From Rhodanobacter sp. DHB23 (GTDB taxonomy: Bacteria; Pseudomonadota; Gammaproteobacteria; Xanthomonadales; Rhodanobacteraceae): DNA of 64,000 nt. The notes beneath the pieces were generated by a model that was not told the DNA's origin, did not search any database, and worked only from the letters and a program-made list of their open reading frames with translations. The first letter of the stretch is position 1. Each line of letters begins with the position of its first letter. Positions 1 through 64,000 of this stretch are shown here, piece by piece. The position numbers and the translations under genes were made by a program. The DNA is taken from the NCBI RefSeq assembly GCF_014842975.1, contig NZ_JACYXK010000021.1, forward strand, positions 1-64,000, in the 5' to 3' direction.

Positions 1-49
1 AAGCCGGCAGCGAATAGCCCTTCTGAAACTGCACCCGGTTCATCGACAT
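1..49 (-). CDS. IS1595-family transposase, N-terminus only (cut by window edge)
   Basis: Reading leftwards from 49 the first codons give MSMNRVQFQKGYSLPA, which closely resembles the conserved opening of IS1595-family transposases (M-x-MNRxQFQxGLSxPEF). A good ribosome site (GAGGAAG) lies about 7 bases before the ATG. Only 16 codons are inside the window, so the catalytic DDE domain and the element's other end cannot be seen. A companion ATG two codons later is an alternative start. If the element is intact, its end should lie in the 50-300 region, upstream of poxB. Identification rests on the N-terminal motif alone. Confidence 0.6.
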   Translation of the reverse strand, partial: MSMNRVQFQKGYSLPA

Positions 50-304
50 GGCGTCTTCCTCTCGGTGGAGACGCCATGGTTGAACATCTCCCGCTCAACA
101 GCTGAGATTCGACGCTAATCAGGTCCCGGAGGGAGAGGGATTCACTCATGCGGGTTTACGCGAATTCAAGTTGCCAGGCTTCGTTGATGGAGCGAAGACC
201 CGCTGCAGCTGAAGGGCAAGAGCACGCACCGTGCAAGCCACCCTTCACGCCACCCGAAGAACCCCCATGACAGCATGGTCGCTCCCCGTCCCCAGGAGCG
301 CCCT
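50..304. other. Non-coding gap between IS1595 transposase and poxB
   Basis: No convincing gene. The stretch should contain one end of the insertion sequence and the poxB promoter, neither of which I can place exactly. It contains a 24-base repeat unit (98-121) found again at 7224-7247. The poxB ribosome site (AGGAG, 291-296 region) lies at its right end. Confidence 0.5.
98..121 (+). repeat. Copy 1 of a 24-base dispersed repeat (GCTGAGAxTCGACGCTAATCA)
   Basis: The 24 bases here match 7224-7247 with one mismatch. A shorter inverted copy (15 bases, CTGAGACTCGACGCC on the minus strand) lies at 7061-7075. The role is unknown. Its position next to a transposase start suggests it could be part of a mobile-element end or a dispersed intergenic repeat. 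Confidence 0.5.
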
Positions 305-2035
305 ATGGCCATCCGCAACGTCGCCGACGTGCTGGTCGAAACCCTCGCCAACGCCGGCGTGCGCCGCATCCACGGCGTGGTGGGCGACAGCCTCAACGGC
401 ATCACCGAGTCGCTGCGCCAGCGTCCGGAGATGCGCTGGTTCCACTACCGGCACGAGGAAGCCGCCGCGTTCGCCGCTGGTGCCGAATCGCAGCTCACCG
501 GCCAGCTGGCGGTGTGCGCCGGCTCCTGCGGCCCCGGCAACCTGCACCTGATCAACGGCCTGTACGACGCGCAGCGTTCGCGCACGCCGGTGCTGGCGAT
601 CGCCGCGCACATTCCCTCGGTGGAAATCGGCAGCGGCTATTTCCAGGAGACCCATCCGCAGAACCTGTTCCGGGAATGCAGCCACTACTGCGAACTGGTG
701 AGCAGCCCCAGCCAGATCCACCGCGCCGCCGAGATCGCGGTGCGCACCGCGGTCGCGCAGCGCGGCGTGTCCGTGCTGGTGATCCCCGGCGATGTCGCGC
801 TGGCCGAGGCCTCCGGCCCGGTCGCCGACGCCGCCAGCCTGCTGCCCGACGCTCCCGTGGTGGTGCCCTCGCCCGAGCAGCTCGACAAGCTGGCCGGACT
901 GCTGGCCGGCGGCCGCAAGGTCACCCTGTTCTGCGGGCGCGGCTGCGCCGGCGCGCACGAGGCGGTGATGGACCTGGCGGATACGCTGAAGGCGCCGGTG
1001 GTGCACGCGCTGGGCGGCAAGGAACACATCGAGTGGAACAACCCCAACGACGTCGGCATGACCGGCCTGATCGGCTTCAGCTCCGGCTACCAGGCGATGA
1101 TGGACTGCGACACCCTGCTGCTGCTCGGCACCGACTTCCCGTACCGGCAGTTCTTCCCGAGCGACGCGAAGATCTGCCAGATCGACCTGCGCGGCGAGAA
1201 CCTGGGCCGCCGCTGCAAGCTCGACCTCGGCCTGGTCGGCGACGTGGGCGCCACACTGCAGGCCTTGCTGCCGCGCCTCAAGCCCGCGCGCAACGATGAC
1301 CACCTCAAGGCCAGCCTCGCCAACTACCGCAAGGCGCGCGAAGGCCTGGACGAACTCGCCACCGGCAAGCCGGGCCAGAAGCCGATCCACCCGCAATACG
1401 TGGCGAAGGTGGTGGACCAGCTCGCCAGCGAGGACGCGGTGTTCGCCTGCGACGTGGGCACGCCCACGATCTGGGCCGCGCGCTACCTGCGCATGAACGG
1501 CAGGCGCCGGCTGCTCGGCTCCTTCGTGCACGGCTCGATGGCCAATGCGATGCCGCAGGCGATCGGCGCGCAGACCGCCTACCCCGCGCGGCAGATCGTC
1601 AGTCTCTCCGGCGACGGCGGCTTCGCGATGCTGATGGGCGACCTGCTCACCCTGATCCAGCACAAGCTGCCGGTGAAGATCGTGGTGTTCAACAACGGCA
1701 CGCTGGGCTTCGTGGAGCTGGAGATGAAGGCCGCCGGCTTCCTGCCCGTCGGCGTGTCGCTGGACAACCCCGACTTCGGCGCGCTGGCGCGTGCCGCCGG
1801 CATTTACGGCGTGCGGGTGGAAGATCCCGGCGAATTGGAAGACGCGGTGCGCGAAGCCTTCGCGCACGACGGCCCCGCCCTGGTCGACGTGGTCACCAAC
1901 CGGCAGGAACTGTCGATGCCGCCGAAGATCCAGCTCGAACAGATCAAGGGCTTCAGCCTGTGGGCGCTGCGCACGGTGATGAACGGCCGCGGCGACGAGC
2001 TGATCGAACTGGCGCGCAGCAACCTGCGACGCTGA
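305..2035 (+). CDS. poxB: Pyruvate dehydrogenase (quinone), thiamine-diphosphate flavoenzyme PoxB
   Basis: Predicted to decarboxylate pyruvate to acetate and CO2, passing electrons through FAD to membrane ubiquinone. The 576-residue length fits the family (about 570). The N-terminal Pyr domain carries the activating glutamate in RHEEAAAF (around residue 50). A central FAD/DHAP-type domain follows, and the C-terminal PP domain has the Mg-ThDP motif SGDGGFAM...FNN (about 435-465). The ATG at 305 is preferred over an upstream ATG at 275 because it has AGGAG at the right spacing and matches the family start MAIxNVADxLVETL. The last 20 residues would be the membrane/quinone-binding tail. Pyruvate oxidases of this fold share the architecture, so the quinone partner is inferred from the PoxB-like sequence. 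Confidence 0.9.
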
Positions 2036-2044
2036 TGGCATCCT

Positions 2045-2068
2045 CCCTCCCCTGCTTGCAGGGGAGGG
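2045..2068. repeat. Palindrome between convergent poxB and MFS gene (possible bidirectional terminator)
   Basis: A perfect inverted repeat with 11-base arms (CCCTCCCCTGC / GCAGGGGAGGG) and a TT loop, followed by GTTGGGGTGGGG. It belongs to the CTCCCC-type island family seen throughout the window, including inside leuS. It lies in the 48-base gap between two convergent genes, where it could end both transcripts. There is no T-run, so termination is only inferred. Confidence 0.5.
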
Positions 2069-2083
2069 TTGGGGTGGGGTGCT

Positions 2084-3322
2084 TCACCGCTTCGCCGGCT
2101 TCTCGATATCCGGCAACAGGATCGCGCACACGCCGATCAGCGGCAGCCATGCACACAGCTGGTAGACATAGCCGATGCCATCGAGGTCGGCCAGCTTGCC
2201 CAGCAGCGCCGCGCCCAGGCCGCCCATGCCGAAGGCCAGGCCGTAGAACACGCCGGAGATCATGCCCAGCCGCCCCGGCACCAGCTCCTGCGCGAACACG
2301 ATGATGGTGGTGAACGCCGACGCCAGCACCAGCCCGATCACCACGCTGAGCACGCTGGTCCAGAACAGGTTGGCATGCGGCAGCATCAGCGTGAACGGCG
2401 CCACGCCGAGGATGGAACCGAGGATCACCCACTTGCGCCCCACCTTGTCGCCCAGCGGGCCGCCGATCAGCACGCCCGCCGCCACCGCCGCGAGGAACAC
2501 GAACAGGTGCACCTGCGCGTCCTGCACCGACACGCCGAAGGTGTGCATCAGGTAGAACGTGTAATAGCTGCTGATGCTGGCGATGTAGAAATACTTGGAG
2601 AAGATCAGCACGGTGAGGATGAACAGCGAGAACAGCACCATGCCGCGCGACAGCTCGCGCGCCGGCGCGCGGCGCGCACGCGCCTTCACCCGCCCCGCAT
2701 GCCGTGCGTACCAGTGGCCTATCTGCACCAGCACCACGATCGCGAGCAATGCCGCCAGCGCGAACCACGCCACGCTGCCGCGCCCGTGCGGCACGATGAT
2801 CCACGCCGCCAGCAGCGGCCCCAGCGACGCGCCGAAGTTGCCGCCCACCACGAACACCGACTGCGCCAGGCCCGGCCGTCCGCCCGACGCCATGCGCGCC
2901 ACGCGCGAGGATTCCGGGTGGAAGATCGACGAGCCGGTGCCCACCAGCGCCGCCGCGAACAGCAGCACCGGGAAGTTCGGCGCATAGGCCAGCAGCAACA
3001 GGCCGCACAGGGTGAAGCCCATGCCGGCGGCGAGCGAATACGGCATCGAGCGGCGGTCGGCCGCCATGCCCACCAGCGGCTGCAGCAGCGAGGCGGTGGC
3101 CTGGTAGGTCAGCGTGATCAGGCCGACCTGGGCGAAGCTGAGTTGGAAGCCGCTCTTCAGCAGCGGATAGATCGCCAGGATCAGCGACTGGATCATGTCG
3201 TTGAGCAGGTGCGAGAAGCTGATCGCGCCCAGCACGGTGAACTGGGTGCGCTCCTCGGCGGCCACCGGCTTCGGCGACGGAACGGCGGGATTCAACGGAA
3301 CGGCATCGACGCTGGTCTGCAT
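2084..3322 (-). CDS. MFS efflux transporter, fosmidomycin-resistance (Fsr) type
   Basis: 412-residue inner-membrane protein with about 12 hydrophobic segments. The opening after a short cytoplasmic tail (FTVLGAISFSHLLNDMIQSL) and the segment IYPLLKSGFQLSFAQVGLITL are characteristic of the Fsr branch of the major facilitator superfamily, which exports fosmidomycin and related small molecules by proton antiport. The start at 3322 gives a family-length protein; the longer upstream reading (to 3610) runs through repeat DNA and has no family similarity. It is divergent from the AraC-type regulator at 3827, separated by about 500 bases of repeats, so control by that regulator is possible but unproven. 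The natural substrate is unknown. Confidence 0.85.
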   Translation of the reverse strand: MQTSVDAVPLNPAVPSPKPVAAEERTQFTVLGAISFSHLLNDMIQSLILAIYPLLKSGFQLSFAQVGLITLTYQATASLLQPLVGMAADRRSMPYSLAAGMGFTLCGLLLLAYAPNFPVLLFAAALVGTGSSIFHPESSRVARMASGGRPGLAQSVFVVGGNFGASLGPLLAAWIIVPHGRGSVAWFALAALLAIVVLVQIGHWYARHAGRVKARARRAPARELSRGMVLFSLFILTVLIFSKYFYIASISSYYTFYLMHTFGVSVQDAQVHLFVFLAAVAAGVLIGGPLGDKVGRKWVILGSILGVAPFTLMLPHANLFWTSVLSVVIGLVLASAFTTIIVFAQELVPGRLGMISGVFYGLAFGMGGLGAALLGKLADLDGIGYVYQLCAWLPLIGVCAILLPDIEKPAKR

Positions 3323-3826
3323 GGGGGAACTCGTCAGTGATCTCGGGGAAAGATCGCAACGGCGCGCATTGCATCCGTCGCTGCGTACACGATAATCGGC
3401 AGTCGTGCGGCCCGCATGCGCCGTCGGGTCAGATTCTGTCGAATTCGGGCCACACAAAAGATTCCTGATGAACGTCGATTCCAGATCCTGATTGACGACA
3501 TTGCCTGGTTGCGGAAGGCCGCTCCCCCGCCGGACGCGGGGAGCGGCCATGGATGGCCGTGCCTTGAGGAGCGAGGAAGTGGGACTGGGGTGAGGGTTCG
3601 GGCGTGACAAGACGCGCAGGATTCGGTGGATGTGAGATTCCCCGCCTTGCCCGAACCCTCATCCGGCCCTGCGGGCCACCTTCTCCCGGAGGGAGAAGGG
3701 AAAAGCTGGTGGAGCTTGTCGCCAATCGGGTTACAGATACCGCAACTGCGTTTACCTCAACCACGTCCCCCTGGGCGTAGGCCCGCAGGGCCGCAACCGA
3801 AGGGTTCCCGCCGGAAAAGCTTCTGC
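3323..3826. repeat. 500-base intergenic repeat island between divergent MFS and AraC genes
   Basis: No gene. Visible structures: a palindrome around GGCCATGGATGGCC (3544-3558), closely related to one at 32024-32040; a 13-base inverted pair TGAGGGTTCGGGC (3591-3603) and GCCCGAACCCTCA (3649-3661); and a palindrome CTTCTCCCGGAGGGAGAAG (3680-3698). The GCCCGAACCCTCA plus CTCCCGGAGGGAG combination recurs at 7386-7431. Both divergent promoters must lie here, but I cannot assign -10/-35 boxes. Confidence 0.6.
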
Positions 3827-4615
3827 ATGCGCCACACCCGCGTCGATGCCTACGAAAACGCGCCGCGCGACGTCGTCGCCACCGGCAACGACTACGCCGC
3901 CGGCTACGTGCTGCCCGCGCACGCGCACCGGCGCGGCCAGCTGCTGTACGCCGCCACCGGCGTGGTCAGCGCGGTGACCGACCGCGGCAGCTGGGTGGTG
4001 CCGCCGCAGCGCGCTCTGTGGATACCGCCGGGCGTGCCGCACGAGGTGCACATGAGCGGCGACGTTTCCACGCGCAGCGTCTACGTGCAGCGCGAGGCCG
4101 CCGACGCCGCCGGCCTGCCCGCGCATTGCCAAGTGATCGCGGTCTCGCCCCTGCTGCACGCCCTGCTGATGGAGGCGGTGGACCTGCCGCTGGAATACGC
4201 GCTGGACGGCCGCGACGGCCGCGTGATGGCCCTGCTGCTGGACGAGATCCGCGCGATGCCCGCGCTGCCGCTGAACACCCCGCTGCCCGACGAGCCGCGC
4301 CTGCGCAAGCTGTGCCGCGCCCTGCTCGCCGCGCCCGCGCTGGAAATCGACGTGGACGCGATGGCGCACAAGGCCGGCATGAGCCGCCGCCACTTCACCC
4401 GCCTGTTCCGCCGCCAGACCGGCATGAGCTTCGCCGCCTGGCGCCAGCAGGCCTGCCTGCTCGCCGCACTCACCCGGCTGGCCCGCGGCGAACCGGTCAC
4501 CACGGTCGCCGTCGAACTCGGCTACGCCAGCGCCAGCGCCTTCAGCGCCGCGTTCCGCCGCGCGCTGGGCTCGCCCCCTAGCCGGTACCTGGCGATGCAG
4601 GCGCGCGCGCATTGA
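3827..4615 (+). CDS. AraC-family transcriptional regulator
   Basis: 262 residues. The N-terminal half is a cupin-type sensor (YVLPAHAHRRGQLLYAATG ... WVVPPQRALWIPPGVPHEV, residues about 22-80), and the C-terminal half is a double helix-turn-helix (MAHKAGMSRRHFTRLFRRQTG ... VAVELGYASASAFSAAFRRALG, about 185-255). This layout is typical of the group of AraC regulators that control a neighbouring transporter. The ATG at 3827 is chosen because upstream codons to 3626 fall in repeat DNA and lack family similarity. The likely target is the divergent Fsr-type MFS gene (inference from position). The effector is unknown. Confidence 0.85.
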   Translation: MRHTRVDAYENAPRDVVATGNDYAAGYVLPAHAHRRGQLLYAATGVVSAVTDRGSWVVPPQRALWIPPGVPHEVHMSGDVSTRSVYVQREAADAAGLPAHCQVIAVSPLLHALLMEAVDLPLEYALDGRDGRVMALLLDEIRAMPALPLNTPLPDEPRLRKLCRALLAAPALEIDVDAMAHKAGMSRRHFTRLFRRQTGMSFAAWRQQACLLAALTRLARGEPVTTVAVELGYASASAFSAAFRRALGSPPSRYLAMQARAH

Positions 4616-4621
4616 TCGCCG

Positions 4622-4696
4622 GCAGGAGCGCACCCTTTGCGCGAACGCTCTGATGCCCGATCGGAGCAAAAGCGATCGCGCACAGGGTGCGCCTGC
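4622..4696. repeat. REP hairpin 1 (long inverted repeat, GGAGCGCACCCT...)
   Basis: Imperfect inverted repeat: the left arm contains GCAGGAGCGCACCCTTTGCG and the right arm contains CGCACAGGGTGCGCCTGC, separated by about 35 bases including GATCGGAGC. It is one of four related elements in the window (see 20419, 34063, 41935). It sits between the AraC gene and ppk1. The architecture resembles REP doublets (REPIN/BIME) mobilised by RAYT-type transposases elsewhere in the genome. Confidence 0.75.
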
Positions 4697-4710
4697 CGGA
4701 GGCGGCGGCA

Positions 4711-4749
4711 CGTCATCCACCGGTCATGAACCTTGGTCAAAGTCGTCAC
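4711..4749 (+). promoter_or_regulatory. Candidate Pho box and promoter upstream of ppk1
   Basis: GTCAT-type half sites occur as CGTCAT (4711), GGTCAT (4722) and CGTCAC (4744). Their starts are 11 and 22 bases apart, the helical spacing of PhoB-binding direct repeats (consensus CTGTCAT every 11 bases). A weak -10-like GCATAA follows at 4756-4761, 17 bases after TTGGTC (4733-4738). PhoB control of ppk1 is known in several bacteria. Here it is an inference from the repeat spacing. Confidence 0.45.
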
Positions 4750-4833
4750 ACCCACGCATAAAGCGCATGCGCCGCGAAGGACTACCATGCCGGTCTGGAT
4801 GGTACGCCGCATGCACCCCACGGATACAACCCG

Positions 4834-6984
4834 ATGAGTTCACGCGCCCCCCGCAAGCCCACGCCCGTCACCACGGACGCCCCGGCGGCCAATGACGCGA
4901 GCGACGCCGTCGCGCCCGACCTCGGCGAGCGCCGGCTGTACATCAACCGCGAGCTGTCGCTGCTCGCCTTCAACACGCGGGTGCTCGACCAGGCGCTGGA
5001 CGAACGCACGCCGCTGCTGGAACGGCTGAAGTTCCTGCTGATCTTCTCGCGCAACATGGACGAGTTCTTCGAGATCCGCGTGGCCGGGCTGAAGGGCCAG
5101 ATCGCGCTGGAGCGCGAGCTGCCCGGCGCCGACGGCATGGCGCCGCGGCAGGTGCTGGCGGAGATCGGCACGATCGCGCACAAGCAGATCGAGCGGCAGT
5201 ACGCGATCCTCAACGAGCGCATCCTGCCGGAACTGGCCACCCACGGCATCCGCATCGCGCGGCGCGACGAGTGGACGCAGAAGCAGAGGCAGTGGGTGCG
5301 CCATTATTTCCGCGCGGAGGTGGCACCGCTGGTGACGCCGATCGGGCTGGATCCCACCCATCCGTTCCCGCTGCTGGTCAACAAGAGCCTCAACTTCATC
5401 GTGCAACTGGACGGCGTGGACGCGTTCGGCCGCGACTCCGGCCTCGCCGTGGTGCCGGCGCCGCGCGTGTTGCCGCGGCTGATCCAGATGCCCGTCGACA
5501 TTGCCGGGCACGACGACTGCTACGTGCTGCTGTCCTCGATCATCCACGCGCACGCCGAGGAACTGTTCCCCGGCATGAACGTGCTGGGCTGCTACCAGTT
5601 CCGGCTCACCCGCAACGCCGACCTCGCGCTCGACCCCGAGGACGTGGAAGACCTGGCGCTGGCGCTGCGCGGCGAGCTGTACTCGCGCCGCTTCGGCAAT
5701 GCGGTGCGGCTGGAAGTCGCGGACAACTGCCCGAAGGAGCTGACCGCCTACCTGCTCAGGCAGTTCGGCCTCGCCGAGTCGGAACTGTACGAGGTGAACG
5801 GCCCGGTGAACCTGGCGCGGCTGTTCAGCATCGCCAGCAAGGTGAATTACCCCACGCTGCAGTACAAGCCCTTCGTGCCCGCGTTGCCCAAGCTGCTGAA
5901 GCATGCCGACGACCTGTTCTCGGTGATCGCGCGGCACGACGTGCTGCTGCTGCATCCGTACGAGTCGTTCACGCCGGTGATCGACCTGCTGCGCCAGGCC
6001 GCTAAGGATCCGCAGGTGCTGGCGATCAAGCAGACGCTGTACCGCACCGGCGCGGACTCCGAGATCGTCGACGCGCTGGTCGACGCGGCGCGCGCGGGCA
6101 AGGAAGTGACCGCGGTGGTGGAGCTGCGCGCGCGCTTCGACGAGGAGTCCAACCTCTCGCTCGCCTCGCGCCTGCAGCAGGCCGGCGCGATGGTGATCTA
6201 CGGCGTGGTGGGCATCAAGACGCACGCCAAGCTGATGCTGATCCAGCGCCGCGAAGGCAGCGAGCTGGTGCGCTACGCGCACATGGGCACCGGCAACTAC
6301 CACACCGGCAACGCGCGGCTGTACACCGACTACAGCCTGCTCACTTCCGACCAAGCGCTGTGCGAGGACGTGCACAAACTCTTCAGCCAGCTCACCGGCA
6401 TGGGCAAGGCGCTGCGCATGAAGAAGCTGCTGCAGGCGCCGTTCACGCTGAAGAAGACCCTGCTGGAGCTGATCGCGCGCGAGACCGAACATGCCACGGC
6501 GGGCAAGCCGGCGCAGATCATCATCAAGGTCAACGCGCTGACCGAGCCCAAGGTGATCCGCGCGCTGTACAAGGCCAGCATCGCCGGCGTGCGCATCGAC
6601 CTGATCGTGCGTGGCATGTGCTGCCTGCGGCCGGGCGTGCCCGGCGTGTCGGAACACATCCGCGTGCGCTCGGTGATCGGCCGCTTCCTGGAACACAGCC
6701 GCGCCTACTGGTTCGCCAACGCCGGCGAGCCGGTGCTCTACCTCTCCAGTGCCGACCTGATGGAACGCAACCTGGACCGTCGCGTGGAATGCGCCTTCCC
6801 CATCGAGGGCCGCAAGCTGCAGCAACGCATCCACGCCGCACTGCAGCTCTACCTCGACGACAACAGCGGCGCCGCCGAGCTGCAGGCCGATGGCAGCTAC
6901 CGCCCCGCGGCGCGCGCTGCCGGCGAAGCGCTGCGCGACGCCCAGCAGCAGTTGCTGGCGAAGCTCTGCGACGTATCGGCGTGA
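4834..6984 (+). CDS. ppk1: Polyphosphate kinase 1
   Basis: Makes inorganic polyphosphate from the gamma-phosphate of ATP. The 716 residues cover the full PPK1 plan: N-terminal helical domain (LYINRELSLLAFNTRVLDQA, about 35-55; NMDEFFEIRVAGLKGQ, about 75-90), middle domain, and two C-terminal phospholipase-D-like domains. His464 in GIKTHAKLML and His483 in YAHMGTGNY have the 19-residue spacing of the E. coli autophosphorylated H435 and H454. The poorly conserved first 30 residues are low-complexity. The ATG at 4834 overlaps the TGA of an eight-codon reading frame starting at 4811 (ATGA), which could be chance. No ppx or phoU gene lies next to it. A possible Pho box lies 85 bases upstream. Confidence 0.95.
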   Translation: MSSRAPRKPTPVTTDAPAANDASDAVAPDLGERRLYINRELSLLAFNTRVLDQALDERTPLLERLKFLLIFSRNMDEFFEIRVAGLKGQIALERELPGADGMAPRQVLAEIGTIAHKQIERQYAILNERILPELATHGIRIARRDEWTQKQRQWVRHYFRAEVAPLVTPIGLDPTHPFPLLVNKSLNFIVQLDGVDAFGRDSGLAVVPAPRVLPRLIQMPVDIAGHDDCYVLLSSIIHAHAEELFPGMNVLGCYQFRLTRNADLALDPEDVEDLALALRGELYSRRFGNAVRLEVADNCPKELTAYLLRQFGLAESELYEVNGPVNLARLFSIASKVNYPTLQYKPFVPALPKLLKHADDLFSVIARHDVLLLHPYESFTPVIDLLRQAAKDPQVLAIKQTLYRTGADSEIVDALVDAARAGKEVTAVVELRARFDEESNLSLASRLQQAGAMVIYGVVGIKTHAKLMLIQRREGSELVRYAHMGTGNYHTGNARLYTDYSLLTSDQALCEDVHKLFSQLTGMGKALRMKKLLQAPFTLKKTLLELIARETEHATAGKPAQIIIKVNALTEPKVIRALYKASIAGVRIDLIVRGMCCLRPGVPGVSEHIRVRSVIGRFLEHSRAYWFANAGEPVLYLSSADLMERNLDRRVECAFPIEGRKLQQRIHAALQLYLDDNSGAAELQADGSYRPAARAAGEALRDAQQQLLAKLCDVSA

Positions 6985-7510
6985 GTCGCAAACGAAGCCT
7001 GGCGGCTTGAATGCGCGTGAACCTGCACCGGTGAGTCCCCCGCCCTTCGGGACCTGACTTGGCGTCGAGTCTCAGTCTTGCCATGTTCTATCCCCCTCCC
7101 CTGCGCGCAGGGGAGGGCTGGGGTGGGGGCAAGCGCTTGCGAAAGCAGTCCATGAGAGTCTTTCGCCAGGTTTCACCCCCTCCCAACCTCCCCCTGCACG
7201 CAGGGGGAGGAGCAAATCGGCTCACAGCTGAGACTCGACGCTAATCACGTCTTCGGAAGAGGGGGCCGACCTGCAGGCGTTGATGCGCCTGCGGAACAGC
7301 GAAGCTGGCCCCGTCAGGGGTGAGCGCCATGGAAAGCGCGAATCCAGGCGGGCGACGGTTCGGGCGGACCGGCATGTTGACGCAAGCCCGAACCCTCACC
7401 CCCAGCCCTTCTCCCGGAGGGAGAGGGGAGAAGATCGCTTGCCAAGCATTCCGGACAGCAGCATGCCTACGCGGGGATTGCCTACGCAGGAATGACGGGC
7501 ACGAAGCCGC
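6985..7510. repeat. 526-base intergenic repeat island after ppk1
   Basis: No gene. Contains, in order: an inverted partial copy of the dispersed repeat (7061-7075); a palindrome CCCTCCCCTGCGCGCAGGGG (about 7094-7113); a palindrome CCCCCTGCACGCAGGGGG (about 7191-7208); the 24-base repeat (7224-7247); and the pair GCCCGAACCCTCA (7386-7398) plus CTTCTCCCGGAGGGAG (7409-7424) shared with 3649-3698. These are the same families seen in other gaps. Any ppk1 terminator would be one of these hairpins. Confidence 0.6.
7224..7247 (+). repeat. Copy 2 of the 24-base dispersed repeat
   Basis: Matches 98-121 at 23 of 24 positions. The inverted 15-base copy at 7061-7075 faces it 150 bases away, so the pair could form the ends of a small element. 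No open reading frame lies between them. Confidence 0.5.
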
Positions 7511-8392
7511 TCACGGCTCGCCCGCGAAGGTGTTGCAGCTGTTGATGTCGCCGCTTTGCATGCCGGCCTTGAACCACTTCACGCGCTGCGCCGAGGTGCC
7601 ATGGGTGAAGGTGTCGGGCATCACGCGGCCCTGGGTTTCCTTCTGCAGGGTGTCGTCGCCCACCGCACTGGCCGCGTTGAGCGCGGACTCCACGTCGCCC
7701 GGCTGCAGCCAGTCCAGCCGCTGCTGCGTGCGGTTGGCCCACACGCCGGCGAAGCAGTCGGCCTGTAGCTCCTGCCGTACCGAGAGGCCGTCGGCGCCGT
7801 CCATCGGATAGCCCTGCTGCTGCAGCTGCTGCACCTTGTCGAACACGCCGAGCAGGTTCTGCACGTGGTGGCCGACCTCGTGTGCGATCACGTAGGCGCG
7901 CGCGAAATCGCCGGAAGCGTGGAAACGGTCCTGCAGTTCCTGGAAGAAGCCGAGGTCGAGGTAGACCTTGCGGTCGCCGGGGCAATAGAACGGCCCCACC
8001 GCGGTGGAGGCGGCGCCGCACGCCGTCGCCACCTGGCCCTGGAACAGGTGCAGCCTGGGATCGGTGTAGCTCTTGCCCATCGCGGCGAAGTAGTCGCCCC
8101 AGGTCTTCTCGGTGGAACCCATGATGTGGCAGGCGAACGCAATCTGCTCGTTGCCGGGATTCTGGCAACTGACCGCCTGCGTGGGCTGCGCCTGCCCGCT
8201 GGTCTGCTGCACGCCGCCCTCGCCGCCGCCCAGGAACGGCGTGATCAGGTCGCGCTTGAAGATCAGGCTGAGCACCAGGAGGATCAGCAGGCCACCCAGG
8301 CCCAGGTGCACCCCGCCCGGCTGGAAACCGCCGCCACCGCCGCCGCTGCCTTCCTCGACGTTGTCGCTGTTCTCGCCCTTCTGCCAGTCCAT
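7511..8392 (-). CDS. Neutral zinc metallopeptidase (YpfJ/KPN_02809 family)
   Basis: 293 residues. A short glycine-rich cytoplasmic stretch (residues 16-28) precedes one membrane helix (about 30-45, LGLGGLLILLVLSLIF). The bulk is a predicted periplasmic protease domain with the zinc motif HEVGH at 171-175 and a downstream acidic ligand region (ELQADCFAGVWA). Cysteine pairs (C76/C88, C125/C137) suggest disulfides outside the cytoplasm. The start MDWQKGEN at 8392 has a strong ribosome site (GGGAGGGG) and matches the family start. Substrates of this family are not established. It reads toward ppk1, so the two genes converge across a repeat island. Confidence 0.85.
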   Translation of the reverse strand: MDWQKGENSDNVEEGSGGGGGGFQPGGVHLGLGGLLILLVLSLIFKRDLITPFLGGGEGGVQQTSGQAQPTQAVSCQNPGNEQIAFACHIMGSTEKTWGDYFAAMGKSYTDPRLHLFQGQVATACGAASTAVGPFYCPGDRKVYLDLGFFQELQDRFHASGDFARAYVIAHEVGHHVQNLLGVFDKVQQLQQQGYPMDGADGLSVRQELQADCFAGVWANRTQQRLDWLQPGDVESALNAASAVGDDTLQKETQGRVMPDTFTHGTSAQRVKWFKAGMQSGDINSCNTFAGEP

Positions 8393-8490
8393 GCCACCCC
8401 TCCCGTGCCGGTGCCTGCAACGACGATAGCGCCTCGCGCGCCGCCGCGCCAAACCGCTACAGTGGCGCACCTTTCCCGACGAGAAGCACC

Positions 8491-8886
8491 ATGCTCCAGC
8501 ACCTGCCCGCCCTGGTCGTCCTGCTCGCCGTGCTGCTGCAGTTCGGCACCCTGTTCGCGGTGGGCCACGCCCGCGGCAAATACGGCATCAAGGCACCGGC
8601 CACCAGCGGCCACCCCGATTTCGAACGTGCCTACCGCGTGCAGATGAACACGCTGGAAGCCGTGCTGCTATTCCTGCCCACGCTGTGGGTGGCCGTGCAA
8701 TACGGCTACGGCGGCTGGGCCGGCGTGGCCGGGCTGGTATGGGTCGTGGGCCGCGCGTGGTACGCGCTGGCCTACCTGCAGGACGCCTCGCGCCGCGGCG
8801 GCGGCTTCATGCTGGGCATGCTGGGCTGGGCGGCAACGCTGGTGATGGCCCTGATCGGCGTGGGCCGCGCCCTGCTGGCTGGTTGA
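8491..8886 (+). CDS. MAPEG-family membrane protein
   Basis: 131 residues, four predicted membrane helices. The segment MNTLEAVLLFLPTLWVAV followed by GRAWYALAYLQDASRRGGGF is typical of the bacterial MAPEG family (membrane-associated proteins in eicosanoid and glutathione metabolism). The Arg/Tyr-containing motif after helix 3 normally binds glutathione in enzymatic members. Whether this one is an enzyme is unknown. It is divergent from the zinc peptidase, with about 100 bases between starts. Confidence 0.85.
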   Translation: MLQHLPALVVLLAVLLQFGTLFAVGHARGKYGIKAPATSGHPDFERAYRVQMNTLEAVLLFLPTLWVAVQYGYGGWAGVAGLVWVVGRAWYALAYLQDASRRGGGFMLGMLGWAATLVMALIGVGRALLAG

Positions 8887-9299
8887 AACCCGCCGAGGAG
8901 CGGCACCGCCGCTCCTGCTGTTGCTCTTGTTGTGGCTTCTGCGCGCCGGGAGCGCGCTGCTCTTCCGGGGCCCCTATGTGGCGGTGAGGCGTGGACGAAA
9001 AGGCCGCGCAGCGGGCGAGTCCATGGATGGACTCGCCTTTTCGACCGGGCAGGAGCCCGGCCGAAAAGCCCGGCCACGCCTCACGGACTCGGAGGGCAGG
9101 ATGCCCGGAGAGCGCCGCATCGGGGTGGCCTTCTCTTTTGGTTACTTTTCTCTTGGCCACGCAAGAGAAAAGTAACTCGGGCGCCGACAGGCGCACGAAA
9201 CCGCTTTGTCGCTTGCGACAACCCAGCACGAGCAAAAGCCCCTCTCCCCCAACCCCTCTCCCGCAAGCGGGAGAGGGGAGATGGCGGTGGTCCCCAGTA
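8887..9299. repeat. 413-base intergenic repeat island between MAPEG and TerC genes
   Basis: No gene. Contains a palindrome GGCGAGTCCATGGATGGACTC around 9017-9037, GGGCAGGAGCCCGGCCG-type inverted repeats (about 9045-9075), a perfect 15-base hairpin (9141-9176) and a CTCTCCC-CGCAAGCGG-GAGAGG palindrome (about 9252-9281) immediately after the 3' end of the TerC-type gene. The last could end the minus-strand transcript. Confidence 0.6.
9141..9176. repeat. Perfect 15-bp hairpin GTTACTTTTCTCTTG / CAAGAGAAAAGTAAC
   Basis: Two perfect 15-base arms with a 6-base loop (GCCACG). It is much more AT-rich than its surroundings. There is no T-run after it, so it is not a classical terminator. A TTTTGGTTACTTTTCTC-type hairpin is familiar from intergenic DNA of Xanthomonadales and some beta-proteobacteria (from memory, not searched). 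Confidence 0.7.
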
Positions 9300-10841
9300 C
9301 TAGACAGTCGCAACACGCAGGCGCTCGATGCGCGCCCCCTCCATCGCCACCACCTCGAACCGCAACCCCTCGCTGGTGAACCACTCCCCCACCGCCGGCA
9401 AGCGACCAAGCTGCTTCAGCGCATAACCGGCGAGGCTGGCGAAATCATCATCACTGCCCACGCGATGGCCAAGCAGTTGCTCCACCCGGCGCAGGTCCAG
9501 GCTGGCGTCGAGCAGCCAGACGCCATCGCTCTCGCGCACCGCCGCCGGATCGCCATCGCCAGCCTCGGAGAACTCGCCGGCGATGCTCGCCAGCACGTCG
9601 GCCGGCGTGACCAGCCCGAGCACGCTGCCGTACTCGTCCACCACCAGCGCCACCTGCAGCGGCGAGCGCCGGAATTCCTCGATCAGCCGCAGCACGCTCA
9701 GCGACTCCGGTACGGTCATCGGCTTGCGCACCACGCGCTCCACGTCGATGCGCCCATGCTCCAGCAGGCTGGCCAGCAGGTCGTGCGAGGTGGCCACGCC
9801 GACCAGCTGGTCGAGGTCGTCGCCCGCCACCGGCACCCAGTGGTGGCCGCAGCCGGTGACTTCGGCACGCAGCTTGGCGGCGTCCTCGCGCGGGTCGATC
9901 CAGCTGATCTCCGGGCGCGGCGTCATGATGGAGCGCACCGGACGGTGCGCCAGGTCGAGCACGCCCTGCACCATCGCCAGCTCGTCCTTGCCGAACACTG
10001 CGCTGCCGCTGCCGACGCCCGCGTCCGGTGCCGCCTCTTCCTCCGCGCTGCCGCTGCCCAGCAGGCGCAGTACCGCCTGCGCCGTGCGCTCGCGCAAGGT
10101 GCGCGCGCTGGCCAGCAGGCTGCGCCGGCGGTTGCGGCGCATGGTCTGGTTGAACGCCTCGATCACGATGGAGAAGCCGATCGCGGCGTACAGGTAACCC
10201 TTCGGGATGTGGAAGCCCAGGCCTTCCGCAATCAGGCTGAAGCCGATCATCAACAGGAAGGACAGGCACAGGATCACCACCGTGGGCCGCGCGTTGATGA
10301 ACGCGGTCAGCGGCTTGCTGGCCAGGATCATCAGCAGCACCGCGACCACCACGGCGATCATCATCACCGAGAGGTGGTTGGCCATGCCCACCGCGGTGAT
10401 CACCGAATCCAGCGAGAACACCAGGTCCAGCGCCACGATCTGCACCACCACCGGCCAGAAGCGCGCCTGCGCGCGGTTTTCCGCAGCGTGCCCGTCGCCG
10501 CCTTCCAGCCGCTCGTGCAGCTCCAGCGTGGCCTTGAACAGCAGGAAGCCGCCGCCCGCGAGCAGGATGATGTCGCGCCACGAGAGCGCGAGGCCGTGCC
10601 ATTCGACGATGGGCGCGGTGAGCTGCACCAGCCACGACATCGCCGCCAGCAGGGCGAGCCGCAGCACCAGCGCAACGCCGAGGCCGAGCAGCCGCGCACG
10701 GTCGCGCCGTTGCGGCGGCAGCTTGTCGGAGAGGATCGCGACGAACACGAGGTTGTCGATGCCCAGCACGATCTCCAGCACCACCAGGGTGAGGAGGCCG
10801 GCCCAGGCGGCGGGATCGATCAGCCAGTCGAATTCGAACAT
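9300..10841 (-). CDS. TerC-family integral membrane protein with CBS pair and CorC/HlyC domain
   Basis: 513 residues in three parts: a TerC/YoaE membrane domain with about seven helices (residues 1-230, with EIVLGIDNLVFVAIL and LDLVFSLDSVITAVGMA carrying the paired Asn/Asp signature), a CBS-domain pair (about 285-415, VRSIMTPRPEISWIDP ... VVDEYGSVLGLVTPADVL), and a C-terminal CorC/HlyC transporter-associated domain (about 425-513). Members are proposed to handle Mn2+ or other metal ions and the CBS pair may sense nucleotides; the substrate here is unknown. ATG 10841 (MFEFDWLIDP) matches family starts; an in-frame ATG at 10862 is the alternative, and neither has a clear ribosome site. Confidence 0.85.
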   Translation of the reverse strand: MFEFDWLIDPAAWAGLLTLVVLEIVLGIDNLVFVAILSDKLPPQRRDRARLLGLGVALVLRLALLAAMSWLVQLTAPIVEWHGLALSWRDIILLAGGGFLLFKATLELHERLEGGDGHAAENRAQARFWPVVVQIVALDLVFSLDSVITAVGMANHLSVMMIAVVVAVLLMILASKPLTAFINARPTVVILCLSFLLMIGFSLIAEGLGFHIPKGYLYAAIGFSIVIEAFNQTMRRNRRRSLLASARTLRERTAQAVLRLLGSGSAEEEAAPDAGVGSGSAVFGKDELAMVQGVLDLAHRPVRSIMTPRPEISWIDPREDAAKLRAEVTGCGHHWVPVAGDDLDQLVGVATSHDLLASLLEHGRIDVERVVRKPMTVPESLSVLRLIEEFRRSPLQVALVVDEYGSVLGLVTPADVLASIAGEFSEAGDGDPAAVRESDGVWLLDASLDLRRVEQLLGHRVGSDDDFASLAGYALKQLGRLPAVGEWFTSEGLRFEVVAMEGARIERLRVATV

Positions 10842-11010
10842 GGGTAGCGCCGGGGCCGTCATGGCGGGGAAGGCAGGCCACTATAACAAGCGGCCCCGTG
10901 CCGGACGGCGCATTGCCAATCCCCGCGCGCAGCGGCCAAGATGGCCGCACGGGACGCGGCGCCGCGCGTTCCGGCGTTTCGTCCACCAGGCGCGAGGATT
11001 TCCCCGTCCG

Positions 11011-11802
11011 ATGGATGCACCGCGCCACAGCCTGCCGCCCTCCCTCCCGCTGCGCCTGCCCGACATCGGCAACGCGCTGGGCATGATCGTGCTGTATTTC
11101 GTGCTGCAGGTGGCCATCGGCATGCTGGCGGGCCTGTTGCTGGGCGTCGTCGTGGGCATGCTTCACCACGATGCCGCGCCGGGCATCGTACAGGCCGCGA
11201 TGACCGGCGCGGACGTCAGGAGCGTGCTGGTGACGATCGTGCTGCTGGGTGACGCCGCCGTCACGCTGTGGCTGGTGCGGCGCTTCTGGCCACCACTGTG
11301 GTCGCAGGCGCAGCCGCCGGGGTTCGGCTTCACCGTGCCCGCGGCGGCCTGGTGCGCCCTTGCCGTGGCGGTGGGTCTGACCATGCCATGGATCGGCGGC
11401 AAGCTCACCGAGCTGCTCGCGCATGGCGCCGACGTGCCGCAGGACGTGAAGCAACTGGGCGGCGAGGCCGGCCTCGGCTTCCGTTTCGTGCTGACACTGG
11501 TGGTGGCCAGCGTCGGCCCGCTGGTGGAGGAACTGCTGTTCCGCGGCGTGCTGCTCTCCGCCCTGCTGCGCCGCATGCGCGCCGGCTGGGCGGCGCTGGC
11601 CAGCGGCGTGCTGTTCGCGCTGGTGCACCTGCCCGACCTGCACTGGCTGTGGTACGCGCTGCCCAACCTCGCGCTGCTGGGCGTGGCGCTGGCGTGGCTG
11701 CGGCTGCGCTCGGGTTCGCTATGGCCCTCGGTGATCGCCCACGGCTGCAACAACCTGCTGGCGATGGCCGTGCTGTTCGCGTCGCTGCATCATCCGGGGT
11801 AG
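11011..11802 (+). CDS. CPBP-family intramembrane metalloprotease (Rce1/CAAX-protease-like)
   Basis: 263 residues with about seven to eight hydrophobic helices. The CPBP signature is complete: motif 1 [14 protein letters not shown] (Glu173-Glu174), motif 2 [11 protein letters not shown] (Phe and His) and motif 3 [11 protein letters not shown]. Bacterial members include bacteriocin self-immunity and maturation proteases, but nothing nearby points to a bacteriocin, so the function is open. The start at 11011 lies about 14 bases after GAGGA. Its 3' end overlaps the 3' end of convergent maf by 13 bases (11790-11802). Confidence 0.85.
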
Positions 11803-12374
11803 ATCGCCGCCGCGCGCAGCAACTGCGCGGTCTCGAACAGCGGCAGGCCCATCACGCCCGAGTAGCTTCCCTCCAGGTGCTCCACCAGGGTCGCGCCACG
11901 CCCCTGGATGGCATAGGCACCGGCCTTGCCGAAGGATTCGCCGGTGGCGACATAGGCGGCGATGGCGGCATCGTCCAGTTTCGCGAAACGCACGCGCGAC
12001 ACGCAGCAGGCACTGCGTTCGCCGTGCGCATCGACCAGCCACACGGCGGAGACCACCGCGTGCGTGCGGCCGGAAAGGCGGCGCAGCATCGCCGCCGCAT
12101 CCTGCGCGTCGCGCGGCTTGCCGAACACTTCGTCGTCCAGCACCACCTCGGTATCCGCGCCAAGCACCACGGCATCGGACACGCCCGCGAGCGCGGCCAG
12201 CCCGGCGCGCGCCTTGTCGCGGGCGACGCGGTTCACGTACTCGCGCGGCGACTCCTGCGCGGCGCGCAGCTCGGGCACGTCCACGTCGACCACGCGGAAA
12301 TCGACGCCGAGCTGCGCCAGCAATTCGCGGCGGCGCGGCGACTGCGAGGCGAGATGGAGCAGGGACCTCCTCAT
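11790..12374 (-). CDS. maf: Maf nucleotide pyrophosphatase (house-cleaning, septum-associated)
   Basis: Hydrolyses non-canonical or modified nucleoside triphosphates. 194 residues with the Maf signature at the N-terminus ([18 protein letters not shown]), the catalytic Asp region ([19 protein letters not shown]) and the substrate loop [30 protein letters not shown]. That loop resembles dTTP/UTP-type (YhdE-like) Maf. Its ATG overlaps the stop of the upstream lipoprotein gene (ATGA, 12371-12374), indicating translational coupling. In related genomes maf closes the leuS-to-maf series; here three extra genes separate it from rlmH. Confidence 0.93.
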
Positions 12375-12916
12375 CGTGCGCCTTGCAGCGGGAGCGGCGC
12401 CTCTGCGGCTGCCTTGAGGTTCTTCAGCATCTGGTCTTCGCTGGCCTGGAGGTCCGACGACGAATAGAACCACGAAAGCAGCGGGCCATCCATGGATTCC
12501 ATGCTTTCCACCCGCGTATGGCCGGGATCGGGCGCGGACAACCTCAGCACGTGGACGGCCCTGGCAAGCGATGCCTTGCCCGTCCATGCCACGGTCCGGT
12601 CCGGAACGAACAGGACGACACGGGAACGTATCGTCGTGCCTCCGGCATTCCACTCGAACGGGATGCCGTTGCCCAGGGCGCCGCCAACGGTCACGTGACT
12701 TACGCCCTGCAACCACCGCGGCCAGTTAGCCGCATCAACCAGGATGTTCCAGACCCGCCCGGGCGGCGCATCGATGACGATGCCGGACGATGCCTTCACC
12801 GGCGCGTCCTGCTGGATTTCGCCGCGGCCACCCAGTACGGCCAGCGCGTCATCGGACGGCCCGCACGCCGCGAGCAGGCAGCACGCCAGCACCGCGAGAA
12901 AAATCCTGCCATTCAT
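12371..12916 (-). CDS. SRPBCC/START-like domain lipoprotein
   Basis: 181 residues. The N-terminus [19 protein letters not shown] is a lipoprotein signal with lipobox LLAAC, so the protein should be anchored to a membrane from the periplasmic side. The remaining part ([26 protein letters not shown] ...) is the start of a polyketide-cyclase/START-like SRPBCC fold, which binds hydrophobic ligands. The stop overlaps the maf start by ATGA. A secreted, lipid-anchored SRPBCC protein is less common than the cytoplasmic forms. The ligand is unknown. Confidence 0.75.
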
Positions 12917-12996
12917 CCGTTGGTCCTTGGCAACATTGACGTGACCCGTTAATGCCCGTGCCGTGCAACGCACGTTTGCATGTCCAGCAGGCAACC

Positions 12997-13446
12997 CTAC
13001 AGGGTCAACCCGTATTCGCGGAACTGCAGGTCGCGCTGCCAGCCCAGCGACTCGTACAGCGCCTGCGCCGGCAGGTTGTCGTGCGCAGTGGAGAGCGACA
13101 GGCTGGCCGCGCCCAGCTTCTTCGCATGCGTCGCCGCCGCTTCGAGCAGGGCCTTCGCCACGCCCTGCCGCCGCGCGTGCGCGGCCACGAACAGGTCGTT
13201 GAGCAGCCAGGTACGCACCATGCGCACCGAGGAAAACAGCGGATACAGCTGGGTGAAGCCCAGCGCGGTGCCATGCCCGTCGCGCGCCAGCAGGATCTGC
13301 GATTCGTTCAGGCGCAGGCGCGCGGTGAGGAATTCGCGCGCACCATGTTCGTCGGACGGCTTGCCGTAGAACTGGCGATAGCCGTCGAACAGTGGCACCA
13401 GCGCATCGAGGTCGTGGAGGGCAGCCGGGCGGACAAAGAGGGTCAT
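12997..13446 (-). CDS. GNAT-family N-acetyltransferase
   Basis: 149 residues. The acetyl-CoA-binding motif A is visible as LFVAAHARRQGVAKALLEAA (about residues 85-104), followed by LSTAHDNLPAQALYESLGWQRD, the usual C-terminal strand of the fold. The acceptor substrate cannot be read from the sequence. It lies 80 bases upstream of the START-like lipoprotein on the same strand, and 31 bases downstream of the HXXEE gene, so cotranscription is plausible. Confidence 0.85.
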   Translation of the reverse strand: MTLFVRPAALHDLDALVPLFDGYRQFYGKPSDEHGAREFLTARLRLNESQILLARDGHGTALGFTQLYPLFSSVRMVRTWLLNDLFVAAHARRQGVAKALLEAAATHAKKLGAASLSLSTAHDNLPAQALYESLGWQRDLQFREYGLTL

Positions 13447-13477
13447 GGCGGTTTCGCAGTGAAGACGACGACTGAGC

Positions 13478-13996
13478 CTAGCGCATGCCGCTCCGGGAGG
13501 AACGCCCGCCCGGCGCGGCCACCCACCGCTGGCCCAGCCAAAGCAGCGACGCGCCGAAGACGGCGATGCCCAATACCGTCAACGGACCGGATACGGCGAA
13601 CACGGATGGCTCGACCCGATGTTCGGCAAGCGACCGATACACGAGCCAGCCGCCCAACGGCAGGTTGAACAACAAGGCCGTGGCCGTGCCGGGCGCATAC
13701 GCACGCAATGCCACCGTCGCGGCGAGATGCGGCAGGAAAACATTCAGGACCATGGCCGCGGCATAGCCCGCGATGAGATACGCGCCAACGCTGTGCGCTC
13801 CGCCAACGCCGGCGAGCCACGCGGCGAGCAGCGCAGCAAGCGACAAGACCGCGGCGGCAAACCGGAACGGACCTGCGTCCACGGCCGCCCAACGGAACCT
13901 CGGGCGTCCTGGCCATGACGGCAGCAGCCACGCTTCCTCCGCGTTGTGCGCCACCACTCCGAGCGCAAACAGCCAGCCGAGCAGCGGCAGCGACAT
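13478..13996 (-). CDS. HXXEE-domain membrane protein
   Basis: 172 residues with about five membrane helices. The HxxEE signature is near the N-terminus (VVAHNAEEAWLLPSW, residues about 15-29), matching the family of small integral proteins named for this motif. The function of the family is unknown; the conserved His/Glu/Glu could bind a metal. Only seven bases separate its start from the end of rlmH, so it is probably in the same transcript. Confidence 0.75.
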   Translation of the reverse strand: MSLPLLGWLFALGVVAHNAEEAWLLPSWPGRPRFRWAAVDAGPFRFAAAVLSLAALLAAWLAGVGGAHSVGAYLIAGYAAAMVLNVFLPHLAATVALRAYAPGTATALLFNLPLGGWLVYRSLAEHRVEPSVFAVSGPLTVLGIAVFGASLLWLGQRWVAAPGGRSSRSGMR

Positions 13997-14003
13997 GGGC
14001 GGA

Positions 14004-14474
14004 CTAGGCCCGATGATAGGGGTGCCCCGCCACGATGGTCGTGGCGCGGTACAACTGTTCGGCCAGTACCAGCCGCACCAGCATGTGCGGCAGGGTCAGC
14101 GGACCCAGCGACCAGCGCTGGTCGGCGCGCGCCAGCACCGCGGGGGCGTGGCCGTCGGGGCCGCCGATCAGGAAGGCCAGGTCGCGCCCGGCCATGCGCC
14201 ACGCCGTGAGTTGCGCGGCCAGGTCTTCGCTGGACCAGGTCTTGCCGCGGCCGTCCAGTGCGACGACGTGGCAATCACGCGGCAGCGCGGCGAGGATCGC
14301 GTCGCCTTCGTCCAGTATCGCCTTCGCATCGTCGCGGCCCTTGCCGCGTGTGCCGGGCTTCAGTTCGACCAGCTCAAGCGGCAGCTCGTGCGAGAGGCGC
14401 TTGCGATATTCGGCGAAGCCTTCCGCCACCCAGGCGGGCATGCGTTCCCCAACAGCGATCAAGCGCGTGCGCAT
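14004..14474 (-). CDS. rlmH: 23S rRNA (pseudouridine1915-N3)-methyltransferase RlmH
   Basis: SPOUT-class methyltransferase that methylates pseudouridine 1915 in helix 69 of 23S rRNA on assembled 70S ribosomes. The 156-residue length is exact for the family. The knotted SAM site is visible in FLIGGPDGHAPAVLARADQRWSLGPLTLPHMLVRLVLAEQLYRA. It forms the conserved neighbour pair rsfS-rlmH, here separated from rsfS by a 427-base repeat island. Confidence 0.97.
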   Translation of the reverse strand: MRTRLIAVGERMPAWVAEGFAEYRKRLSHELPLELVELKPGTRGKGRDDAKAILDEGDAILAALPRDCHVVALDGRGKTWSSEDLAAQLTAWRMAGRDLAFLIGGPDGHAPAVLARADQRWSLGPLTLPHMLVRLVLAEQLYRATTIVAGHPYHRA

Positions 14475-14901
14475 GATCGCTGTTCAACGATAAAAGCCGG
14501 CGCGCGGCGCCCGCGTTCGCCTCCTCTCCCCACCGGGGAGAGGATTGAGGAGAGGGGTCGGGGCTGGCGGGGAACACCATCGAAGCGCTTGTCCGCTTCG
14601 TGGAAAGGGCTTCGCAAGATTGGCCCCTCTCCCCGCCCCTCTCCCCGGAGGGGAGAGGGAGAAAAGGCCGGCCCGCGTTCGCTTCCTCTCCCCTCCGGGG
14701 AGAGGATTGAGGAGAGGGGTCGGGGCTCGTGGGGAAAACCATCGAAGCGCCTGTCCGCTTCGTGGGAGAGGCATCGCAGGATGCGTCCCTCACCCCGGCC
14801 CGCTCCCTGGAAGGGAGAGGGAGAAAAGCTGCACCCTTCTCGCCAACGGAAGGGAGAAAAGCTGCGTCCCCTCCGCAAGGGAGTGGAAGGGAGGCGAAGA
14901 T
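14475..14901. repeat. 427-base repeat island between rsfS and rlmH
   Basis: No gene. It is almost entirely CTCTCCCC/GGGGAGAG units: palindromes at about 14518-14535, 14642-14660 and 14685-14705, and two related units (about 14533-14610 and 14707-14780), each containing GAGAGGGGTCGGGGCT, AAxACCATCGAAGCGC and TGTCCGCTTCGTGG. The duplication points to local amplification. It splits two genes that are normally adjacent or overlapping. Confidence 0.7.
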
Positions 14902-15288
14902 TCACCCCACGCTCGCCGCATCGGCATCCGGCTCGCGGTCGCCCACCGTCCACAGCCGCTCCAGGCCGTAGAACTCGCGGATGCGCGGCAGCATCACGTG
15001 GACGATCACGTCGCCCAGGTCCACCAGCACCCATTCGGCCTCCTGCTCGCCTTCCACGCCCAGCGGCATCACGCCGGCCTTCTTGGCGAACTTCACCACT
15101 TCGTCGGCGATGGACTTGACGTGGCGCGCGGAGGTACCGGAGGCGATCACCAGCAGGTCGGCGATGGAGGTCTTGCCGCGCACGTCGATCTCGCGGACGT
15201 CCTTGGCCTTCAGTTCTTCCAGCGCAGCAATGACGGTCTTGCGCAGCTCGGCCGTGGAGTCGGTCTTGGTCTTGCGGTTGGTGCTCAA
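14902..15288 (-). CDS. rsfS: Ribosome silencing factor RsfS (RsfA/Iojap)
   Basis: Binds uL14 on the 50S subunit and blocks joining with 30S when nutrients are scarce. 128 residues. The Iojap/DUF143 core runs from about residue 14 to 115 (VIAALEELKAKDVREIDVRGKTSIADLLVIASGTSARHVKSIADEV ... EWVLVDLGDVIVHVMLPRIREFYGLERLW). The N-terminal 12 residues are lysine/threonine-rich and variable. In related bacteria nadD directly precedes it; here about 6.5 kb of other genes lie between. Confidence 0.97.
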   Translation of the reverse strand: MSTNRKTKTDSTAELRKTVIAALEELKAKDVREIDVRGKTSIADLLVIASGTSARHVKSIADEVVKFAKKAGVMPLGVEGEQEAEWVLVDLGDVIVHVMLPRIREFYGLERLWTVGDREPDADAASVG

Positions 15289-15363
15289 GAGGGGGTGCCT
15301 CGATGCGGAATCACGCGCCCGTGCGGCGCGGCGGCAGTATAACGCCCGCCGCTCGCACCGACG

Positions 15364-16449
15364 TCAATGCGGGGCCAGCGTGCGCCGCGCCAGACGGTAT
15401 TCGTGCATCAGCCGCGCCACCAGTTCGGTGGCGGGTTGCGGGCGTACCAGGGAGGCCGCCTGGCCGCACCATTCGGAAAGCAGGTCGGCGCGGCCGGTCG
15501 CCGCGGCCGCGCGCCGCAAGGGTGCGGTGAGCGCGTTGAGCACGGGATAGGCCGGCAGTTCGCCGGCCGCTTCCTCCATCGCCTCCACGTAGCGGTTGCG
15601 CAGGCCGCGCGCGGCGCGGCCGGAGAAGCTGCGGATGGTGGCGATGCGATGGTCTTCCGCCGTCGCCAGGTCGCGCTTCCACGCTTCCGCCGCGATGGAT
15701 TCGGGACAGGCGAGGAAGGCCGTGCCCAACTGGCTGCCCGCCGCCCCCAGCACTTCGGCGGCGACCATGCCGGCGCCGTCCATGATGCCGCCGGCGGCGA
15801 TCACCGGCACGTCGCGGCCGCACTCCGCGACGGCGCGCACCGCCAGCGGGATCAGCGCGAACAGGCCGACCAGCGGCGTCTCGCCCGCTTGCAGGAAACC
15901 GCCGCGATGGCCGCCCGCCTCGGCGCCCTGCACGCATACCGCATCGGCGCCACGCTCGGCCCAGGCACACGCCTCCGCCGCCGTTGTGGCGGTGCCGATC
16001 ACATAGATGTCGCGGCGTTTGAGTTCCTGCATCTGCGCCGGCGTCGGCAGGTCGAACGCGAAGCTGGCCACGACGGGCCGCGCCTCGCACAGCGCGGCGA
16101 ACTGTTCGGAGAAGCGCGGCGCCCAGCGCGTCGGCAGGCTGGTGCGCACGTCGAGTCCCTCGCGCTCCATCAGCGCGTCCAGACGCGCGCGGGCGCGCGC
16201 CACGGCGGCCATGTCCGGCACGAAGTCGTCGGGCAGCACGAACAGGTTCAACGCGAACGGGCGCCCGGTGAGCGCGCGCACCTGCGCGGCCTGGTCGAGG
16301 ATGACCTGCGGCCCGGCATAGCCCACGCCCAGCGAGCCCAGACCGCCGGCCTCCGAGACCGCCGCGGCCAAGGCCGGCGTGCTCGCGCCGGCCATCGGCG
16401 CCTGGATCAGCGGGTGTTCGATGCCGAGCTGCTGTGCGAGAGGGGCCAT
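15364..16449 (-). CDS. Nitronate monooxygenase (2-nitropropane dioxygenase-like flavoprotein)
   Basis: FMN enzyme oxidising alkyl nitronates such as propionate-3-nitronate. 361 residues in a TIM barrel. The N-terminal motif HPLIQAPMAGASTPALAAAVSEAGGLGSLG, the central VCVQGAEAGGHRGG loop and the phosphate-binding VPVIAAGGIMDGAGM ... GAAGSQLGTAFLACPES are diagnostic of class I nitronate monooxygenases. It detoxifies reactive carbanions, which fits the stress genes beside it. However, no SigF-type promoter precedes it, so it is probably not in that regulon. Substrate range is inferred from the family. Confidence 0.88.
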   Translation of the reverse strand: MAPLAQQLGIEHPLIQAPMAGASTPALAAAVSEAGGLGSLGVGYAGPQVILDQAAQVRALTGRPFALNLFVLPDDFVPDMAAVARARARLDALMEREGLDVRTSLPTRWAPRFSEQFAALCEARPVVASFAFDLPTPAQMQELKRRDIYVIGTATTAAEACAWAERGADAVCVQGAEAGGHRGGFLQAGETPLVGLFALIPLAVRAVAECGRDVPVIAAGGIMDGAGMVAAEVLGAAGSQLGTAFLACPESIAAEAWKRDLATAEDHRIATIRSFSGRAARGLRNRYVEAMEEAAGELPAYPVLNALTAPLRRAAAATGRADLLSEWCGQAASLVRPQPATELVARLMHEYRLARRTLAPH

Positions 16450-16552
16450 GCGCGGGATCCGTTGCGAGGAGTCGCGCGATTATCCGCCTGCTTCGCCCGC
16501 ACGGCGTGAAACCCGGCATGGCGGGTGGCTGGCCCGCCATGCCGCCGGCGCA

Positions 16553-16888
16553 TCAGCCGCCGCTGCTCATGGCGTCGCCGGCAGCCGGCTTCATCTTCAT
16601 CGCGTCGTCCTTCTTCATCGCGTCGTCCTTCTTCATCGTGTCGTCCTTCTTCATCGTGTCGTCGGACTTCATCGCCTTGGATTTCATCGCGCCGGACTTC
16701 ATCGCGTCCTTCTTCATCATGCCGTCCTTGTGCATGGAGCCCTTCATCGCATCCTTGGATTGCATCGCGTCGTGCGACATCGCCGTGCCTGAGCTGGCGG
16801 GCATGGCGTCCTGCGCGAAGGCGGGCGCGATGGCGAAGGCGCCGACGGCAACGGAAAGCGCGAGGGCGGCAAGCGTGCGTGTGTTCAT
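16553..16888 (-). CDS. Pentapeptide MXKDX-repeat secreted protein
   Basis: 111 residues. A Sec signal peptide (residues 1-25, cut after AFA) precedes a low-complexity body of repeated Met-x-Lys-Asp-x units (DAMKG, DGMMK, DTMKK, DDAMK), ending in AGDAMSSGG. The protein is rich in Met, Lys and Asp and has no cysteine. Proteins of this type are annotated only by their repeat. Periplasmic Met/Asp-rich chains are plausible metal binders or sacrificial methionine oxidant sinks (inference). A perfect SigF-type promoter (GTAACC-N16-CGAA) ends 59 bases upstream of the ATG, linking it to the adjacent sigF-nrsF operon. The ribosome site is AAGGA. Confidence 0.8.
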   Translation of the reverse strand: MNTRTLAALALSVAVGAFAIAPAFAQDAMPASSGTAMSHDAMQSKDAMKGSMHKDGMMKKDAMKSGAMKSKAMKSDDTMKKDDTMKKDDAMKKDDAMKMKPAAGDAMSSGG

Positions 16889-16976
16889 GGGTGGATCCTT
16901 GAGTGAGGAAAGGGACGGAAGCGGCCGCGCCACCTCCACCCCCTCCTTCGCCACGGATACGTGAACGGTTACATCA
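16889..16976. other. 5' region of MXKDX gene up to the MITE
   Basis: Leader and promoter of the MXKDX gene. The SigF-type promoter occupies 16947-16972. Its -35 element ends only four bases before the MITE (TCA target duplication 16974-16976). The insertion therefore spared the promoter but replaced everything upstream of it. Confidence 0.6.
16947..16972 (-). promoter_or_regulatory. SigF-type ECF promoter for MXKDX gene (GTAACC-N16-CGAA)
   Basis: On the minus strand GTAACC (16972-16967), 16 bases, then CGAA (16950-16947). This is exactly the motif I recall for the Caulobacter crescentus SigF/NrsF system. Two more copies with identical spacing lie in front of sigF and dipZ, 1.6 kb away. Confidence 0.75.
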
Positions 16977-17242
16977 GAGCCTGTTCATGATCTCCAAGCG
17001 CCCCGCACCGGGAGCTGTTTGCGCGCAGGGCAAGGAAGAGCGAAGGAGCGGACGTCCGTCCACGACTGAGTGATGACGCCGGCATGCGGGCAAACAGACC
17101 CGGCCCCATGGGTTGCCATCGAGTGGCCGCCATGCGGCAGCGCGCGGCTTGACCTGACAGCCAGTCAGGCGCTGCGCCACGCGCCACCACCTGACGACCA
17201 CTCGATGACAACGCGGGGCACTTGGAGATCGTGAACAGGCTC
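16977..17242. mobile_element. 266-bp MITE with 22-bp terminal inverted repeats, TCA target duplication
   Basis: The outer 22 bases of each end are inverted copies with a single mismatch (GAGCCTGTTCAxGATCTCCA...). The element is flanked on both sides by TCA (16974-16976 and 17243-17245), a three-base target duplication of TNA form. There is no transposase gene inside; the interior is anonymous GC-rich sequence. TIRs starting GAGCC with a 3-bp TNA duplication resemble the IS1031 group of the IS5 family (from memory). The right-hand TCA is also the nrsF stop codon (TGA on the minus strand), so the gene end was preserved. A possible second end is seen at 35999-36015. Confidence 0.85.
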
Positions 17243-17893
17243 TCACTGCCGCGACAGCAACCGTCCGCCCATCACGGCATTCGCCGCGACCACGATGCCC
17301 ACCGCCAGCGCATGCGTGAGCAGGTCGGTGGCGGCCGCATCGTAGGCGTGGCAGATCTCCAGCAGGCAGGCCGAGGCGGAGGCGCTGGCCAGGCCCACCA
17401 GCAGCGCGGCCAGCAGCGGGCGCAGCGGGCAGGCGCGGCGCAACAGCCACACCAGCAGGGCTGACAGCGGGATCGAGAAGCCGATGATGAAGACGAGGCA
17501 GTCGGCGGACTGGTGCAACGTGGCGATGCTGGTGCCCGGCGCCAGCCAGGTGCGCAGGCAGCCCAGGCCGCTGGCACCGATCCACAACAGCGCGGGCGGC
17601 AGCGGCAACCAGGCCCAGGCGCGCGAGCGCCCCGGCACGGCCAGCGTGAACGCGGCCCAGGCCGCCGTGACCGCGGTCAGCACCGCACCGAGCGCGGCCC
17701 AGGCGAGATCCGGCGCGCCGGCCCAGCGGCGCAGCATGGGCGCATCGCCATAGTGCGCGAACAGCAGCACCGCGAACGCCGCGACCAGCGCCAGCCAGCC
17801 CGCGGTGCGCAGCCACGGCGGCAGCAGGCGCCGCACCGGCACCAGCTCGGCACCGAGCACGTCGATCAGGGCTTGGTGGCGTGGCTCGGACAT
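17243..17893 (-). CDS. nrsF: NrsF-type (DUF1109) membrane anti-sigma factor
   Basis: 216 residues with six predicted membrane helices and a short cytoplasmic N-terminus (MSEPRHQALIDVLGAELVPVRRL), the DUF1109/NrsF plan. In Caulobacter, NrsF holds SigF at the membrane and conserved cysteines sense heavy metals or oxidants. Here cysteines occur in or near helices (SGLGCLRTW, QSADCLVF, RRACPLR, ASACLLEICHAY), consistent with a redox or metal sensor. It starts five bases after the sigma gene's stop, so the pair is cotranscribed. The MITE lies immediately after its stop codon. Confidence 0.88.
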   Translation of the reverse strand: MSEPRHQALIDVLGAELVPVRRLLPPWLRTAGWLALVAAFAVLLFAHYGDAPMLRRWAGAPDLAWAALGAVLTAVTAAWAAFTLAVPGRSRAWAWLPLPPALLWIGASGLGCLRTWLAPGTSIATLHQSADCLVFIIGFSIPLSALLVWLLRRACPLRPLLAALLVGLASASASACLLEICHAYDAAATDLLTHALAVGIVVAANAVMGGRLLSRQ

Positions 17894-17898
17894 GGTGC

Positions 17899-18480
17899 TC
17901 AGGGATCTCCATTCAGGCGGCCGCGCAAGGCCTTCAGGGCGCGGTGCAGGTTCACTTTCAGCGCGCCGGTATTGCGGCCGGTCTGCGCGGCGGCTTCGGC
18001 CAGCGACTGCTCGCGCAGGCCGAGCTGTTCCACCGCCTCGCGCTGGCCGGGCGGCAGTTGCGCGATGGCTTCGCGCAGGCGGCGCGCCTGCTGGCGGCGC
18101 TCGGCATCGTCACTGGCGTCGTCGCGGTCGGGATGGCTGTCCAGCGCGAATTCGTCGTGCAGCTCGCGGCGTCCGCGCCGGCCCTGGCTGCGCAGCGTGT
18201 CGATCGCGCGGCGGCCGGCGATCGCGCCCAGCCAGGCGTCGTAGGAGCGCGCGGGATCGTAGGTGTGGCGTACGCGGTGTACCGTGAGCAGGGTTTCCTG
18301 AACCACGTCGTCCAGCGCGTCCGCACCCACGCCATGACGGCGCGCCACCGCGCGGACCAGCGCCACCGAATCGGCCAGCACGCGCTCGTAGGCACGCCGG
18401 TCGCCCGCCTGCGCGGCGGCCATCCACGCGGCGCGCCGGCGTTCGGCCTGTTCGTTGGCGCTGGCGGGCTCGGCGGACAC
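17899..18480 (-). CDS. sigF: ECF sigma factor, SigF type (partner of NrsF)
   Basis: Directs RNA polymerase to stress promoters when released from NrsF. Sigma region 2 is visible at AAWMAAAQAGDRRAYERVL ... ADALDDVVQETLLTVHRVRHTYDP ... YDAWLGAIAGRRAIDTLR and region 4 at LREAIAQLPPGQREAVEQLGLREQSLAEAA ... GALKVNLHRALKALR. The start is uncertain: the frame opens at a TTG (18546) with no ATG. I use the GTG at 18480, giving 193 residues, which fits ECF length; ATG 18423 would cut into region 2. A GTAACC-N16-CGAA promoter lies upstream (18583-18608), so the gene is probably autoregulated. Assignment to SigF rests on the NrsF partner and these promoters. Confidence 0.85.
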   Translation of the reverse strand: MSAEPASANEQAERRRAAWMAAAQAGDRRAYERVLADSVALVRAVARRHGVGADALDDVVQETLLTVHRVRHTYDPARSYDAWLGAIAGRRAIDTLRSQGRRGRRELHDEFALDSHPDRDDASDDAERRQQARRLREAIAQLPPGQREAVEQLGLREQSLAEAAAQTGRNTGALKVNLHRALKALRGRLNGDP

Positions 18481-18582
18481 GGAAACGCGGCAATCCGTTG
18501 GCGGGGCGAAGCCGCCATCCCATACCAAGCTGCCATCGGCGGTCAAGAGCGATTTGTCCCATGCTGCGGTTCCATCCGGCGA

Positions 18583-18608
18583 TTCGCCGCATCCATCGCC
18601 GCGGTTAC
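18583..18608 (-). promoter_or_regulatory. SigF-type ECF promoter for sigF-nrsF (GTAACC-N16-CGAA)
   Basis: Minus strand GTAACC (18608-18603), 16-base spacer, CGAA (18586-18583). It lies about 100 bases before the GTG start of sigF and predicts positive autoregulation. It is back to back with the dipZ promoter (18623-18648), only 14 bases apart. Confidence 0.75.
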
Positions 18609-18622
18609 CCGTATCGGGTGAT

Positions 18623-18648
18623 GTAACCGCCGGCCCGGCGGCAGCGAA
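18623..18648 (+). promoter_or_regulatory. SigF-type ECF promoter for dipZ-msrB (GTAACC-N16-CGAA)
   Basis: Plus strand GTAACC (18623-18628), 16-base spacer, CGAA (18645-18648). The dipZ ATG is 32 bases downstream, a normal leader. It is the divergent partner of the sigF promoter. Confidence 0.75.
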
Positions 18649-18680
18649 TCACCGGCACACACCCACACCGGACCACCATC

Positions 18681-20408
18681 ATGCTTCTGCTGATCCTTGC
18701 CTACCTTGGCGGCGTGCTGACCATCCTCAGCCCCTGCATCCTGCCGGTGCTGCCCTTCGTGTTCGCGCGCGCCGACCGCCCGTTCCTGAAGAGCGGCCTG
18801 CCGATGCTGGTCGGCATGGCGGCTACCTTCGCACTGGTCGCCACGCTGGCGGCAGTGGGCGGTGGCTGGGCGGTGCACGCGAACCAGTACGGCCGCGCCG
18901 TGGCACTGGTAGTGCTGGCCCTGCTCGGCCTCACCCTGCTGTCCAGCCATGTCGCCGAGTGGCTGACGCGGCCGTTCGTGGCGCTGGGCAACAAGCTCAG
19001 CCAGCGCACGGACGGCGATGGCGAATCGATCTGGGGCGCGGTGGGCCTGGGCATCGCCACCGGTCTGCTGTGGGCACCGTGCGCGGGGCCGATCCTCGGC
19101 CTGCTGCTGACCGGTGCCGCGCTCAAGGGCGCCAGCGTCACCACCACCCTGCTGCTGCTCACCTACGCGCTGGGCGCGGCGACTTCGCTGGCGCTGGCCC
19201 TGGCCGTGGGCGGACAGGTGTTCGCGGTGATGAAGCGTTCGCTGGGTACGGGCCAGTGGGTGCGCCGCGTGCTGGGCGTGCTGGTGCTGGTGGGCGTGGG
19301 CGCCATCGCGATGGGCGCGGACACCGGCCTGCTCACCCGCGTCTCGCTGGCCGGCACCAATCGCATCGAGCAGAAGCTGATCGACGCCGTGCGCCCGATG
19401 CCCGCCGCGGTGGCATCGCCCGCACCAAAGCCCGGCGAGGCATTGCCGGTGGAAGGCACGCTGCCTCCGCTGGCCGGCGCCACCGGCTGGATCAACAGCG
19501 GGCCGCTCACGCCGGTATCGCTGCACGGCAAGGTGGTGCTGGTGGATTTCTGGACCTACTCCTGCATCAACTGCCTGCGTTCGTTGCCCTATGTCGAAGC
19601 CTGGTACGACAAGTACAAGGACCACGGCCTGGTGGTGATCGGCGTGCACTCGCCCGAGTTCGCCTTCGAGAAGGACCCGGCCAACGTGCAGGCCGCCGTG
19701 CAGCGGCTGGGCGTGCGCTACCCGGTGGCGCTGGATTCCGATTACGCGATCTGGCAGGGCTTCAACAACGAATACTGGCCGGCGGAATACTTCATCGACA
19801 CGCAGGGCCGCATCCGCCACCACAGCTTCGGCGAAGGCGGCTACGCCGAAGACGAGGACGTGATCCGCAAGCTGCTGACCGAAGCCGGCAACGCCAACCT
19901 GCCCGGCGGCTACGTGCAACCCGATGCGAAGGGTGCGCAGGCAGCCATCTCCAACGACGACGACCGCTCGTCGGAAACCTACGTGGGTTATGCGCGTGCC
20001 GAAAACTTCGCCAGCGGCCAGGTTGCGCACGACGAAGCCTTCGACTACCACGCGCCCGCGCAACTCGCTTCCAACCAGTGGGCGCTCGCCGGCCGCTGGA
20101 TCGTGCAGCCACAGAGCGCTGCACTGGACATGGCCGGCGGCTCCGTCAGCTACCGCTTCCGTGGCCGCGACCTGCACCTGGTGCTCGGCCCGGGCAGTGA
20201 TGGCAAGCCGGTGCGCTTCCGCATCACGCTCGATGGCCACGCCCCCGGCGCCGACCACGGCATGGACACTGATGCCGACGGCAACGGCACCGTCACCGCG
20301 CAGCGCCTGTACCAGCTGGTGCGCCAGGCCCACGGCAACGGCGAACGCACGTTCACCATCACCTTCCTCGACGCCGGCGTGCACGCTTACGCATTCACGT
20401 TCGGCTGA
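18681..20408 (+). CDS. dipZ: DipZ-type fused thiol-disulfide transporter (CcdA membrane domain + TlpA thioredoxin domain)
   Basis: Carries reducing equivalents across the inner membrane. 575 residues: the membrane part (residues 1-230) has the CcdA cysteines, Cys19 in ILSPCILPVLPF and Cys134 in LLWAPCAGPILG. A periplasmic TlpA/AhpC-like thioredoxin domain follows (about 245-390) with Cys295-x-x-Cys298 (TYSCINCLRS). The C-terminal region (about 400-575) is a DipZ C-terminal beta domain ending in HAYAFTFG. The gene is followed by a REP hairpin and a periplasmic MsrB, the obvious client for the electrons. A SigF-type promoter sits 32 bases upstream of the start. Confidence 0.9.
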   Translation: MLLLILAYLGGVLTILSPCILPVLPFVFARADRPFLKSGLPMLVGMAATFALVATLAAVGGGWAVHANQYGRAVALVVLALLGLTLLSSHVAEWLTRPFVALGNKLSQRTDGDGESIWGAVGLGIATGLLWAPCAGPILGLLLTGAALKGASVTTTLLLLTYALGAATSLALALAVGGQVFAVMKRSLGTGQWVRRVLGVLVLVGVGAIAMGADTGLLTRVSLAGTNRIEQKLIDAVRPMPAAVASPAPKPGEALPVEGTLPPLAGATGWINSGPLTPVSLHGKVVLVDFWTYSCINCLRSLPYVEAWYDKYKDHGLVVIGVHSPEFAFEKDPANVQAAVQRLGVRYPVALDSDYAIWQGFNNEYWPAEYFIDTQGRIRHHSFGEGGYAEDEDVIRKLLTEAGNANLPGGYVQPDAKGAQAAISNDDDRSSETYVGYARAENFASGQVAHDEAFDYHAPAQLASNQWALAGRWIVQPQSAALDMAGGSVSYRFRGRDLHLVLGPGSDGKPVRFRITLDGHAPGADHGMDTDADGNGTVTAQRLYQLVRQAHGNGERTFTITFLDAGVHAYAFTFG

Positions 20409-20418
20409 ACACGCCCGA

Positions 20419-20491
20419 TGGGAGCGCACCCTGTGCGCGAATGCCCTGGCGCTTGATCGAAGCAAGAGCCATCGCGCACAAGGTGCTCCTA
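20419..20491. repeat. REP hairpin 2, between dipZ and msrB
   Basis: The left arm contains GGGAGCGCACCCTGTGCGCG and the right arm contains CGCGCACAAGGTGCTCCTAC, with several mismatches, separated by about 30 bases including CTTGATCGAAGC. It belongs to the same family as 4622, 34063 and 41935. As it lies inside a probable operon it may modulate msrB expression or stabilise the dipZ message 3' end. Confidence 0.75.
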
Positions 20492-20531
20492 CCGGGATCT
20501 TCCATTCGCATTCACGTCATCGGAGGCTGCC

Positions 20532-21149
20532 ATGTCCCGCATCGATGAATCCCTCGCGATGGATCGCCGCCGTTTCCTGCGCGCCGCGTTGAGCGGCGGC
20601 GCCCTGCTCGCGGTCGGCGGCAGCATTGCGCTACCCCGCCTGCTCGCCGCCGGTGCCGAAGACGGCCTGCCGGCGCTGGTCCACAGCGCACCCGGCGACG
20701 TGCTGCTGGAGTGCTACGCCGACGACGGCCACGATCTCGGCGCCTGCCACGTCCAGCGGCTGGTGCTCACAGACGCGCAATGGCGCTCCCGCCTGTCACC
20801 GCTGGCTTTCGAAGTGATGCGCCGCGCCGGCACCGAACGCGCCTTCAGCGGCCCGCACGAACGCCCCGCGCAACCCGGCCTCTTCCGCTGCGTCGCCTGC
20901 GCCACCGCACTCTACGACGCCGCCACCGAATTCGACTCCGGCACCGGCTGGCCCAGCTTCTGGCGCCCCATCGCGAAACGCAACGTGGTCGAAACCCGCG
21001 ACGACAGCTTCGGCATGGAGCGCATCGCGATCAGCTGCGCCGGCTGCGACAGCCACCTCGGCCACGTGTTCGACGACGGGCCGCAGCCGACGGGGCTGCG
21101 CTATTGCATGAACTCGGTGGCGCTGCGGTTCGTGGCGCGGACAGGGTGA
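20532..21149 (+). CDS. msrB: Periplasmic peptide-methionine (R)-S-oxide reductase MsrB with Tat signal
   Basis: Reduces methionine-R-sulfoxide in proteins. 205 residues. The N-terminus has a twin-arginine signal (MDRRRFLRAAL, residues 10-20, then a hydrophobic stretch to about 40), so the enzyme is exported folded. The MsrB core holds zinc cysteines 120, 123, 169 and 172, the GTGWPSFWRP motif, HLGHVFDDGP, and the catalytic Cys192 in RYCMNS. No second recycling cysteine is obvious apart from Cys61/72, so an external reductant is needed. The upstream DipZ could supply it. Together they form a periplasmic protein-repair pair under the SigF-type promoter. Confidence 0.92.
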   Translation: MSRIDESLAMDRRRFLRAALSGGALLAVGGSIALPRLLAAGAEDGLPALVHSAPGDVLLECYADDGHDLGACHVQRLVLTDAQWRSRLSPLAFEVMRRAGTERAFSGPHERPAQPGLFRCVACATALYDAATEFDSGTGWPSFWRPIAKRNVVETRDDSFGMERIAISCAGCDSHLGHVFDDGPQPTGLRYCMNSVALRFVARTG

Positions 21150-21230
21150 GCGTACGTGGCTTGACGCCACTCTGACGCAACCTGACGATGGCCGCATGGC
21201 CCCATGCATTCGGCCCCGGCGCAAACCTGC

Positions 21231-21680
21231 ATGAAACAGATCCTGCTTGTATTGCCATTCCTTGTGGCGGCCTGCGCAACTTCGCCTGGCCACCAGGATG
21301 ACCTGGCGTCCCAAGTTTCAGGCCTGGTCGACCAGACCACCGAGAAAAACACGGAACAAACGGCATTCGCCGCACTGGAGACATTGGGGTCGCCCGGAGT
21401 GCCCTACATGATCGGCCACCTGGACGACATGCGGCCCTTGCCCGAGCGCGACATCAGCCTGGCGAATACTTCGCCAGATGCCTTCGAAGGCATGCGCCAC
21501 TATTCCCCGGAGACTGTTCACGACGCGCTCGCCGCCATCCTCAATCAAATCACTGGCCAGAGCTTCATCGCCGTGTACAACGGCGCGTCGCCGAGCGAGC
21601 GACAGATCGATACGGATCGTTGGCGGAGTTGGTGTGCAGCCAATTTCCCGACGAAAGCTGCCGCTTGTCACGCAAGATGA
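21231..21680 (+). CDS. Hypothetical lipoprotein
   Basis: 149 residues, not recognised. ATG 21231 starts a lipoprotein signal (MKQILLVLPFLVAACATS, lipobox LVAAC), which decides the start over the upstream ATG at 21204. The mature part is mainly helical (EQTAFAALETLGSPGVPYMIGHL, then FEGMRHYSPETVHDALAAILNQITG) and ends with RWRSWCAANFPTKAAACHAR, where two cysteines may pair. The alternation resembles a HEAT-like or immunity-type helical fold, but this is a guess. Base composition is less GC-rich than the neighbours, which may indicate later acquisition. It is an orphan between msrB and convergent nadD. Confidence 0.7.
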   Translation: MKQILLVLPFLVAACATSPGHQDDLASQVSGLVDQTTEKNTEQTAFAALETLGSPGVPYMIGHLDDMRPLPERDISLANTSPDAFEGMRHYSPETVHDALAAILNQITGQSFIAVYNGASPSERQIDTDRWRSWCAANFPTKAAACHAR

Positions 21681-21748
21681 TTCCTGACCATGCGGTTACG
21701 GCAAAAACCACGCAACCTGTCTTTCACCGCGTACTCGGCGACAACGCT

Positions 21749-22387
21749 TCAACGCCGGTAAGGCTGCAACAACGCCGGGTCATCGAACAACCCGCCCGGC
21801 AACAGGTAGCGCGGATCGCGCCCCTCGGCGAGCAGCTCGCGGATGCGGGTGGCGGAGACTTCGAGCGGCGTCACCGCGAGTTCGATCAACTTGCCGCAGG
21901 ACGCCGTGCGCAGCGCCGCCACGTCATCGACGCGTCTGGAGGCGGCTTCCCTCGCCAGCGCCTCGGGAAGCACGGCGTCCACGCCGGGCCGGCTCAGCAC
22001 GCCGATGTGGGCGCAATCGAACAGCTCGCGCCAGCGATGCCAGCCCGGCAAACCCGCGAAGGCATCGGCGCCCAGCAACAGCACCAGCGGCCGTTCGCCC
22101 TGCTCATCGCGCAGTTCGCGCAAGGTGTCGATGGTGTACGAAGGCCCCTCGCGACCCAGTTCGCGTGCATCCAGCGCCAGCCGCGACTGCCCCGCCAGCG
22201 CCACGCGCAGCATCGCCACGCGCTCGGCCGCCGAGGCCAGCGGTGCGGGCCGGTGCGGCGGCACGTTCGCCGGCATCAGCCGCACTTCCGCATCCAGCAG
22301 CTCCGCCGCTTCCCACGCCACGGAAAGATGGCCGATGTGGATGGGGTCGAAGGTGCCGCCGAAGATGGCGAGTGGGCGCGAGCTCAT
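21749..22387 (-). CDS. nadD: Nicotinate-nucleotide adenylyltransferase
   Basis: Converts nicotinate mononucleotide and ATP to deamido-NAD, the essential adenylation step of NAD synthesis. 212 residues. The nucleotidyltransferase motif is GGTFDPIHIGHLSVAWEA (residues about 9-26), and the C-terminal ISSTxIR-type motif is LEVSATRIRELLAEGRDPRYLLP. Start ATG 22387 (MSSRPLAIFGG) or ATG 22393, two codons earlier; the longer frame to 22528 translates a repeat island. nadD is normally followed by rsfS, but here the next gene downstream on this strand is far away. Confidence 0.95.
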   Translation of the reverse strand: MSSRPLAIFGGTFDPIHIGHLSVAWEAAELLDAEVRLMPANVPPHRPAPLASAAERVAMLRVALAGQSRLALDARELGREGPSYTIDTLRELRDEQGERPLVLLLGADAFAGLPGWHRWRELFDCAHIGVLSRPGVDAVLPEALAREAASRRVDDVAALRTASCGKLIELAVTPLEVSATRIRELLAEGRDPRYLLPGGLFDDPALLQPYRR

Positions 22388-22435
22388 GGCCATGCCCCGG
22401 TGCCTGCAAGCGGTCTGTTGCTTGCGAAAGAGCAG

Positions 22436-22560
22436 AAGCAAAGGCCCCTCTCCCCCGGCCCCTCTCCCGCAGGCGGGAGAGGGGAGACGAGAGGTTGTCG
22501 CGAGTACCGGCTCTTCACCCCGACCCACTCCCCGGCGGGGAGTGGGGGTAAAGCGGGCAG
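22436..22560. repeat. CTCTCCC/GGGAGAG repeat island between holA and nadD
   Basis: Two palindromes, CCCCTCTCCCGCAGGCGGGA (about 22460-22479 with its GAGGGG continuation) and CACTCCCCGGCGGGGAGTG (about 22526-22544). It fills the 181-base gap between the two genes. Same family as the other islands. Confidence 0.65.
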
Positions 22561-22568
22561 GACGCGAG

Positions 22569-23585
22569 TCATGCCAGCGTCCGCGCCATCCGCGGCTCGG
22601 CCATCGCCGCGATCAGGCGCTCGGCCTCGCGCCAAGGCTCGCCCTGCTCACGCCCCTTGGCGATGCGGTCGATGCGCGAAGCGCGGGCGAGGCAGGCCAG
22701 CCAGTGTTCGCGCGGCGCGCGGCGCAGCGCCTTGCGGAACAGTTGCTCGCGCGCCGGCCACAGGCGCTCGGCGCGCGCCTGCGCGGCGAGGTCCGGCGCG
22801 TTGGCGAGGCGCAGGGCCAACTGCAGTTGGTTCACCAGCCAGCCCATCATGGCGATCAACTCGTCGCCCTCGGCACGCAGGCCGGCGAGGATGCGCAGCG
22901 CGCGCGCGCCTTCGCCCGCCAGCGCGGCATCGGTGAGCTTGAACACGTCGTAGCGGGCGCTGTCGGCGACCAGGCTTTCCATCGCATCGGCATCGATGCG
23001 GCTGCTGTCGCCAGCACGCAGCACGGCGAGCTTGTCCACTTCCTGCGCGGCGGCGAGCAGGTTGCCTTCGACGCGCTCGGCCAGCAGCGCCGCGGCGTCG
23101 GGCGTGGCGGAGAGGCCGCGCGAAGCGAGCCGCGCGCCGATCCAGGCCGCCCATTCGTTGGGCCGCGGGGCGTTGAACACCACCATGGTGCCGGCGGCGT
23201 CGAGCTTCTTGCTCCAGGCGCCGTCGTGCTTGCTGCTCCACTCCATCGCGGTGATCAGCAGGGTGACGTCGGGCGGCGGGTCGGCGCAGAACTCGGTGAT
23301 CGCCCTGGCGCCGTCCACGCCGGGGCGTCCGGTGGGCAGGCGCAGGTCGAGCAGGCGGCGCGTGGCAAACAGCGACATGCCGGCGGCGGCACGGGCGAGA
23401 TCGTCCCAGTCGAAATGCTGGCCGGCTTCAAGTACCTCGCGCTCGGCGTAGCCGAGCTTTTTCGCCTGCGCACGCAGCGCGTCGGCGGCTTCCAGCACCA
23501 GCAGTTCCTCGCCCGCCAGCAGGTAGACCGGCGCCAACCGGTCGCCGGCCAGCGCCTTCTGCCATTGCGCGGGGGCGAGCGGCAT
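22569..23585 (-). CDS. holA: DNA polymerase III subunit delta (clamp loader)
   Basis: Delta subunit of the replicative clamp loader; opens the beta clamp. 338 residues, family length 330-345. N-terminal AAA+-like domain LAPVYLLAGEELLVLEAADALRAQA (residues about 17-42), then GMSLFATRRLLDLRLPTGRPGVDGARAI, which includes the clamp-binding Leu-Phe region, and a helical C-terminal collar. Its ATG shares one base with the lptE stop (TGATG at 23583-23587), so translation is coupled. Part of the conserved leuS-lptE-holA-nadD series. Confidence 0.95.
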   Translation of the reverse strand: MPLAPAQWQKALAGDRLAPVYLLAGEELLVLEAADALRAQAKKLGYAEREVLEAGQHFDWDDLARAAAGMSLFATRRLLDLRLPTGRPGVDGARAITEFCADPPPDVTLLITAMEWSSKHDGAWSKKLDAAGTMVVFNAPRPNEWAAWIGARLASRGLSATPDAAALLAERVEGNLLAAAQEVDKLAVLRAGDSSRIDADAMESLVADSARYDVFKLTDAALAGEGARALRILAGLRAEGDELIAMMGWLVNQLQLALRLANAPDLAAQARAERLWPAREQLFRKALRRAPREHWLACLARASRIDRIAKGREQGEPWREAERLIAAMAEPRMARTLA

Positions 23586-24121
23586 CAGGACTTGCCGGTG
23601 CTGCCGGACGCCGGCGCGGCCTGCGGGTGCCGGGCGGCGGCTTCGAGGCGGAACATGATGGCCTGCACCGTGTCGTCGACCAGGCTGGCCTGGAGCTGCT
23701 GCACTTCCGCGGCGTTGCCCACGGTGTCGGTGGAGTCGTAGCTGTATTCGTGCTGCAGGTCGATCCTCTGGTGCGGCACCAGGGTCGTGCCGTCGCCGCC
23801 GGCGAGGTCGAACTCGGTGTGCATGCGCACCGCGTATTCGGTAATGCGCACGTAACCGCCCTGGGTCAGCGACTGCGTGCCGAACGACGCCACCGGCACG
23901 CGCAGCTCCGCGATGCCGGGACCGCCGTTGTCCTCGACCGTGACATGGGCGTTCTCCAGCGCGCGGCTCAGCTTGCGCTGCAGGTCGCCGTTGCCGTTGA
24001 CCGTGAGGTGCACGCGGCTCATCGCCGGCGGCAGCGCGGCACTGCGGCGCAGGTGGAAGCCGCAGGCGGAGAGCGCGAGGGCTGCGGCGGCGAGCGGCAC
24101 GGCACGGAGCATGCGGTTCAT
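23585..24121 (-). CDS. lptE: LPS-assembly lipoprotein LptE
   Basis: Outer-membrane lipoprotein that plugs LptD and helps insert lipopolysaccharide. 178 residues. The signal is MNRMLRAVPLAAAALALSACGFHLR with lipobox LSAC; the mature start CGFHLRRSAALPPAM is the LptE hallmark. ATG 24121 has AGGA eight bases upstream; ATG 24130, three codons earlier, overlaps the leuS stop as ATGA and is the alternative. The gene lies directly after leuS and couples to holA by TGATG. The C-terminal 20 residues (AAARHPQAAPASGSTGKS) are disordered. Confidence 0.93.
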   Translation of the reverse strand: MNRMLRAVPLAAAALALSACGFHLRRSAALPPAMSRVHLTVNGNGDLQRKLSRALENAHVTVEDNGGPGIAELRVPVASFGTQSLTQGGYVRITEYAVRMHTEFDLAGGDGTTLVPHQRIDLQHEYSYDSTDTVGNAAEVQQLQASLVDDTVQAIMFRLEAAARHPQAAPASGSTGKS

Positions 24122-24126
24122 GGGTT

Positions 24127-26883
<2,757 letters not shown>

Positions 26884-26920
26884 TTAGCAGAATGACCGCC
26901 GTTTCCCGCCGGCGGCGGCC

Positions 26921-27529
26921 TCAATCGGCGGGACAGGTTGGCCGGTTGCCGGCCTCGTAGGCCCGTGCCGCACCGGCGATGTCGCGGGCCAGCGCGGCCA
27001 GCGCCCGCTGGTGGCCGCCCACCAGCGCGTCATAGCCGGCGCCGACCCGCTCGCTGGCCATGCTGACGCAGGAAAACGCCTCCTGCCCGCCGGAAGTACC
27101 GGCAAGGCGCAGGCTCCAGGCCGCCTCGACCAGGGCATGGTCGCCAGGCACCGATTCGAAGCGGCGCACGTCCAGCGTGATGCGCAGGCGCGGCTGGCCG
27201 TTGCCTGGCAGGCCGCCCACATCCGCCACGCCCAGCAGACCGGCCAGGTCGGCGGACAGCGCGCCGCGGATCTCGTCGCCCAGCGGGGCGATCCAGCGCT
27301 GGCCATCAAGTGGCTGCATGCCCTGCCCGCCCGTGCGCACCACCAACTGCGGCACGTCGACCTGGGCGGGCACGCCCACCGGCGCCAGTTCGAACGGATA
27401 CGGCGCGGGCGCGATGCGCACGGCGGGGCCGCCCTGCGTCGTCAACGTGTAGTAGTGCATCGGCGCGGAGGCACAGCCGGCAAGGCCCAGCGCGAGCGCG
27501 CCGGCGAGTGTCCAATGGCGCAGGCTCAT
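26921..27529 (-). CDS. pqiC: PqiC-type ABC transport auxiliary lipoprotein
   Basis: Outer-membrane lipoprotein partner of the PqiB needle. 202 residues. Signal MSLRHWTLAGALALGLAGCAS with lipobox LAGC. The mature part begins with the family hallmark MHYYTL, then VGVPAQVDVPQLVVR and the later RITLDVRRFE, the ABC-trans-aux fold. The ATG overlaps the pqiB stop (ATGA at 27526-27529), so it is the last gene of the pqiA1-A2-B-C transcript. Confidence 0.9.
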   Translation of the reverse strand: MSLRHWTLAGALALGLAGCASAPMHYYTLTTQGGPAVRIAPAPYPFELAPVGVPAQVDVPQLVVRTGGQGMQPLDGQRWIAPLGDEIRGALSADLAGLLGVADVGGLPGNGQPRLRITLDVRRFESVPGDHALVEAAWSLRLAGTSGGQEAFSCVSMASERVGAGYDALVGGHQRALAALARDIAGAARAYEAGNRPTCPAD

Positions 27530-29211
27530 GGCTGGCTCCTGTTCGGTTGGGCGGCCGGCGGCTTCGGCGCGGCCGGCGCGGGATCGGCCTGGCGGCCGCG
27601 CAGCAGCGCTTCGGGATGCACGCCGAGGTAGTCGGTGAGCACGCGCAGCGAGCGCATCGTGCGCTGCAGCTCCTGCATCGTGCTGCCCAGGTTCTGCTGC
27701 AGCGGCGAATCGGCGGAGAACGCGTCGTTCGCCGCGCCCAGCGTCCTGCGCGCGTCGTGCAGGGTGTCGTTGAGCGACGGCAGGGTCTGGCCGTTCACCT
27801 GCTTGAGGGTGGCGTCGAGGCTGGCCAGCGAGTCGTTGAGGTGGTTGCCGATCTGGTCGAACGGGATCTTGTCCAGCTTGCCCACGATGTCGGCCATCTG
27901 CTCCTGCAGCTTGTCGAAGCTGCCGGGCGCGGTGGGGATTTCCAGCGGCCGCGCATCGGGGTCGTAGCTGGCCTTCGGCGCATTCGGCAGGAAGTCCATC
28001 GCGATGTAGAGCTGGCCGGTGAGCAGGTTGCCGGTGCGCGCCTGCGCGCGCAGGCCGTGGCCGACCAGGGTGCCGACCATGTGCGAGATGTCGGCGTTGT
28101 CGCCGCGCTGCCTGGCCAGCGCCACCAGCTTGTCGTGCGCCTGGCCCAGCCGCTCGGGGTAGATCACGGCGCCGACGATGAACGGGAAGCGGTGGGCCTT
28201 CTCGTCGTAGTCCATGCGGATCGACACCACCTTGCCGAAGTTCATCCCGAGGAATTCCACCGGCGCGCCCACCGCCAGCCCGCGCAACGACTGGTCGAAG
28301 CGCATGCGGATGTAGTGCGGCTCGCCGTCCGGCGGCGCCATCGCGGAGGCCTGGTCGGCGAACAGCTGGAAACCGGCGCCGTCGGCCGCGGGCGCGCTGT
28401 CGTGCGGCCCGGTGGGGTCCTGGAAGGCCACGCCGCCGGCCAGCACGGTGGCCAGCGACTGCGTGTTGAGCTTGAGGCCGTCCGCGCCCAGCGACACGTC
28501 CACGCCGCTGGCGTTCCAGAAGCGTGTGGAACTGTCCACGTAGCGATCGTTCGGGCTGTCGATGAACACCGCGAAGGTCACGCCCTTGCCGTCCTTGTCC
28601 AGCTGGTAGGACACCACGCGCCCCACCTGCATGCGGCGGTAGTAGACCGGCGAGCCGATGTCCAGCGAGCCAAGGTCGTCGGCATGCAGCACGAAGCTCC
28701 TGCCCGGCTCGCCGTGGGTCACCGCGGGCGGGGTTTCCAGGCCCTTGAACTCGTCCTGCGGTGCCTCCGAGTTGCCGGTGTCGGCGCCGATGTAGGCACC
28801 GGAGAACAACGTGTCGACGCCGGAGACGCCGCCCAGCCCGATGCGCGGGCGCACCACCCAGAAGCGGGTGCCCTGGGTGGCGAACGACTTCGCGCTCTTT
28901 TCCAGCGCCACCTTCACCAGCACGTGGCTGCGGTCGCCACTGAGGCGGATCCTGGTCACCTTGCCGATCACCACGTCCTTGTACTTCACCGGCGTCTTGC
29001 CGTCGGCCAGGCCCTGCGCGGTCTGGAAGCTGATGGTGATCTCCGGCCCGGCCTGCAGCCACGCGCTCACCACCAGCGACAGGCCCACGACCGCGGCCAG
29101 GATCGGCACCAGCCAGATCAGCGAGGCGTTGGTGCGCCGCTTGCGCAACACCGGGCGCGGCAAGGCGTCGCCACCGGCCGGCAGCGGTGCGCCGGGTTTC
29201 TCGTCAGTCAT
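27526..29211 (-). CDS. pqiB: PqiB-type MCE-domain intermembrane transport protein
   Basis: Forms a periplasm-spanning tube for lipid movement between inner and outer membranes. 561 residues. One N-terminal membrane helix (about 29-51), then three MCE domains: first about 55-150 (ISFQTAQGLADGKTPVKYKDVVIGKVTRI), second about 165-230 (DIGSPVYYRRMQVGRVVSYQL), third about 290-400 (GAPVEFLGMNFGKVVSI). A coiled-coil tail follows (about 425-520, LQEQMADIVGKLDKI ... SLNDTLHDARRTLG). The end is Pro/Ala-rich. The start overlaps the pqiA2 stop by eight bases (29204-29211). Confidence 0.93.
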   Translation of the reverse strand: MTDEKPGAPLPAGGDALPRPVLRKRRTNASLIWLVPILAAVVGLSLVVSAWLQAGPEITISFQTAQGLADGKTPVKYKDVVIGKVTRIRLSGDRSHVLVKVALEKSAKSFATQGTRFWVVRPRIGLGGVSGVDTLFSGAYIGADTGNSEAPQDEFKGLETPPAVTHGEPGRSFVLHADDLGSLDIGSPVYYRRMQVGRVVSYQLDKDGKGVTFAVFIDSPNDRYVDSSTRFWNASGVDVSLGADGLKLNTQSLATVLAGGVAFQDPTGPHDSAPAADGAGFQLFADQASAMAPPDGEPHYIRMRFDQSLRGLAVGAPVEFLGMNFGKVVSIRMDYDEKAHRFPFIVGAVIYPERLGQAHDKLVALARQRGDNADISHMVGTLVGHGLRAQARTGNLLTGQLYIAMDFLPNAPKASYDPDARPLEIPTAPGSFDKLQEQMADIVGKLDKIPFDQIGNHLNDSLASLDATLKQVNGQTLPSLNDTLHDARRTLGAANDAFSADSPLQQNLGSTMQELQRTMRSLRVLTDYLGVHPEALLRGRQADPAPAAPKPPAAQPNRSQP

Positions 29212-29854
29212 CGGAATCTTCCTTGCCGTCCCAGATCAGCCGGGGATCGAAGCACATCGAGGCGAACATGGTCAGCACCACGGTGAGGCCGAAGAACACC
29301 ACGCCGGGCAGCGGCTCCACCAGGCTGAAGTAGCCGAAGCGTACCAGCGCGGTGAGCAGCGCCACCACGAACACGTCCAGCATCGACCAGTAGCCGACCA
29401 GTTCCACCAGCCGGTACAGCTTCGCGCGCTGGCGCCGCGCCCAGTTGCTGCCGCTGCGGCAGCTGATCAGCAGCGTGCCCAGCGCCAGGAACTTCAGCAT
29501 TGGCACCATGATGCTGGCGCAGAACACGATCACCGCCAGCCCCGGCGAGCCCTTCACCCACAGCTCCACCACGCCGCTGAGGATGGTGTTGTCGTCGATG
29601 TCGCCCAGGCTCGCCGTGCGCATGATCGGCAGCACGTTGGCGGGGATGTACATCAGGAACCCGGCGATCAGCAGCGCCCAGGTGCGCGTGTACGCCGCCG
29701 GCTTGCGCCGGTGCAGGGTCGAGCCGCAGCGCGGGCAAGCCTGGATGTCGCCGTCCGCGTCCACGGCGCGGCATACCTGGCCGCAGACATGGCAGCCGAT
29801 CAGGCCCAGCTCCGCGGCGCGCGGCAAATGTCGGCTCATGGCCTCCTGGCTCAT
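29204..29854 (-). CDS. PqiA-domain membrane protein, second half (PqiA2)
   Basis: 216 residues with a zinc-ribbon-like N-terminus (GCHVCGQVC at about 20-28, CPRCGSTL at about 40-47) and four membrane helices, one complete PqiA domain. E. coli PqiA carries two such domains in one chain of about 417 residues. Here the second is a separate gene starting by ATGA overlap with the first (29851-29854). It carries the IPANVLPIMRTASLG motif typical of the PqiA family. The two halves presumably assemble to the same inner-membrane partner of PqiB. Confidence 0.9.
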   Translation of the reverse strand: MSQEAMSRHLPRAAELGLIGCHVCGQVCRAVDADGDIQACPRCGSTLHRRKPAAYTRTWALLIAGFLMYIPANVLPIMRTASLGDIDDNTILSGVVELWVKGSPGLAVIVFCASIMVPMLKFLALGTLLISCRSGSNWARRQRAKLYRLVELVGYWSMLDVFVVALLTALVRFGYFSLVEPLPGVVFFGLTVVLTMFASMCFDPRLIWDGKEDSDD

Positions 29855-30492
29855 GGCGACTCCCCGCGCGTCTCGTCCCACAGCCGGGTCAGGTCCACGC
29901 CCGCGAACAGCGTGATCAGCAGCATCAACCCCGCATACGCGTAGATGCCGGGATCGGGCAGCACGTCGAAATACAGGTGCGCCTTGACGATGGACACCAG
30001 CGCGCCCAGCACGAACACCTCGCTCATCGTCCACGGGCCGAGGTGGTGCAGCGCCACCATCAGCCGGCGGAACCCCGGCGCACGGCGGCCGCTGCGCGCA
30101 TACAGCAGCAGCCAGCCCAGCATGAAGATCTTGCACAGCGGGAACACGAACAGGGTGAGCGCCGCCAGCACCGCCACCACCTGCGAATGGTCCAGCCACA
30201 TGGTGTGGATCACGTCCCACAGCGTGGCGTCCACGTACTGGCCATTGAGGCCCAGCGTCACGATGGGCCACAGCGTGGCCTGCACGAACACCACCAGCGC
30301 GGTCAGGATCAGCGCCAGCAGGGCGTTCGCGCCCATGCCGCGGCAGCGCTCCAGCACCGCGCCGCAGCGCGCGCACTCGGCCACCTCGCCCTTCGCCAGC
30401 GGGCCGCGGCGATGCACGGTGTCGCAGTGTTCGCAGATCAGCAGCGGCTGCGTCGCCGTCTCGTCGAGTGCATCCGGTGGGGACAGATCCAT
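29851..30492 (-). CDS. PqiA-domain membrane protein, first half (PqiA1)
   Basis: 213 residues. The zinc-ribbon-like N-terminus (CEHCDTVHRR at about 20-29, CARCGAVLERC at about 40-50) precedes four membrane helices (NALLALILTALVVFVQATLWPIVTLGLNG, then VVAVLAALTLFVFPLCKIFMLGWLLLYA). ATG 30492 is used because it gives the family start a few residues before the first Cys pair; the longer frame to 30582 lacks similarity. First gene of the four-gene operon. In E. coli pqiAB is SoxRS-inducible (paraquat); no such site was found here. Confidence 0.9.
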   Translation of the reverse strand: MDLSPPDALDETATQPLLICEHCDTVHRRGPLAKGEVAECARCGAVLERCRGMGANALLALILTALVVFVQATLWPIVTLGLNGQYVDATLWDVIHTMWLDHSQVVAVLAALTLFVFPLCKIFMLGWLLLYARSGRRAPGFRRLMVALHHLGPWTMSEVFVLGALVSIVKAHLYFDVLPDPGIYAYAGLMLLITLFAGVDLTRLWDETRGESP

Positions 30493-30605
30493 CCACTGAT
30501 TCTCGCAAATCCCGCCGCCACGCGGGCGGTGCGGCGTGGGCTTGATATGCTGGCGCGCGCCCTCCATTTCATCAGCCTTCATCCATTCCCCGAACGGAAT
30601 CCGCC

Positions 30606-31466
30606 GTGACCGACGCCACCCTCGACCACGTCTTCGACGTCACCGAACAGAACTTCGAGAGCGAGGTCATCAACGCCTCGCTGGACACGCCGGTGCTGGT
30701 GGATTTCTGGGCCACCTGGTGCGGCCCGTGCAAGACGCTGGGCCCGCTGCTGGAACAGCTCGCCGCCGAGTACAAGGGCGCCTTCCGCCTCGGCAAGGTG
30801 GACGTGGACGCGAACCAGCAGCTGGCCGCGATGTTCGGCATCCGCAGCGTGCCCACCGTGGTGCTGGTGAAGGACGGCCAGATCGCCGACGGCTTCGCCG
30901 GCGCGCTGCCGCTGGGCCAGCTGCGCGAATTCCTGGATCGCCACGTGCAGCCGCTGGAAGGTGGCGAGGCCGAGGCCGTCGACACCCCCGCCGAAACGCC
31001 GGAGGAGGCGATCAACCGCCTGCAGCAGGCGATCGCCGCGGAACCCGGACAGGCCGAACTCAAGCTCGATCTCGCCGTGGCGCTGGCCCAGGCCGGCCAC
31101 AGCGACGCCGCCGCCAGCGAACTCGACGCGCTGCCTGCCAACCTCGCCACCGACGCCCGCGCGGTGCGCCTGCGCCACCAGCTCGATCTGGCGCGTTCGC
31201 TGAAGGACGCCCCTGCCCAGGCCGAGCTCGAACAGCGCATCGCCGCCCATCCCGCCGACTGGGAGGCGCGCGACCTGCTGGGCGTGCGCCTGCTGCTGGG
31301 CAGCGACCCCGCCGCCGGCCTCGAGCAGTTCCTCGCCATCCTCGAGAAGGCCCGCGACTGGAACGACGGCGCGGCGAAGAAACGCCTGATCGCCGCCTTC
31401 GCCACGCTGGACGATGCGGACCTGGTGGGTCGCTACCGCCGCCGCATGGCCTCGCTGCTGTTCTGA
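30606..31466 (+). CDS. cnoX: CnoX/YbbN-type thioredoxin co-chaperone
   Basis: 286 residues: N-terminal thioredoxin domain (about 10-115) with FWATWCGPCKTLGPLLEQL and active-site Cys39-Cys42, then a helical TPR-like domain (about 130-286, EEAINRLQQAIAAEPGQAELKLDLAVALAQAG). The CnoX family protects unfolded proteins from oxidation and passes them to GroEL or DnaK. E. coli CnoX has lost the CGPC active site, whereas this one keeps it, so it may also act as a thiol reductase. The start codon is GTG at 30606, with GGAAT upstream. The gene is divergent from the pqi operon. Confidence 0.88.
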   Translation: MTDATLDHVFDVTEQNFESEVINASLDTPVLVDFWATWCGPCKTLGPLLEQLAAEYKGAFRLGKVDVDANQQLAAMFGIRSVPTVVLVKDGQIADGFAGALPLGQLREFLDRHVQPLEGGEAEAVDTPAETPEEAINRLQQAIAAEPGQAELKLDLAVALAQAGHSDAAASELDALPANLATDARAVRLRHQLDLARSLKDAPAQAELEQRIAAHPADWEARDLLGVRLLLGSDPAAGLEQFLAILEKARDWNDGAAKKRLIAAFATLDDADLVGRYRRRMASLLF

Positions 31467-31539
31467 TTCCCGCGGCCTGACTGGCCGCCGCCAGAACATA
31501 CGCTAAAGTACGGAACATCTCCCGCCACTCCGTACCCGC

Positions 31540-31992
31540 ATGCGCGCATCCACCTTCCGCCGGCTGCTGAACCTCTGGCCGCCGTTCCTGTTCAACAGCA
31601 TCCGCGTGCAGTCGCTCAGCGAGGACTACACGCAAGCGAGGATCGTGCTGCGCCTGCGCCCGTGGAACCGCAACTACGTCAGGAGCCAGTTCGGCGGCAA
31701 CCTGTTCGCGATGGCCGATCCATTCTGGATGCTGCTGGCGATGCACCGGCTCGGCCCCGACTACTACGTGTGGGACAAGGCCGGCAGCATCGACTTCGTG
31801 GCGCCCGGCCGCGAGGACGTCTACGCGCATTTCCACCTGGACGAAGCCACGCTGGACGAATTGCGCGAAGCCGCGGCCGACGGCGGGAAAGTGCTGCGCT
31901 GGTTCGAGAACGACATCACCACCGCTTCCGGCGATGTGGTCGCCCGCGTGCGCAAGCAACTCTACGTGCGGCTGAAGCCGAAGGCGCGTTGA
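31540..31992 (+). CDS. DUF4442 hotdog-fold protein
   Basis: 150 residues. The pattern FNSIRVQSLSEDYTQARIVLRLRPWNRNYVRSQFGGNLFAMADPFWMLL matches DUF4442, a family related to hotdog-fold thioesterases. GGNLFAMADPFWM occupies the position of the active-site helix. The substrate is unknown. It is 73 bases downstream of cnoX on the same strand. Confidence 0.8.
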   Translation: MRASTFRRLLNLWPPFLFNSIRVQSLSEDYTQARIVLRLRPWNRNYVRSQFGGNLFAMADPFWMLLAMHRLGPDYYVWDKAGSIDFVAPGREDVYAHFHLDEATLDELREAAADGGKVLRWFENDITTASGDVVARVRKQLYVRLKPKAR

Positions 31993-32078
31993 CCCCTCGA
32001 CTCCCCTCCCCCGCTTGCGGACGCGGGGAAGGGCCATGGATGGCCCTGCCTTGGGGAGCGTGGAAGAGGGGCCGGGGG
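31993..32078. repeat. Intergenic palindromes between DUF4442 and membrane-protein genes
   Basis: Contains CTCCCCTCCCCCGCTTGCGG followed by a palindrome GGGCCATGGATGGCCC (32025-32040) and GGGGAGCGTGGAAGAGGGGC. The unit is closely related to 3535-3590. The two genes converge here, so it may act as a terminator. Confidence 0.55.
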
Positions 32079-32753
32079 TCACTCCCGCTCGAAACTCGCC
32101 ACCTCCGCCAGCGCCTCCTCGGCCTTGACGATGGCGCTGCCCGCCAGACCGTTCTCCAGCCAGCGGCCATGGCCCAGCCTGCGCACCACGTGACGCGCCA
32201 GGAACACCGCGCCGACCCCGACGCCCACCGACAACGCCATCCACGCCAACACGTGGTACTGGACGTGTTCCCAATTCAGCTTTATCCCCAAGCCATCCGC
32301 TTCGTACTGCACGTACATCAGCAGCGCGGGTATCCAGATCACGCCGCCCAGCACCGCGAACGCCGGCGCCTCCACCCTCACCCGCCATGCGCGCATCTGC
32401 GCGAGACGCCGCTGGATTTCCAGCACGGGCGCGGCGTAGTCGATACCCTGCTGCATCGCGAGCAGGCGCGCGGAAATGACCAGCGCCAGCGTGCCGAGCG
32501 CCTGCATGACGACGCCGCAGGCCACGTTCTGCCATGCCGTCGCATGCGTGGACCAGAAGCTGATGCCCCACAGCATGACGGCGATGCCGAACACGATCTG
32601 CAACGACTGCCCCCACACCAGCGGCCGCAGGTGGCGGCGCAGGCGGTCGGCCCGCCCCTGGCGGAACAGTTGCTCGTTCAACGCGTTCTGCCGCTCCAGT
32701 TGCTGTCCCAGCGTCTGCCACGCCAGCTTCATTTCGTCGAGTTCCATGGTCAT
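32079..32753 (-). CDS. Four-helix membrane protein, likely partner of the adjacent ECF sigma factor
   Basis: 224 residues. A charged N-terminal cytoplasmic segment (ELDEMKLAWQTLGQQLERQNALNEQLF) precedes two pairs of membrane helices (about 47-68, 76-97, 130-150, 166-190) and a C-terminal tail ending in EEALAEVASFERE. It starts by ATGA overlap with the upstream sigma gene (32750-32753); ATG 32747 is possible. There is no zinc-binding anti-sigma motif. Position and coupling suggest that it restrains the sigma factor, but this is inference. No known domain was recognised. Confidence 0.7.
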   Translation of the reverse strand: MTMELDEMKLAWQTLGQQLERQNALNEQLFRQGRADRLRRHLRPLVWGQSLQIVFGIAVMLWGISFWSTHATAWQNVACGVVMQALGTLALVISARLLAMQQGIDYAAPVLEIQRRLAQMRAWRVRVEAPAFAVLGGVIWIPALLMYVQYEADGLGIKLNWEHVQYHVLAWMALSVGVGVGAVFLARHVVRRLGHGRWLENGLAGSAIVKAEEALAEVASFERE

Positions 32754-33268
32754 GCTCCGGTGGTGGCCGCGGCGGTCATCCGGCCGCGCAGCCTGTGCTT
32801 GATGCGGTTGATCTTGGTGGCCACGTTGGTGGCGCTGATGCCGAGCACGTCGGCGATCTCGGCGTAGCTCCGGTCTTCGAGGTACAGCAGGATCAGCGCG
32901 CGGTTGAGCGCATCCAGCTCGCCGATGAAGGCGTGCAGCGCGGCCACGCGCTCGTCCGGCTCCGCGGCGGGTTCGCCCGCGATGGTTTCCAGGTGCGCCT
33001 CGTCCAGCGGCTCGAAGCGCCCGGCCTCACCACCCGTGCGGCGCAGATGCGAGATCGCCACGTTGAGCGCGATGCGGTACAGCCACGTCGAGAACTTCGC
33101 CTTGCGCCCGTCGAAGGCCGCGAAGGACCGCCACAGCTGCGCGCCGATCTCCTGCGCCAGGTCCAGCCGCTCCTCGGCGCCGCGCGCATAGACGCCGGCC
33201 ACCTTGGACACGATGCCCCGGTGTTCGCGCCACAGCGCCTCGAAACGTTGCTGGTCCGCCTTGCCCAT
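32750..33268 (-). CDS. ECF-type RNA polymerase sigma factor
   Basis: 172 residues. Region 2 at FEALWREHRGIVSKVAGVYA ... DLAQEIGAQLWRSFAAFDGRKAKFSTWLYRIALNVAISHLRR and region 4 at HAFIGELDALNRALILLYLEDRSYAEIADVLGISATNVATKINRIKHRLR are both complete. The start at 33268 (MGKADQQRF) fits ECF length; the upstream frame to 33331 has no similarity. It is followed without a gap by a four-helix membrane protein, its probable regulator. No GTAACC-type promoter precedes it, so it is separate from the SigF circuit. Confidence 0.88.
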   Translation of the reverse strand: MGKADQQRFEALWREHRGIVSKVAGVYARGAEERLDLAQEIGAQLWRSFAAFDGRKAKFSTWLYRIALNVAISHLRRTGGEAGRFEPLDEAHLETIAGEPAAEPDERVAALHAFIGELDALNRALILLYLEDRSYAEIADVLGISATNVATKINRIKHRLRGRMTAAATTGA

Positions 33269-33394
33269 GACTGCCCGTATTCCCCGTCGTTGCCCAATGA
33301 TTCGCACGGGCGCGAGAAAAATCACAGCCATCCGCCAACGGATCGAAACCGTTGCCTACAATGGCCTGCCCTTTCCCCAATGCTGCACACCGCC

Positions 33395-34060
33395 ATGCCC
33401 CCACTCCGCGTCAAACGCTATCTGATCACCGGCCTGCTCACCTTCCTGCCGCTGTGGGTCACCGTGCTGGTGTTCAAGTTCGTGCTGGGCCTGCTGGCCG
33501 GCATCGGTGCGCCGCTGGTGGCGGCGCTGACGGAGGCGCTGGGGCTGGTGGCGCCGCATGCCGCCGACACGCTCAACCGGAGCGGACTCATCTTCGTGCT
33601 CGCCCTGCTGCTGACACTGGGCGGGCTGTACGCGGTTGGCTGGCTGGCGAACCGGGTGATCGGCAAGCGCCTGCTGGATGCCTTCGATGCGCTGCTGCAG
33701 CGCATCCCGCTGGTGCAGACGATCTACGGCGGCACCAAGAAGCTCACCGCGGTGCTGCAGAACAAGCCCGGCGGCACGCAGCGCGTGGTGCTGGTGGACT
33801 TCCCGCGGCCAGGCATGAAGGTGGTGGGCTTCGTCACCCGCACCCTGATCGAGGAAGGCAGCGGCCGCGAGATGGCGGCCGTGTTCGTCCCCACCACGCC
33901 CAACCCCACCGGCGGTTATCTGGCCATGGTGCCGATGGGCGAACTCACGCCCACCGACTGGACGATGGACCAGGCGATGGCCTTCATCATCTCCGGCGGC
34001 GCGGTGGCGCCGGACGGCAACCTGCCCGCCCCACCCCGCCTGCCCGATCACGCACCCTGA
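33395..34060 (+). CDS. DUF502 membrane protein
   Basis: 221 residues with two membrane helices (LITGLLTFLPLWVTVLVFKFVLGLLA, about 8-33; SGLIFVLALLLTLGGLYAVGWLANRVIG, about 55-82) and a conserved soluble part LLQRIPLVQTIYGGTKKLTAVLQ ... TRTLIEEGSGREMAAVFVPTTPNPTGGYLAMVP, the DUF502 signature. ATG 33395 is preferred; ATG 33380 in frame is possible. The function of the family is not established, although some members are linked to membrane stability. It is divergent from the ECF sigma gene. Confidence 0.85.
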   Translation: MPPLRVKRYLITGLLTFLPLWVTVLVFKFVLGLLAGIGAPLVAALTEALGLVAPHAADTLNRSGLIFVLALLLTLGGLYAVGWLANRVIGKRLLDAFDALLQRIPLVQTIYGGTKKLTAVLQNKPGGTQRVVLVDFPRPGMKVVGFVTRTLIEEGSGREMAAVFVPTTPNPTGGYLAMVPMGELTPTDWTMDQAMAFIISGGAVAPDGNLPAPPRLPDHAP

Positions 34061-34062
34061 CC

Positions 34063-34139
34063 GCAGGAGCGCACCCTGTGCGCGAATGCTTTTGCTCCGA
34101 TCAGGCATCGGAGCCATCGCGCACAGGGTGCGCTCCTAC
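34063..34139. repeat. REP hairpin 3, between DUF502 and M14 peptidase genes
   Basis: The left arm contains GCAGGAGCGCACCCTGTGCG and the right arm contains CGCACAGGGTGCGCTCCTAC, with arms of about 22 bases. A nested inner hairpin (GCTCCGATCAGGCATCGGAGC) occupies the middle. It begins three bases after the DUF502 stop. Same family as 4622, 20419 and 41935. Confidence 0.8.
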
Positions 34140-34167
34140 GCAAACCATCCGACCGGGGGAAATCCGC

Positions 34168-35943
34168 ATGCCCAAATGGCCACTACTCGCCCTGCTCGCG
34201 TTCGCCGCCACCGGCGCGCACGCCACCGACTGGACCACGCCCGCCGAGGCTGCGCACTTCCGCACCACGCCGAACTACGCCGACACGCTGGCGTATCTCG
34301 AACGGCTGCAGCACGCGGCACCCGGCAAGATCCGGCTGGAAACCTTCGGCACCACGCCGGAAGGCCGGCCGATGACGGTGGTGATCGCCAGCGGCGACGG
34401 CACGTTCACGCCCGCAGCCGCGCGCGCCGCGCACAAGCCCGTCGTGCTGGTGCAGGCCGGCATCCATCCCGGCGAGATCGAGGGCAAGGATGCCGGGCTG
34501 ATGCTGCTGCGCGACTTCGCCGTCGCCGGGAAATACCCGCACCTGCTCGACCACGCGGTGCTGGTCTATATCCCGGTGTTCAGCGTGGACGGCCACGAAC
34601 ACAGTTCGCCGTACAACCGCATCAACCAGAACGGCCCGGACAGCATGGGCTTCCGCGGCCAGTCGCAGTACCTCAACCTCAACCGCGACTACATCAAGGC
34701 CGATGCGCCGGAGATGCGCGCGTGGCTGAAGCTGTGGCAGGCCTGGCTGCCGGATTTCCTGGTGGACGTGCACACCACCGACGGCGCCGACTACCAGTAC
34801 GACCTCACCTGGTACACCGAGGACCCGCACAAGCTCGATCCCGTGCTCGCCGGTTGGCAGCAGCGGCTCACCGACACGGTGATGCCCGCCTACGACAGGC
34901 GCGGCCACCTCGCCTCGATCTACCTGGAGTTCAAGGACGGCGCCGATCCCACCAGGGGCATCGAGAACTTCGGTTCCGGCCCGCGCTTCTCCACCGGCTA
35001 CGCGGCGCTGCAGAACCGGCCCGCGCTGCTGATCGAAACGCACATGCTCAAGCCCTACGCGGTGCGCGTGCAGGCGGCCTACGACCTGATCGAGCTGATG
35101 CTGGACTACATCGACGCGCATCCCGCCGCACTGCTCGCCGCCACCGCGAAAGCCGACGCCGATACCGTCGCCCGCGCGCACGATGCGCAGGCCAGCGTGC
35201 CGCTCACCTTCAAGCCCGATCCCGCATCGACGCCGTATGCATTGAAGGGTTACGCATACACGCTGACCCGCAGCGACATTTCCGGCGCCAACTGGATCCG
35301 GTACGACCCACATGCGCCGAAGACCTACGACATCCCGAACTGGAACGGCCTGCTGCCCGATCTCTCGATCACGCCGCCCGCCGCCTACGTGGTGCCCGCG
35401 CAGTGGACGACGATCATCGATCGACTGGATGCGCATGGCATCCGCTACCGGCGCCTCGCCCATGCCGTGACGATCACCGCGCAGGGCTACCAGCTAGACG
35501 ATCCGCAGTGGGCCACGAAGCCGTTCGAAGGCCATCTGATGCTGCGCGACTTCAAGCTCGCCGACGTGCAGCGCACCGTCACCCTGCCGCCCGGCTCGGT
35601 GGTCGTGCCGATGGACCAGCGCGCCGCCAACGTCGTGATCGAACTGCTGGAACCGCAGGCACCCGATTCGCTGCTGCAGTGGGGCTACCTCGACGCGATC
35701 TTCGAGGCCAAGGAATACGGCGAGCCGCGCGTGCTGGAAAAGCTGGCGCGCGACATGCTGGCGAAGGACCCGTCGCTGCAGGCCGAATTCGACAAAAAAC
35801 TGCATGACGATCCCGCCTTCGCCGCCAACGGTTACGCGCGGCTGGACTTCTTCTTCCGGCGCTCGCCGTGGTACGCCGTGCAGGGCGTGGGCGCCTATCC
35901 GGTGCTGCGGCTGGACGCGGCCGGGCTGCGGCAGCTGCTTTAG
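34168..35943 (+). CDS. Secreted M14-family zinc carboxypeptidase
   Basis: 591 residues. A signal peptide (residues 1-19, cut after AHA) exports the protein. The catalytic domain (about 30-320) has the zinc pair in QAGIHPGEIEGKDAG (His/Glu), a further His in VDVHTTDGAD, the Asn-Arg substrate residues in NLNRDYIKAD and the catalytic glutamate in LLIETHML. The C-terminal 250 residues form a beta-rich extension that often accompanies long M14 proteins of this clade. The start at 34168 has GGGGGAAA upstream. Metal ligands are intact, so activity is expected. The substrate is unknown. Confidence 0.88.
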   Translation: MPKWPLLALLAFAATGAHATDWTTPAEAAHFRTTPNYADTLAYLERLQHAAPGKIRLETFGTTPEGRPMTVVIASGDGTFTPAAARAAHKPVVLVQAGIHPGEIEGKDAGLMLLRDFAVAGKYPHLLDHAVLVYIPVFSVDGHEHSSPYNRINQNGPDSMGFRGQSQYLNLNRDYIKADAPEMRAWLKLWQAWLPDFLVDVHTTDGADYQYDLTWYTEDPHKLDPVLAGWQQRLTDTVMPAYDRRGHLASIYLEFKDGADPTRGIENFGSGPRFSTGYAALQNRPALLIETHMLKPYAVRVQAAYDLIELMLDYIDAHPAALLAATAKADADTVARAHDAQASVPLTFKPDPASTPYALKGYAYTLTRSDISGANWIRYDPHAPKTYDIPNWNGLLPDLSITPPAAYVVPAQWTTIIDRLDAHGIRYRRLAHAVTITAQGYQLDDPQWATKPFEGHLMLRDFKLADVQRTVTLPPGSVVVPMDQRAANVVIELLEPQAPDSLLQWGYLDAIFEAKEYGEPRVLEKLARDMLAKDPSLQAEFDKKLHDDPAFAANGYARLDFFFRRSPWYAVQGVGAYPVLRLDAAGLRQLL

Positions 35944-36176
35944 AACCCCTTCACCGCGCTCCTACAGGGCTGCATGGACTCGCGTGCTCGTCGCGGGAAG
36001 ATCGCAAACAGGCTCTTACCGGCCCCACCCCTGACCTTTGACACTGTGCCGGCCATGACGAACGGCCTAGCGTGGGCGGTCATGGCCGGGGAGGGGGGAG
36101 CAGTCTTGTCCGCACCCGGACAGCAAACGCAAAACGCCGCGACGGCGGCATCACACACCGAAAGAGAGGGAAATCC
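35944..36176. other. Intergenic region between M14 and M13 peptidase genes
   Basis: No gene. Contains AGATCGCAAACAGGCTC at 35999-36015, resembling the right end of the MITE at 17242 and followed by TTA (TNA form). A matching left end is not obvious. Nearer the M13 gene there is a purine-rich ribosome site (AAAGAGAGGGAAA). Confidence 0.4.
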
Positions 36177-38300
36177 ATGACCCAGCAATTCCTGAAGCCC
36201 GTGGCGCTGGCCGCCGCTGTCGCGCTGGCACTGACCGGCTGCGGCAAGAGCGAACAGGCCGCCACCCCGGCGCCGGCCACCCCGGCCACCGCCCCGGCCC
36301 CGGCCGCTACCACCGCCGCCGCCGCGCCGGCCAGCGTGTTCGACGTCAGCGAGCTGGGCCCGAGCACCGAGGCCTGCTCGGACTTCAACGGCTTCGTCAA
36401 CGCGAAGTGGGTCGCCGCCAACCCGATCCCGGACGACCGTACCCGCTGGGGCGCCTTCGACAAGCTGGCCGAAGACAGCCTCAACACCCAGCACGACATC
36501 GTCGATGCCGCCGCCAAGGGCGCCGCCACGGCCCAGGCCGGTTCGATCGAGCAGAAGATCGGCCTGCTGTACCAGTCGGGCATGAACGAGGACGCCATCG
36601 AGAAGGCCGGCTTCGACCCGATCAAGCCCAAGCTCGACGCCATCGCCGCGCTGAAGACCGGCGCCGACGTCGCCGACTACATCACCAAGGCCTATGCCGA
36701 GGGCGACGGCCAGGTGTTCCAGTTCGGCTCCGGCGCGGACTTCCAGCATGCCGACATGCAGATCGCCTACGCCAACGAAAGCGGCCTGGGCCTGCCCACC
36801 AAGGACTACTACAGCGACGCCAAGTACAAGGACATCCGCGACGCCTACCTGGCCTACATCGCCAAGTCGCTGACCCTGACCGGCGTGTCCGACGCCGACG
36901 CCAAGAAGCAGGCCGACGACGTGCTGGCGTTCGAGACCAAGCTGGCCGCCGCCTCGCTGTCGCCGGTGGAAGAGCGCGACCCGCAGAACGAATACCACTT
37001 CGTCAGCGTCAAGGACGCCGACAAGGTCACCCCGCACTTCAGCTGGGACAAGTTCTTCGCCGCCCAGGGCGTGACCATCGACAAGGGCTTCTCGCTGTCG
37101 CAGCCGAAGTTCTTCGCCGAGTTCGACAAGCTGCTGGCCAGCGCGCCGGCCTCCGAGTGGCAGGCCTACCTGCGCTTCCACACCATCAGCGACGCCTCGA
37201 ACTACCTGAGCAAGAACTTCCAGGACAACAAGTTCGACTTCTACGGCAAGACCCTCGCCGGCCAGCCGCAGCAGAAGCCGCGCTGGAAGCGCGTGCTGGG
37301 CGCGGTCAACGGCTCGATGGGCGAGGCGCTGGGCCAGCTGTACGTGGCCAAGGTGTTCACGCCGGAGACCAAGCAGCGTGCGCAGGAGCTGGTGGACAAC
37401 GTGCGCAACGCGCTCAAGGCCCGCATCGAGAACCTCGACTGGATGAGCGACGCCACCAAGCAGCAGGCCATCGCCAAGTGGAACACCTTCCTGCCGAAGA
37501 TCGGCTACCCGGACAAGTGGCGTGACTGGTCGGGCCTGAACATCACCGGCGACAGCTACTACGGCAACGTGATGGCCGCCGCCAAGTTCGACTACGACTA
37601 CGACATCGCCAAGATCGGCAAGCCCACCGACCGCAAGGAATGGGGCATGACCCCGCAGACGGTCAACGCGTACTACAACCCGACCGACAACACGATCAAC
37701 TTCCCGGCCGCGATCCTGCAGCCGCCGTTCTTCTACGCCAACGGCGACGACGCGATCAACTACGGCGGCATCGGCGCCGTGATCGGCCACGAGTCCAGCC
37801 ACGGCTTCGACGACCAGGGCAGCCAGTTCGACGGCGCGGGCAACAACAAGAACTGGTGGACCAAGGACGACCGCGCCAAGTTCGACGCCCGCACCGACAA
37901 GCTGGTGCAGCAGTTCAACGACTACACCCCGATCCAGGACAAGCCGGACGCGCACGTCAACGGCAAGCTCACGCTGGGCGAGAACATCGCCGACCTGGGC
38001 GGACTGAACGTGGCGTACGACGCGCTGCAGGTCGCGCTGAAGAACAACCCGAAGGAAGCCGGCGAGAAGATCGACGGCTACACCGAGGACCAGCGTTTCT
38101 TCCTGAACTGGGCGCGCGTGTGGCGCGGCTCGGTGCGCGAGAAGCAGGCGCTGCTGTACCTCAACACCGACCCGCACGCACCGGCTTCGCTGCGCGCGAT
38201 CGGCGCGCCGTCGAACATGCCGGCCTTCGCCAGCGCGTTCCAGTGCAAGCCCGGCGACGCGATGGTGCGTCCGGCCGACAAGCAGGTGAAGATCTGGTGA
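36177..38300 (+). CDS. M13-family (PepO/neprilysin-like) zinc endopeptidase, lipoprotein
   Basis: 707 residues. The lipoprotein signal MTQQFLKPVALAAAVALALTGCG with lipobox LTGC is followed by a Pro/Ala/Thr-rich linker (about 28-55). The M13 N-terminal domain starts at CSDFNGFVNAKWVAANPIP. The catalytic domain has HESSH at 538-542 (second HEXXH), ENIAD at about 602 (third zinc ligand) and the substrate residues NAYYNPTDNTINFPAAILQPP. The C-terminal end VKIW resembles the family's closing tryptophan. It digests peptides in the cell envelope. It is preceded by a strong ribosome site and followed by a hairpin terminator (38346-38371). Confidence 0.93.
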   Translation: MTQQFLKPVALAAAVALALTGCGKSEQAATPAPATPATAPAPAATTAAAAPASVFDVSELGPSTEACSDFNGFVNAKWVAANPIPDDRTRWGAFDKLAEDSLNTQHDIVDAAAKGAATAQAGSIEQKIGLLYQSGMNEDAIEKAGFDPIKPKLDAIAALKTGADVADYITKAYAEGDGQVFQFGSGADFQHADMQIAYANESGLGLPTKDYYSDAKYKDIRDAYLAYIAKSLTLTGVSDADAKKQADDVLAFETKLAAASLSPVEERDPQNEYHFVSVKDADKVTPHFSWDKFFAAQGVTIDKGFSLSQPKFFAEFDKLLASAPASEWQAYLRFHTISDASNYLSKNFQDNKFDFYGKTLAGQPQQKPRWKRVLGAVNGSMGEALGQLYVAKVFTPETKQRAQELVDNVRNALKARIENLDWMSDATKQQAIAKWNTFLPKIGYPDKWRDWSGLNITGDSYYGNVMAAAKFDYDYDIAKIGKPTDRKEWGMTPQTVNAYYNPTDNTINFPAAILQPPFFYANGDDAINYGGIGAVIGHESSHGFDDQGSQFDGAGNNKNWWTKDDRAKFDARTDKLVQQFNDYTPIQDKPDAHVNGKLTLGENIADLGGLNVAYDALQVALKNNPKEAGEKIDGYTEDQRFFLNWARVWRGSVREKQALLYLNTDPHAPASLRAIGAPSNMPAFASAFQCKPGDAMVRPADKQVKIW

Positions 38301-38345
38301 CATCCATGCACCGCGGCATCCGCCGCGGTGCTCTTTCACTTCGAC

Positions 38346-38371
38346 GCCGCGCGCAAGCGCGGCGTTTTTTA
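38346..38371 (+). terminator. Rho-independent terminator after M13 peptidase gene
   Basis: Stem CGCCGCGC / GCGCGGCG (eight perfect pairs), GCAA tetraloop, then six T residues (38366-38371). It lies 45 bases after the stop, preceded by another GC palindrome (about 38311-38330). It is the clearest classical terminator in the window. Confidence 0.9.
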
Positions 38372-38408
38372 TGCGTGTGCCGAGCGGCCCGCACCCATGG
38401 GGGACTGC

Positions 38409-39335
38409 TCAGCCGCACGCCCCACGCGCCTCATAGGCCTTCAGGTGCGCATACGCGAGGCGCAGCACCGGCGCCTCCACACCGTGCGCTTCGCCGCGCG
38501 CCAGCAGGTCGCCGATCACATGGTCGGCCTCGACGCGGCCGCCGTGCTCGAGGTCGCGCAGCATCGATGCGCTGAACGTCGAACCGGCCTCGGTGAGCAG
38601 GCCACGGGCGCGTTCGATCACCGCCGCGTCCGGCTCGTGGCCGCAGGCCGCGGCGATGCGGCGGCAATCGTCGAGCAGGGCCAGCGTGGCCTCGCGGCCG
38701 CCGGGTGCGGCCACGATGTCGCCCACCGGCGCGCGCATCAGGCAGGTGATGCCGGCGAGGCTGGCGAGGAACACCCATTTGTCCCACATGTCCTGCACGA
38801 CGTGGCGACTGGCGCGCGAGTCGAAGTTCGCGCCCGCCATCGCCCGCGCGATGCGCCGCACGCGCTCCGAATCGCTGCCGTCGCGCTCGCCGAAGCCGAG
38901 GCTGTGCGTGCGGTTGAGGTGGCGCACGGTGCCGTCGTCGTCCAGCGTGGCGGCGATGGCGCATTGCCCGCCCAGCACGCGAGCGGCGCCGAAGCGCGCG
39001 TCGAGCAGGTCGAGCTGGCGCATGCCGTTGAGCACGGGCAGCACCGCACTCTGTTCACCCACGGCGGGCGCGATGTCCTCCATCGCCTGCGGCAGGTCCC
39101 AGGCCTTGCAGCCCAGCAGCACGAGGTCGAAGGGCGCACGCAGCGTGGCCGTGGTGAGCGTGGGCGGCGCAGCGATGTCGGCATCGCCCATCGCACTGCG
39201 GATGCGCAGGCCATGCCGCGCCAGCAGCGCCGCGCGCCGCTCGCGCACCAGGAAGGTCACGTCCTGCCCTGCCTGCAGCAGGCGTCCGCCGAAATAGCCG
39301 CCGGTGGCGCCGGCGCCCACGACCAGGATGCGCAT
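38409..39335 (-). CDS. panE: Ketopantoate reductase family protein (2-dehydropantoate 2-reductase)
   Basis: NADPH-dependent reductase making pantoate for coenzyme A. 308 residues. The Rossmann motif MRILVVGAGATGGYFGGRLLQAGQDV, the LLGCKAWDLPQAM segment, and the catalytic lysine in MWDKWVFLASLAGITCLM with the conserved SSxLRD-like SASMLRDLEHGGRVEADHVIGDLL at the end are all present. The start at 39335 has GAGGAG at good spacing. Several ApbA/PanE paralogues exist in many genomes, so the exact substrate of this copy is not certain. Confidence 0.85.
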   Translation of the reverse strand: MRILVVGAGATGGYFGGRLLQAGQDVTFLVRERRAALLARHGLRIRSAMGDADIAAPPTLTTATLRAPFDLVLLGCKAWDLPQAMEDIAPAVGEQSAVLPVLNGMRQLDLLDARFGAARVLGGQCAIAATLDDDGTVRHLNRTHSLGFGERDGSDSERVRRIARAMAGANFDSRASRHVVQDMWDKWVFLASLAGITCLMRAPVGDIVAAPGGREATLALLDDCRRIAAACGHEPDAAVIERARGLLTEAGSTFSASMLRDLEHGGRVEADHVIGDLLARGEAHGVEAPVLRLAYAHLKAYEARGACG

Positions 39336-39435
39336 GGCCTCATTCTCCTCGTGCCGAAATCCGTCCAAGCGTAGCGCCACGATTCGCCGCTGCCGAGTCG
39401 TACCCGGAGCGACGCCCGCCTGATCCGCACATTCA

Positions 39436-39454
39436 TTTATTGCGAATCATTCTC
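39436..39454. promoter_or_regulatory. Fur box upstream of siderophore receptor
   Basis: TTTATTGCGAATCATTCTC matches the 19-base consensus GATAATGATAATCATTATC at 13 positions, with a strong right half AATCATTCTC. It lies in an AT-rich stretch 112 bases before the receptor ATG. Iron-Fur repression is the expected control for this gene pair. Confidence 0.7.
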
Positions 39455-39565
39455 GTTTGAATTAACCTTGCAACCGATCAGCGCAGACCCAGCACGCCAT
39501 CGCGACATGCGACGGCCGCCCCGTCCTGCGCTCCCGTTCCGAACTGCCGTGGAGCTTTCTCACCG

Positions 39566-41908
39566 ATGGATTTCGTCAAGAGCCGCAAGCATCCCGTGAC
39601 GCGCCGCAGCGCAACGCCCGCACTCACCGCCGCCACGCTGGCGACCGGCCTCGCGCTGGCGTTGCCGGTCATGGCGACCGATACCTCCTCGCCCATCACG
39701 GATGCGCAGACCTCCCAGGCCAGGCACCTGCAGGGCGTCACCGTGGAAGGCACCGCCACCACAGCGCAGCTCTCCTCGCCCAAGTTCACCCAGCCGCTGG
39801 TGGACACGCCGCAGACCATCCAGGTCATCAGCAGGGAGCTGATCCAGCAGCAAGGCGCCACCACGCTCACCGAAGCGCTGCGCAACACGCCCGGCGTGGG
39901 CGCATTCTTCCTCGGCGAGAACGGCTCCACCAATACCGGCGACGCCGTCTACATGCGCGGCTTCAACACCAGCAGCAGCATCTTCGTGGACGGCGTGCGC
40001 GACCTGAACACCATCTCCCGCGACGTCTTCAACATCGAGCAGATCGAGGTGACCAAGGGCCCGGACAGCACGGAATACGGCCGCACCGCGCCCTCCGGCG
40101 CGATCAACATGGTGACCAAGCAGCCCACGCTGCAGGACGCCGTGTCCGGCTCGGTGGGCTACGGCAGCGACAACCAGAAGCGCGCCACCGCCGACTGGAA
40201 CCAGCAGATCGGCGACGGCGCCGCCTTCCGCCTCAACGTGCTCGACCAGGACAGCGGCGTGCCCGGCCGCCACGACGTGGAGAACGACCGCTGGGGCGTG
40301 GCGCCCTCGTTGGCGCTGGGGCTGAACACGTCCACCCGCGTGTATCTCGACTTCCTGCACGTGAAGCAGGACAACGTGCCCGACGGCGGCGTGCCCACCA
40401 TCGGCCTGCCCGGCTACTCCTCGCCCGATCCCACGCGCCCGTTCATCGCCAACGCGCCTGCCGTCGACCCGAGCAACTTCTACGGCACCGACCAGGACCA
40501 CGACAACGTGGTCGAGAACATGTTCACCGCGATCCTGCAACACGACTTCTCGGACAGCGTGACCCTGCACGACACGCTGCGCTGGGGCCGCACGCAGGAG
40601 AACTACCTGCTGACCTCGTTCACGGCCACCGCCGCGAACCTGCTGACGCCGAACCCGGCCGATCCGTCCACCTGGACGCTGGCACGCAGCAACCCGAATT
40701 TCGAGGACCAGGTCAACCGCATCGTCGCCAACCAGCTCAACCTCGCCGCCAGCTTCGAGACGGGCGCCATCACGCACGACCTCAGCACCGGCATCGAGCT
40801 GAGCCAGGAGAAACTCGACACCACCACGCTCGCCGCGCTCAACGGCAGCACCTGGCCCGCGGCCAACCTGTACGACCCGGATCCCGACGTCGGCAACGCC
40901 CTGCGCTATGGCCCCAACGGCGGCTGGACCAACGGCAACACCAAGACCGCGGCCGCCTACCTGTTCGACACGCTGAAGTTCGGCGAGCAGTGGCAGGTCA
41001 ACGCCGGCGTGCGCCTCGACCACTACGACACCGACTTCGACAGCACCGTCGCCTGCGGCAGCAAGAACACGCCGGCCTGCGGCAGCCTGGCCACCGGCAC
41101 CATCGTGCCCGGCCTCGATGCCAATACCTCCGGCAACCTCACCAGCTGGCAGCTCGCGTTGATCTACAAGCCGGCGGCGAACGGCAGCGTCTACGCGGCG
41201 CTTTCCACCTCGGCACAGCCGCCGGGCGGCAGCAGCCTGTCGCTGAGCAGCTCCACCAACAGCGCGGACAACCCGCTGCTCCAGCCGGAGCGGGCGCGCA
41301 CCGCCGAAGTCGGCACCAAGTGGAACCTGCTCGACGAACACCTGCTGCTGACCGCCGCGCTCTACCGCACCACCGTCAGCAACGACCTGGAGCAGGACCC
41401 GACCACCCTGCTGTACTACCCGATCGGCCAGAAGCGCGTGCAGGGCGTGGAAATCACCGCCGTCGGCCAGATCACCCCGGACTGGGCGGTCAATGCCGGC
41501 TTCACCAGCATGCACACCAGCACCAGCAACGGCGCGGTCAGCGGCGCCACCACCACCTCGGCACCCGCCGCCGACGGCAGCAACGTGCTGGCCTACACGC
41601 CGAATAGCGCCTTCACCAGCTGGACCACCTACCGCCTGCCGTTCGGCCTGGTCATCGGCGGCGGCGCGCGCTACTCCGGCGAAATGCAGCGCGGCGCCGA
41701 CAGCGCCATCGGCACGCCGCAGTACGCCAAGTCGTACTGGGTGTTCGACGCCATGGCCACCTACACCATCAACCGGCACTTCGACCTGCAGCTCAACCTC
41801 TACAACCTGTTCGACAAGAGCTACGTCGCGGCGATCAACAAGAGCGGCTACCGCTATATCCCGGGACAACCGCGCTCGGGCATGTTGACGGCGAACTTCC
41901 ACTTCTGA
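39566..41908 (+). CDS. fiu: TonB-dependent catecholate siderophore receptor (Fiu-like)
   Basis: Outer-membrane receptor for iron-catechol complexes. 780 residues. Signal region about 1-38 (ALALPVMA), TonB-box-like LQGVTVEGT (about 55-63), the plug domain (about 75-185, FTQPLVDTPQTIQVISRELIQQQGATTLTEALR ... YMRGFNTSSSIFVDGVRDL), then a 22-strand barrel ending in SGMLTANFHF with terminal Phe. The neighbouring PiuC-type oxygenase is the classical partner of Fiu/PiuA/CirA-type receptors. A Fur box precedes the gene. Fiu rather than FhuE is chosen on this pairing, so the exact ligand is uncertain. Confidence 0.85.
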   Translation: MDFVKSRKHPVTRRSATPALTAATLATGLALALPVMATDTSSPITDAQTSQARHLQGVTVEGTATTAQLSSPKFTQPLVDTPQTIQVISRELIQQQGATTLTEALRNTPGVGAFFLGENGSTNTGDAVYMRGFNTSSSIFVDGVRDLNTISRDVFNIEQIEVTKGPDSTEYGRTAPSGAINMVTKQPTLQDAVSGSVGYGSDNQKRATADWNQQIGDGAAFRLNVLDQDSGVPGRHDVENDRWGVAPSLALGLNTSTRVYLDFLHVKQDNVPDGGVPTIGLPGYSSPDPTRPFIANAPAVDPSNFYGTDQDHDNVVENMFTAILQHDFSDSVTLHDTLRWGRTQENYLLTSFTATAANLLTPNPADPSTWTLARSNPNFEDQVNRIVANQLNLAASFETGAITHDLSTGIELSQEKLDTTTLAALNGSTWPAANLYDPDPDVGNALRYGPNGGWTNGNTKTAAAYLFDTLKFGEQWQVNAGVRLDHYDTDFDSTVACGSKNTPACGSLATGTIVPGLDANTSGNLTSWQLALIYKPAANGSVYAALSTSAQPPGGSSLSLSSSTNSADNPLLQPERARTAEVGTKWNLLDEHLLLTAALYRTTVSNDLEQDPTTLLYYPIGQKRVQGVEITAVGQITPDWAVNAGFTSMHTSTSNGAVSGATTTSAPAADGSNVLAYTPNSAFTSWTTYRLPFGLVIGGGARYSGEMQRGADSAIGTPQYAKSYWVFDAMATYTINRHFDLQLNLYNLFDKSYVAAINKSGYRYIPGQPRSGMLTANFHF

Positions 41909-41934
41909 CCCGCGGATACGCACGACGCGCCTCC

Positions 41935-42013
41935 GTAGGAGCGCACCCTGTGCGCGAATGCTCTGACGCCTCGATCAAGGCCAGAAGCATTCGCGCACAG
42001 GGTGCGCTCCTAC
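41935..42013. repeat. REP hairpin 4, between receptor and PiuC gene
   Basis: A perfect inverted repeat of 28 bases per arm: the left begins GTAGGAGCGCACCCTGTGCG and continues CGAATGCT, and the right is its reverse complement ending in CTCCTAC. The loop is about 23 bases and includes TCGATCAAGG. It is the best-preserved member of the family (others at 4622, 20419, 34063). Confidence 0.85.
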
Positions 42014-42058
42014 AATCGGGCGGGCCGTTTGCGGGTTCCGTCTTCGAGGAACACACCC

Positions 42059-42736
42059 ATGCTGCTGCACATCCCCGACATCCTCGATTCCGCGCAAGTC
42101 GCGCAACTGCGCCAGGCGCTGGACGGCGCCGACTGGACCGACGGCCGCGAAACCGTCGGCGCGCAAGGCGCCCAGGTGAAGCGCAACATGCAACTGCCCG
42201 ACGCCTCGCCGCTGCGCCGGCAACTGGGCGAAACGACACTCGCCGCGCTGGCGAAGCATCCGCTCTACCACTCGGCCACCCTGCCCCTGCGCACCCTGCC
42301 GCCGCGCTTCAACCGCTACGAGGGCGGCGGCGAATACGGCATGCACGTCGACGGCTCGGTGATGGCCCTGCCGAACGGCGAGCAGTTGCGCAGCGACATC
42401 TCCTGCACGCTGTTCCTCAGCGAACCGGACGAGTACGACGGCGGCGAACTGGTCGTCAGCGACACCTATGGCGAGCACGAGGTGAAGCTGCCCGCCGGCG
42501 ACGCCATCATCTATCCCTCAAGCAGCCTGCACCGCGTGCAGCCGGTGACGCGCGGCGCGCGCGTGGCCGCTTTCTTCTGGGTGCAGAGCCTGGTGCGCGA
42601 CGACGGCCGCCGCCGCCTGCTGTTCGAACTGGATGCCGCGATCCAGCGCCTGCTCGCGACCCATGCCGACCGCGACGCCGTGCTGCAGCTCACCGGCACC
42701 TACCACAACCTGCTCAGGCAATGGGCGGAGAGCTGA
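42059..42736 (+). CDS. piuC: Fe(II)/2-oxoglutarate-dependent dioxygenase, PiuC/PKHD type
   Basis: 225 residues. Iron ligands are His96 and Asp98 in [10 protein letters not shown] and His158 in [10 protein letters not shown]; the 2-oxoglutarate Arg is expected in [13 protein letters not shown]. The family (PiuC/YbiX) is nearly always beside a catechol-siderophore receptor and is needed for full receptor-dependent uptake, but its substrate is not settled. ATG 42059 has CGAGGA upstream. A REP hairpin separates it from the receptor gene, with cotranscription likely. Confidence 0.9.
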
Positions 42737-42838
42737 GCCCGGCCCACCAGAAAGGCGCCGCGCGCGCATGCACGTGCTGGCCTTGACCCGCGCCAGGGCA
42801 TCGCGCCGCAGACGCAGCTCCAGCCATCCTTCCGTTCC

Positions 42839-43366
42839 TCAGCCGCCCCAGCATTGCTCGGCGGTGTTCGTGCCGCCCACGACGTTGCGCGCGCCGGTCT
42901 GGTCCAGCGTCAGGGTGCCGCATTGCGTGTCGCGGGTCTGCTGCGCATTGATCGGTTCCGCATCCAGGGTGTAGCCGGTCGCGGAAACGGCCGGCGCGCT
43001 ATACCTGTAGTTGTTGCCGGTCTGCGATGCCGTGGCGCAATCCAGTACCAGCGTCGGCGCCGCGCCGGCGACCGGGTTCGCCACGGCGGCGGCCGTTCCG
43101 GATGCGGCGGGCGCCTCGTCATAGCGCAGGTTGGTGGTGTAGTAGCGCTCCATGTAATTCGCGTACTCGGACAGGCAGGCCGTGGCCGCCGCGCGGTTGG
43201 TCCTGACCACGTAGCGCGAATACGACGGCAGTGCGATGGCCGCGAGGAGCGCGACGATCGCCAACACGATCATCAGCTCGAGCAGGGTGAAACCCGTGCT
43301 GCCGCGGCCGGCCTGGCGATGGCCGCGTTCCGCCGCGTGCCTGCCGTTGGAGGGGAGCCATTTCAT
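42839..43366 (-). CDS. pilE: Type IV pilin-like protein PilE (cluster 1)
   Basis: 175 residues. Prepilin leader ends at Gly25; the mature protein begins FTLLELMIVLAIVALLAAIALP with the invariant Glu at mature position 5. Helix 1 is followed by a globular head with paired cysteines (VLDCATASQTG and CGTLTL, plus EQCWGG at the end). Minor-pilin type PilE helps start pilus assembly and traffics with PilY1. Last gene of the fimT-pilV-pilW-pilX-pilY1-pilE series, ten bases after pilY1. The paralogue at 50415 shares the layout and the C-terminal EQCWGG. Confidence 0.92.
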   Translation of the reverse strand: MKWLPSNGRHAAERGHRQAGRGSTGFTLLELMIVLAIVALLAAIALPSYSRYVVRTNRAAATACLSEYANYMERYYTTNLRYDEAPAASGTAAAVANPVAGAAPTLVLDCATASQTGNNYRYSAPAVSATGYTLDAEPINAQQTRDTQCGTLTLDQTGARNVVGGTNTAEQCWGG

Positions 43367-43376
43367 CGTTCGTTCC

Positions 43377-46300
43377 TCAGTGGGCGATCAGTTCGCGCCA
43401 GGACACACGCAGGGGCACGCCGGTCGAACTCGAGGTCTGCGTGCTGGACGTGCTGCCGTTGTCGAAACTGGTCAGCATGGAACTGCCGACGAAGATCGGG
43501 TTGTTCGGCAGCGAACTGAAGCCGAGGCCGGCCGCCGGCTTGCCGTCGACCAGGTCGTCCGCATCGATCTTGCCGTCGCCGTTGACGTCGAAGAACGCCT
43601 GCGACGGATTGGTGCCGGTGAACGGGTCGACCGCCATGATCCAGCCCTTGCCGGACGGGTTGCAGGGATCGCTGGCCTTGGGAATGCGCGTGGTGCCGAG
43701 CAGCAGGTTGCCCTGGAACTGGCTGGGCGTGACCATGCGCTCGCCCTCGGCGCCGCTGACCGGCGAGACCAGGTCGATGTACCAGCCCGACTTGCCGTCG
43801 ATCGCCACCTTGTCCGCCGCCGCCTCGGCCAGTGTGGTCACGGCGCGCGCATTGCTCGTCTCCGCCGTGATGGAACGCTTCACGAGATTGGCGCCGCGCG
43901 TCATGCCGGATGTGACCGCCAGCCCCGTGGTGCCCGACTGCACGATCAACCCGTACCAGCTCTGCACGCTGGTGTCGGACAGGTCGGCCGAGTTCAGGTA
44001 GCTGCCGGTGCCGAAGAACACCCAGGTGTTGCCGGTCTTCGGGTCCTTGCCGACCAGCAGTCCGGCCGTGACCGGCTGCGCCTTGTTGTTGCCGTCCATG
44101 GCGGTGAAGATCTTCACGCCCGCGCTGCCCGGCGTGGCCGTGTCGCTCGTGCCCGTGCTGGTGTTGAGCGTGAACGACCACACGTTGCCGCCCGCGTCGC
44201 CGGCATAGGCCGTGGTGCTCACGCCGTTGCCGGAAGGATCCATCCACACGGCCGGCGCGGCCAGGCCGCTGGTGCCGCTGGTGTCGTGCACGTTGAGGCT
44301 GCCGTCGGCCAGCGCGAACTGCAGCAGCGCCGACTTGCCGGCCGTGCTGTTGTAGCCGTTGCCGACCAGCACCGACCAGGTGCCGTCCGCGGTCTGGGCG
44401 ATCACCGGCTTGCCGACCATCTGGCCGATGTAGCCGCTGTTCGCCAGGCCATCGCCCGCCGAACGCTCCCACAGCAACGCCACGTTGGCCGGGTCGGTGA
44501 CGTCCAGCGCATACACGGCCCTGGCCACGCCACGGCCGGTGCTCCCCACCAGCACCGTATGCCAGGCCGCCGGGTTGCCCATGTACACGTCGGCCACGGT
44601 CAGCTCGCCGTCGTTGAAGAAGCCGTGCGCCACCGCACCGCCGTAATCCGGGCTGGCCAGCGCGCCGAACCCCGCCGTGATGACGGCACCGGGCAGGTAG
44701 GCGAAGTTCTCCGCGCCGGAAGTGGCGTCGATACCGTGCAGCATGCCGTCGTTGGCGGCCACGTAGACCGTGCCGGCGCGCGAGCCCTTGCTGCTCGCAT
44801 ACTTCGCGAAGGCCGACGAACCGGTGAACGACTCGGTGTAGAACTGGTTCGCGTTCGGCGCGCCCACGTACACCGGCTGCGAATTGACGATGTCGCCCAT
44901 CGGCGTGTCGCGATTGCGGAACACGCCGCCGTTGGAAAGCTCCTGCGAGCTGTCGCCGCGCAGGTAATTGACCAGGCCGGCGCCGGTGAACACCGAGCCC
45001 GTCGGCATCGACGTGGCTAGCAGGGCGTCCTGCTGCGCCTTCGACAACTTGTCCCAGGCGAAATCCACGTACTGGCTGCCCGCGGCGGCGCCCGAGTTGT
45101 AGGTCTTGATCCTGCGGCTGGCCGCCGTCGGCAGGTTGCCCGATGCCGTCCAGCTGGGGCTGTTGGCGATCGTGCCGGTGGTGGAATCCACCGCCAGCGA
45201 CTTGAGGTCGCCCTTCCATTTGGCCGTCCAGTAGTTGGCCTGGTAGGCCACCGTGCCGGTCTGCAGCTGCGTGGAATTGGCGGCGAGGCTGGCGCCGGTG
45301 CCGACGCGCTCGGAGGCGCGTTTCAGGGCTTCCTTGATGCCCTGGGCGAAGCCGTCAGGATCCTTGGCCGAGAAGAAGCCGCCGTGACCGTTGACCGCGG
45401 CATGCGCCAGATCGGCAATGTTGGCGATACTGTCACTGCTCGGCTTCGGCCAGCTGAAGCCACTGATCGCCTTGCTGCTGTTGCCATTGGCCCAGGCAAA
45501 GATGCGGGCCATGCGATCCGTGTCCAGCACCGTACCGGTACCATCCGTCGCATCGAAGCCCATGCCCAGGGTGAACGTGGTCATGTGCTGCCAGAACGCC
45601 AGATCCTCGGTGTTGGTCGGTACCTCGTTGTCGATCCCGGGCTGCAGGTCGGTCATCCAGTACTTCATCGCCACGTCGGCGAGCGTATCGCTGTAGGTGA
45701 CACCCTTCGTGACCACCTTTTCGCACATCAACGAAGTGGGGTTGTAGGAGTAGCCGCTGCCGCAATTTGGAGTTGCAGTGGTATTGCTTCCCTTCAGGCA
45801 CTTGCCCTTGTTGGCACCGCTGGTCTGGAACGTATACCCCGAGTTGCACGTCGGCGTCTGGGAGCTGACGACGTCGGACGTCTGGCCGCTGTCCGCATAG
45901 GGCAAGGCCGATGCGTAGGCATAGCTCTGGTTGTTGGTTCCCTTGATGGTCGGGCCATTGCCGCCATCCACATCGCCGATATTGCTTGGAGTACTGCCGT
46001 TCCAGAAGCCATCGGTGGTCAGAATGGTGTAGGACTGGCGACAGGCCAACTGATTACTGGCTGCTGCCGTGGTGTAGTCGGGGTCCGAATTCATTCCCTT
46101 CCATGGCTGGTCCGTCTGGTAATACTTGCCCACTGCGTCCAGGGCCATCTGCAACGGGGTACTTCCCGTCGGCGGTATATCGTTTACCCAAGCCCAGAAT
46201 TTGGCTTTTTGCGTACCCGAAGAACCATCCCCGAACGGCGCCACCTGCGCCAAACCGGTTTTATATGTGGAGTTGCCGGCAGCCGTGGTAAACAAATATG

Positions 46301-47258
46301 TGTCATTACCCAAACCATTGACGTTTCCTCCGTCGATGGAGCCAAACCCGACGCGAAACGTTTTATCCAGAGTGGAGAACGAATTCATCAAGCCACTCTT
46401 GGCCATCAGGATGCGCTTGCGGTAGTACGAGAACCAGTTGGCTACGTTCTGTTGCACGTCGGCGCTATCGCTGCAGGCTGAGGCCGCCGAAGGATTCGTC
46501 GCGGCCAGCAGGGCGCAGTCGCCAGTCTGGCCGACATAGTTGCGCGTATTGCCGGAACCCGTGGTGTAGGTAAAGAAGTACTTGGATGTATTCGTGGTCG
46601 TCGCGCATTGGTTATTGGCATCGGGATTGCCGTCACCGGTATTGCACGAGTAGTAATTCGGCGCGTAGTAGGTCGCGTTTTTTCCAGTGCCCCTCTGGCA
46701 CATCCCCTTGTTGTTTCCGGTTGTCAGCGGTGATCCATCGCCTGGCTGGCAGCCAAGCTTGGCGGCATACGCGCTTGGAACCGGTACCGTAAACGAGGTG
46801 TAGTACTGAAGCGTGCCCTGGCTGGAACTCGAATATCGCGTCACGTCCGTGGTGCTCGTGTCGCGAAAACCATCCTTGTAGGCGTTCGCAAGGCCAGGAG
46901 AGTTCGGATACGAGGTGCCATCCGCCTTGGGCGGCGGCGTGTAAGTCACCGCCGGGTTATAGTAAGTGCCATTGATCGCCGAATTGCGCGCTTGCTCATT
47001 AGTCGGCTTGCCATTGCCCGTGGATGACGTCATGTATCCCCAGTCGGGCATATAGTCGTAATCCATCGACCCCGAATCGTCCAGCATCAGCACCACATTC
47101 GGCGGCAGCGAGCGCTGGATGATCAACGGCGACTGGTCGACGGTGACGGCGTCGGCCATCGCGGGGCCGACGCCCGCGGCGCACACCAGCACGCAGGTGA
47201 TGGCCAGATGGCCCAGGAAGCCGGCGGCCTTGTTGCGCAGGCGGTACACGAGGTTCAT
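43377..47258 (-). CDS. pilY1: PilY1, pilus-tip adhesin/assembly factor (copy 1)
   Basis: 1293 residues, exported (signal about 1-36, cleaved near MADA). N-terminal von Willebrand A-like domain with MIDAS residues DDSGSM at 60-65. Cys-rich inserts interrupt it (Cys170, 187, 205, 218, and a second group about 466-520, with CNSGYTF and CGSGYSYNP). The C-terminal half is a modified beta-propeller (PilY1 fold; SQPVYVGAPNANQFY, YLPGAVITAGFGAL, GSTGRGVARAVYALD). Near residue 1225 is an EF-hand-like loop DVNGDGKIDADD, a likely calcium site that controls pilus extension and retraction in P. aeruginosa PilY1. Base composition falls in the 5' half (about 45,700-46,900). Paralogue at 50927. Confidence 0.93.
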   Translation of the reverse strand: MNLVYRLRNKAAGFLGHLAITCVLVCAAGVGPAMADAVTVDQSPLIIQRSLPPNVVLMLDDSGSMDYDYMPDWGYMTSSTGNGKPTNEQARNSAINGTYYNPAVTYTPPPKADGTSYPNSPGLANAYKDGFRDTSTTDVTRYSSSSQGTLQYYTSFTVPVPSAYAAKLGCQPGDGSPLTTGNNKGMCQRGTGKNATYYAPNYYSCNTGDGNPDANNQCATTTNTSKYFFTYTTGSGNTRNYVGQTGDCALLAATNPSAASACSDSADVQQNVANWFSYYRKRILMAKSGLMNSFSTLDKTFRVGFGSIDGGNVNGLGNDTYLFTTAAGNSTYKTGLAQVAPFGDGSSGTQKAKFWAWVNDIPPTGSTPLQMALDAVGKYYQTDQPWKGMNSDPDYTTAAASNQLACRQSYTILTTDGFWNGSTPSNIGDVDGGNGPTIKGTNNQSYAYASALPYADSGQTSDVVSSQTPTCNSGYTFQTSGANKGKCLKGSNTTATPNCGSGYSYNPTSLMCEKVVTKGVTYSDTLADVAMKYWMTDLQPGIDNEVPTNTEDLAFWQHMTTFTLGMGFDATDGTGTVLDTDRMARIFAWANGNSSKAISGFSWPKPSSDSIANIADLAHAAVNGHGGFFSAKDPDGFAQGIKEALKRASERVGTGASLAANSTQLQTGTVAYQANYWTAKWKGDLKSLAVDSTTGTIANSPSWTASGNLPTAASRRIKTYNSGAAAGSQYVDFAWDKLSKAQQDALLATSMPTGSVFTGAGLVNYLRGDSSQELSNGGVFRNRDTPMGDIVNSQPVYVGAPNANQFYTESFTGSSAFAKYASSKGSRAGTVYVAANDGMLHGIDATSGAENFAYLPGAVITAGFGALASPDYGGAVAHGFFNDGELTVADVYMGNPAAWHTVLVGSTGRGVARAVYALDVTDPANVALLWERSAGDGLANSGYIGQMVGKPVIAQTADGTWSVLVGNGYNSTAGKSALLQFALADGSLNVHDTSGTSGLAAPAVWMDPSGNGVSTTAYAGDAGGNVWSFTLNTSTGTSDTATPGSAGVKIFTAMDGNNKAQPVTAGLLVGKDPKTGNTWVFFGTGSYLNSADLSDTSVQSWYGLIVQSGTTGLAVTSGMTRGANLVKRSITAETSNARAVTTLAEAAADKVAIDGKSGWYIDLVSPVSGAEGERMVTPSQFQGNLLLGTTRIPKASDPCNPSGKGWIMAVDPFTGTNPSQAFFDVNGDGKIDADDLVDGKPAAGLGFSSLPNNPIFVGSSMLTSFDNGSTSSTQTSSSTGVPLRVSWRELIAH

Positions 47259-47327
47259 GGCGGCGTCGCCCTCTGGATGTTGCGGCGTGGAATGCCCCGT
47301 GCGCCACGCGCACGGGAAGCGCGTGGA

Positions 47328-47930
47328 TCAGCCCTGCTTGATCATGGCCTGCAGCACCACCACGGCACGGTCGCCCACCACGGCGGGATCGCCGCTGCGC
47401 GCGGTGACCCGGTAATACACGGCCGTGGTGGAGGTGCCCTGCGCGCCGTAGTTGTGCGAATTGGCGCTCTGGCCGAAACCGGTGCTGGTGCTCGGGTTGT
47501 ACCAGTTGCCCATGTTCTCGATGACGTACTGCGGCTGGCTGGCCGCCAGCCCGCCGGCATCGAACTGGCCGGTGCCGGTGCCCGAATTCACCGTGATGAT
47601 CTTGCTGGTGTCCAGGTTCGGATCGTCGAACGGGTTGCCCTGGCAGAACACGCCGCCGGCCTGGCAGTTGCGCGCGATGTCGCCGGGGTTGCCCGCGATG
47701 CGCGCGGTGGCAGCGCGCATCGCCGCCTCGGCGCTCTGGAAGGCGACCTGCCGGTCGAACAGGTTGGCGGCCATCCGCTGCTGCATGATGGTGCCGCGCA
47801 CGGCGGCCAGGCCGACCAGCGTGATCACCACCAGCAGCAGCAGGGCGACCACCAGCGCGATGCCGCACTGCGCCGGGCGCGGCGGAATGGACCGGCGACG
47901 GAGCGGCAGGTTCGGACGGAAATGGGACAT
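47328..47930 (-). CDS. pilX: Minor pilin PilX (cluster 1)
   Basis: 200 residues. Leader cleavage after Gly23, then IALVVALLLLVVITLVGLAAVR. PilX family members characteristically lack the Glu5 of other pilins, as here (Val). RGTIMQQRMAANLFDRQVAFQSAEAAMRAA is the PilX_N signature. The C-terminal half has YYRVTARSGDPAVVGDRAVVVLQAMIKQG, matched almost exactly in copy 2. It sits between pilW (one base apart) and pilY1. Confidence 0.92.
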   Translation of the reverse strand: MSHFRPNLPLRRRSIPPRPAQCGIALVVALLLLVVITLVGLAAVRGTIMQQRMAANLFDRQVAFQSAEAAMRAATARIAGNPGDIARNCQAGGVFCQGNPFDDPNLDTSKIITVNSGTGTGQFDAGGLAASQPQYVIENMGNWYNPSTSTGFGQSANSHNYGAQGTSTTAVYYRVTARSGDPAVVGDRAVVVLQAMIKQG

Positions 47931-47931
47931 G

Positions 47932-48924
47932 TCAGTTCACCCGGTTGCGCACGGTGGTGGTGGCGATGAAGTCGCGCCGCAGCGCCCTGTCGTCGGTACC
48001 GGCGCGCTGGTCGGCGCTTTCCAGCCACAGGTGCACCTGCACGGCATCGACCAGCGCCCAGTTGCCCACGCTGCCGGCCGCCACGAAGCCGGCATTGCCC
48101 GACTGGTGGTAGGCGATGCTCATGCCGGTCACGCCGCGCACCATCTCCTCCGCCGTGGGCTTCGGCTCGCCGCCGGTGTTGACCAGGCCCACGCGGTACA
48201 GCGAACGGCTGCTGTCCGGGTTGTTGCCGACGTACCAGTGGGCCGCGCGCAGCCGGGTGACCTGCGCATTCGTGGCGAACACGTAGCTGGACGAGCTGCT
48301 GCACACCGTGGGGTAGTTGAGGTCGGCGGTGCAGTTGCCCGGCGAGCCGCCCGTGCCCGCATGGCTGATGGCCCCCGCCGCCAGGCCGGTGGCCTGCACC
48401 AGCGCGGCGTGGTCCGGGTCGCACACCAGCAGCACGTCGCCCGTCTTGAAATCGGAACTGGCCTCGTTGAAGGTGAACGTGGCCGCCGGCTCGGCATTCG
48501 CTTGCACGCTCGCTCCCAGGCCTTCGCCGCCCAGCAGCATCAACGAATCGGTGCCAGCCACCCGCTGGCCCACGCCCGTACCGGTGCTGGTCACCGGGTC
48601 GGCCTGGCTGCCGCCATACCCCATCAGCGCGTTGTCCCAGTTCGCCCACCAGACGCTGCCGCCCGCGGCCGGGCCGTTGTTGAGCACGTTGGCCACGCGC
48701 CCGTCGTTGCTGCAACCCGTGAGGCCGGCATCGCGGATGTCGCGCGCCATCATCTCGAAGGCCATGCGCGTGTTGTCCTGCACGTCCCCCAGCGCCTGGC
48801 TGGTGCGATAGGCGCGCTGGTTGGCAAGGAAGACGCTGGTCACGCCGGCGATGACGACCAGGCCGAGCAGCATGGCCACCATCAATTCGATCAGGGTGAA
48901 GCCCGCGGGCGCACGACGGTTCAT
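47932..48924 (-). CDS. pilW: Minor pilin PilW (cluster 1)
   Basis: 330 residues. Short leader (MNRRAPAG), cleavage after Gly8, mature FTLIELMVAMLLGLVVIAGVTSVF with Glu5. The following SQALGDVQDNTRMAFEMMARDIRDAGLTGC is the PilW signature, containing a first conserved cysteine. The body includes LYRVGLVNTGGEPKPTAEEMVRGVTGMSIAY. The start overlaps the pilV stop by ATGA (48921-48924). Required for priming the pilus with PilV/X/E. Confidence 0.92.
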   Translation of the reverse strand: MNRRAPAGFTLIELMVAMLLGLVVIAGVTSVFLANQRAYRTSQALGDVQDNTRMAFEMMARDIRDAGLTGCSNDGRVANVLNNGPAAGGSVWWANWDNALMGYGGSQADPVTSTGTGVGQRVAGTDSLMLLGGEGLGASVQANAEPAATFTFNEASSDFKTGDVLLVCDPDHAALVQATGLAAGAISHAGTGGSPGNCTADLNYPTVCSSSSSYVFATNAQVTRLRAAHWYVGNNPDSSRSLYRVGLVNTGGEPKPTAEEMVRGVTGMSIAYHQSGNAGFVAAGSVGNWALVDAVQVHLWLESADQRAGTDDRALRRDFIATTTVRNRVN

Positions 48925-49430
48925 AGCATGGCCCTGGTGGCGACGGTCTGGACGCTGCTGCCGCCCACGCCCGCGCGGCTGTCGTCGAAGGTGATGGTGA
49001 CGGTGCAATCGGCGGTGGCGCCGACGTCCGTGCAGGCAACCTGCCCCGAGGTGGTCTCCACCGCGCCCAGCCCCTGCCCGAGCTGCGCGCACCACTGGCC
49101 CAACTGGGCCTCGGCCATCGAGCCCGAGGCATCCGGGCAGGCGTTGGCGGTGATCTTGGAACTGCCCGTGCGGTTGTAGCTGCCCGCCCGCGCGTTGCCG
49201 AGGTCCGCGCGCATGGCGTCGAGGATCGAATAGCTCGCGATGGTGGCGAGGCTGCGCGCCATCGCGCTGTTGTTGGTGGACAGCGAACGCCCCTGCAACG
49301 CGGCGATGCCGAGGAAGGCGATGGAAAGCAGCAGCACCGCCACCAGCACCTCGATCAGGCCGACGCCGGCCTGCCGGCATCTGGGCAACGCGCGTGCTAC
49401 GCGCCGCCGGGACACGATCATTCCGTTCAT
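48921..49430 (-). CDS. pilV: Minor pilin PilV (cluster 1)
   Basis: 169 residues from ATG 49430 (an ATG at 49442 is the alternative). Cleavage after Gly22, mature VGLIEVLVAVLLLSIAFLGIAALQ with Glu5, then GRSLSTNNSAMARSLATIASYSILDAMRADL, the PilV signature. The C-terminus has four cysteines. It overlaps both neighbours by ATGA (pilW at 48921-48924; fimT at 49427-49430). Confidence 0.92.
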   Translation of the reverse strand: MNGMIVSRRRVARALPRCRQAGVGLIEVLVAVLLLSIAFLGIAALQGRSLSTNNSAMARSLATIASYSILDAMRADLGNARAGSYNRTGSSKITANACPDASGSMAEAQLGQWCAQLGQGLGAVETTSGQVACTDVGATADCTVTITFDDSRAGVGGSSVQTVATRAML

Positions 49431-50041
49431 GGCGAAGGGCATGCTCCGCTGCTGGTCGTGGTGGCGAGGACCGAGCCGGCCCGCATGGTGATGATGCGGT
49501 GGTTGTCCTGGCTCATCCGGCTGGTGCAGATGTCCGCCACCTGGTCGCCGAAAGGCACGCCGGCACCCGCCTGCCGCGCCAGACCCTGCGCGGTGAAACG
49601 CAATGCCGTCACATCGCCGTTGAACTGCAGGGGCTGCACCAGGTTGGTCGGGCCGGCAAGCACCTGGCTGGCCTCGCCGTTGCCCAGGGCCCACACCGCC
49701 CCGACTTCGGTGCCGCAGGCGCCGCCGAGCGCATCGCCGGTGTTCGCAGCGGCCGAGTTGCTGCAAAACTGCGTGCCGGCGTTGCGCTTGACCGCCTCCA
49801 TGCGCGCGACGCTGATCGCGTTGACGAGGCCATTGGCGGCGGTATCGAGCCGGTTGGCGAGCGTGATGTTGCGGAAGCTAGGCACGGCGATCGCCAGCAG
49901 GATCGCCGCCACCGCCAGCGTGACCATCAGCTCGACGATGGTGAAGCCGTGCGGACGCCGGCGCACCGGCCCCTGGCCGGTGACGCGCCCCACACCATTC
50001 GTGGCAAAACCCCGGTGCCGCGGCTGAACTTGCATGACCAC
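49427..50041 (-). CDS. fimT: Pseudopilin FimT/FimU (GspH type, cluster 1)
   Basis: 204 residues. Long leader ending at Gly32, mature FTIVELMVTLAVAAILLAIAVPSF with Glu5; GspH/FimT domain afterwards (LDTAANGLVNAISVARMEAVKRN ... FCSNSAAANTG). The alternative start ATG 50035 shortens the leader by two residues. First gene of the cluster-1 operon; an AT-rich palindrome and likely promoter lie just upstream (50073-50090). FimT members can bind DNA during natural transformation; that role is possible but unproven here. Confidence 0.9.
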   Translation of the reverse strand: MVMQVQPRHRGFATNGVGRVTGQGPVRRRPHGFTIVELMVTLAVAAILLAIAVPSFRNITLANRLDTAANGLVNAISVARMEAVKRNAGTQFCSNSAAANTGDALGGACGTEVGAVWALGNGEASQVLAGPTNLVQPLQFNGDVTALRFTAQGLARQAGAGVPFGDQVADICTSRMSQDNHRIITMRAGSVLATTTSSGACPSP

Positions 50042-50414
50042 CCCTTGTAGCAGTGGCCATGCAGGCTAGCTTCGTAAATTATTACGTCAAGTACTTGCGA
50101 TGATGGGCGGCAGGGAATTGCCGACGAACGGCACGAGGCGCGCCTGCTGAATGGTTTTTCGCCGGGGAGCCTGATCGGCTTCGGCCGCGCCCTTCCCTCA
50201 CCGGCAGGCGAGTCGCCAGGAGTACCGGCTTGCGTGGCACGGGCCGCACGCAAGGGAAAGCGCGTGGATGTACCGAATGAAGGTGGCCCGGGGACCGGGT
50301 GAAGGCATGGCAAAGCGCGCGGATGAATCCTGCACAGGATTCAACGATGCGCTTCGCACATACCCTCGCCCCAACCCCTCTCCCATGCGGAGCGGGGTTT
50401 TCCGGTCGCGAGCG
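50042..50414. other. 373-base region between the two pilus operons
   Basis: No gene. Left part: AT-rich probable promoter of fimT cluster 1. Middle: anonymous GC-rich sequence with a perfect palindrome GAATCCTGCACAGGATTC (about 50325-50342). Right part: CTCTCCCATGCGGAGCGGGG-type repeat (about 50376-50400), ending just past the pilE copy-2 stop, a possible terminator for cluster 2. The region shows no sequence match to other operon boundaries that I could see. Confidence 0.5.
50073..50090 (-). promoter_or_regulatory. AT-rich palindrome and probable promoter region of fimT cluster 1
   Basis: CGTAA-ATTA-TTACG (50073-50086) is a perfect five-base-arm palindrome. It overlaps TTGACG on the minus strand (50090-50085), a good -35, about 45 bases from the fimT ATG. 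A convincing -10 is not seen. The AT content is exceptional for this window. It may be an operator. Confidence 0.4.
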
Positions 50415-50930
50415 TCAACCGCCCCAGCACTGCTCGACGGTGCCCGTGGCAGTCGTGCCATTCGCACCGATGTTGCGGTTGCCGGCCTGATCCAGCGTCA
50501 GCGCTCCGCATTGCGTATCGCGCGTGAGCTGCGCACCGGTCGGCATGGCCTGCAGGGTATACGCCGCCGACGAAGACGACGGCACGGTGTACGTGTAGTT
50601 GCTGCCGGTCTGCGATGCCGTTGCGCAGTCCAGCGTCACCGAGGCCGGGCTGGTCGTGACCGGGTTCTGCGTGGCGACGGTGGCACCGGATGCGGGACTG
50701 TACGAGTAGCTCAGGTTGGTGGTGTAGAAGCGCTCCATGTAGTTCGAGTACTCGGACAGGCAACCTTCGGCCGCGGCCCGGTTGGTCTTGACCACGTAGT
50801 TCTTGTACGAGGGAAGCGCAATCGCCGCGAGGACCGCGATGATCGCCACCACCACCAGCAATTCGATCAGGGTGAAACCCGCCTGCGCCGAAGCCATGCG
50901 ATCGCTTTCATTCATGTCGATGCCACTCAT
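50415..50930 (-). CDS. pilE: Type IV pilin-like protein PilE (cluster 2)
   Basis: 171 residues. Leader ends at Gly18, mature FTLIELLVVVAIIAVLAAIALPSYKNYVV with Glu5. It has the same head layout as copy 1: NRAAAEGCLSEYSNYMERFYTTNL, LDCATASQTG, TRDTQCGALTLDQAGNRN and a C-terminal EQCWGG. ATG 50930 overlaps the pilY1 copy-2 stop (ATGA). Copy-2 and copy-1 heads differ mainly in the central loops. Confidence 0.92.
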   Translation of the reverse strand: MSGIDMNESDRMASAQAGFTLIELLVVVAIIAVLAAIALPSYKNYVVKTNRAAAEGCLSEYSNYMERFYTTNLSYSYSPASGATVATQNPVTTSPASVTLDCATASQTGSNYTYTVPSSSSAAYTLQAMPTGAQLTRDTQCGALTLDQAGNRNIGANGTTATGTVEQCWGG

Positions 50931-53900
50931 GGATTCACCAGTTCCTGCCAGGAAACACGCTGCGGTATGCCCATGGCGCCCGAAGTGCTCAGGCTGGATG
51001 TGCTGCCGTTGTCGAAGCTCATCAGCATGTCGCTGCCCACGAAGATCGGATTGTTGGGGAGCGAACTGAAGCCCACGCCCGCCACCGCTTCCGTCACCGT
51101 CTTGCCACCGATCTTGACGGTGACCGTACCACTGCTGCCATTGGGCAGGAAGAATGCTCCCGTGGGGTTTGTGCCGGTGAACGGGTCAACCGCCATCACC
51201 CAGCCACTGCCCGACGAATTGCATATGTCGGCATTGGCGGCCGCAGCAGGGATGCGCGTGGTGCCCAGCAACAGATTGCCCTCGAACTGGTTGGGAGTGA
51301 CCATGCGCTCGCCCTGCGCGTTGCCACCGGTCAGGTCGCCGTTGCTGTCGGTGACGGGCTGCTCAAGGTTCATGTACCAGCCCAGCTTGCCGGTCATGTC
51401 GCTGGGCGTAGGCAAGGTCGATACAAGTCGCACGCCCACTGTTGGCGGATTGGCCGAGGGGTCGCCGTCCTGCTCGTAAGTGATATAGCGCTGCACCATG
51501 TTGCCACTCGATGTCGTCGTCGGCAGGCTGGGGAGCGTCGATGGATTCGATCCTGGCTCCACGATCAGGCCGTACCAGCTCTGCACCTGGTCGTTGGTTA
51601 GGTCACCGCTGCTCAGGTACTGGCCAGTGCCGAAGAACACCCACACGTTGCCGGTCGTCGGATCGCTGCCGGCGAGCATGCCCCCCGTGATGGGCTGCGC
51701 ATTGCCACTGGGATCGGTAGCCGTGAACTCCTTCACCCCCGCAGCGGTTAGGTCGACCGTATAGGTGGTCGTCGTCGTCGTGTCGGGGGGCGTACCGGTG
51801 GTCGTGTTGGCAACATCGTCCAGTGTGAACTCCCATACACGCCCGGCCAGATCGCCCGCGTAGGCCTTCGTGCTGATGCCCTTGGCGGGGTTGTCCATCC
51901 AGGCTACCGGTGCGGCAAGGCCGTTGGCGGCGGTCGAGTCCGTCGTATGCACGTTGAGCGTGCCATTGTCCAGTTCGAACTCCAGCAGCGCCGCCGTGCC
52001 GTTCGCACTGTTGTAGCCGTTGCCGATCAGCACCTGCCAGTTGCCATCTGCCACCTGGGCGATCACCGGCTTGCCCACCATCTGGCCGATGTAGCCGCTG
52101 TTGGTATCCCCATCTCCGGCGGAGCGCTCCCACAAAGGAGTAATGCTGTTCGGATTAGTGATGTCCAGCGCATAGACGGCCTTGGCCAGACCGCGCCCCG
52201 TCGTGCCCACCAATACGGTATGCCAGGCCGAGCCGAAGTAGGCGTCCGCAATCGTCAACTCGCCATCGTTGTAATACTGGTGTGGCGCGGTGGTTGTCGT
52301 GCTTGAACCATACGTGGGATCGGACAGGTTTGACAGCCCTGCAGTGATGACCGCCCCCGGCAGATAGGCATAAACCTCCACGCCGGTGCTTGCATTGAAG
52401 GCGTGCAACATACCGTCATTGGCTGCAACGAAGACCAGCGCCGTGCGGGTGGATGCCGAGCTGGGGGTGGAAACGCCCGTCGTGGCATTGGTCGTACCCA
52501 CAGCAAACCCCTGGAAGGAATTATCGCCGGTGGTTGCGGTGTTACTCATGCCGGTAAACACTTGGTTCTCGAATTCGTTGGGATTGGGCACGCCGGAATA
52601 CACCGGCTGCGAATCCACGATGTCCCCTAGGGGCGTGGTGCGGGTGCGGAAAGCGCCACTGTTCGCCTCTTCCTGCGTGTTGTCGCCACGCAGGTAATTC
52701 ACCATCGCCGCCTGCGCTGTTGCCGAACTGCCTAGTGCAGACAGCTCGGTGCTGGACAAGGATGGTGGGGTGGTGCCACTACTCTTGAAAGCCGGGAACT
52801 GCGAACCCGATGCTGCACTCGGGTTGTAGGTATAAATTTTGCGACTACCGTAAGTGGTGACGCTGCCACTGGTCGAGCCAAGCGTCGCCAGTTCCGTGAC
52901 CGCCGACCAGGTGGGTGTCGTGCTGATCGCCCCTGTGCTCGAATTGATCGACAAGGCCTTCAAGTCACCAGTCCACTTCACGGTGTAGTAGTTCGCCTGA
53001 TAGGCCACCGTGCCATTGGTAAGCTGGGTCGAATTGGCTGCCAAACTGGCACCGGTACCCACGCGCTCGGCGGCACGGTTCAAGGCATCGGTCAGGCCGC
53101 TGGCAAACGTCTGCGGACTGGTCGCGGAATAGAAACCGCCGTGACCGTTCACGCCTGCATGTTCCAGATCCGCAATGTTGTTTATCGAGCCATTGTTGCT
53201 GGGTGATGGCGTGGGCCAGCTGAAGTTGCTGATTGCCGTACCACCTGCGGCCCAATTGAAGATCTGCTGTGTCGTGGCCGTCGTTGGGGTGATACCCGTG
53301 GGCGTGAAGCCCAAGCCCATGGTGAAGGTGACCATGTGCTGCCAGAAAGCCGGATCCTGCGTGCTGGTCGGCACCTCATTGGAGAAACCCGTCTGCAGAT
53401 CGTTTTCCCAGTAGTACAGGGCTACGTCGGCAAGTGACGGTCCGTTGCTGCTGCTCGTGAGCCCGCCTGAATAAGGTGCAGGCGGCTTGCTGTTTGCCGT
53501 GGCCGGCCACGACTGGCCATTCGGCCCGGAAATGGACGGCCATACGGCATTGCTGGCGCCGCTTATGGTCGACGAATCTGACAGACTGTAACTCTCGTTC
53601 CAGAAGCCGTCGGTGGTCAGGATGGTGTAGGCCTGGCGACAGGCAATGTTCGAAGGGGGATTTTGGGTTCCCGCGTTTGGATCGCTCGACATCGTCGTCC
53701 AGGGCTGAGAAGTCTGGTAATAGTGACCGACTTCAGAAAGCGCCATGCGCAACGGTGTACCACCGCTAGGGCTCAATGCCGCCGCCCAGTTCCAGAAACC
53801 GTTTTTCTGGTCGGTACTGGAAGAGCCATCGCCAAAAGGTTGCACAAAGGCAATGTAGTTCGTTGTGGAACCGCCATTGCCACAGTCGTAGCTGTCCGTG

Positions 53901-55075
53901 TACGAATACGCCGACGAAGAAGCCGTCGAAGGCAAGTTGCTGGCGTCGCCATTGCAACCGCCGTCGATCGAACCGAATCCGACACGGAAGTCCTTGCTGA
54001 CCGTGGAGAACGCCGTCATGAGGCCGCTCTTGGCCATGCGTATGCGCGTGCTGTAATAGGAGAACCAGTTGGCCACGTTCTGCTGGGTGGTCGCGGTTTC
54101 ATCGCACAAACTTGTGCTTACAGCTGGACTCGCCGTCGAAAGCAGCGCACAGGTACCGGTCGCGCCCACGTAATACTCGGTATTGGCGGAACCCGTCGTG
54201 TAGGTGAAATAGTACTTGTAGACTTGGCCGCTGTGCGAGCAAGTGGTTCCACTCAGCGTGTCGCCGCTGTTGCAGGAATAGGTCGTTGACGAAGTCGGAG
54301 TGGTGATAGTGGGGGATTGGTTGCTAGAACCGCTTTTCTTGCACGTGTACGAGCCACTGCTGCTATGCAGCGAATACCCACTCGGACACGAATAACACTG
54401 GGGCGGGTTGCTGCCGACCGTCGTAGTCCCGTTCGGGCAGGCAGCATAAATCGTCGTTCCCGTGGCTGCGTAGGTGGTAACCACCGTCACCAAGAATCTC
54501 GTGTAATACGGAAAATTCTCGCTCGGGCTCTTATATTTAGTTATGTCCGTCGCGTTCGTATTGGTAAAACCATCCGCATAAGCGTTGGTCAGCCCGGGCG
54601 AATTGGGGTAAAGATCCGGAGTGGTTGCCGTACTGTCTGCCTTGGGTGGCGGCGTATAGGTGATGTTCGGGTTGTAGTACACGCCGTTGATCGCCGAATT
54701 GCGCGCCTGGTCGTTGCTCGGGCTGCCATTGCCGGACGAGGACGTCATGTAGCCCCAGTCGGGCATATAGTCCCACGCCATCGACCCCGAGTCGTCGAGC
54801 ATCAGCACGATGTCCGGCGGAATCGTCGGCTGCACCGTCACCGGCTGCTGATCCACCGTGACCGTTGACGACGACGACGATGACGCCGGCGACGACGACG
54901 ACGACGAGGCCGGCGATGCCGCCGCCAGCGCGGCCATTGCGGGGGACAGGCCACCACCACTCGCCATCACGGCCGGTGCATAGACGCTGCCCAACAGCCA
55001 GACGCCAAGCGCGATACCCAGCAGCCGGCCGAAGGCACGGGCATGGTGATGGTGCAGCGACGATGCCGTTTTCAT
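50927..55075 (-). CDS. pilY1: PilY1, pilus-tip adhesin/assembly factor (copy 2)
   Basis: 1382 residues from ATG 55075 (GGTGGA upstream); the frame also opens at a TTG, 55150. Signal about 1-38, then a Ser/Ala low-complexity stretch (about 51-70). VWA-like domain with DDSGSM at 94-99. A Cys-rich insert at about 208-285 (CPNGTTTVGSNPPQCYSCPSG, CKKSGSS, CNSGDTLSGTTC) lies at a place where copy 1 has a different, shorter insert. The beta-propeller half is closely similar to copy 1 (PLGDIVDSQPVYSG, YLPGAVITAGLSNL, GTTGRGLAKAVYALD). The C-terminal EF-hand-like loop of copy 1 is missing (region reads LPNGSSGTVTVKIGG). Base composition is lower in GC in the 5' half. Confidence 0.93.
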   Translation of the reverse strand: MKTASSLHHHHARAFGRLLGIALGVWLLGSVYAPAVMASGGGLSPAMAALAAASPASSSSSSPASSSSSSTVTVDQQPVTVQPTIPPDIVLMLDDSGSMAWDYMPDWGYMTSSSGNGSPSNDQARNSAINGVYYNPNITYTPPPKADSTATTPDLYPNSPGLTNAYADGFTNTNATDITKYKSPSENFPYYTRFLVTVVTTYAATGTTIYAACPNGTTTVGSNPPQCYSCPSGYSLHSSSGSYTCKKSGSSNQSPTITTPTSSTTYSCNSGDTLSGTTCSHSGQVYKYYFTYTTGSANTEYYVGATGTCALLSTASPAVSTSLCDETATTQQNVANWFSYYSTRIRMAKSGLMTAFSTVSKDFRVGFGSIDGGCNGDASNLPSTASSSAYSYTDSYDCGNGGSTTNYIAFVQPFGDGSSSTDQKNGFWNWAAALSPSGGTPLRMALSEVGHYYQTSQPWTTMSSDPNAGTQNPPSNIACRQAYTILTTDGFWNESYSLSDSSTISGASNAVWPSISGPNGQSWPATANSKPPAPYSGGLTSSSNGPSLADVALYYWENDLQTGFSNEVPTSTQDPAFWQHMVTFTMGLGFTPTGITPTTATTQQIFNWAAGGTAISNFSWPTPSPSNNGSINNIADLEHAGVNGHGGFYSATSPQTFASGLTDALNRAAERVGTGASLAANSTQLTNGTVAYQANYYTVKWTGDLKALSINSSTGAISTTPTWSAVTELATLGSTSGSVTTYGSRKIYTYNPSAASGSQFPAFKSSGTTPPSLSSTELSALGSSATAQAAMVNYLRGDNTQEEANSGAFRTRTTPLGDIVDSQPVYSGVPNPNEFENQVFTGMSNTATTGDNSFQGFAVGTTNATTGVSTPSSASTRTALVFVAANDGMLHAFNASTGVEVYAYLPGAVITAGLSNLSDPTYGSSTTTTAPHQYYNDGELTIADAYFGSAWHTVLVGTTGRGLAKAVYALDITNPNSITPLWERSAGDGDTNSGYIGQMVGKPVIAQVADGNWQVLIGNGYNSANGTAALLEFELDNGTLNVHTTDSTAANGLAAPVAWMDNPAKGISTKAYAGDLAGRVWEFTLDDVANTTTGTPPDTTTTTTYTVDLTAAGVKEFTATDPSGNAQPITGGMLAGSDPTTGNVWVFFGTGQYLSSGDLTNDQVQSWYGLIVEPGSNPSTLPSLPTTTSSGNMVQRYITYEQDGDPSANPPTVGVRLVSTLPTPSDMTGKLGWYMNLEQPVTDSNGDLTGGNAQGERMVTPNQFEGNLLLGTTRIPAAAANADICNSSGSGWVMAVDPFTGTNPTGAFFLPNGSSGTVTVKIGGKTVTEAVAGVGFSSLPNNPIFVGSDMLMSFDNGSTSSLSTSGAMGIPQRVSWQELVNP

Positions 55076-55150
55076 GATGTTTCCACCCTGGATGCTTGCG
55101 ACGCGCGACATTCGCCCGCCGCACCTGCCGTTGTGATGCGATGTTGCCAA

Positions 55151-55756
55151 TCAGCCCTGCTTGACGATGGCCTGGACGGTGACCACGGCGCGGTCGCCCA
55201 CCACGGCGGGATCGCCGCTGCGCGCGGTGATGCGGTAGTACACCGCCGTGCCGGAGGCGCCCTGCACGCCGTAGTTGCGCGAGTTGGCCGTGCTGCCGAA
55301 GCCGGTGCTTGTGGTCTGGTCCACCCAGTTGCCCATGTTCTCCACCACGAACTGCGGCTGCCCGTAGGCCGTAGAAGTGGCGGTGTATTGCCCCGTCGAC
55401 GTGCCGGCGGCCACGGTGTTGATGTTCGTGCTGGTCAGGCTCGGGTCGCTGAACGGGTTGGGCAGGCAGGTGATGCCACCGGCCTGGCAGTTGTGCCAGA
55501 TGACCGAGGGCGTGGTGACGATCATCGCCGAGGCGACGCGCACCGCCGCCTCGGCGCTCTGGAACGCCTGCTCGCGGTCGTACTGGTTGGACGCCATGCG
55601 CTGCTGCATGATGGTGCCGTGCATGGCCGCCAGGCCCACCAGGGTGATCAACACCAGCAGGATCAACGCCACCACCAGCGCGATGCCGCGCTGCGCGCGT
55701 GCGCCTGCCTGCAACGCGCGGATACGATGCCTGCGGGGAACGGTCGGCGCGGTCAT
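55151..55756 (-). CDS. pilX: Minor pilin PilX (cluster 2)
   Basis: 201 residues. Leader ends at Gly24, then IALVVALILLVLITLVGLAAMHG; Glu5 absent as in copy 1. MQQRMASNQYDREQAFQSAEAAVRVA and the C-terminal YYRITARSGDPAVVGDRAVVTVQ match copy 1 closely, while the central third has diverged. It lies one base after pilW copy 2. Confidence 0.92.
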   Translation of the reverse strand: MTAPTVPRRHRIRALQAGARAQRGIALVVALILLVLITLVGLAAMHGTIMQQRMASNQYDREQAFQSAEAAVRVASAMIVTTPSVIWHNCQAGGITCLPNPFSDPSLTSTNINTVAAGTSTGQYTATSTAYGQPQFVVENMGNWVDQTTSTGFGSTANSRNYGVQGASGTAVYYRITARSGDPAVVGDRAVVTVQAIVKQG

Positions 55757-55757
55757 T

Positions 55758-56795
55758 TCATAGCACCCGGTTGCGCATGGTGGTGGTCGAGGTGAACGAG
55801 CGCACGATGGGCGCGGCATTGTTGACGCTGGCGCGCGCGTTCGTGCTCTGCAAGGTGATCGTGACCTGGGCGGCATTGACCTGCGCCCAGTTGCCGGCCA
55901 CGGCGGTCGCCGTGGTAAAGGCCGTGCCCGACGGCTGCAGGTAGCCAATCGTCATCTTGGTGACGTTGCGCACCATTTCCTGAGGCGTTGCCACGGAGGC
56001 GCCGGCGGCGGTGTAGGTCACCGGCAGCCGGTACAGCGACTGGCCACCCAGGGCATTGGTGCCGATGTACCAGTCAACCGCGGTCATCAGCCCCACGTGC
56101 GCATTGGGCAGGAAGGTGTACGAATTGCCGGTGCTGCTGTAGACGACGGGGTAGCCCAGCCCGGTGGAGAGGTTGCCCGGCGCCGGCGTGGTGGTGGCGT
56201 TGTACCCGACCGACGTGCCGCTGTACGAGGCGACCTGCAGGAGCGTGGCATGGTCGAAATCGCACACCATGATGATGTCGCCCGCGGCCAGTTCCGTGCT
56301 CGCCGCGTTGGTGTTGAAGCTCGTCGGGCTGCCCGATGCGCTGCCCACCGAGACATCCGCGTTGACCGTGCTGAGTATGTGCACCGAACTGGTGCCCTTG
56401 ACCGGCACGCCGGTGGAGCCGGTGATGCCGGTCAACGCGGGGTCCGCGCTGGCATCGTCGAAGCCCTCCAGCGGAAGGGCCCAGTTGGCGTACCAGAGCG
56501 TGCTGTTGCCGTTGATCACGTTGGCGATGCGGCCGGTGGTGTTGTCGCAGCCCGTGTTTCCCGCATAGCGCAGGTCGCGCGCCAGCATCTCGAAGGCCGT
56601 GCGCGAGCCGTCCTCCACGTCGCCCAGCGCCTCGTTGGCGCGATAGGTCTGCTGGCCGGCCAGGAACACGCTGGTGACGCCACCGATCACGATCAGGCCG
56701 AGCAGCATCGCCACCATCAGCTCGATCAGCGTGAAGCCGCGCACACGCCGTGCGCCATGTCGTTGCCAGCCCTGGATCATGTGCGGGTCGCTCAT
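55758..56795 (-). CDS. pilW: Minor pilin PilW (cluster 2)
   Basis: 345 residues. Leader ends at Gly20, mature FTLIELMVAMLLGLIVIGGVTSVFLAG with Glu5, then NEALGDVEDGSRTAFEMLARDLRYAGNTGC. The later part matches copy 1 in layout (AGDIIMVCDFDHATLLQVA; EMVRNVTKMTIGYLQ). ATG 56795 overlaps the pilV copy-2 stop (ATGA, 56792-56795). Confidence 0.92.
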   Translation of the reverse strand: MSDPHMIQGWQRHGARRVRGFTLIELMVAMLLGLIVIGGVTSVFLAGQQTYRANEALGDVEDGSRTAFEMLARDLRYAGNTGCDNTTGRIANVINGNSTLWYANWALPLEGFDDASADPALTGITGSTGVPVKGTSSVHILSTVNADVSVGSASGSPTSFNTNAASTELAAGDIIMVCDFDHATLLQVASYSGTSVGYNATTTPAPGNLSTGLGYPVVYSSTGNSYTFLPNAHVGLMTAVDWYIGTNALGGQSLYRLPVTYTAAGASVATPQEMVRNVTKMTIGYLQPSGTAFTTATAVAGNWAQVNAAQVTITLQSTNARASVNNAAPIVRSFTSTTTMRNRVL

Positions 56796-57310
56796 AGCAT
56801 GGCCTGCGTGACGACTTGCTGGGTCGTGCTGCTGGCCAGGCCGGCACGGCTGTCGTCGAACTGAACGGTGACGGTGCAATAAGCGGTCGTGGTCCCGGGC
56901 GCGGCCGTGCAGGTGATGCTGCCGCTGGTGCTGCCGCTGACGCCCAGTTGCGCAAGGTCCACGGAGCACCACTGGTTGAGTTGCGCGTTCGCCAGGCTCC
57001 CCGACGCCGACGGGCAGGCATTCGCCTTGACGGTTTGGTTGTAGGCACCGCCCACTGCATTGGTGAGGTCGGCGCGCATGGCATCGAGGATGGAGTAGCT
57101 GGCCACCGTGGCCATGCTGCGCGCCAGCGCGCTGTTGTTGGTGGAGAGGGAGCGCGCCTGCAGCGCGGCGATGCCGACGAACCCGATGGACAACACCAGC
57201 ACGGCCACCAGCACTTCGATCAGGCCCACGCCGGCCTGGCTGGCCGCCGTCCGGCGCAGGCCGGTGCTTTGCCCGGACCGGGCACGGACAGGTTGCATGC
57301 ACTGGCTCAT
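56792..57310 (-). CDS. pilV: Minor pilin PilV (cluster 2)
   Basis: 172 residues. Cleavage after Gly27, mature VGLIEVLVAVLVLSIGFVGIAALQ with Glu5, followed by ARSLSTNNSALARSMATVASYSILDAMRADL, almost the same as copy 1. The C-terminal half differs more. ATG 57310 overlaps the fimT copy-2 stop (57307-57310). Confidence 0.92.
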   Translation of the reverse strand: MSQCMQPVRARSGQSTGLRRTAASQAGVGLIEVLVAVLVLSIGFVGIAALQARSLSTNNSALARSMATVASYSILDAMRADLTNAVGGAYNQTVKANACPSASGSLANAQLNQWCSVDLAQLGVSGSTSGSITCTAAPGTTTAYCTVTVQFDDSRAGLASSTTQQVVTQAML

Positions 57311-57912
57311 GGGCAGGTCACCGTGCTGGGATCGGTCGTGGTGATGATGGTGCCGGTGGCCATGTCGATCTGGATGTCGTTGTCGGTCGTCAACGCCGTC
57401 GAGCAGATGTCCACGACCGGAGCGCCCGCGGTGGTGGTGTCGTAGGGCGTGGTCGAGCCGGGGGCATAGCCCAACCCCTGCCCGTCGAAGCGGATCGCCG
57501 CGATGGTGCCGCGTATCTGCAGCGAGGAAATCACCAGTTGGCTCGGCGAGGCCAGCACCGGCGTGGCCGTACTGCCGGTGAGCGCCAATACCGCCCCGCT
57601 GCTGGTGCCACAGGCCGTACTCAAGGTGTCGCTGACGGTGCCGTTGTTGCTGGAGGCCGAGTTGCTGCAGAACTGCACGGAACCGTTGCGCTTGATCGCT
57701 TCCATCCGCGCACTGTTGAGCGCGCCGACCATGGCGTTGACCGCCGTGTTGAGCCGGTTGGTGTTGATGATGTTGTTGAAGCTCGGCACCGCGATGATCA
57801 GCAGGATCGCCGCCACGGCGACCGTGATCATCAGCTCGACGATGGTGAAGCCGCGGGCACGGCGCAATGCACCGGAATTCGCATCTTCTTGCGAGTGCAG
57901 CGGGACGCGCAT
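57307..57912 (-). CDS. fimT: Pseudopilin FimT/FimU (GspH type, cluster 2)
   Basis: 201 residues. Leader ends at Gly21, mature FTIVELMITVAVAAILLIIAVPSF with Glu5; then NRLNTAVNAMVGALNSARMEAIKRNGSVQFCSNSASSNNGT, as in copy 1. First gene of cluster 2, divergent from rapA with 233 bases between starts. No clear promoter was assigned. Confidence 0.9.
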   Translation of the reverse strand: MRVPLHSQEDANSGALRRARGFTIVELMITVAVAAILLIIAVPSFNNIINTNRLNTAVNAMVGALNSARMEAIKRNGSVQFCSNSASSNNGTVSDTLSTACGTSSGAVLALTGSTATPVLASPSQLVISSLQIRGTIAAIRFDGQGLGYAPGSTTPYDTTTAGAPVVDICSTALTTDNDIQIDMATGTIITTTDPSTVTCP

Positions 57913-58145
57913 GTACCCCTCCCCCTTTGCGTACGGGTGCGCAATCTACTCGTCGCCATCGCCGCCGCCAGAGGGCAGACGATCAGCGGAAGGATTTCGC
58001 CGACGAGTGGAAAACGACGCCGCTGCGCGGGCGATGCGGAACCTGCGCCAGGGCGCCCCGTCCGCAAATACCCGCGCCTCCCTCGCTGTCCATCCAGGGC
58101 CGCAACGCGGATAATTGCCAACCCTTGAATCGACGCGGCTGTGCA

Positions 58146-60998
58146 ATGTTCGTACCTGGTCAACGCTGGATCTCCACCGCCGAGCCCGAGCTCGGCCTCG
58201 GCACCGTGCTGCGCGTCGAAGGGCGCGGCGTGCAGGTGCTGTTCGCCAAGGCCGGCGTGCTGCGGCCCTACGCGGTGGATTCCGCGCCGCTGGTGCGCGC
58301 CGAGTTCCGCGCTGGGCAGCGCGTAGCCGGCAAGGGCATCGCGTTCCTGGTCGAGCAGGTGGAGATCCGCGAGGACCTGCTGATCTATCGCGGCGAGGGC
58401 CGCGAGCTGCACGAGGGCCAGCTCGACGACGAGCAGAGCGTGAGCCAGGCCGACGACCGCCTGATCGGCGGGCGCACCGATGCGGTGGCGCAGTTCGAGC
58501 TGCGCGTGGAAGGCCTGCGCCGCCGCGCCGAGGCACGCCGCTCGCCGGCCTGGGGCCTGGGCGCCGCGCGCATCGGCCTGGTGCCGCACCAGTTGCGCGT
58601 GGCCGGCATCGCCGCCGCGCGCCGGCCGCCGCGCGTGCTGCTGGCCGACGAGGTGGGCCTGGGCAAGACCATCGAGGCGGGCATGATCGTGGCGCGCCAG
58701 CTCGCCACCGGCCGCGCTTCGCGCGTGCTGCTGCTGTTGCCCGACACGCTGGTCTACCAGTGGTTCGTGGAACTGCTGCGGCGCTTCAACCTCAGCTTCG
58801 CGATCTACGACGAGGAGCGCTGCGAGGCGTTGACGCAGGGCGACGAAGGCACGCCGACCGGCGGCAACCCCTTCGAGGACGAACAACTGGTGATCGCCGA
58901 CTTCGCCTTCCTCGAGGCGAATCCGAAGCGCGCGCAGCAGTTGCTGGAGGCGCCCTGGGACCTGCTGGTGGTGGACGAGGCGCACCACCTCGCATGGACG
59001 CCGGAGACCGCCAGTCCGCGCTACACGCTGGTGGAACAGCTGGCCGCGAAGACGCCCGGCGTGGTTCTGCTCACCGCCACGCCGGAACAACTGGGCCGCA
59101 GCGGCCATTTCGCCCGCCTGCGCCTGCTCGATCCGCAGCGCTACCACGACCTCGACGGCTATCTCGCCGAGGCCGAGCGCTTCCAGCCGCTGTCGCAGGT
59201 GGCCGACAAGCTGCTCGACGGCGAGGCGCTGGACGGTGCCGAACTCGCCATGCTGCGCACCGCCTTCGCCGGCGACGCCGCGCTGGAGGCGCGGCTTGCC
59301 GACACCACCAGGCCGGAGCACGCGCGCGAGATCCTCGCCGCGCTGATCGACCGCCACGGCACCGGCCGCGCGATGTTCCGCAACCGCCGCGCCGGCATCG
59401 GCGGTTTCCCGCAGCGCGTGCCGCAGTGGCACGTACTGGACGCCGGCGACCTCGACGAAGCCACGCGCCAGTCGTTGCTGGCCGAATTCCATGCCGACAT
59501 CCAGCAGCCGCCGCCGGTGCTGGAACACGATTATGCGAACGACCCGCGCCTGGCCGCGCTGGTCGACCTGCTCGACGCGCACCCGCAGGACAAGTTCCTG
59601 CTGATCTGCCGCAGCCAGGCCAAGGTGCTGGCGCTGGAGGAAGCCCTGCGCACGCGCACCGGCGCCGGCATCGCGCGCTTCCACGAAGGCCTGGGCATCG
59701 TGCAGCGCGACCGCAACGCGGCCTACTTCGCCCAGCCTGACGGCGCGCGCCTGCTGCTGTGCTCGGAGATCGGTTCGGAAGGCCGCAACTTCCAGTTCGC
59801 GCACCGGCTGGTGCTGTGGGACCTGCCGCTGGACCCCGACCTGCTGGAGCAGCGCATCGGCCGCCTCGACCGCATCGGCCAGGCCCACGACATCGGCATC
59901 CACGTCCTCGCCGTGGCCGACAGCGCGCAGCACGTGCTGGCGCGCTGGTACGACGAAGGCGTGGACGCGTTCCGCCACAGCCCCGCCGACGGCCGCGAGC
60001 TGCTGCGCCGCTATGGCGACACGCTGGCGCGGCTGGCCGGCCAGCACGCGCGTGGCGACGACGGCCGTGACCAGGAGCTCGACGTGCTGCTGGCGGAAAC
60101 CCGCGCCGCGCACGAACAGATGGCCGAACTGATCCGCGCCGGCCGCGACCACCTGCTGGAACTGGCGGCCAGCCGCGACCCGCACGCCGACGAGCTGGAG
60201 CGCGCGTTCCGCCGCGAGGACGACGACCCGGCGCGCGACGCCTTCGTGCAGCGCCTGCTGGAAGGCTACGGCATCCATGCCGAGGAACTGGGCGGCAAGG
60301 TGCTGCTGCTCGATCCGCAGTACCTCTCCACCGACGCCCTGCCCGGCTTCGCCGAAGGCCCGCTGTCGGCCACCTTCAGCCGCGCCGTGGCGCTGGCGCG
60401 CGAGGAACTGCCGCTGCTGCGGCTGGACCATCCGATGGTCGCCGGCGCGCTCGACCTCGCGCTCTCCGGCGAACAGGGCAATGCCGCCTTCATGGTGGAT
60501 GACATGCTGCCGCCGCGCAGCGCGCTGCTGCAGACGGTGTTCGTGCTGGAGTGCGTGGCCGACCGCCGGCTCGACGCGGAACGGTTCCTGCCCGCACTGC
60601 CGATCACGGTCGCCATCGACACCCGGCTCGCCGAACGCGCGGATTTCCAGGCCAGCGACATCGCGCTGCGCAAGGCCGCCGACCGCAACATCGAGGTGCC
60701 GCGCTACCGCAAGTTCCTCGCCAAGCTGGTGCCGCCGATGCTGGAGAAGGCCGAGGCCGCCGCCCGCACCCGCGCGCAGGCTACGATAGACGAGGCCACC
60801 GCCGAAGCCGCCGCGACGCTGGATGCGGAACTGGCGCGCCTGCATGCGCTGCGCGCGGTGAATCCTTCGATCAGCGCCGCGGAAATCGCCACCGTCGCGG
60901 CGGAACGCGATGCCCTGCTGGCCGCCCTGCCGCAGTCGCGGCTGCGCCTGGATGCGGTGCGCTTCGTGGTCAGCCCGGATTTCCTCGCGCTGCGCTGA
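58146..60998 (+). CDS. rapA: RNA polymerase-associated SWI/SNF ATPase RapA (HepA)
   Basis: Recycles stalled or non-productive RNA polymerase using ATP. 950 residues. N-terminal Tudor-like domains (MFVPGQRWISTAEPELGLGTVLRVEGRGVQVLF), Walker A DEVGLGKT at about 168-175, DEAH box at about 275-279, helicase C-terminal motif GSEGRNFQFAHRLVLWDLPLDPDLLEQRIGRLDRIGQ (QRxGRxxR), and the C-terminal Swi2/Snf2 RapA domain. Start ATG 58146; length agrees with E. coli RapA (968). Single gene, divergent from pilus cluster 2. Confidence 0.95.
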   Translation: MFVPGQRWISTAEPELGLGTVLRVEGRGVQVLFAKAGVLRPYAVDSAPLVRAEFRAGQRVAGKGIAFLVEQVEIREDLLIYRGEGRELHEGQLDDEQSVSQADDRLIGGRTDAVAQFELRVEGLRRRAEARRSPAWGLGAARIGLVPHQLRVAGIAAARRPPRVLLADEVGLGKTIEAGMIVARQLATGRASRVLLLLPDTLVYQWFVELLRRFNLSFAIYDEERCEALTQGDEGTPTGGNPFEDEQLVIADFAFLEANPKRAQQLLEAPWDLLVVDEAHHLAWTPETASPRYTLVEQLAAKTPGVVLLTATPEQLGRSGHFARLRLLDPQRYHDLDGYLAEAERFQPLSQVADKLLDGEALDGAELAMLRTAFAGDAALEARLADTTRPEHAREILAALIDRHGTGRAMFRNRRAGIGGFPQRVPQWHVLDAGDLDEATRQSLLAEFHADIQQPPPVLEHDYANDPRLAALVDLLDAHPQDKFLLICRSQAKVLALEEALRTRTGAGIARFHEGLGIVQRDRNAAYFAQPDGARLLLCSEIGSEGRNFQFAHRLVLWDLPLDPDLLEQRIGRLDRIGQAHDIGIHVLAVADSAQHVLARWYDEGVDAFRHSPADGRELLRRYGDTLARLAGQHARGDDGRDQELDVLLAETRAAHEQMAELIRAGRDHLLELAASRDPHADELERAFRREDDDPARDAFVQRLLEGYGIHAEELGGKVLLLDPQYLSTDALPGFAEGPLSATFSRAVALAREELPLLRLDHPMVAGALDLALSGEQGNAAFMVDDMLPPRSALLQTVFVLECVADRRLDAERFLPALPITVAIDTRLAERADFQASDIALRKAADRNIEVPRYRKFLAKLVPPMLEKAEAAARTRAQATIDEATAEAAATLDAELARLHALRAVNPSISAAEIATVAAERDALLAALPQSRLRLDAVRFVVSPDFLALR

Positions 60999-61004
60999 GC
61001 AACC

Positions 61005-61140
61005 GCAATACTCCCCTCTCCCGCTTGCTTTGCTCCCCTCGCCCACTTGGGGGAGAGGGGCCGAGGGAGAGGACTGGCTCTAGCGTCGAGGCAAAAGCAC
61101 CCTCTCCCCAACCCCTCTCCCGCAAGCGGGAGAGGGGCTT
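61005..61140. repeat. CTCTCCC/GGGAGAG island after rapA
   Basis: Two purine/pyrimidine units, about 61013-61071 (CTCCCCTCGCCCACTTGGGG and continuation) and about 61100-61137 (CCCTCTCCCGCAAGCGGGAG). The sequence CTCTAGCGTCGAGG in between resembles part of the 24-base repeat at 98. It lies between convergent rapA and fghA and may terminate both. Confidence 0.65.
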
Positions 61141-61971
61141 TCAAGACTTCATCGCCCTCGCATGCCAGGCGATGTGCTCGCCGATGAAGCTGGCCACGAA
61201 GTAGTAGCTGTGGTCGTAGCCCGGATGCAGGCGCAGGGTCAGCGGATGGTTCGCCTCCGCGCACGCTTCGCGCAGCAGCTCCGGCCTGAGCTGGGTGGCC
61301 AGGAATTCGTCGGCCTCGCCCTGGTCCACCAGCAGGGGCAGGCGTTCGGTGGCGATCTTCAGCAATTCGGTGGCGTCGTGGCGCACCCATTCGGCGCGGT
61401 CCGGCCCGAGGTAGGCGGTGAAGGCCTTCTCGCCCCAGGGCACCTGCGCCGGCGCGACGATGGGCGAAAACGCCGACACGCTGCGGTAGCGCCCCGGGTT
61501 GCCCAGCGCGATCGTCAACGCACCGTGGCCGCCCATCGAATGCCCGCTGATGCCGCGTGCATCGCTGGCGGGGAAATTCGTCTCCACCAGCGCGGGCAAT
61601 TCGTCCACCACGTAGTCGCGCATGCGGTAGTGCGCGGCCCACAGCTGCTGCGTCGCGTTGAGGTAGAAGCCCGCGCCCTGGCCCAGGTCGTAGGCCGGGT
61701 CGTCCGCCACGCCCGCGCCGCGCGGGCTGGTATCCGGCGCCACCACGATCACGCCGTGCTCGGCGGCGTAGCGCTGCGCACCGGCCTTGGCGATGAAATT
61801 CTGCTCGGTGCAGGTGAGGCCCGACAGCCAGTACAGCACCGGCAGCCGCTCCGTTTCCGCCTGCGGCGGCAGGTAGACGGCGAAGTTCATCGTGCAGCCG
61901 AGCACGGATGATGCGTGCCGGTACACGTCCTGCCAGCCGCCGAAGCAGGCTCGGTGTTCTATCAGTTGCAT
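61141..61971 (-). CDS. fghA: S-formylglutathione hydrolase
   Basis: Second enzyme of glutathione-dependent formaldehyde oxidation, releasing formate. 276 residues, esterase-D alpha/beta hydrolase. Nucleophile Ser145 in GISGHSMGGHGAL; oxyanion and substrate motif YWLSGLTCTEQNFI (about 47-60); catalytic His in GYDHSYYFVASFIGEHIAWHA near the C-terminus. The ATG at 61971 is the family start (MQLIEHRACFGGWQ). It is cotranscribed with frmA upstream, though separated by a repeat. Confidence 0.94.
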   Translation of the reverse strand: MQLIEHRACFGGWQDVYRHASSVLGCTMNFAVYLPPQAETERLPVLYWLSGLTCTEQNFIAKAGAQRYAAEHGVIVVAPDTSPRGAGVADDPAYDLGQGAGFYLNATQQLWAAHYRMRDYVVDELPALVETNFPASDARGISGHSMGGHGALTIALGNPGRYRSVSAFSPIVAPAQVPWGEKAFTAYLGPDRAEWVRHDATELLKIATERLPLLVDQGEADEFLATQLRPELLREACAEANHPLTLRLHPGYDHSYYFVASFIGEHIAWHARAMKS

Positions 61972-62075
61972 GGGATTCGAGATTCGGGATTCGGGATTCG
62001 GTAGAGCCAAGCCGCAGCGTACGGGCTCGCTGGCGCTTTTGCGAATCCCGTATCCCCAATCCCGAATCCCGGCCC
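61972..62075. repeat. GATTCGGGATTCGGG repeats between frmA and fghA
   Basis: Right after the fghA start there are three tandem (GAG/GGG)ATTCGGG units (about 61975-62000), and 45 bases later an inverted counterpart GAATCCCGTATCCCCAATCC-type (about 62042-62070). In RNA these could fold into a long hairpin between the two coding regions. The unit is common in intergenic DNA of Xanthomonadales (recalled, not searched). Confidence 0.6.

Positions 62076-64000
<1,925 letters not shown>

Follow-up and report, generated by a model that had tools for sequence, protein, structure and literature searches.

A predicted SigF/NrsF regulon for methionine sulfoxide repair in the cell envelope of Rhodanobacter sp. 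DHB23

The window analyzed here is a stretch of 64,000 nucleotides from Rhodanobacter sp. DHB23 (GCF_014842975.1, contig NZ_JACYXK010000021.1, positions 1 to 64,000, forward strand), and the comparison set comprised 59 genomes of the host's family, 36 with and 23 without NrsF; the 36 divide into 32 with an Msr-type locus (host included) and 4 with a metal-type locus. On the minus strand of the window lies sigF (17899..18546), which encodes a 215-amino-acid ECF sigma factor with sigma regions 2 and 4 only (Sigma70_r2 and Sigma70_r4_2). It has a TTG start, and in 29 of 31 relatives the start nearest to that of the window's gene is likewise TTG. The nrsF gene (17243..17893, minus strand) follows 5 bp downstream; its 216-amino-acid product, an anti-sigma factor of the DUF1109/NrsF family, matched PF06532 at 68.8 bits (cut-off, 26.8). 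Judged from their sequences, the two proteins are best read as an ECF16-type pair. Between nrsF and the next promoter sits an inserted MITE-like element (16976..17243), bounded by terminal inverted repeats of 31 nt; it is regarded as outside the regulon.

The dipZ gene (18681..20408, plus strand) encodes a DsbD/CcdA-type membrane part, a thioredoxin part with the motif CINC, and a C-terminal Thioredoxin_10 domain (164 bits). The DsbD_TM match (26.5 bits) fell slightly below the cut-off of 27.1; the domain order and CxxC motif are as expected of DipZ, four cysteines are kept in 27 of 27 proteins, and the structure matches included Mycobacterium DipZ (2hyx; E = 5e-66) and CcdA (5vkv; E = 2e-10). 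It is followed by msrB (20532..21149, plus strand; TIGR00357, 166 bits), whose product carries a twin-arginine signal (RR-x-[FLM]). This signal, the four zinc-type cysteines, and the catalytic Cys192 were found in all 30 relatives. Four loci (L058 and L062-L064) have msrB but lack dipZ, and no full-length DipZ was among the matches listed for their genomes; since these loci keep msrB, DipZ appears to be dispensable to MsrB in some genomes. In one NrsF-less genome (L162), msrB, dipZ, and msrA are consecutive.

The third unit (16553..16888, minus strand) encodes a 111-amino-acid MXKDX-repeat protein with a signal peptide, which matched TIGR02953 at 39.8 bits, just below the cut-off of 41. A longer, GTG-started reading frame begins at 16954, within the promoter, and the ATG at 16888 is therefore the likely start. 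With cleavage assumed at residue 25, the mature protein has 86 residues, of which 16 are methionine (18.6%), 2 are histidine, and none is cysteine. A TIGR02953 match was present in only 19 of the 36 NrsF genomes, which rules out the MXKDX protein as an invariable component. Among four weak or odd matches, the site was absent from the three examined (L078-L080, in G038, G010, and G015), and the fourth (G005) falls outside the site count. The original prediction suggested that DipZ supplies the exported MsrB and that the methionine-rich protein may be a metal or oxidant sink; supply by DipZ and an oxidant sink stand as the likeliest reading.

The motif GTAACC-N16-CGAA occurs three times in the window, before the MXKDX gene (16947..16972, minus strand), sigF-nrsF (18583..18608, minus strand), and dipZ-msrB (18623..18648, plus strand), against an expectation of 0.18; none of 100 shuffles attained three. 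These coordinates and strands are those originally predicted, as is the lack of CGAA at 16 bases from other GTAACC sites in the window: no further match appeared when the spacer was varied from 14 to 20. All three are predicted sigma-F-type promoters, that of sigF-nrsF being autoregulatory. The -35 boxes of the sigF and dipZ promoters lie back to back with 14 bp between them, and the CGAA box precedes the start codon by 58 nt (MXKDX), 36 nt (sigF), or 32 nt (dipZ).

The host genome contains five exact copies of the motif, compared with two of a reversed-pattern control. Of the two copies beyond the window, one precedes the gene of an exported MsrA by 31 nt and the other that of a secreted beta-propeller protein by 84 nt; the original prediction missed both because they are outside the window. 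These counts answer the genome-wide search that it recommended. Over the 59 family genomes the bare motif was not rare: 270 matches were found in the 36 NrsF genomes, compared with 228 for the control, and 59 in the 23 NrsF-less genomes, compared with 90. Because the bare motif is about as common as its reversed control, its rarity was rejected as sole proof, and the evidence lies in position and conservation rather than in the string alone.

Promoters in relatives were called as GTAACC-N16-CGAA with at most one mismatch and the spacer fixed at 16. The sigF promoter was kept in all 31 evaluable loci of 32 (25 exact and 6 with one mismatch; L060 was left out as a contig-edge artefact), the dipZ promoter in 27 of 27 loci (22 exact), and the MXKDX promoter in 14 of 14 (13 exact), including 2 in which the gene has been relocated elsewhere; where msrB is the first gene, the site was present in 4 of 4. 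When spacers from N10 to N23 were scanned, 61 exact matches had N16 and 1 had any other spacer. Among named relatives (80 of 93, many of them the same organisms and so not independent), the counts were 79 of 79 evaluable for sigF, 72 of 72 for dipZ (2 with N15), and 15 of 15 for MXKDX. The exported msrA site was found in 30 of 30 relatives examined (29 exact and 1 with GTAACT) which, with the host's own, gives 31 of 31; it was found in none of 12 regions from genomes without an Msr-type locus (0 of 4 metal-type NrsF and 0 of 8 NrsF-less). A second MsrA class had the site in 1 of 18 cases examined, at -501, and one genome of the same genus (G054) lacks the exported msrA class. Motif matches also stand before DoxX (L024), DsbD-type (L023), and catalase-like (L037) genes in other genomes. 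The conservation of the motif at the same promoters family-wide supports the original proposal that the three window sites belong to one SigF/NrsF-type regulon.

We consider it likely that SigF/NrsF controls the repair of methionine sulfoxide in the envelope by MsrA and MsrB, probably fed by DipZ, together with a sacrificial methionine-rich protein, probably against hypochlorous acid (HOCl) or peroxide. The membrane anti-sigma factor NrsF would hold SigF at rest. Entry of an oxidant into the periplasm, HOCl or peroxide being the likeliest, would free SigF, which would then bind the predicted sites and raise its own operon and four further units: dipZ-msrB, the MXKDX gene, and the unlinked genes for the exported MsrA and the secreted beta-propeller protein. 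Electrons would pass from cytoplasmic thioredoxin through DipZ to MsrA and MsrB, which, by their families, would reduce the S and R diastereomers of methionine sulfoxide, respectively, in the envelope, and the MXKDX protein would serve as a sacrificial methionine pool that is oxidized and then restored by both enzymes. Related systems answer HOCl or H2O2 in the published accounts available (PMC8315932, PMC3420878, PMC5748585).

Some features of NrsF count against this reading. The NrsF proteins of Msr-type loci form a divergent branch (61-80 bits, compared with 231-242 for the metal type). C132 is kept in all 32 Msr-type proteins and in 3 metal-type NrsF proteins; C181, kept in only 26 of 32 and one column off the metal-type cysteine, would be the likeliest counterpart of C179 of Bradyrhizobium OsrA. 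OsrA has two conserved cysteines, C129 and C179, and the latter was proposed for sensing in the part of the source available (PMC3420878). Sensing through methionine oxidation, as speculated for OsrA, finds no support in the window's NrsF, which has only three methionines.

An alternative is that SigF-NrsF senses copper, cadmium, or chromium, that the MXKDX protein binds metal, and that the Msr enzymes and DipZ mend metal-driven oxidation. As originally predicted, the motif is that of Caulobacter sigma-F, which, in the text available, has the site GTAACC-N16-CGAA and responds to Cr and Cd (PMC3511200). Moreover, bufferin-type DUF2282/MNIO/DUF2063 genes stand beside SigF-NrsF in 4 of the 36 NrsF genomes, and in L058 a DUF2282 protein takes the place that MXKDX has elsewhere, downstream of the same promoter. 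However, those four metal-type loci, with neighbors of the copper-binding bufferin type (Pfam-confirmed in L044 only), are a separate set, and this weakens the heavy-metal reading that had been suggested. The other 32 of the 36 NrsF loci are Msr-type, the exported msrA site is found only in those genomes, and none of the host's five exact sites precedes a DUF2282/MNIO/DUF2063 gene. The absence of cysteine and the two histidines of the mature MXKDX protein also argue against metal binding, as does the available report that Brucella MXKDX homologues and an Azospira methionine-rich peptide counter HOCl (PMC8315932). A metal response is thus unlikely. SigF-driven Msr in every NrsF genome was likewise ruled out: msrA of the four metal-type genomes lacks the site.

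It is still less probable that the role of dipZ-msrB lies in the thiol chemistry of the envelope at large (cytochrome c maturation or disulfide isomerization) and that its presence in the regulon is incidental. DipZ does belong to the DsbD/CcdA world, but dipZ and msrB are adjacent, all 72 named loci with dipZ show it diverging from sigF, and the pair is co-conserved with msrA. That the three motif matches arose by chance or are read by an unrelated ECF sigma factor is barely credible: the string alone is common, and similar -35 boxes are recognized by other ECF factors, but position, spacing, and gene set are kept in 31 other family genomes, in contrast to genomes without an Msr-type locus.

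Returning to SigF-controlled methionine sulfoxide repair, MsrP was found above the cut-off in 14 of the 23 NrsF-less genomes and in none of the 36 NrsF genomes, and the host genome has no PF00174 match that would indicate a YedY/MsrP-fold gene. This zero overlap in 59 genomes suggests that either a thiol or a molybdenum route is chosen for the same envelope repair. In seven relatives, YedY1-like genes and cytochrome b561 lie behind the same promoter; loci with CcdA and thioredoxin (L158-L161) were selected for sites or CcdA matches and serve as illustration, not as a test. One tentative explanation, about which we are more doubtful than confident, is a plug-in programme in which SigF-NrsF, the promoter, MsrB, and MsrA are constant, while electrons may come from DipZ, from CcdA with thioredoxin, or from cytochrome b561 paired with a YedY1-like enzyme, and either MXKDX or a DUF2282 protein may be the sink. 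At the genome level, such a programme would stand in place of MsrPQ, with which it never co-occurred, and would include the secreted beta-propeller, hitherto undescribed; DipZ-fed MsrA and MsrB recharging MXKDX would form a renewable hypochlorite buffer, with MsrB C61/C72 as the relay to DipZ. The modules swapped behind one promoter make the choice between thiol and molybdenum routes testable.

Regulons of this kind have already been published, namely, Azospira MrpX-YedY1, Brucella BcrXQP, and Bradyrhizobium EcfF/OsrA. The SigF/NrsF-MrpX-YedY1 system of Azospira suillum reportedly goes back to Melnyk in 2015. As far as the available accounts describe it, a methionine-rich sacrificial peptide and a reductase act against hypochlorite, likewise switched by SigF/NrsF, but the partner is YedY1, unlike MsrA/MsrB/DipZ in the host (PMC8315932, PMC5748585). 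Brucella BcrS/AbcS, in the text available, controls an MXKDX protein and MsrQP under HOCl and shares with the host an ECF16 sigma/NrsF-family anti-sigma pair, an MXKDX gene adjoining the sigma gene, and a methionine sulfoxide reductase; the Brucella system is induced by HOCl and has a promoter of similar form, (T/C)GTAAC-N17-CGAA, but its reductase is the molybdenum enzyme MsrP with MsrQ, whereas the host has thiol enzymes (PMC8315932). The host has an exported methionine-rich MXKDX protein of the MrpX/BcrX type behind a predicted sigma promoter, without an MsrP/YedY1 partner. Bradyrhizobium japonicum EcfF/OsrA, in the sections available, shares the ECF16 sigma factor, a six-helix NrsF-family anti-sigma factor, autoregulation, a GTAAC-type promoter, and Msr genes (three there); its regulon also includes small hypothetical proteins and a DsbD-like protein and thioredoxin proposed to feed periplasmic Msr (PMC3420878). 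It differs in a spacer of 14-15, a -10 box of CGT/CGA, and CcdA with a separate thioredoxin rather than one-chain DipZ, and its Discussion and regulon section name no MXKDX protein (PMC3420878). In view of the Bradyrhizobium and Brucella systems, the suggestion in the original prediction that such an arrangement had not been described finds no support.

Haemophilus influenzae RpoE2/HrsE-MsrAB, in the available text, also places an ECF sigma factor in control of HOCl-inducible MsrA/MsrB activity in the periplasm, which CcdA and thioredoxin feed; unlike in the host, the anti-sigma relatives go with ECF group 13, HrsE is a 67-amino-acid cytoplasmic protein, MsrAB is fused, and no methionine-rich protein is mentioned there (PMC7907618, PMC9404787). 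Caulobacter sigma-F/NrsF shares the sigma factor, anti-sigma factor, and promoter, but under Cr and Cd it acts on DUF2282/DUF692/DUF2063 genes, and its msrA homologues are unchanged in the results available (PMC3511200). What appears to be new, from the genomes compared, is the combination of MsrA, MsrB, DipZ, and MXKDX under a putative single switch, the non-overlap of NrsF and MsrP, the exchangeable electron-supply modules, and the propeller gene, for which this is the first lead to the function of a family-specific secreted protein. Three solutions that have been studied apart, ECF16 switches, sacrificial methionine-rich proteins, and thiol-fed exported Msr enzymes, would thereby be joined in one regulon that can be read from sequence.

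All three GTAACC-N16-CGAA sites named in the original prediction, before the MXKDX gene, sigF-nrsF, and dipZ-msrB, were present as described, and the window contained no others at spacers of 14 to 20 nt. The genome-wide search that it proposed returned five exact copies in the 3.97-Mb genome (29 contigs), compared with two for the reversed pattern. The fourth site lies 31 nt upstream of the ATG of a gene for an exported MsrA (PMSR, 184 bits; signal-peptide-like N terminus), and the fifth lies 84 nt upstream of a gene whose secreted product matches no Pfam family (L007, 1831-2886, minus strand; genome C10). The -35 boxes of the divergent sigma-F promoters (window 18603-18628) stand back to back with 14 bp between them; this gap varies widely among relatives whose two sites are close, with 2 bp in L051 and about 294 bp in L073 as the extremes.

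The identities of SigF, NrsF, DipZ, and MsrB were supported by Pfam and NCBIfam, while the MXKDX protein fell slightly below its NCBIfam cut-off. The soluble part of DipZ resembles Mycobacterium DipZ and its membrane part resembles CcdA. The sigF start is TTG; the nearest start in relatives was TTG in 29/31 and GTG in 2/31. MsrB (window 20532-21149) carries a twin-arginine signal, four zinc-type cysteines, and the catalytic cysteine, all found in 30/30 relatives. Its N-terminal extension adds Cys61 and Cys72, both of which occurred in 24 of the 30 relatives and neither in the other 6; such joint retention or loss fits a relay pair, which these residues may form.

Two repeats were found in the window. 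A MITE-like element (16976-17243; 31-nt terminal inverted repeats, 94% complementary), with 12 more near-full copies in the genome (82 to 90% identity), puts 270 bp between nrsF and the MXKDX promoter, compared with approximately 0 to 38 bp at the same-genus loci L052, L053, and L057; it ends 3 bp from the -35 box of that promoter, which is intact. The other is a GC-rich direct repeat (14509-14828; two 158-nt copies, 88% identical).

NrsF scored above its cut-off in 36 of 59 Rhodanobacteraceae genomes, with one sub-cut-off match in G006. Four of the 36 (G010, G011, G033, and G047; NrsF, 231 to 242 bits) carry a metal-type locus with DUF2282, MNIO, and DUF2063 genes; Pfam matches confirm these genes at L044 (G033), and in the other three genomes they were identified by eye. 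Among the remaining 32, the Msr-type set (the window and L045-L075), a site with a 16-nt spacer and at most one mismatch preceded sigF at 31/31 evaluable loci (L060 was left out because a contig end cuts it), dipZ at 27/27 loci that have it, msrB at 4/4 loci where dipZ is absent and msrB comes first, and MXKDX in 14/14 cases, including L076 and L077, where the gene lies elsewhere in the genome. Exact matches numbered 61 at N16 and 1 across all other spacers from 10 to 23. In the best 80 of 93 named relatives (Rhodanobacter, Dyella, Frateuria, Fulvimonas, and others), sites preceded sigF in 79/79 evaluable cases (49 exact), dipZ in 72/72 (62 exact, 8 with a single mismatch, and 2 that match exactly but have a 15-nt spacer), and MXKDX in 15/15 (13 exact), and sigF and dipZ were divergent in 72/72; these counts are not independent events, since the two sets overlap and share ancestry.

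The analysis of msrA covered the region upstream of the best MsrA match in 42 further genomes. The site preceded msrA in 30/30 genomes with an Msr-type locus (29 exact, 1 GTAACT; 31/31 with our own), and in none of the 4 metal-type and 8 NrsF-less genomes whose upstream regions were fetched. A second MsrA class had a site in 1/18 upstream regions, at 501 nt, and the Msr-type genome G054 lacks an MsrA of the site-bearing class. The secreted-protein gene has four full-length orthologues in the 59 genomes, three besides L007, leaving out one further partial match. All four have GTAAC[C/T]-N15/16-CGAA approximately 80 to 110 nt from the start (2 exact, 1 GTAACT-N16, 1 GTAACT-N15) in upstream regions that are otherwise weakly kept (33/172 columns invariant, GTAAC among them). 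The product is predicted, at moderate confidence (pLDDT 70, pTM 0.75), to be a beta-propeller; the model matches many propellers, including AztD and 6-phosphogluconolactonase, a likeness that suggests a fold and no function.

MsrP (NF003767 above cut-off) occurred in 14/59 genomes, 0/36 with NrsF and 14/23 without (Fisher P = 6e-8, a statistic that ignores ancestry); by genus the figures were 0/16 and 7/10 (P = 2e-4, ancestry uncorrected). PF00174 had zero matches anywhere in our genome. MXKDX matches were confined to NrsF genomes (19/36 versus 0/23; P = 7e-6). Some modules behind the promoter appear exchangeable. Weaker, YedY-like matches (approximately 97 to 109 bits) were found in 11 genomes. 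The gene pair concerned (cytochrome b561 and molybdopterin domains, Pfam-checked in L148) had an exact upstream site in 7/7 of those with an Msr-type locus versus 0/4 others (P = 0.003); in those four (G010, G011, G047, and G055) the fetched DNA held no upstream site, and one-mismatch matches were intragenic. Five of the seven are the genomes with a dipZ-less locus (G003, G024, G029, G045, and G058, the last of which is truncated where its contig ends); in G042 and G052 the pair occurs together with dipZ. Sites also occurred at CcdA-like and thioredoxin-like genes at four more loci (L158-L161), selected for that feature. At L058 a DUF2282 protein fills the MXKDX slot, and in L162, from an NrsF-less genome, msrB, dipZ, and msrA are consecutive with no site. 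Candidate targets in other family genomes, each with the site upstream, encode a catalase-domain protein (L037, 1501-2693), a DoxX protein (L024, 1501-2061), and a CcdA/DsbD-type protein (L023, 1501-2338).

Beyond the genes, sites, conservation, and genome distribution, which were observed directly, a mechanism can be proposed. According to published work, NrsF-family anti-sigma factors bind and then release sigma, with C129 and C179 noted in OsrA (PMC3420878), and H2O2 or HOCl triggers ECF16 regulons with Msr genes (PMC3420878, PMC8315932). In the window, H2O2 or HOCl would probably induce the SigF-NrsF system; DipZ would pass electrons to MsrB and MsrA, and the MXKDX protein may be recharged. 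The original prediction also suggested that the arrangement had not been described before. The exact combination of MXKDX, DipZ, and Msr under an ECF sigma factor was not found in the open-licence literature searched, and a prior mention may exist; the kind of system is already known from Bradyrhizobium EcfF/OsrA (PMC3420878), Brucella BcrS/AbcS-BcrXQP (PMC8315932), and Azospira MrpX-YedY1.
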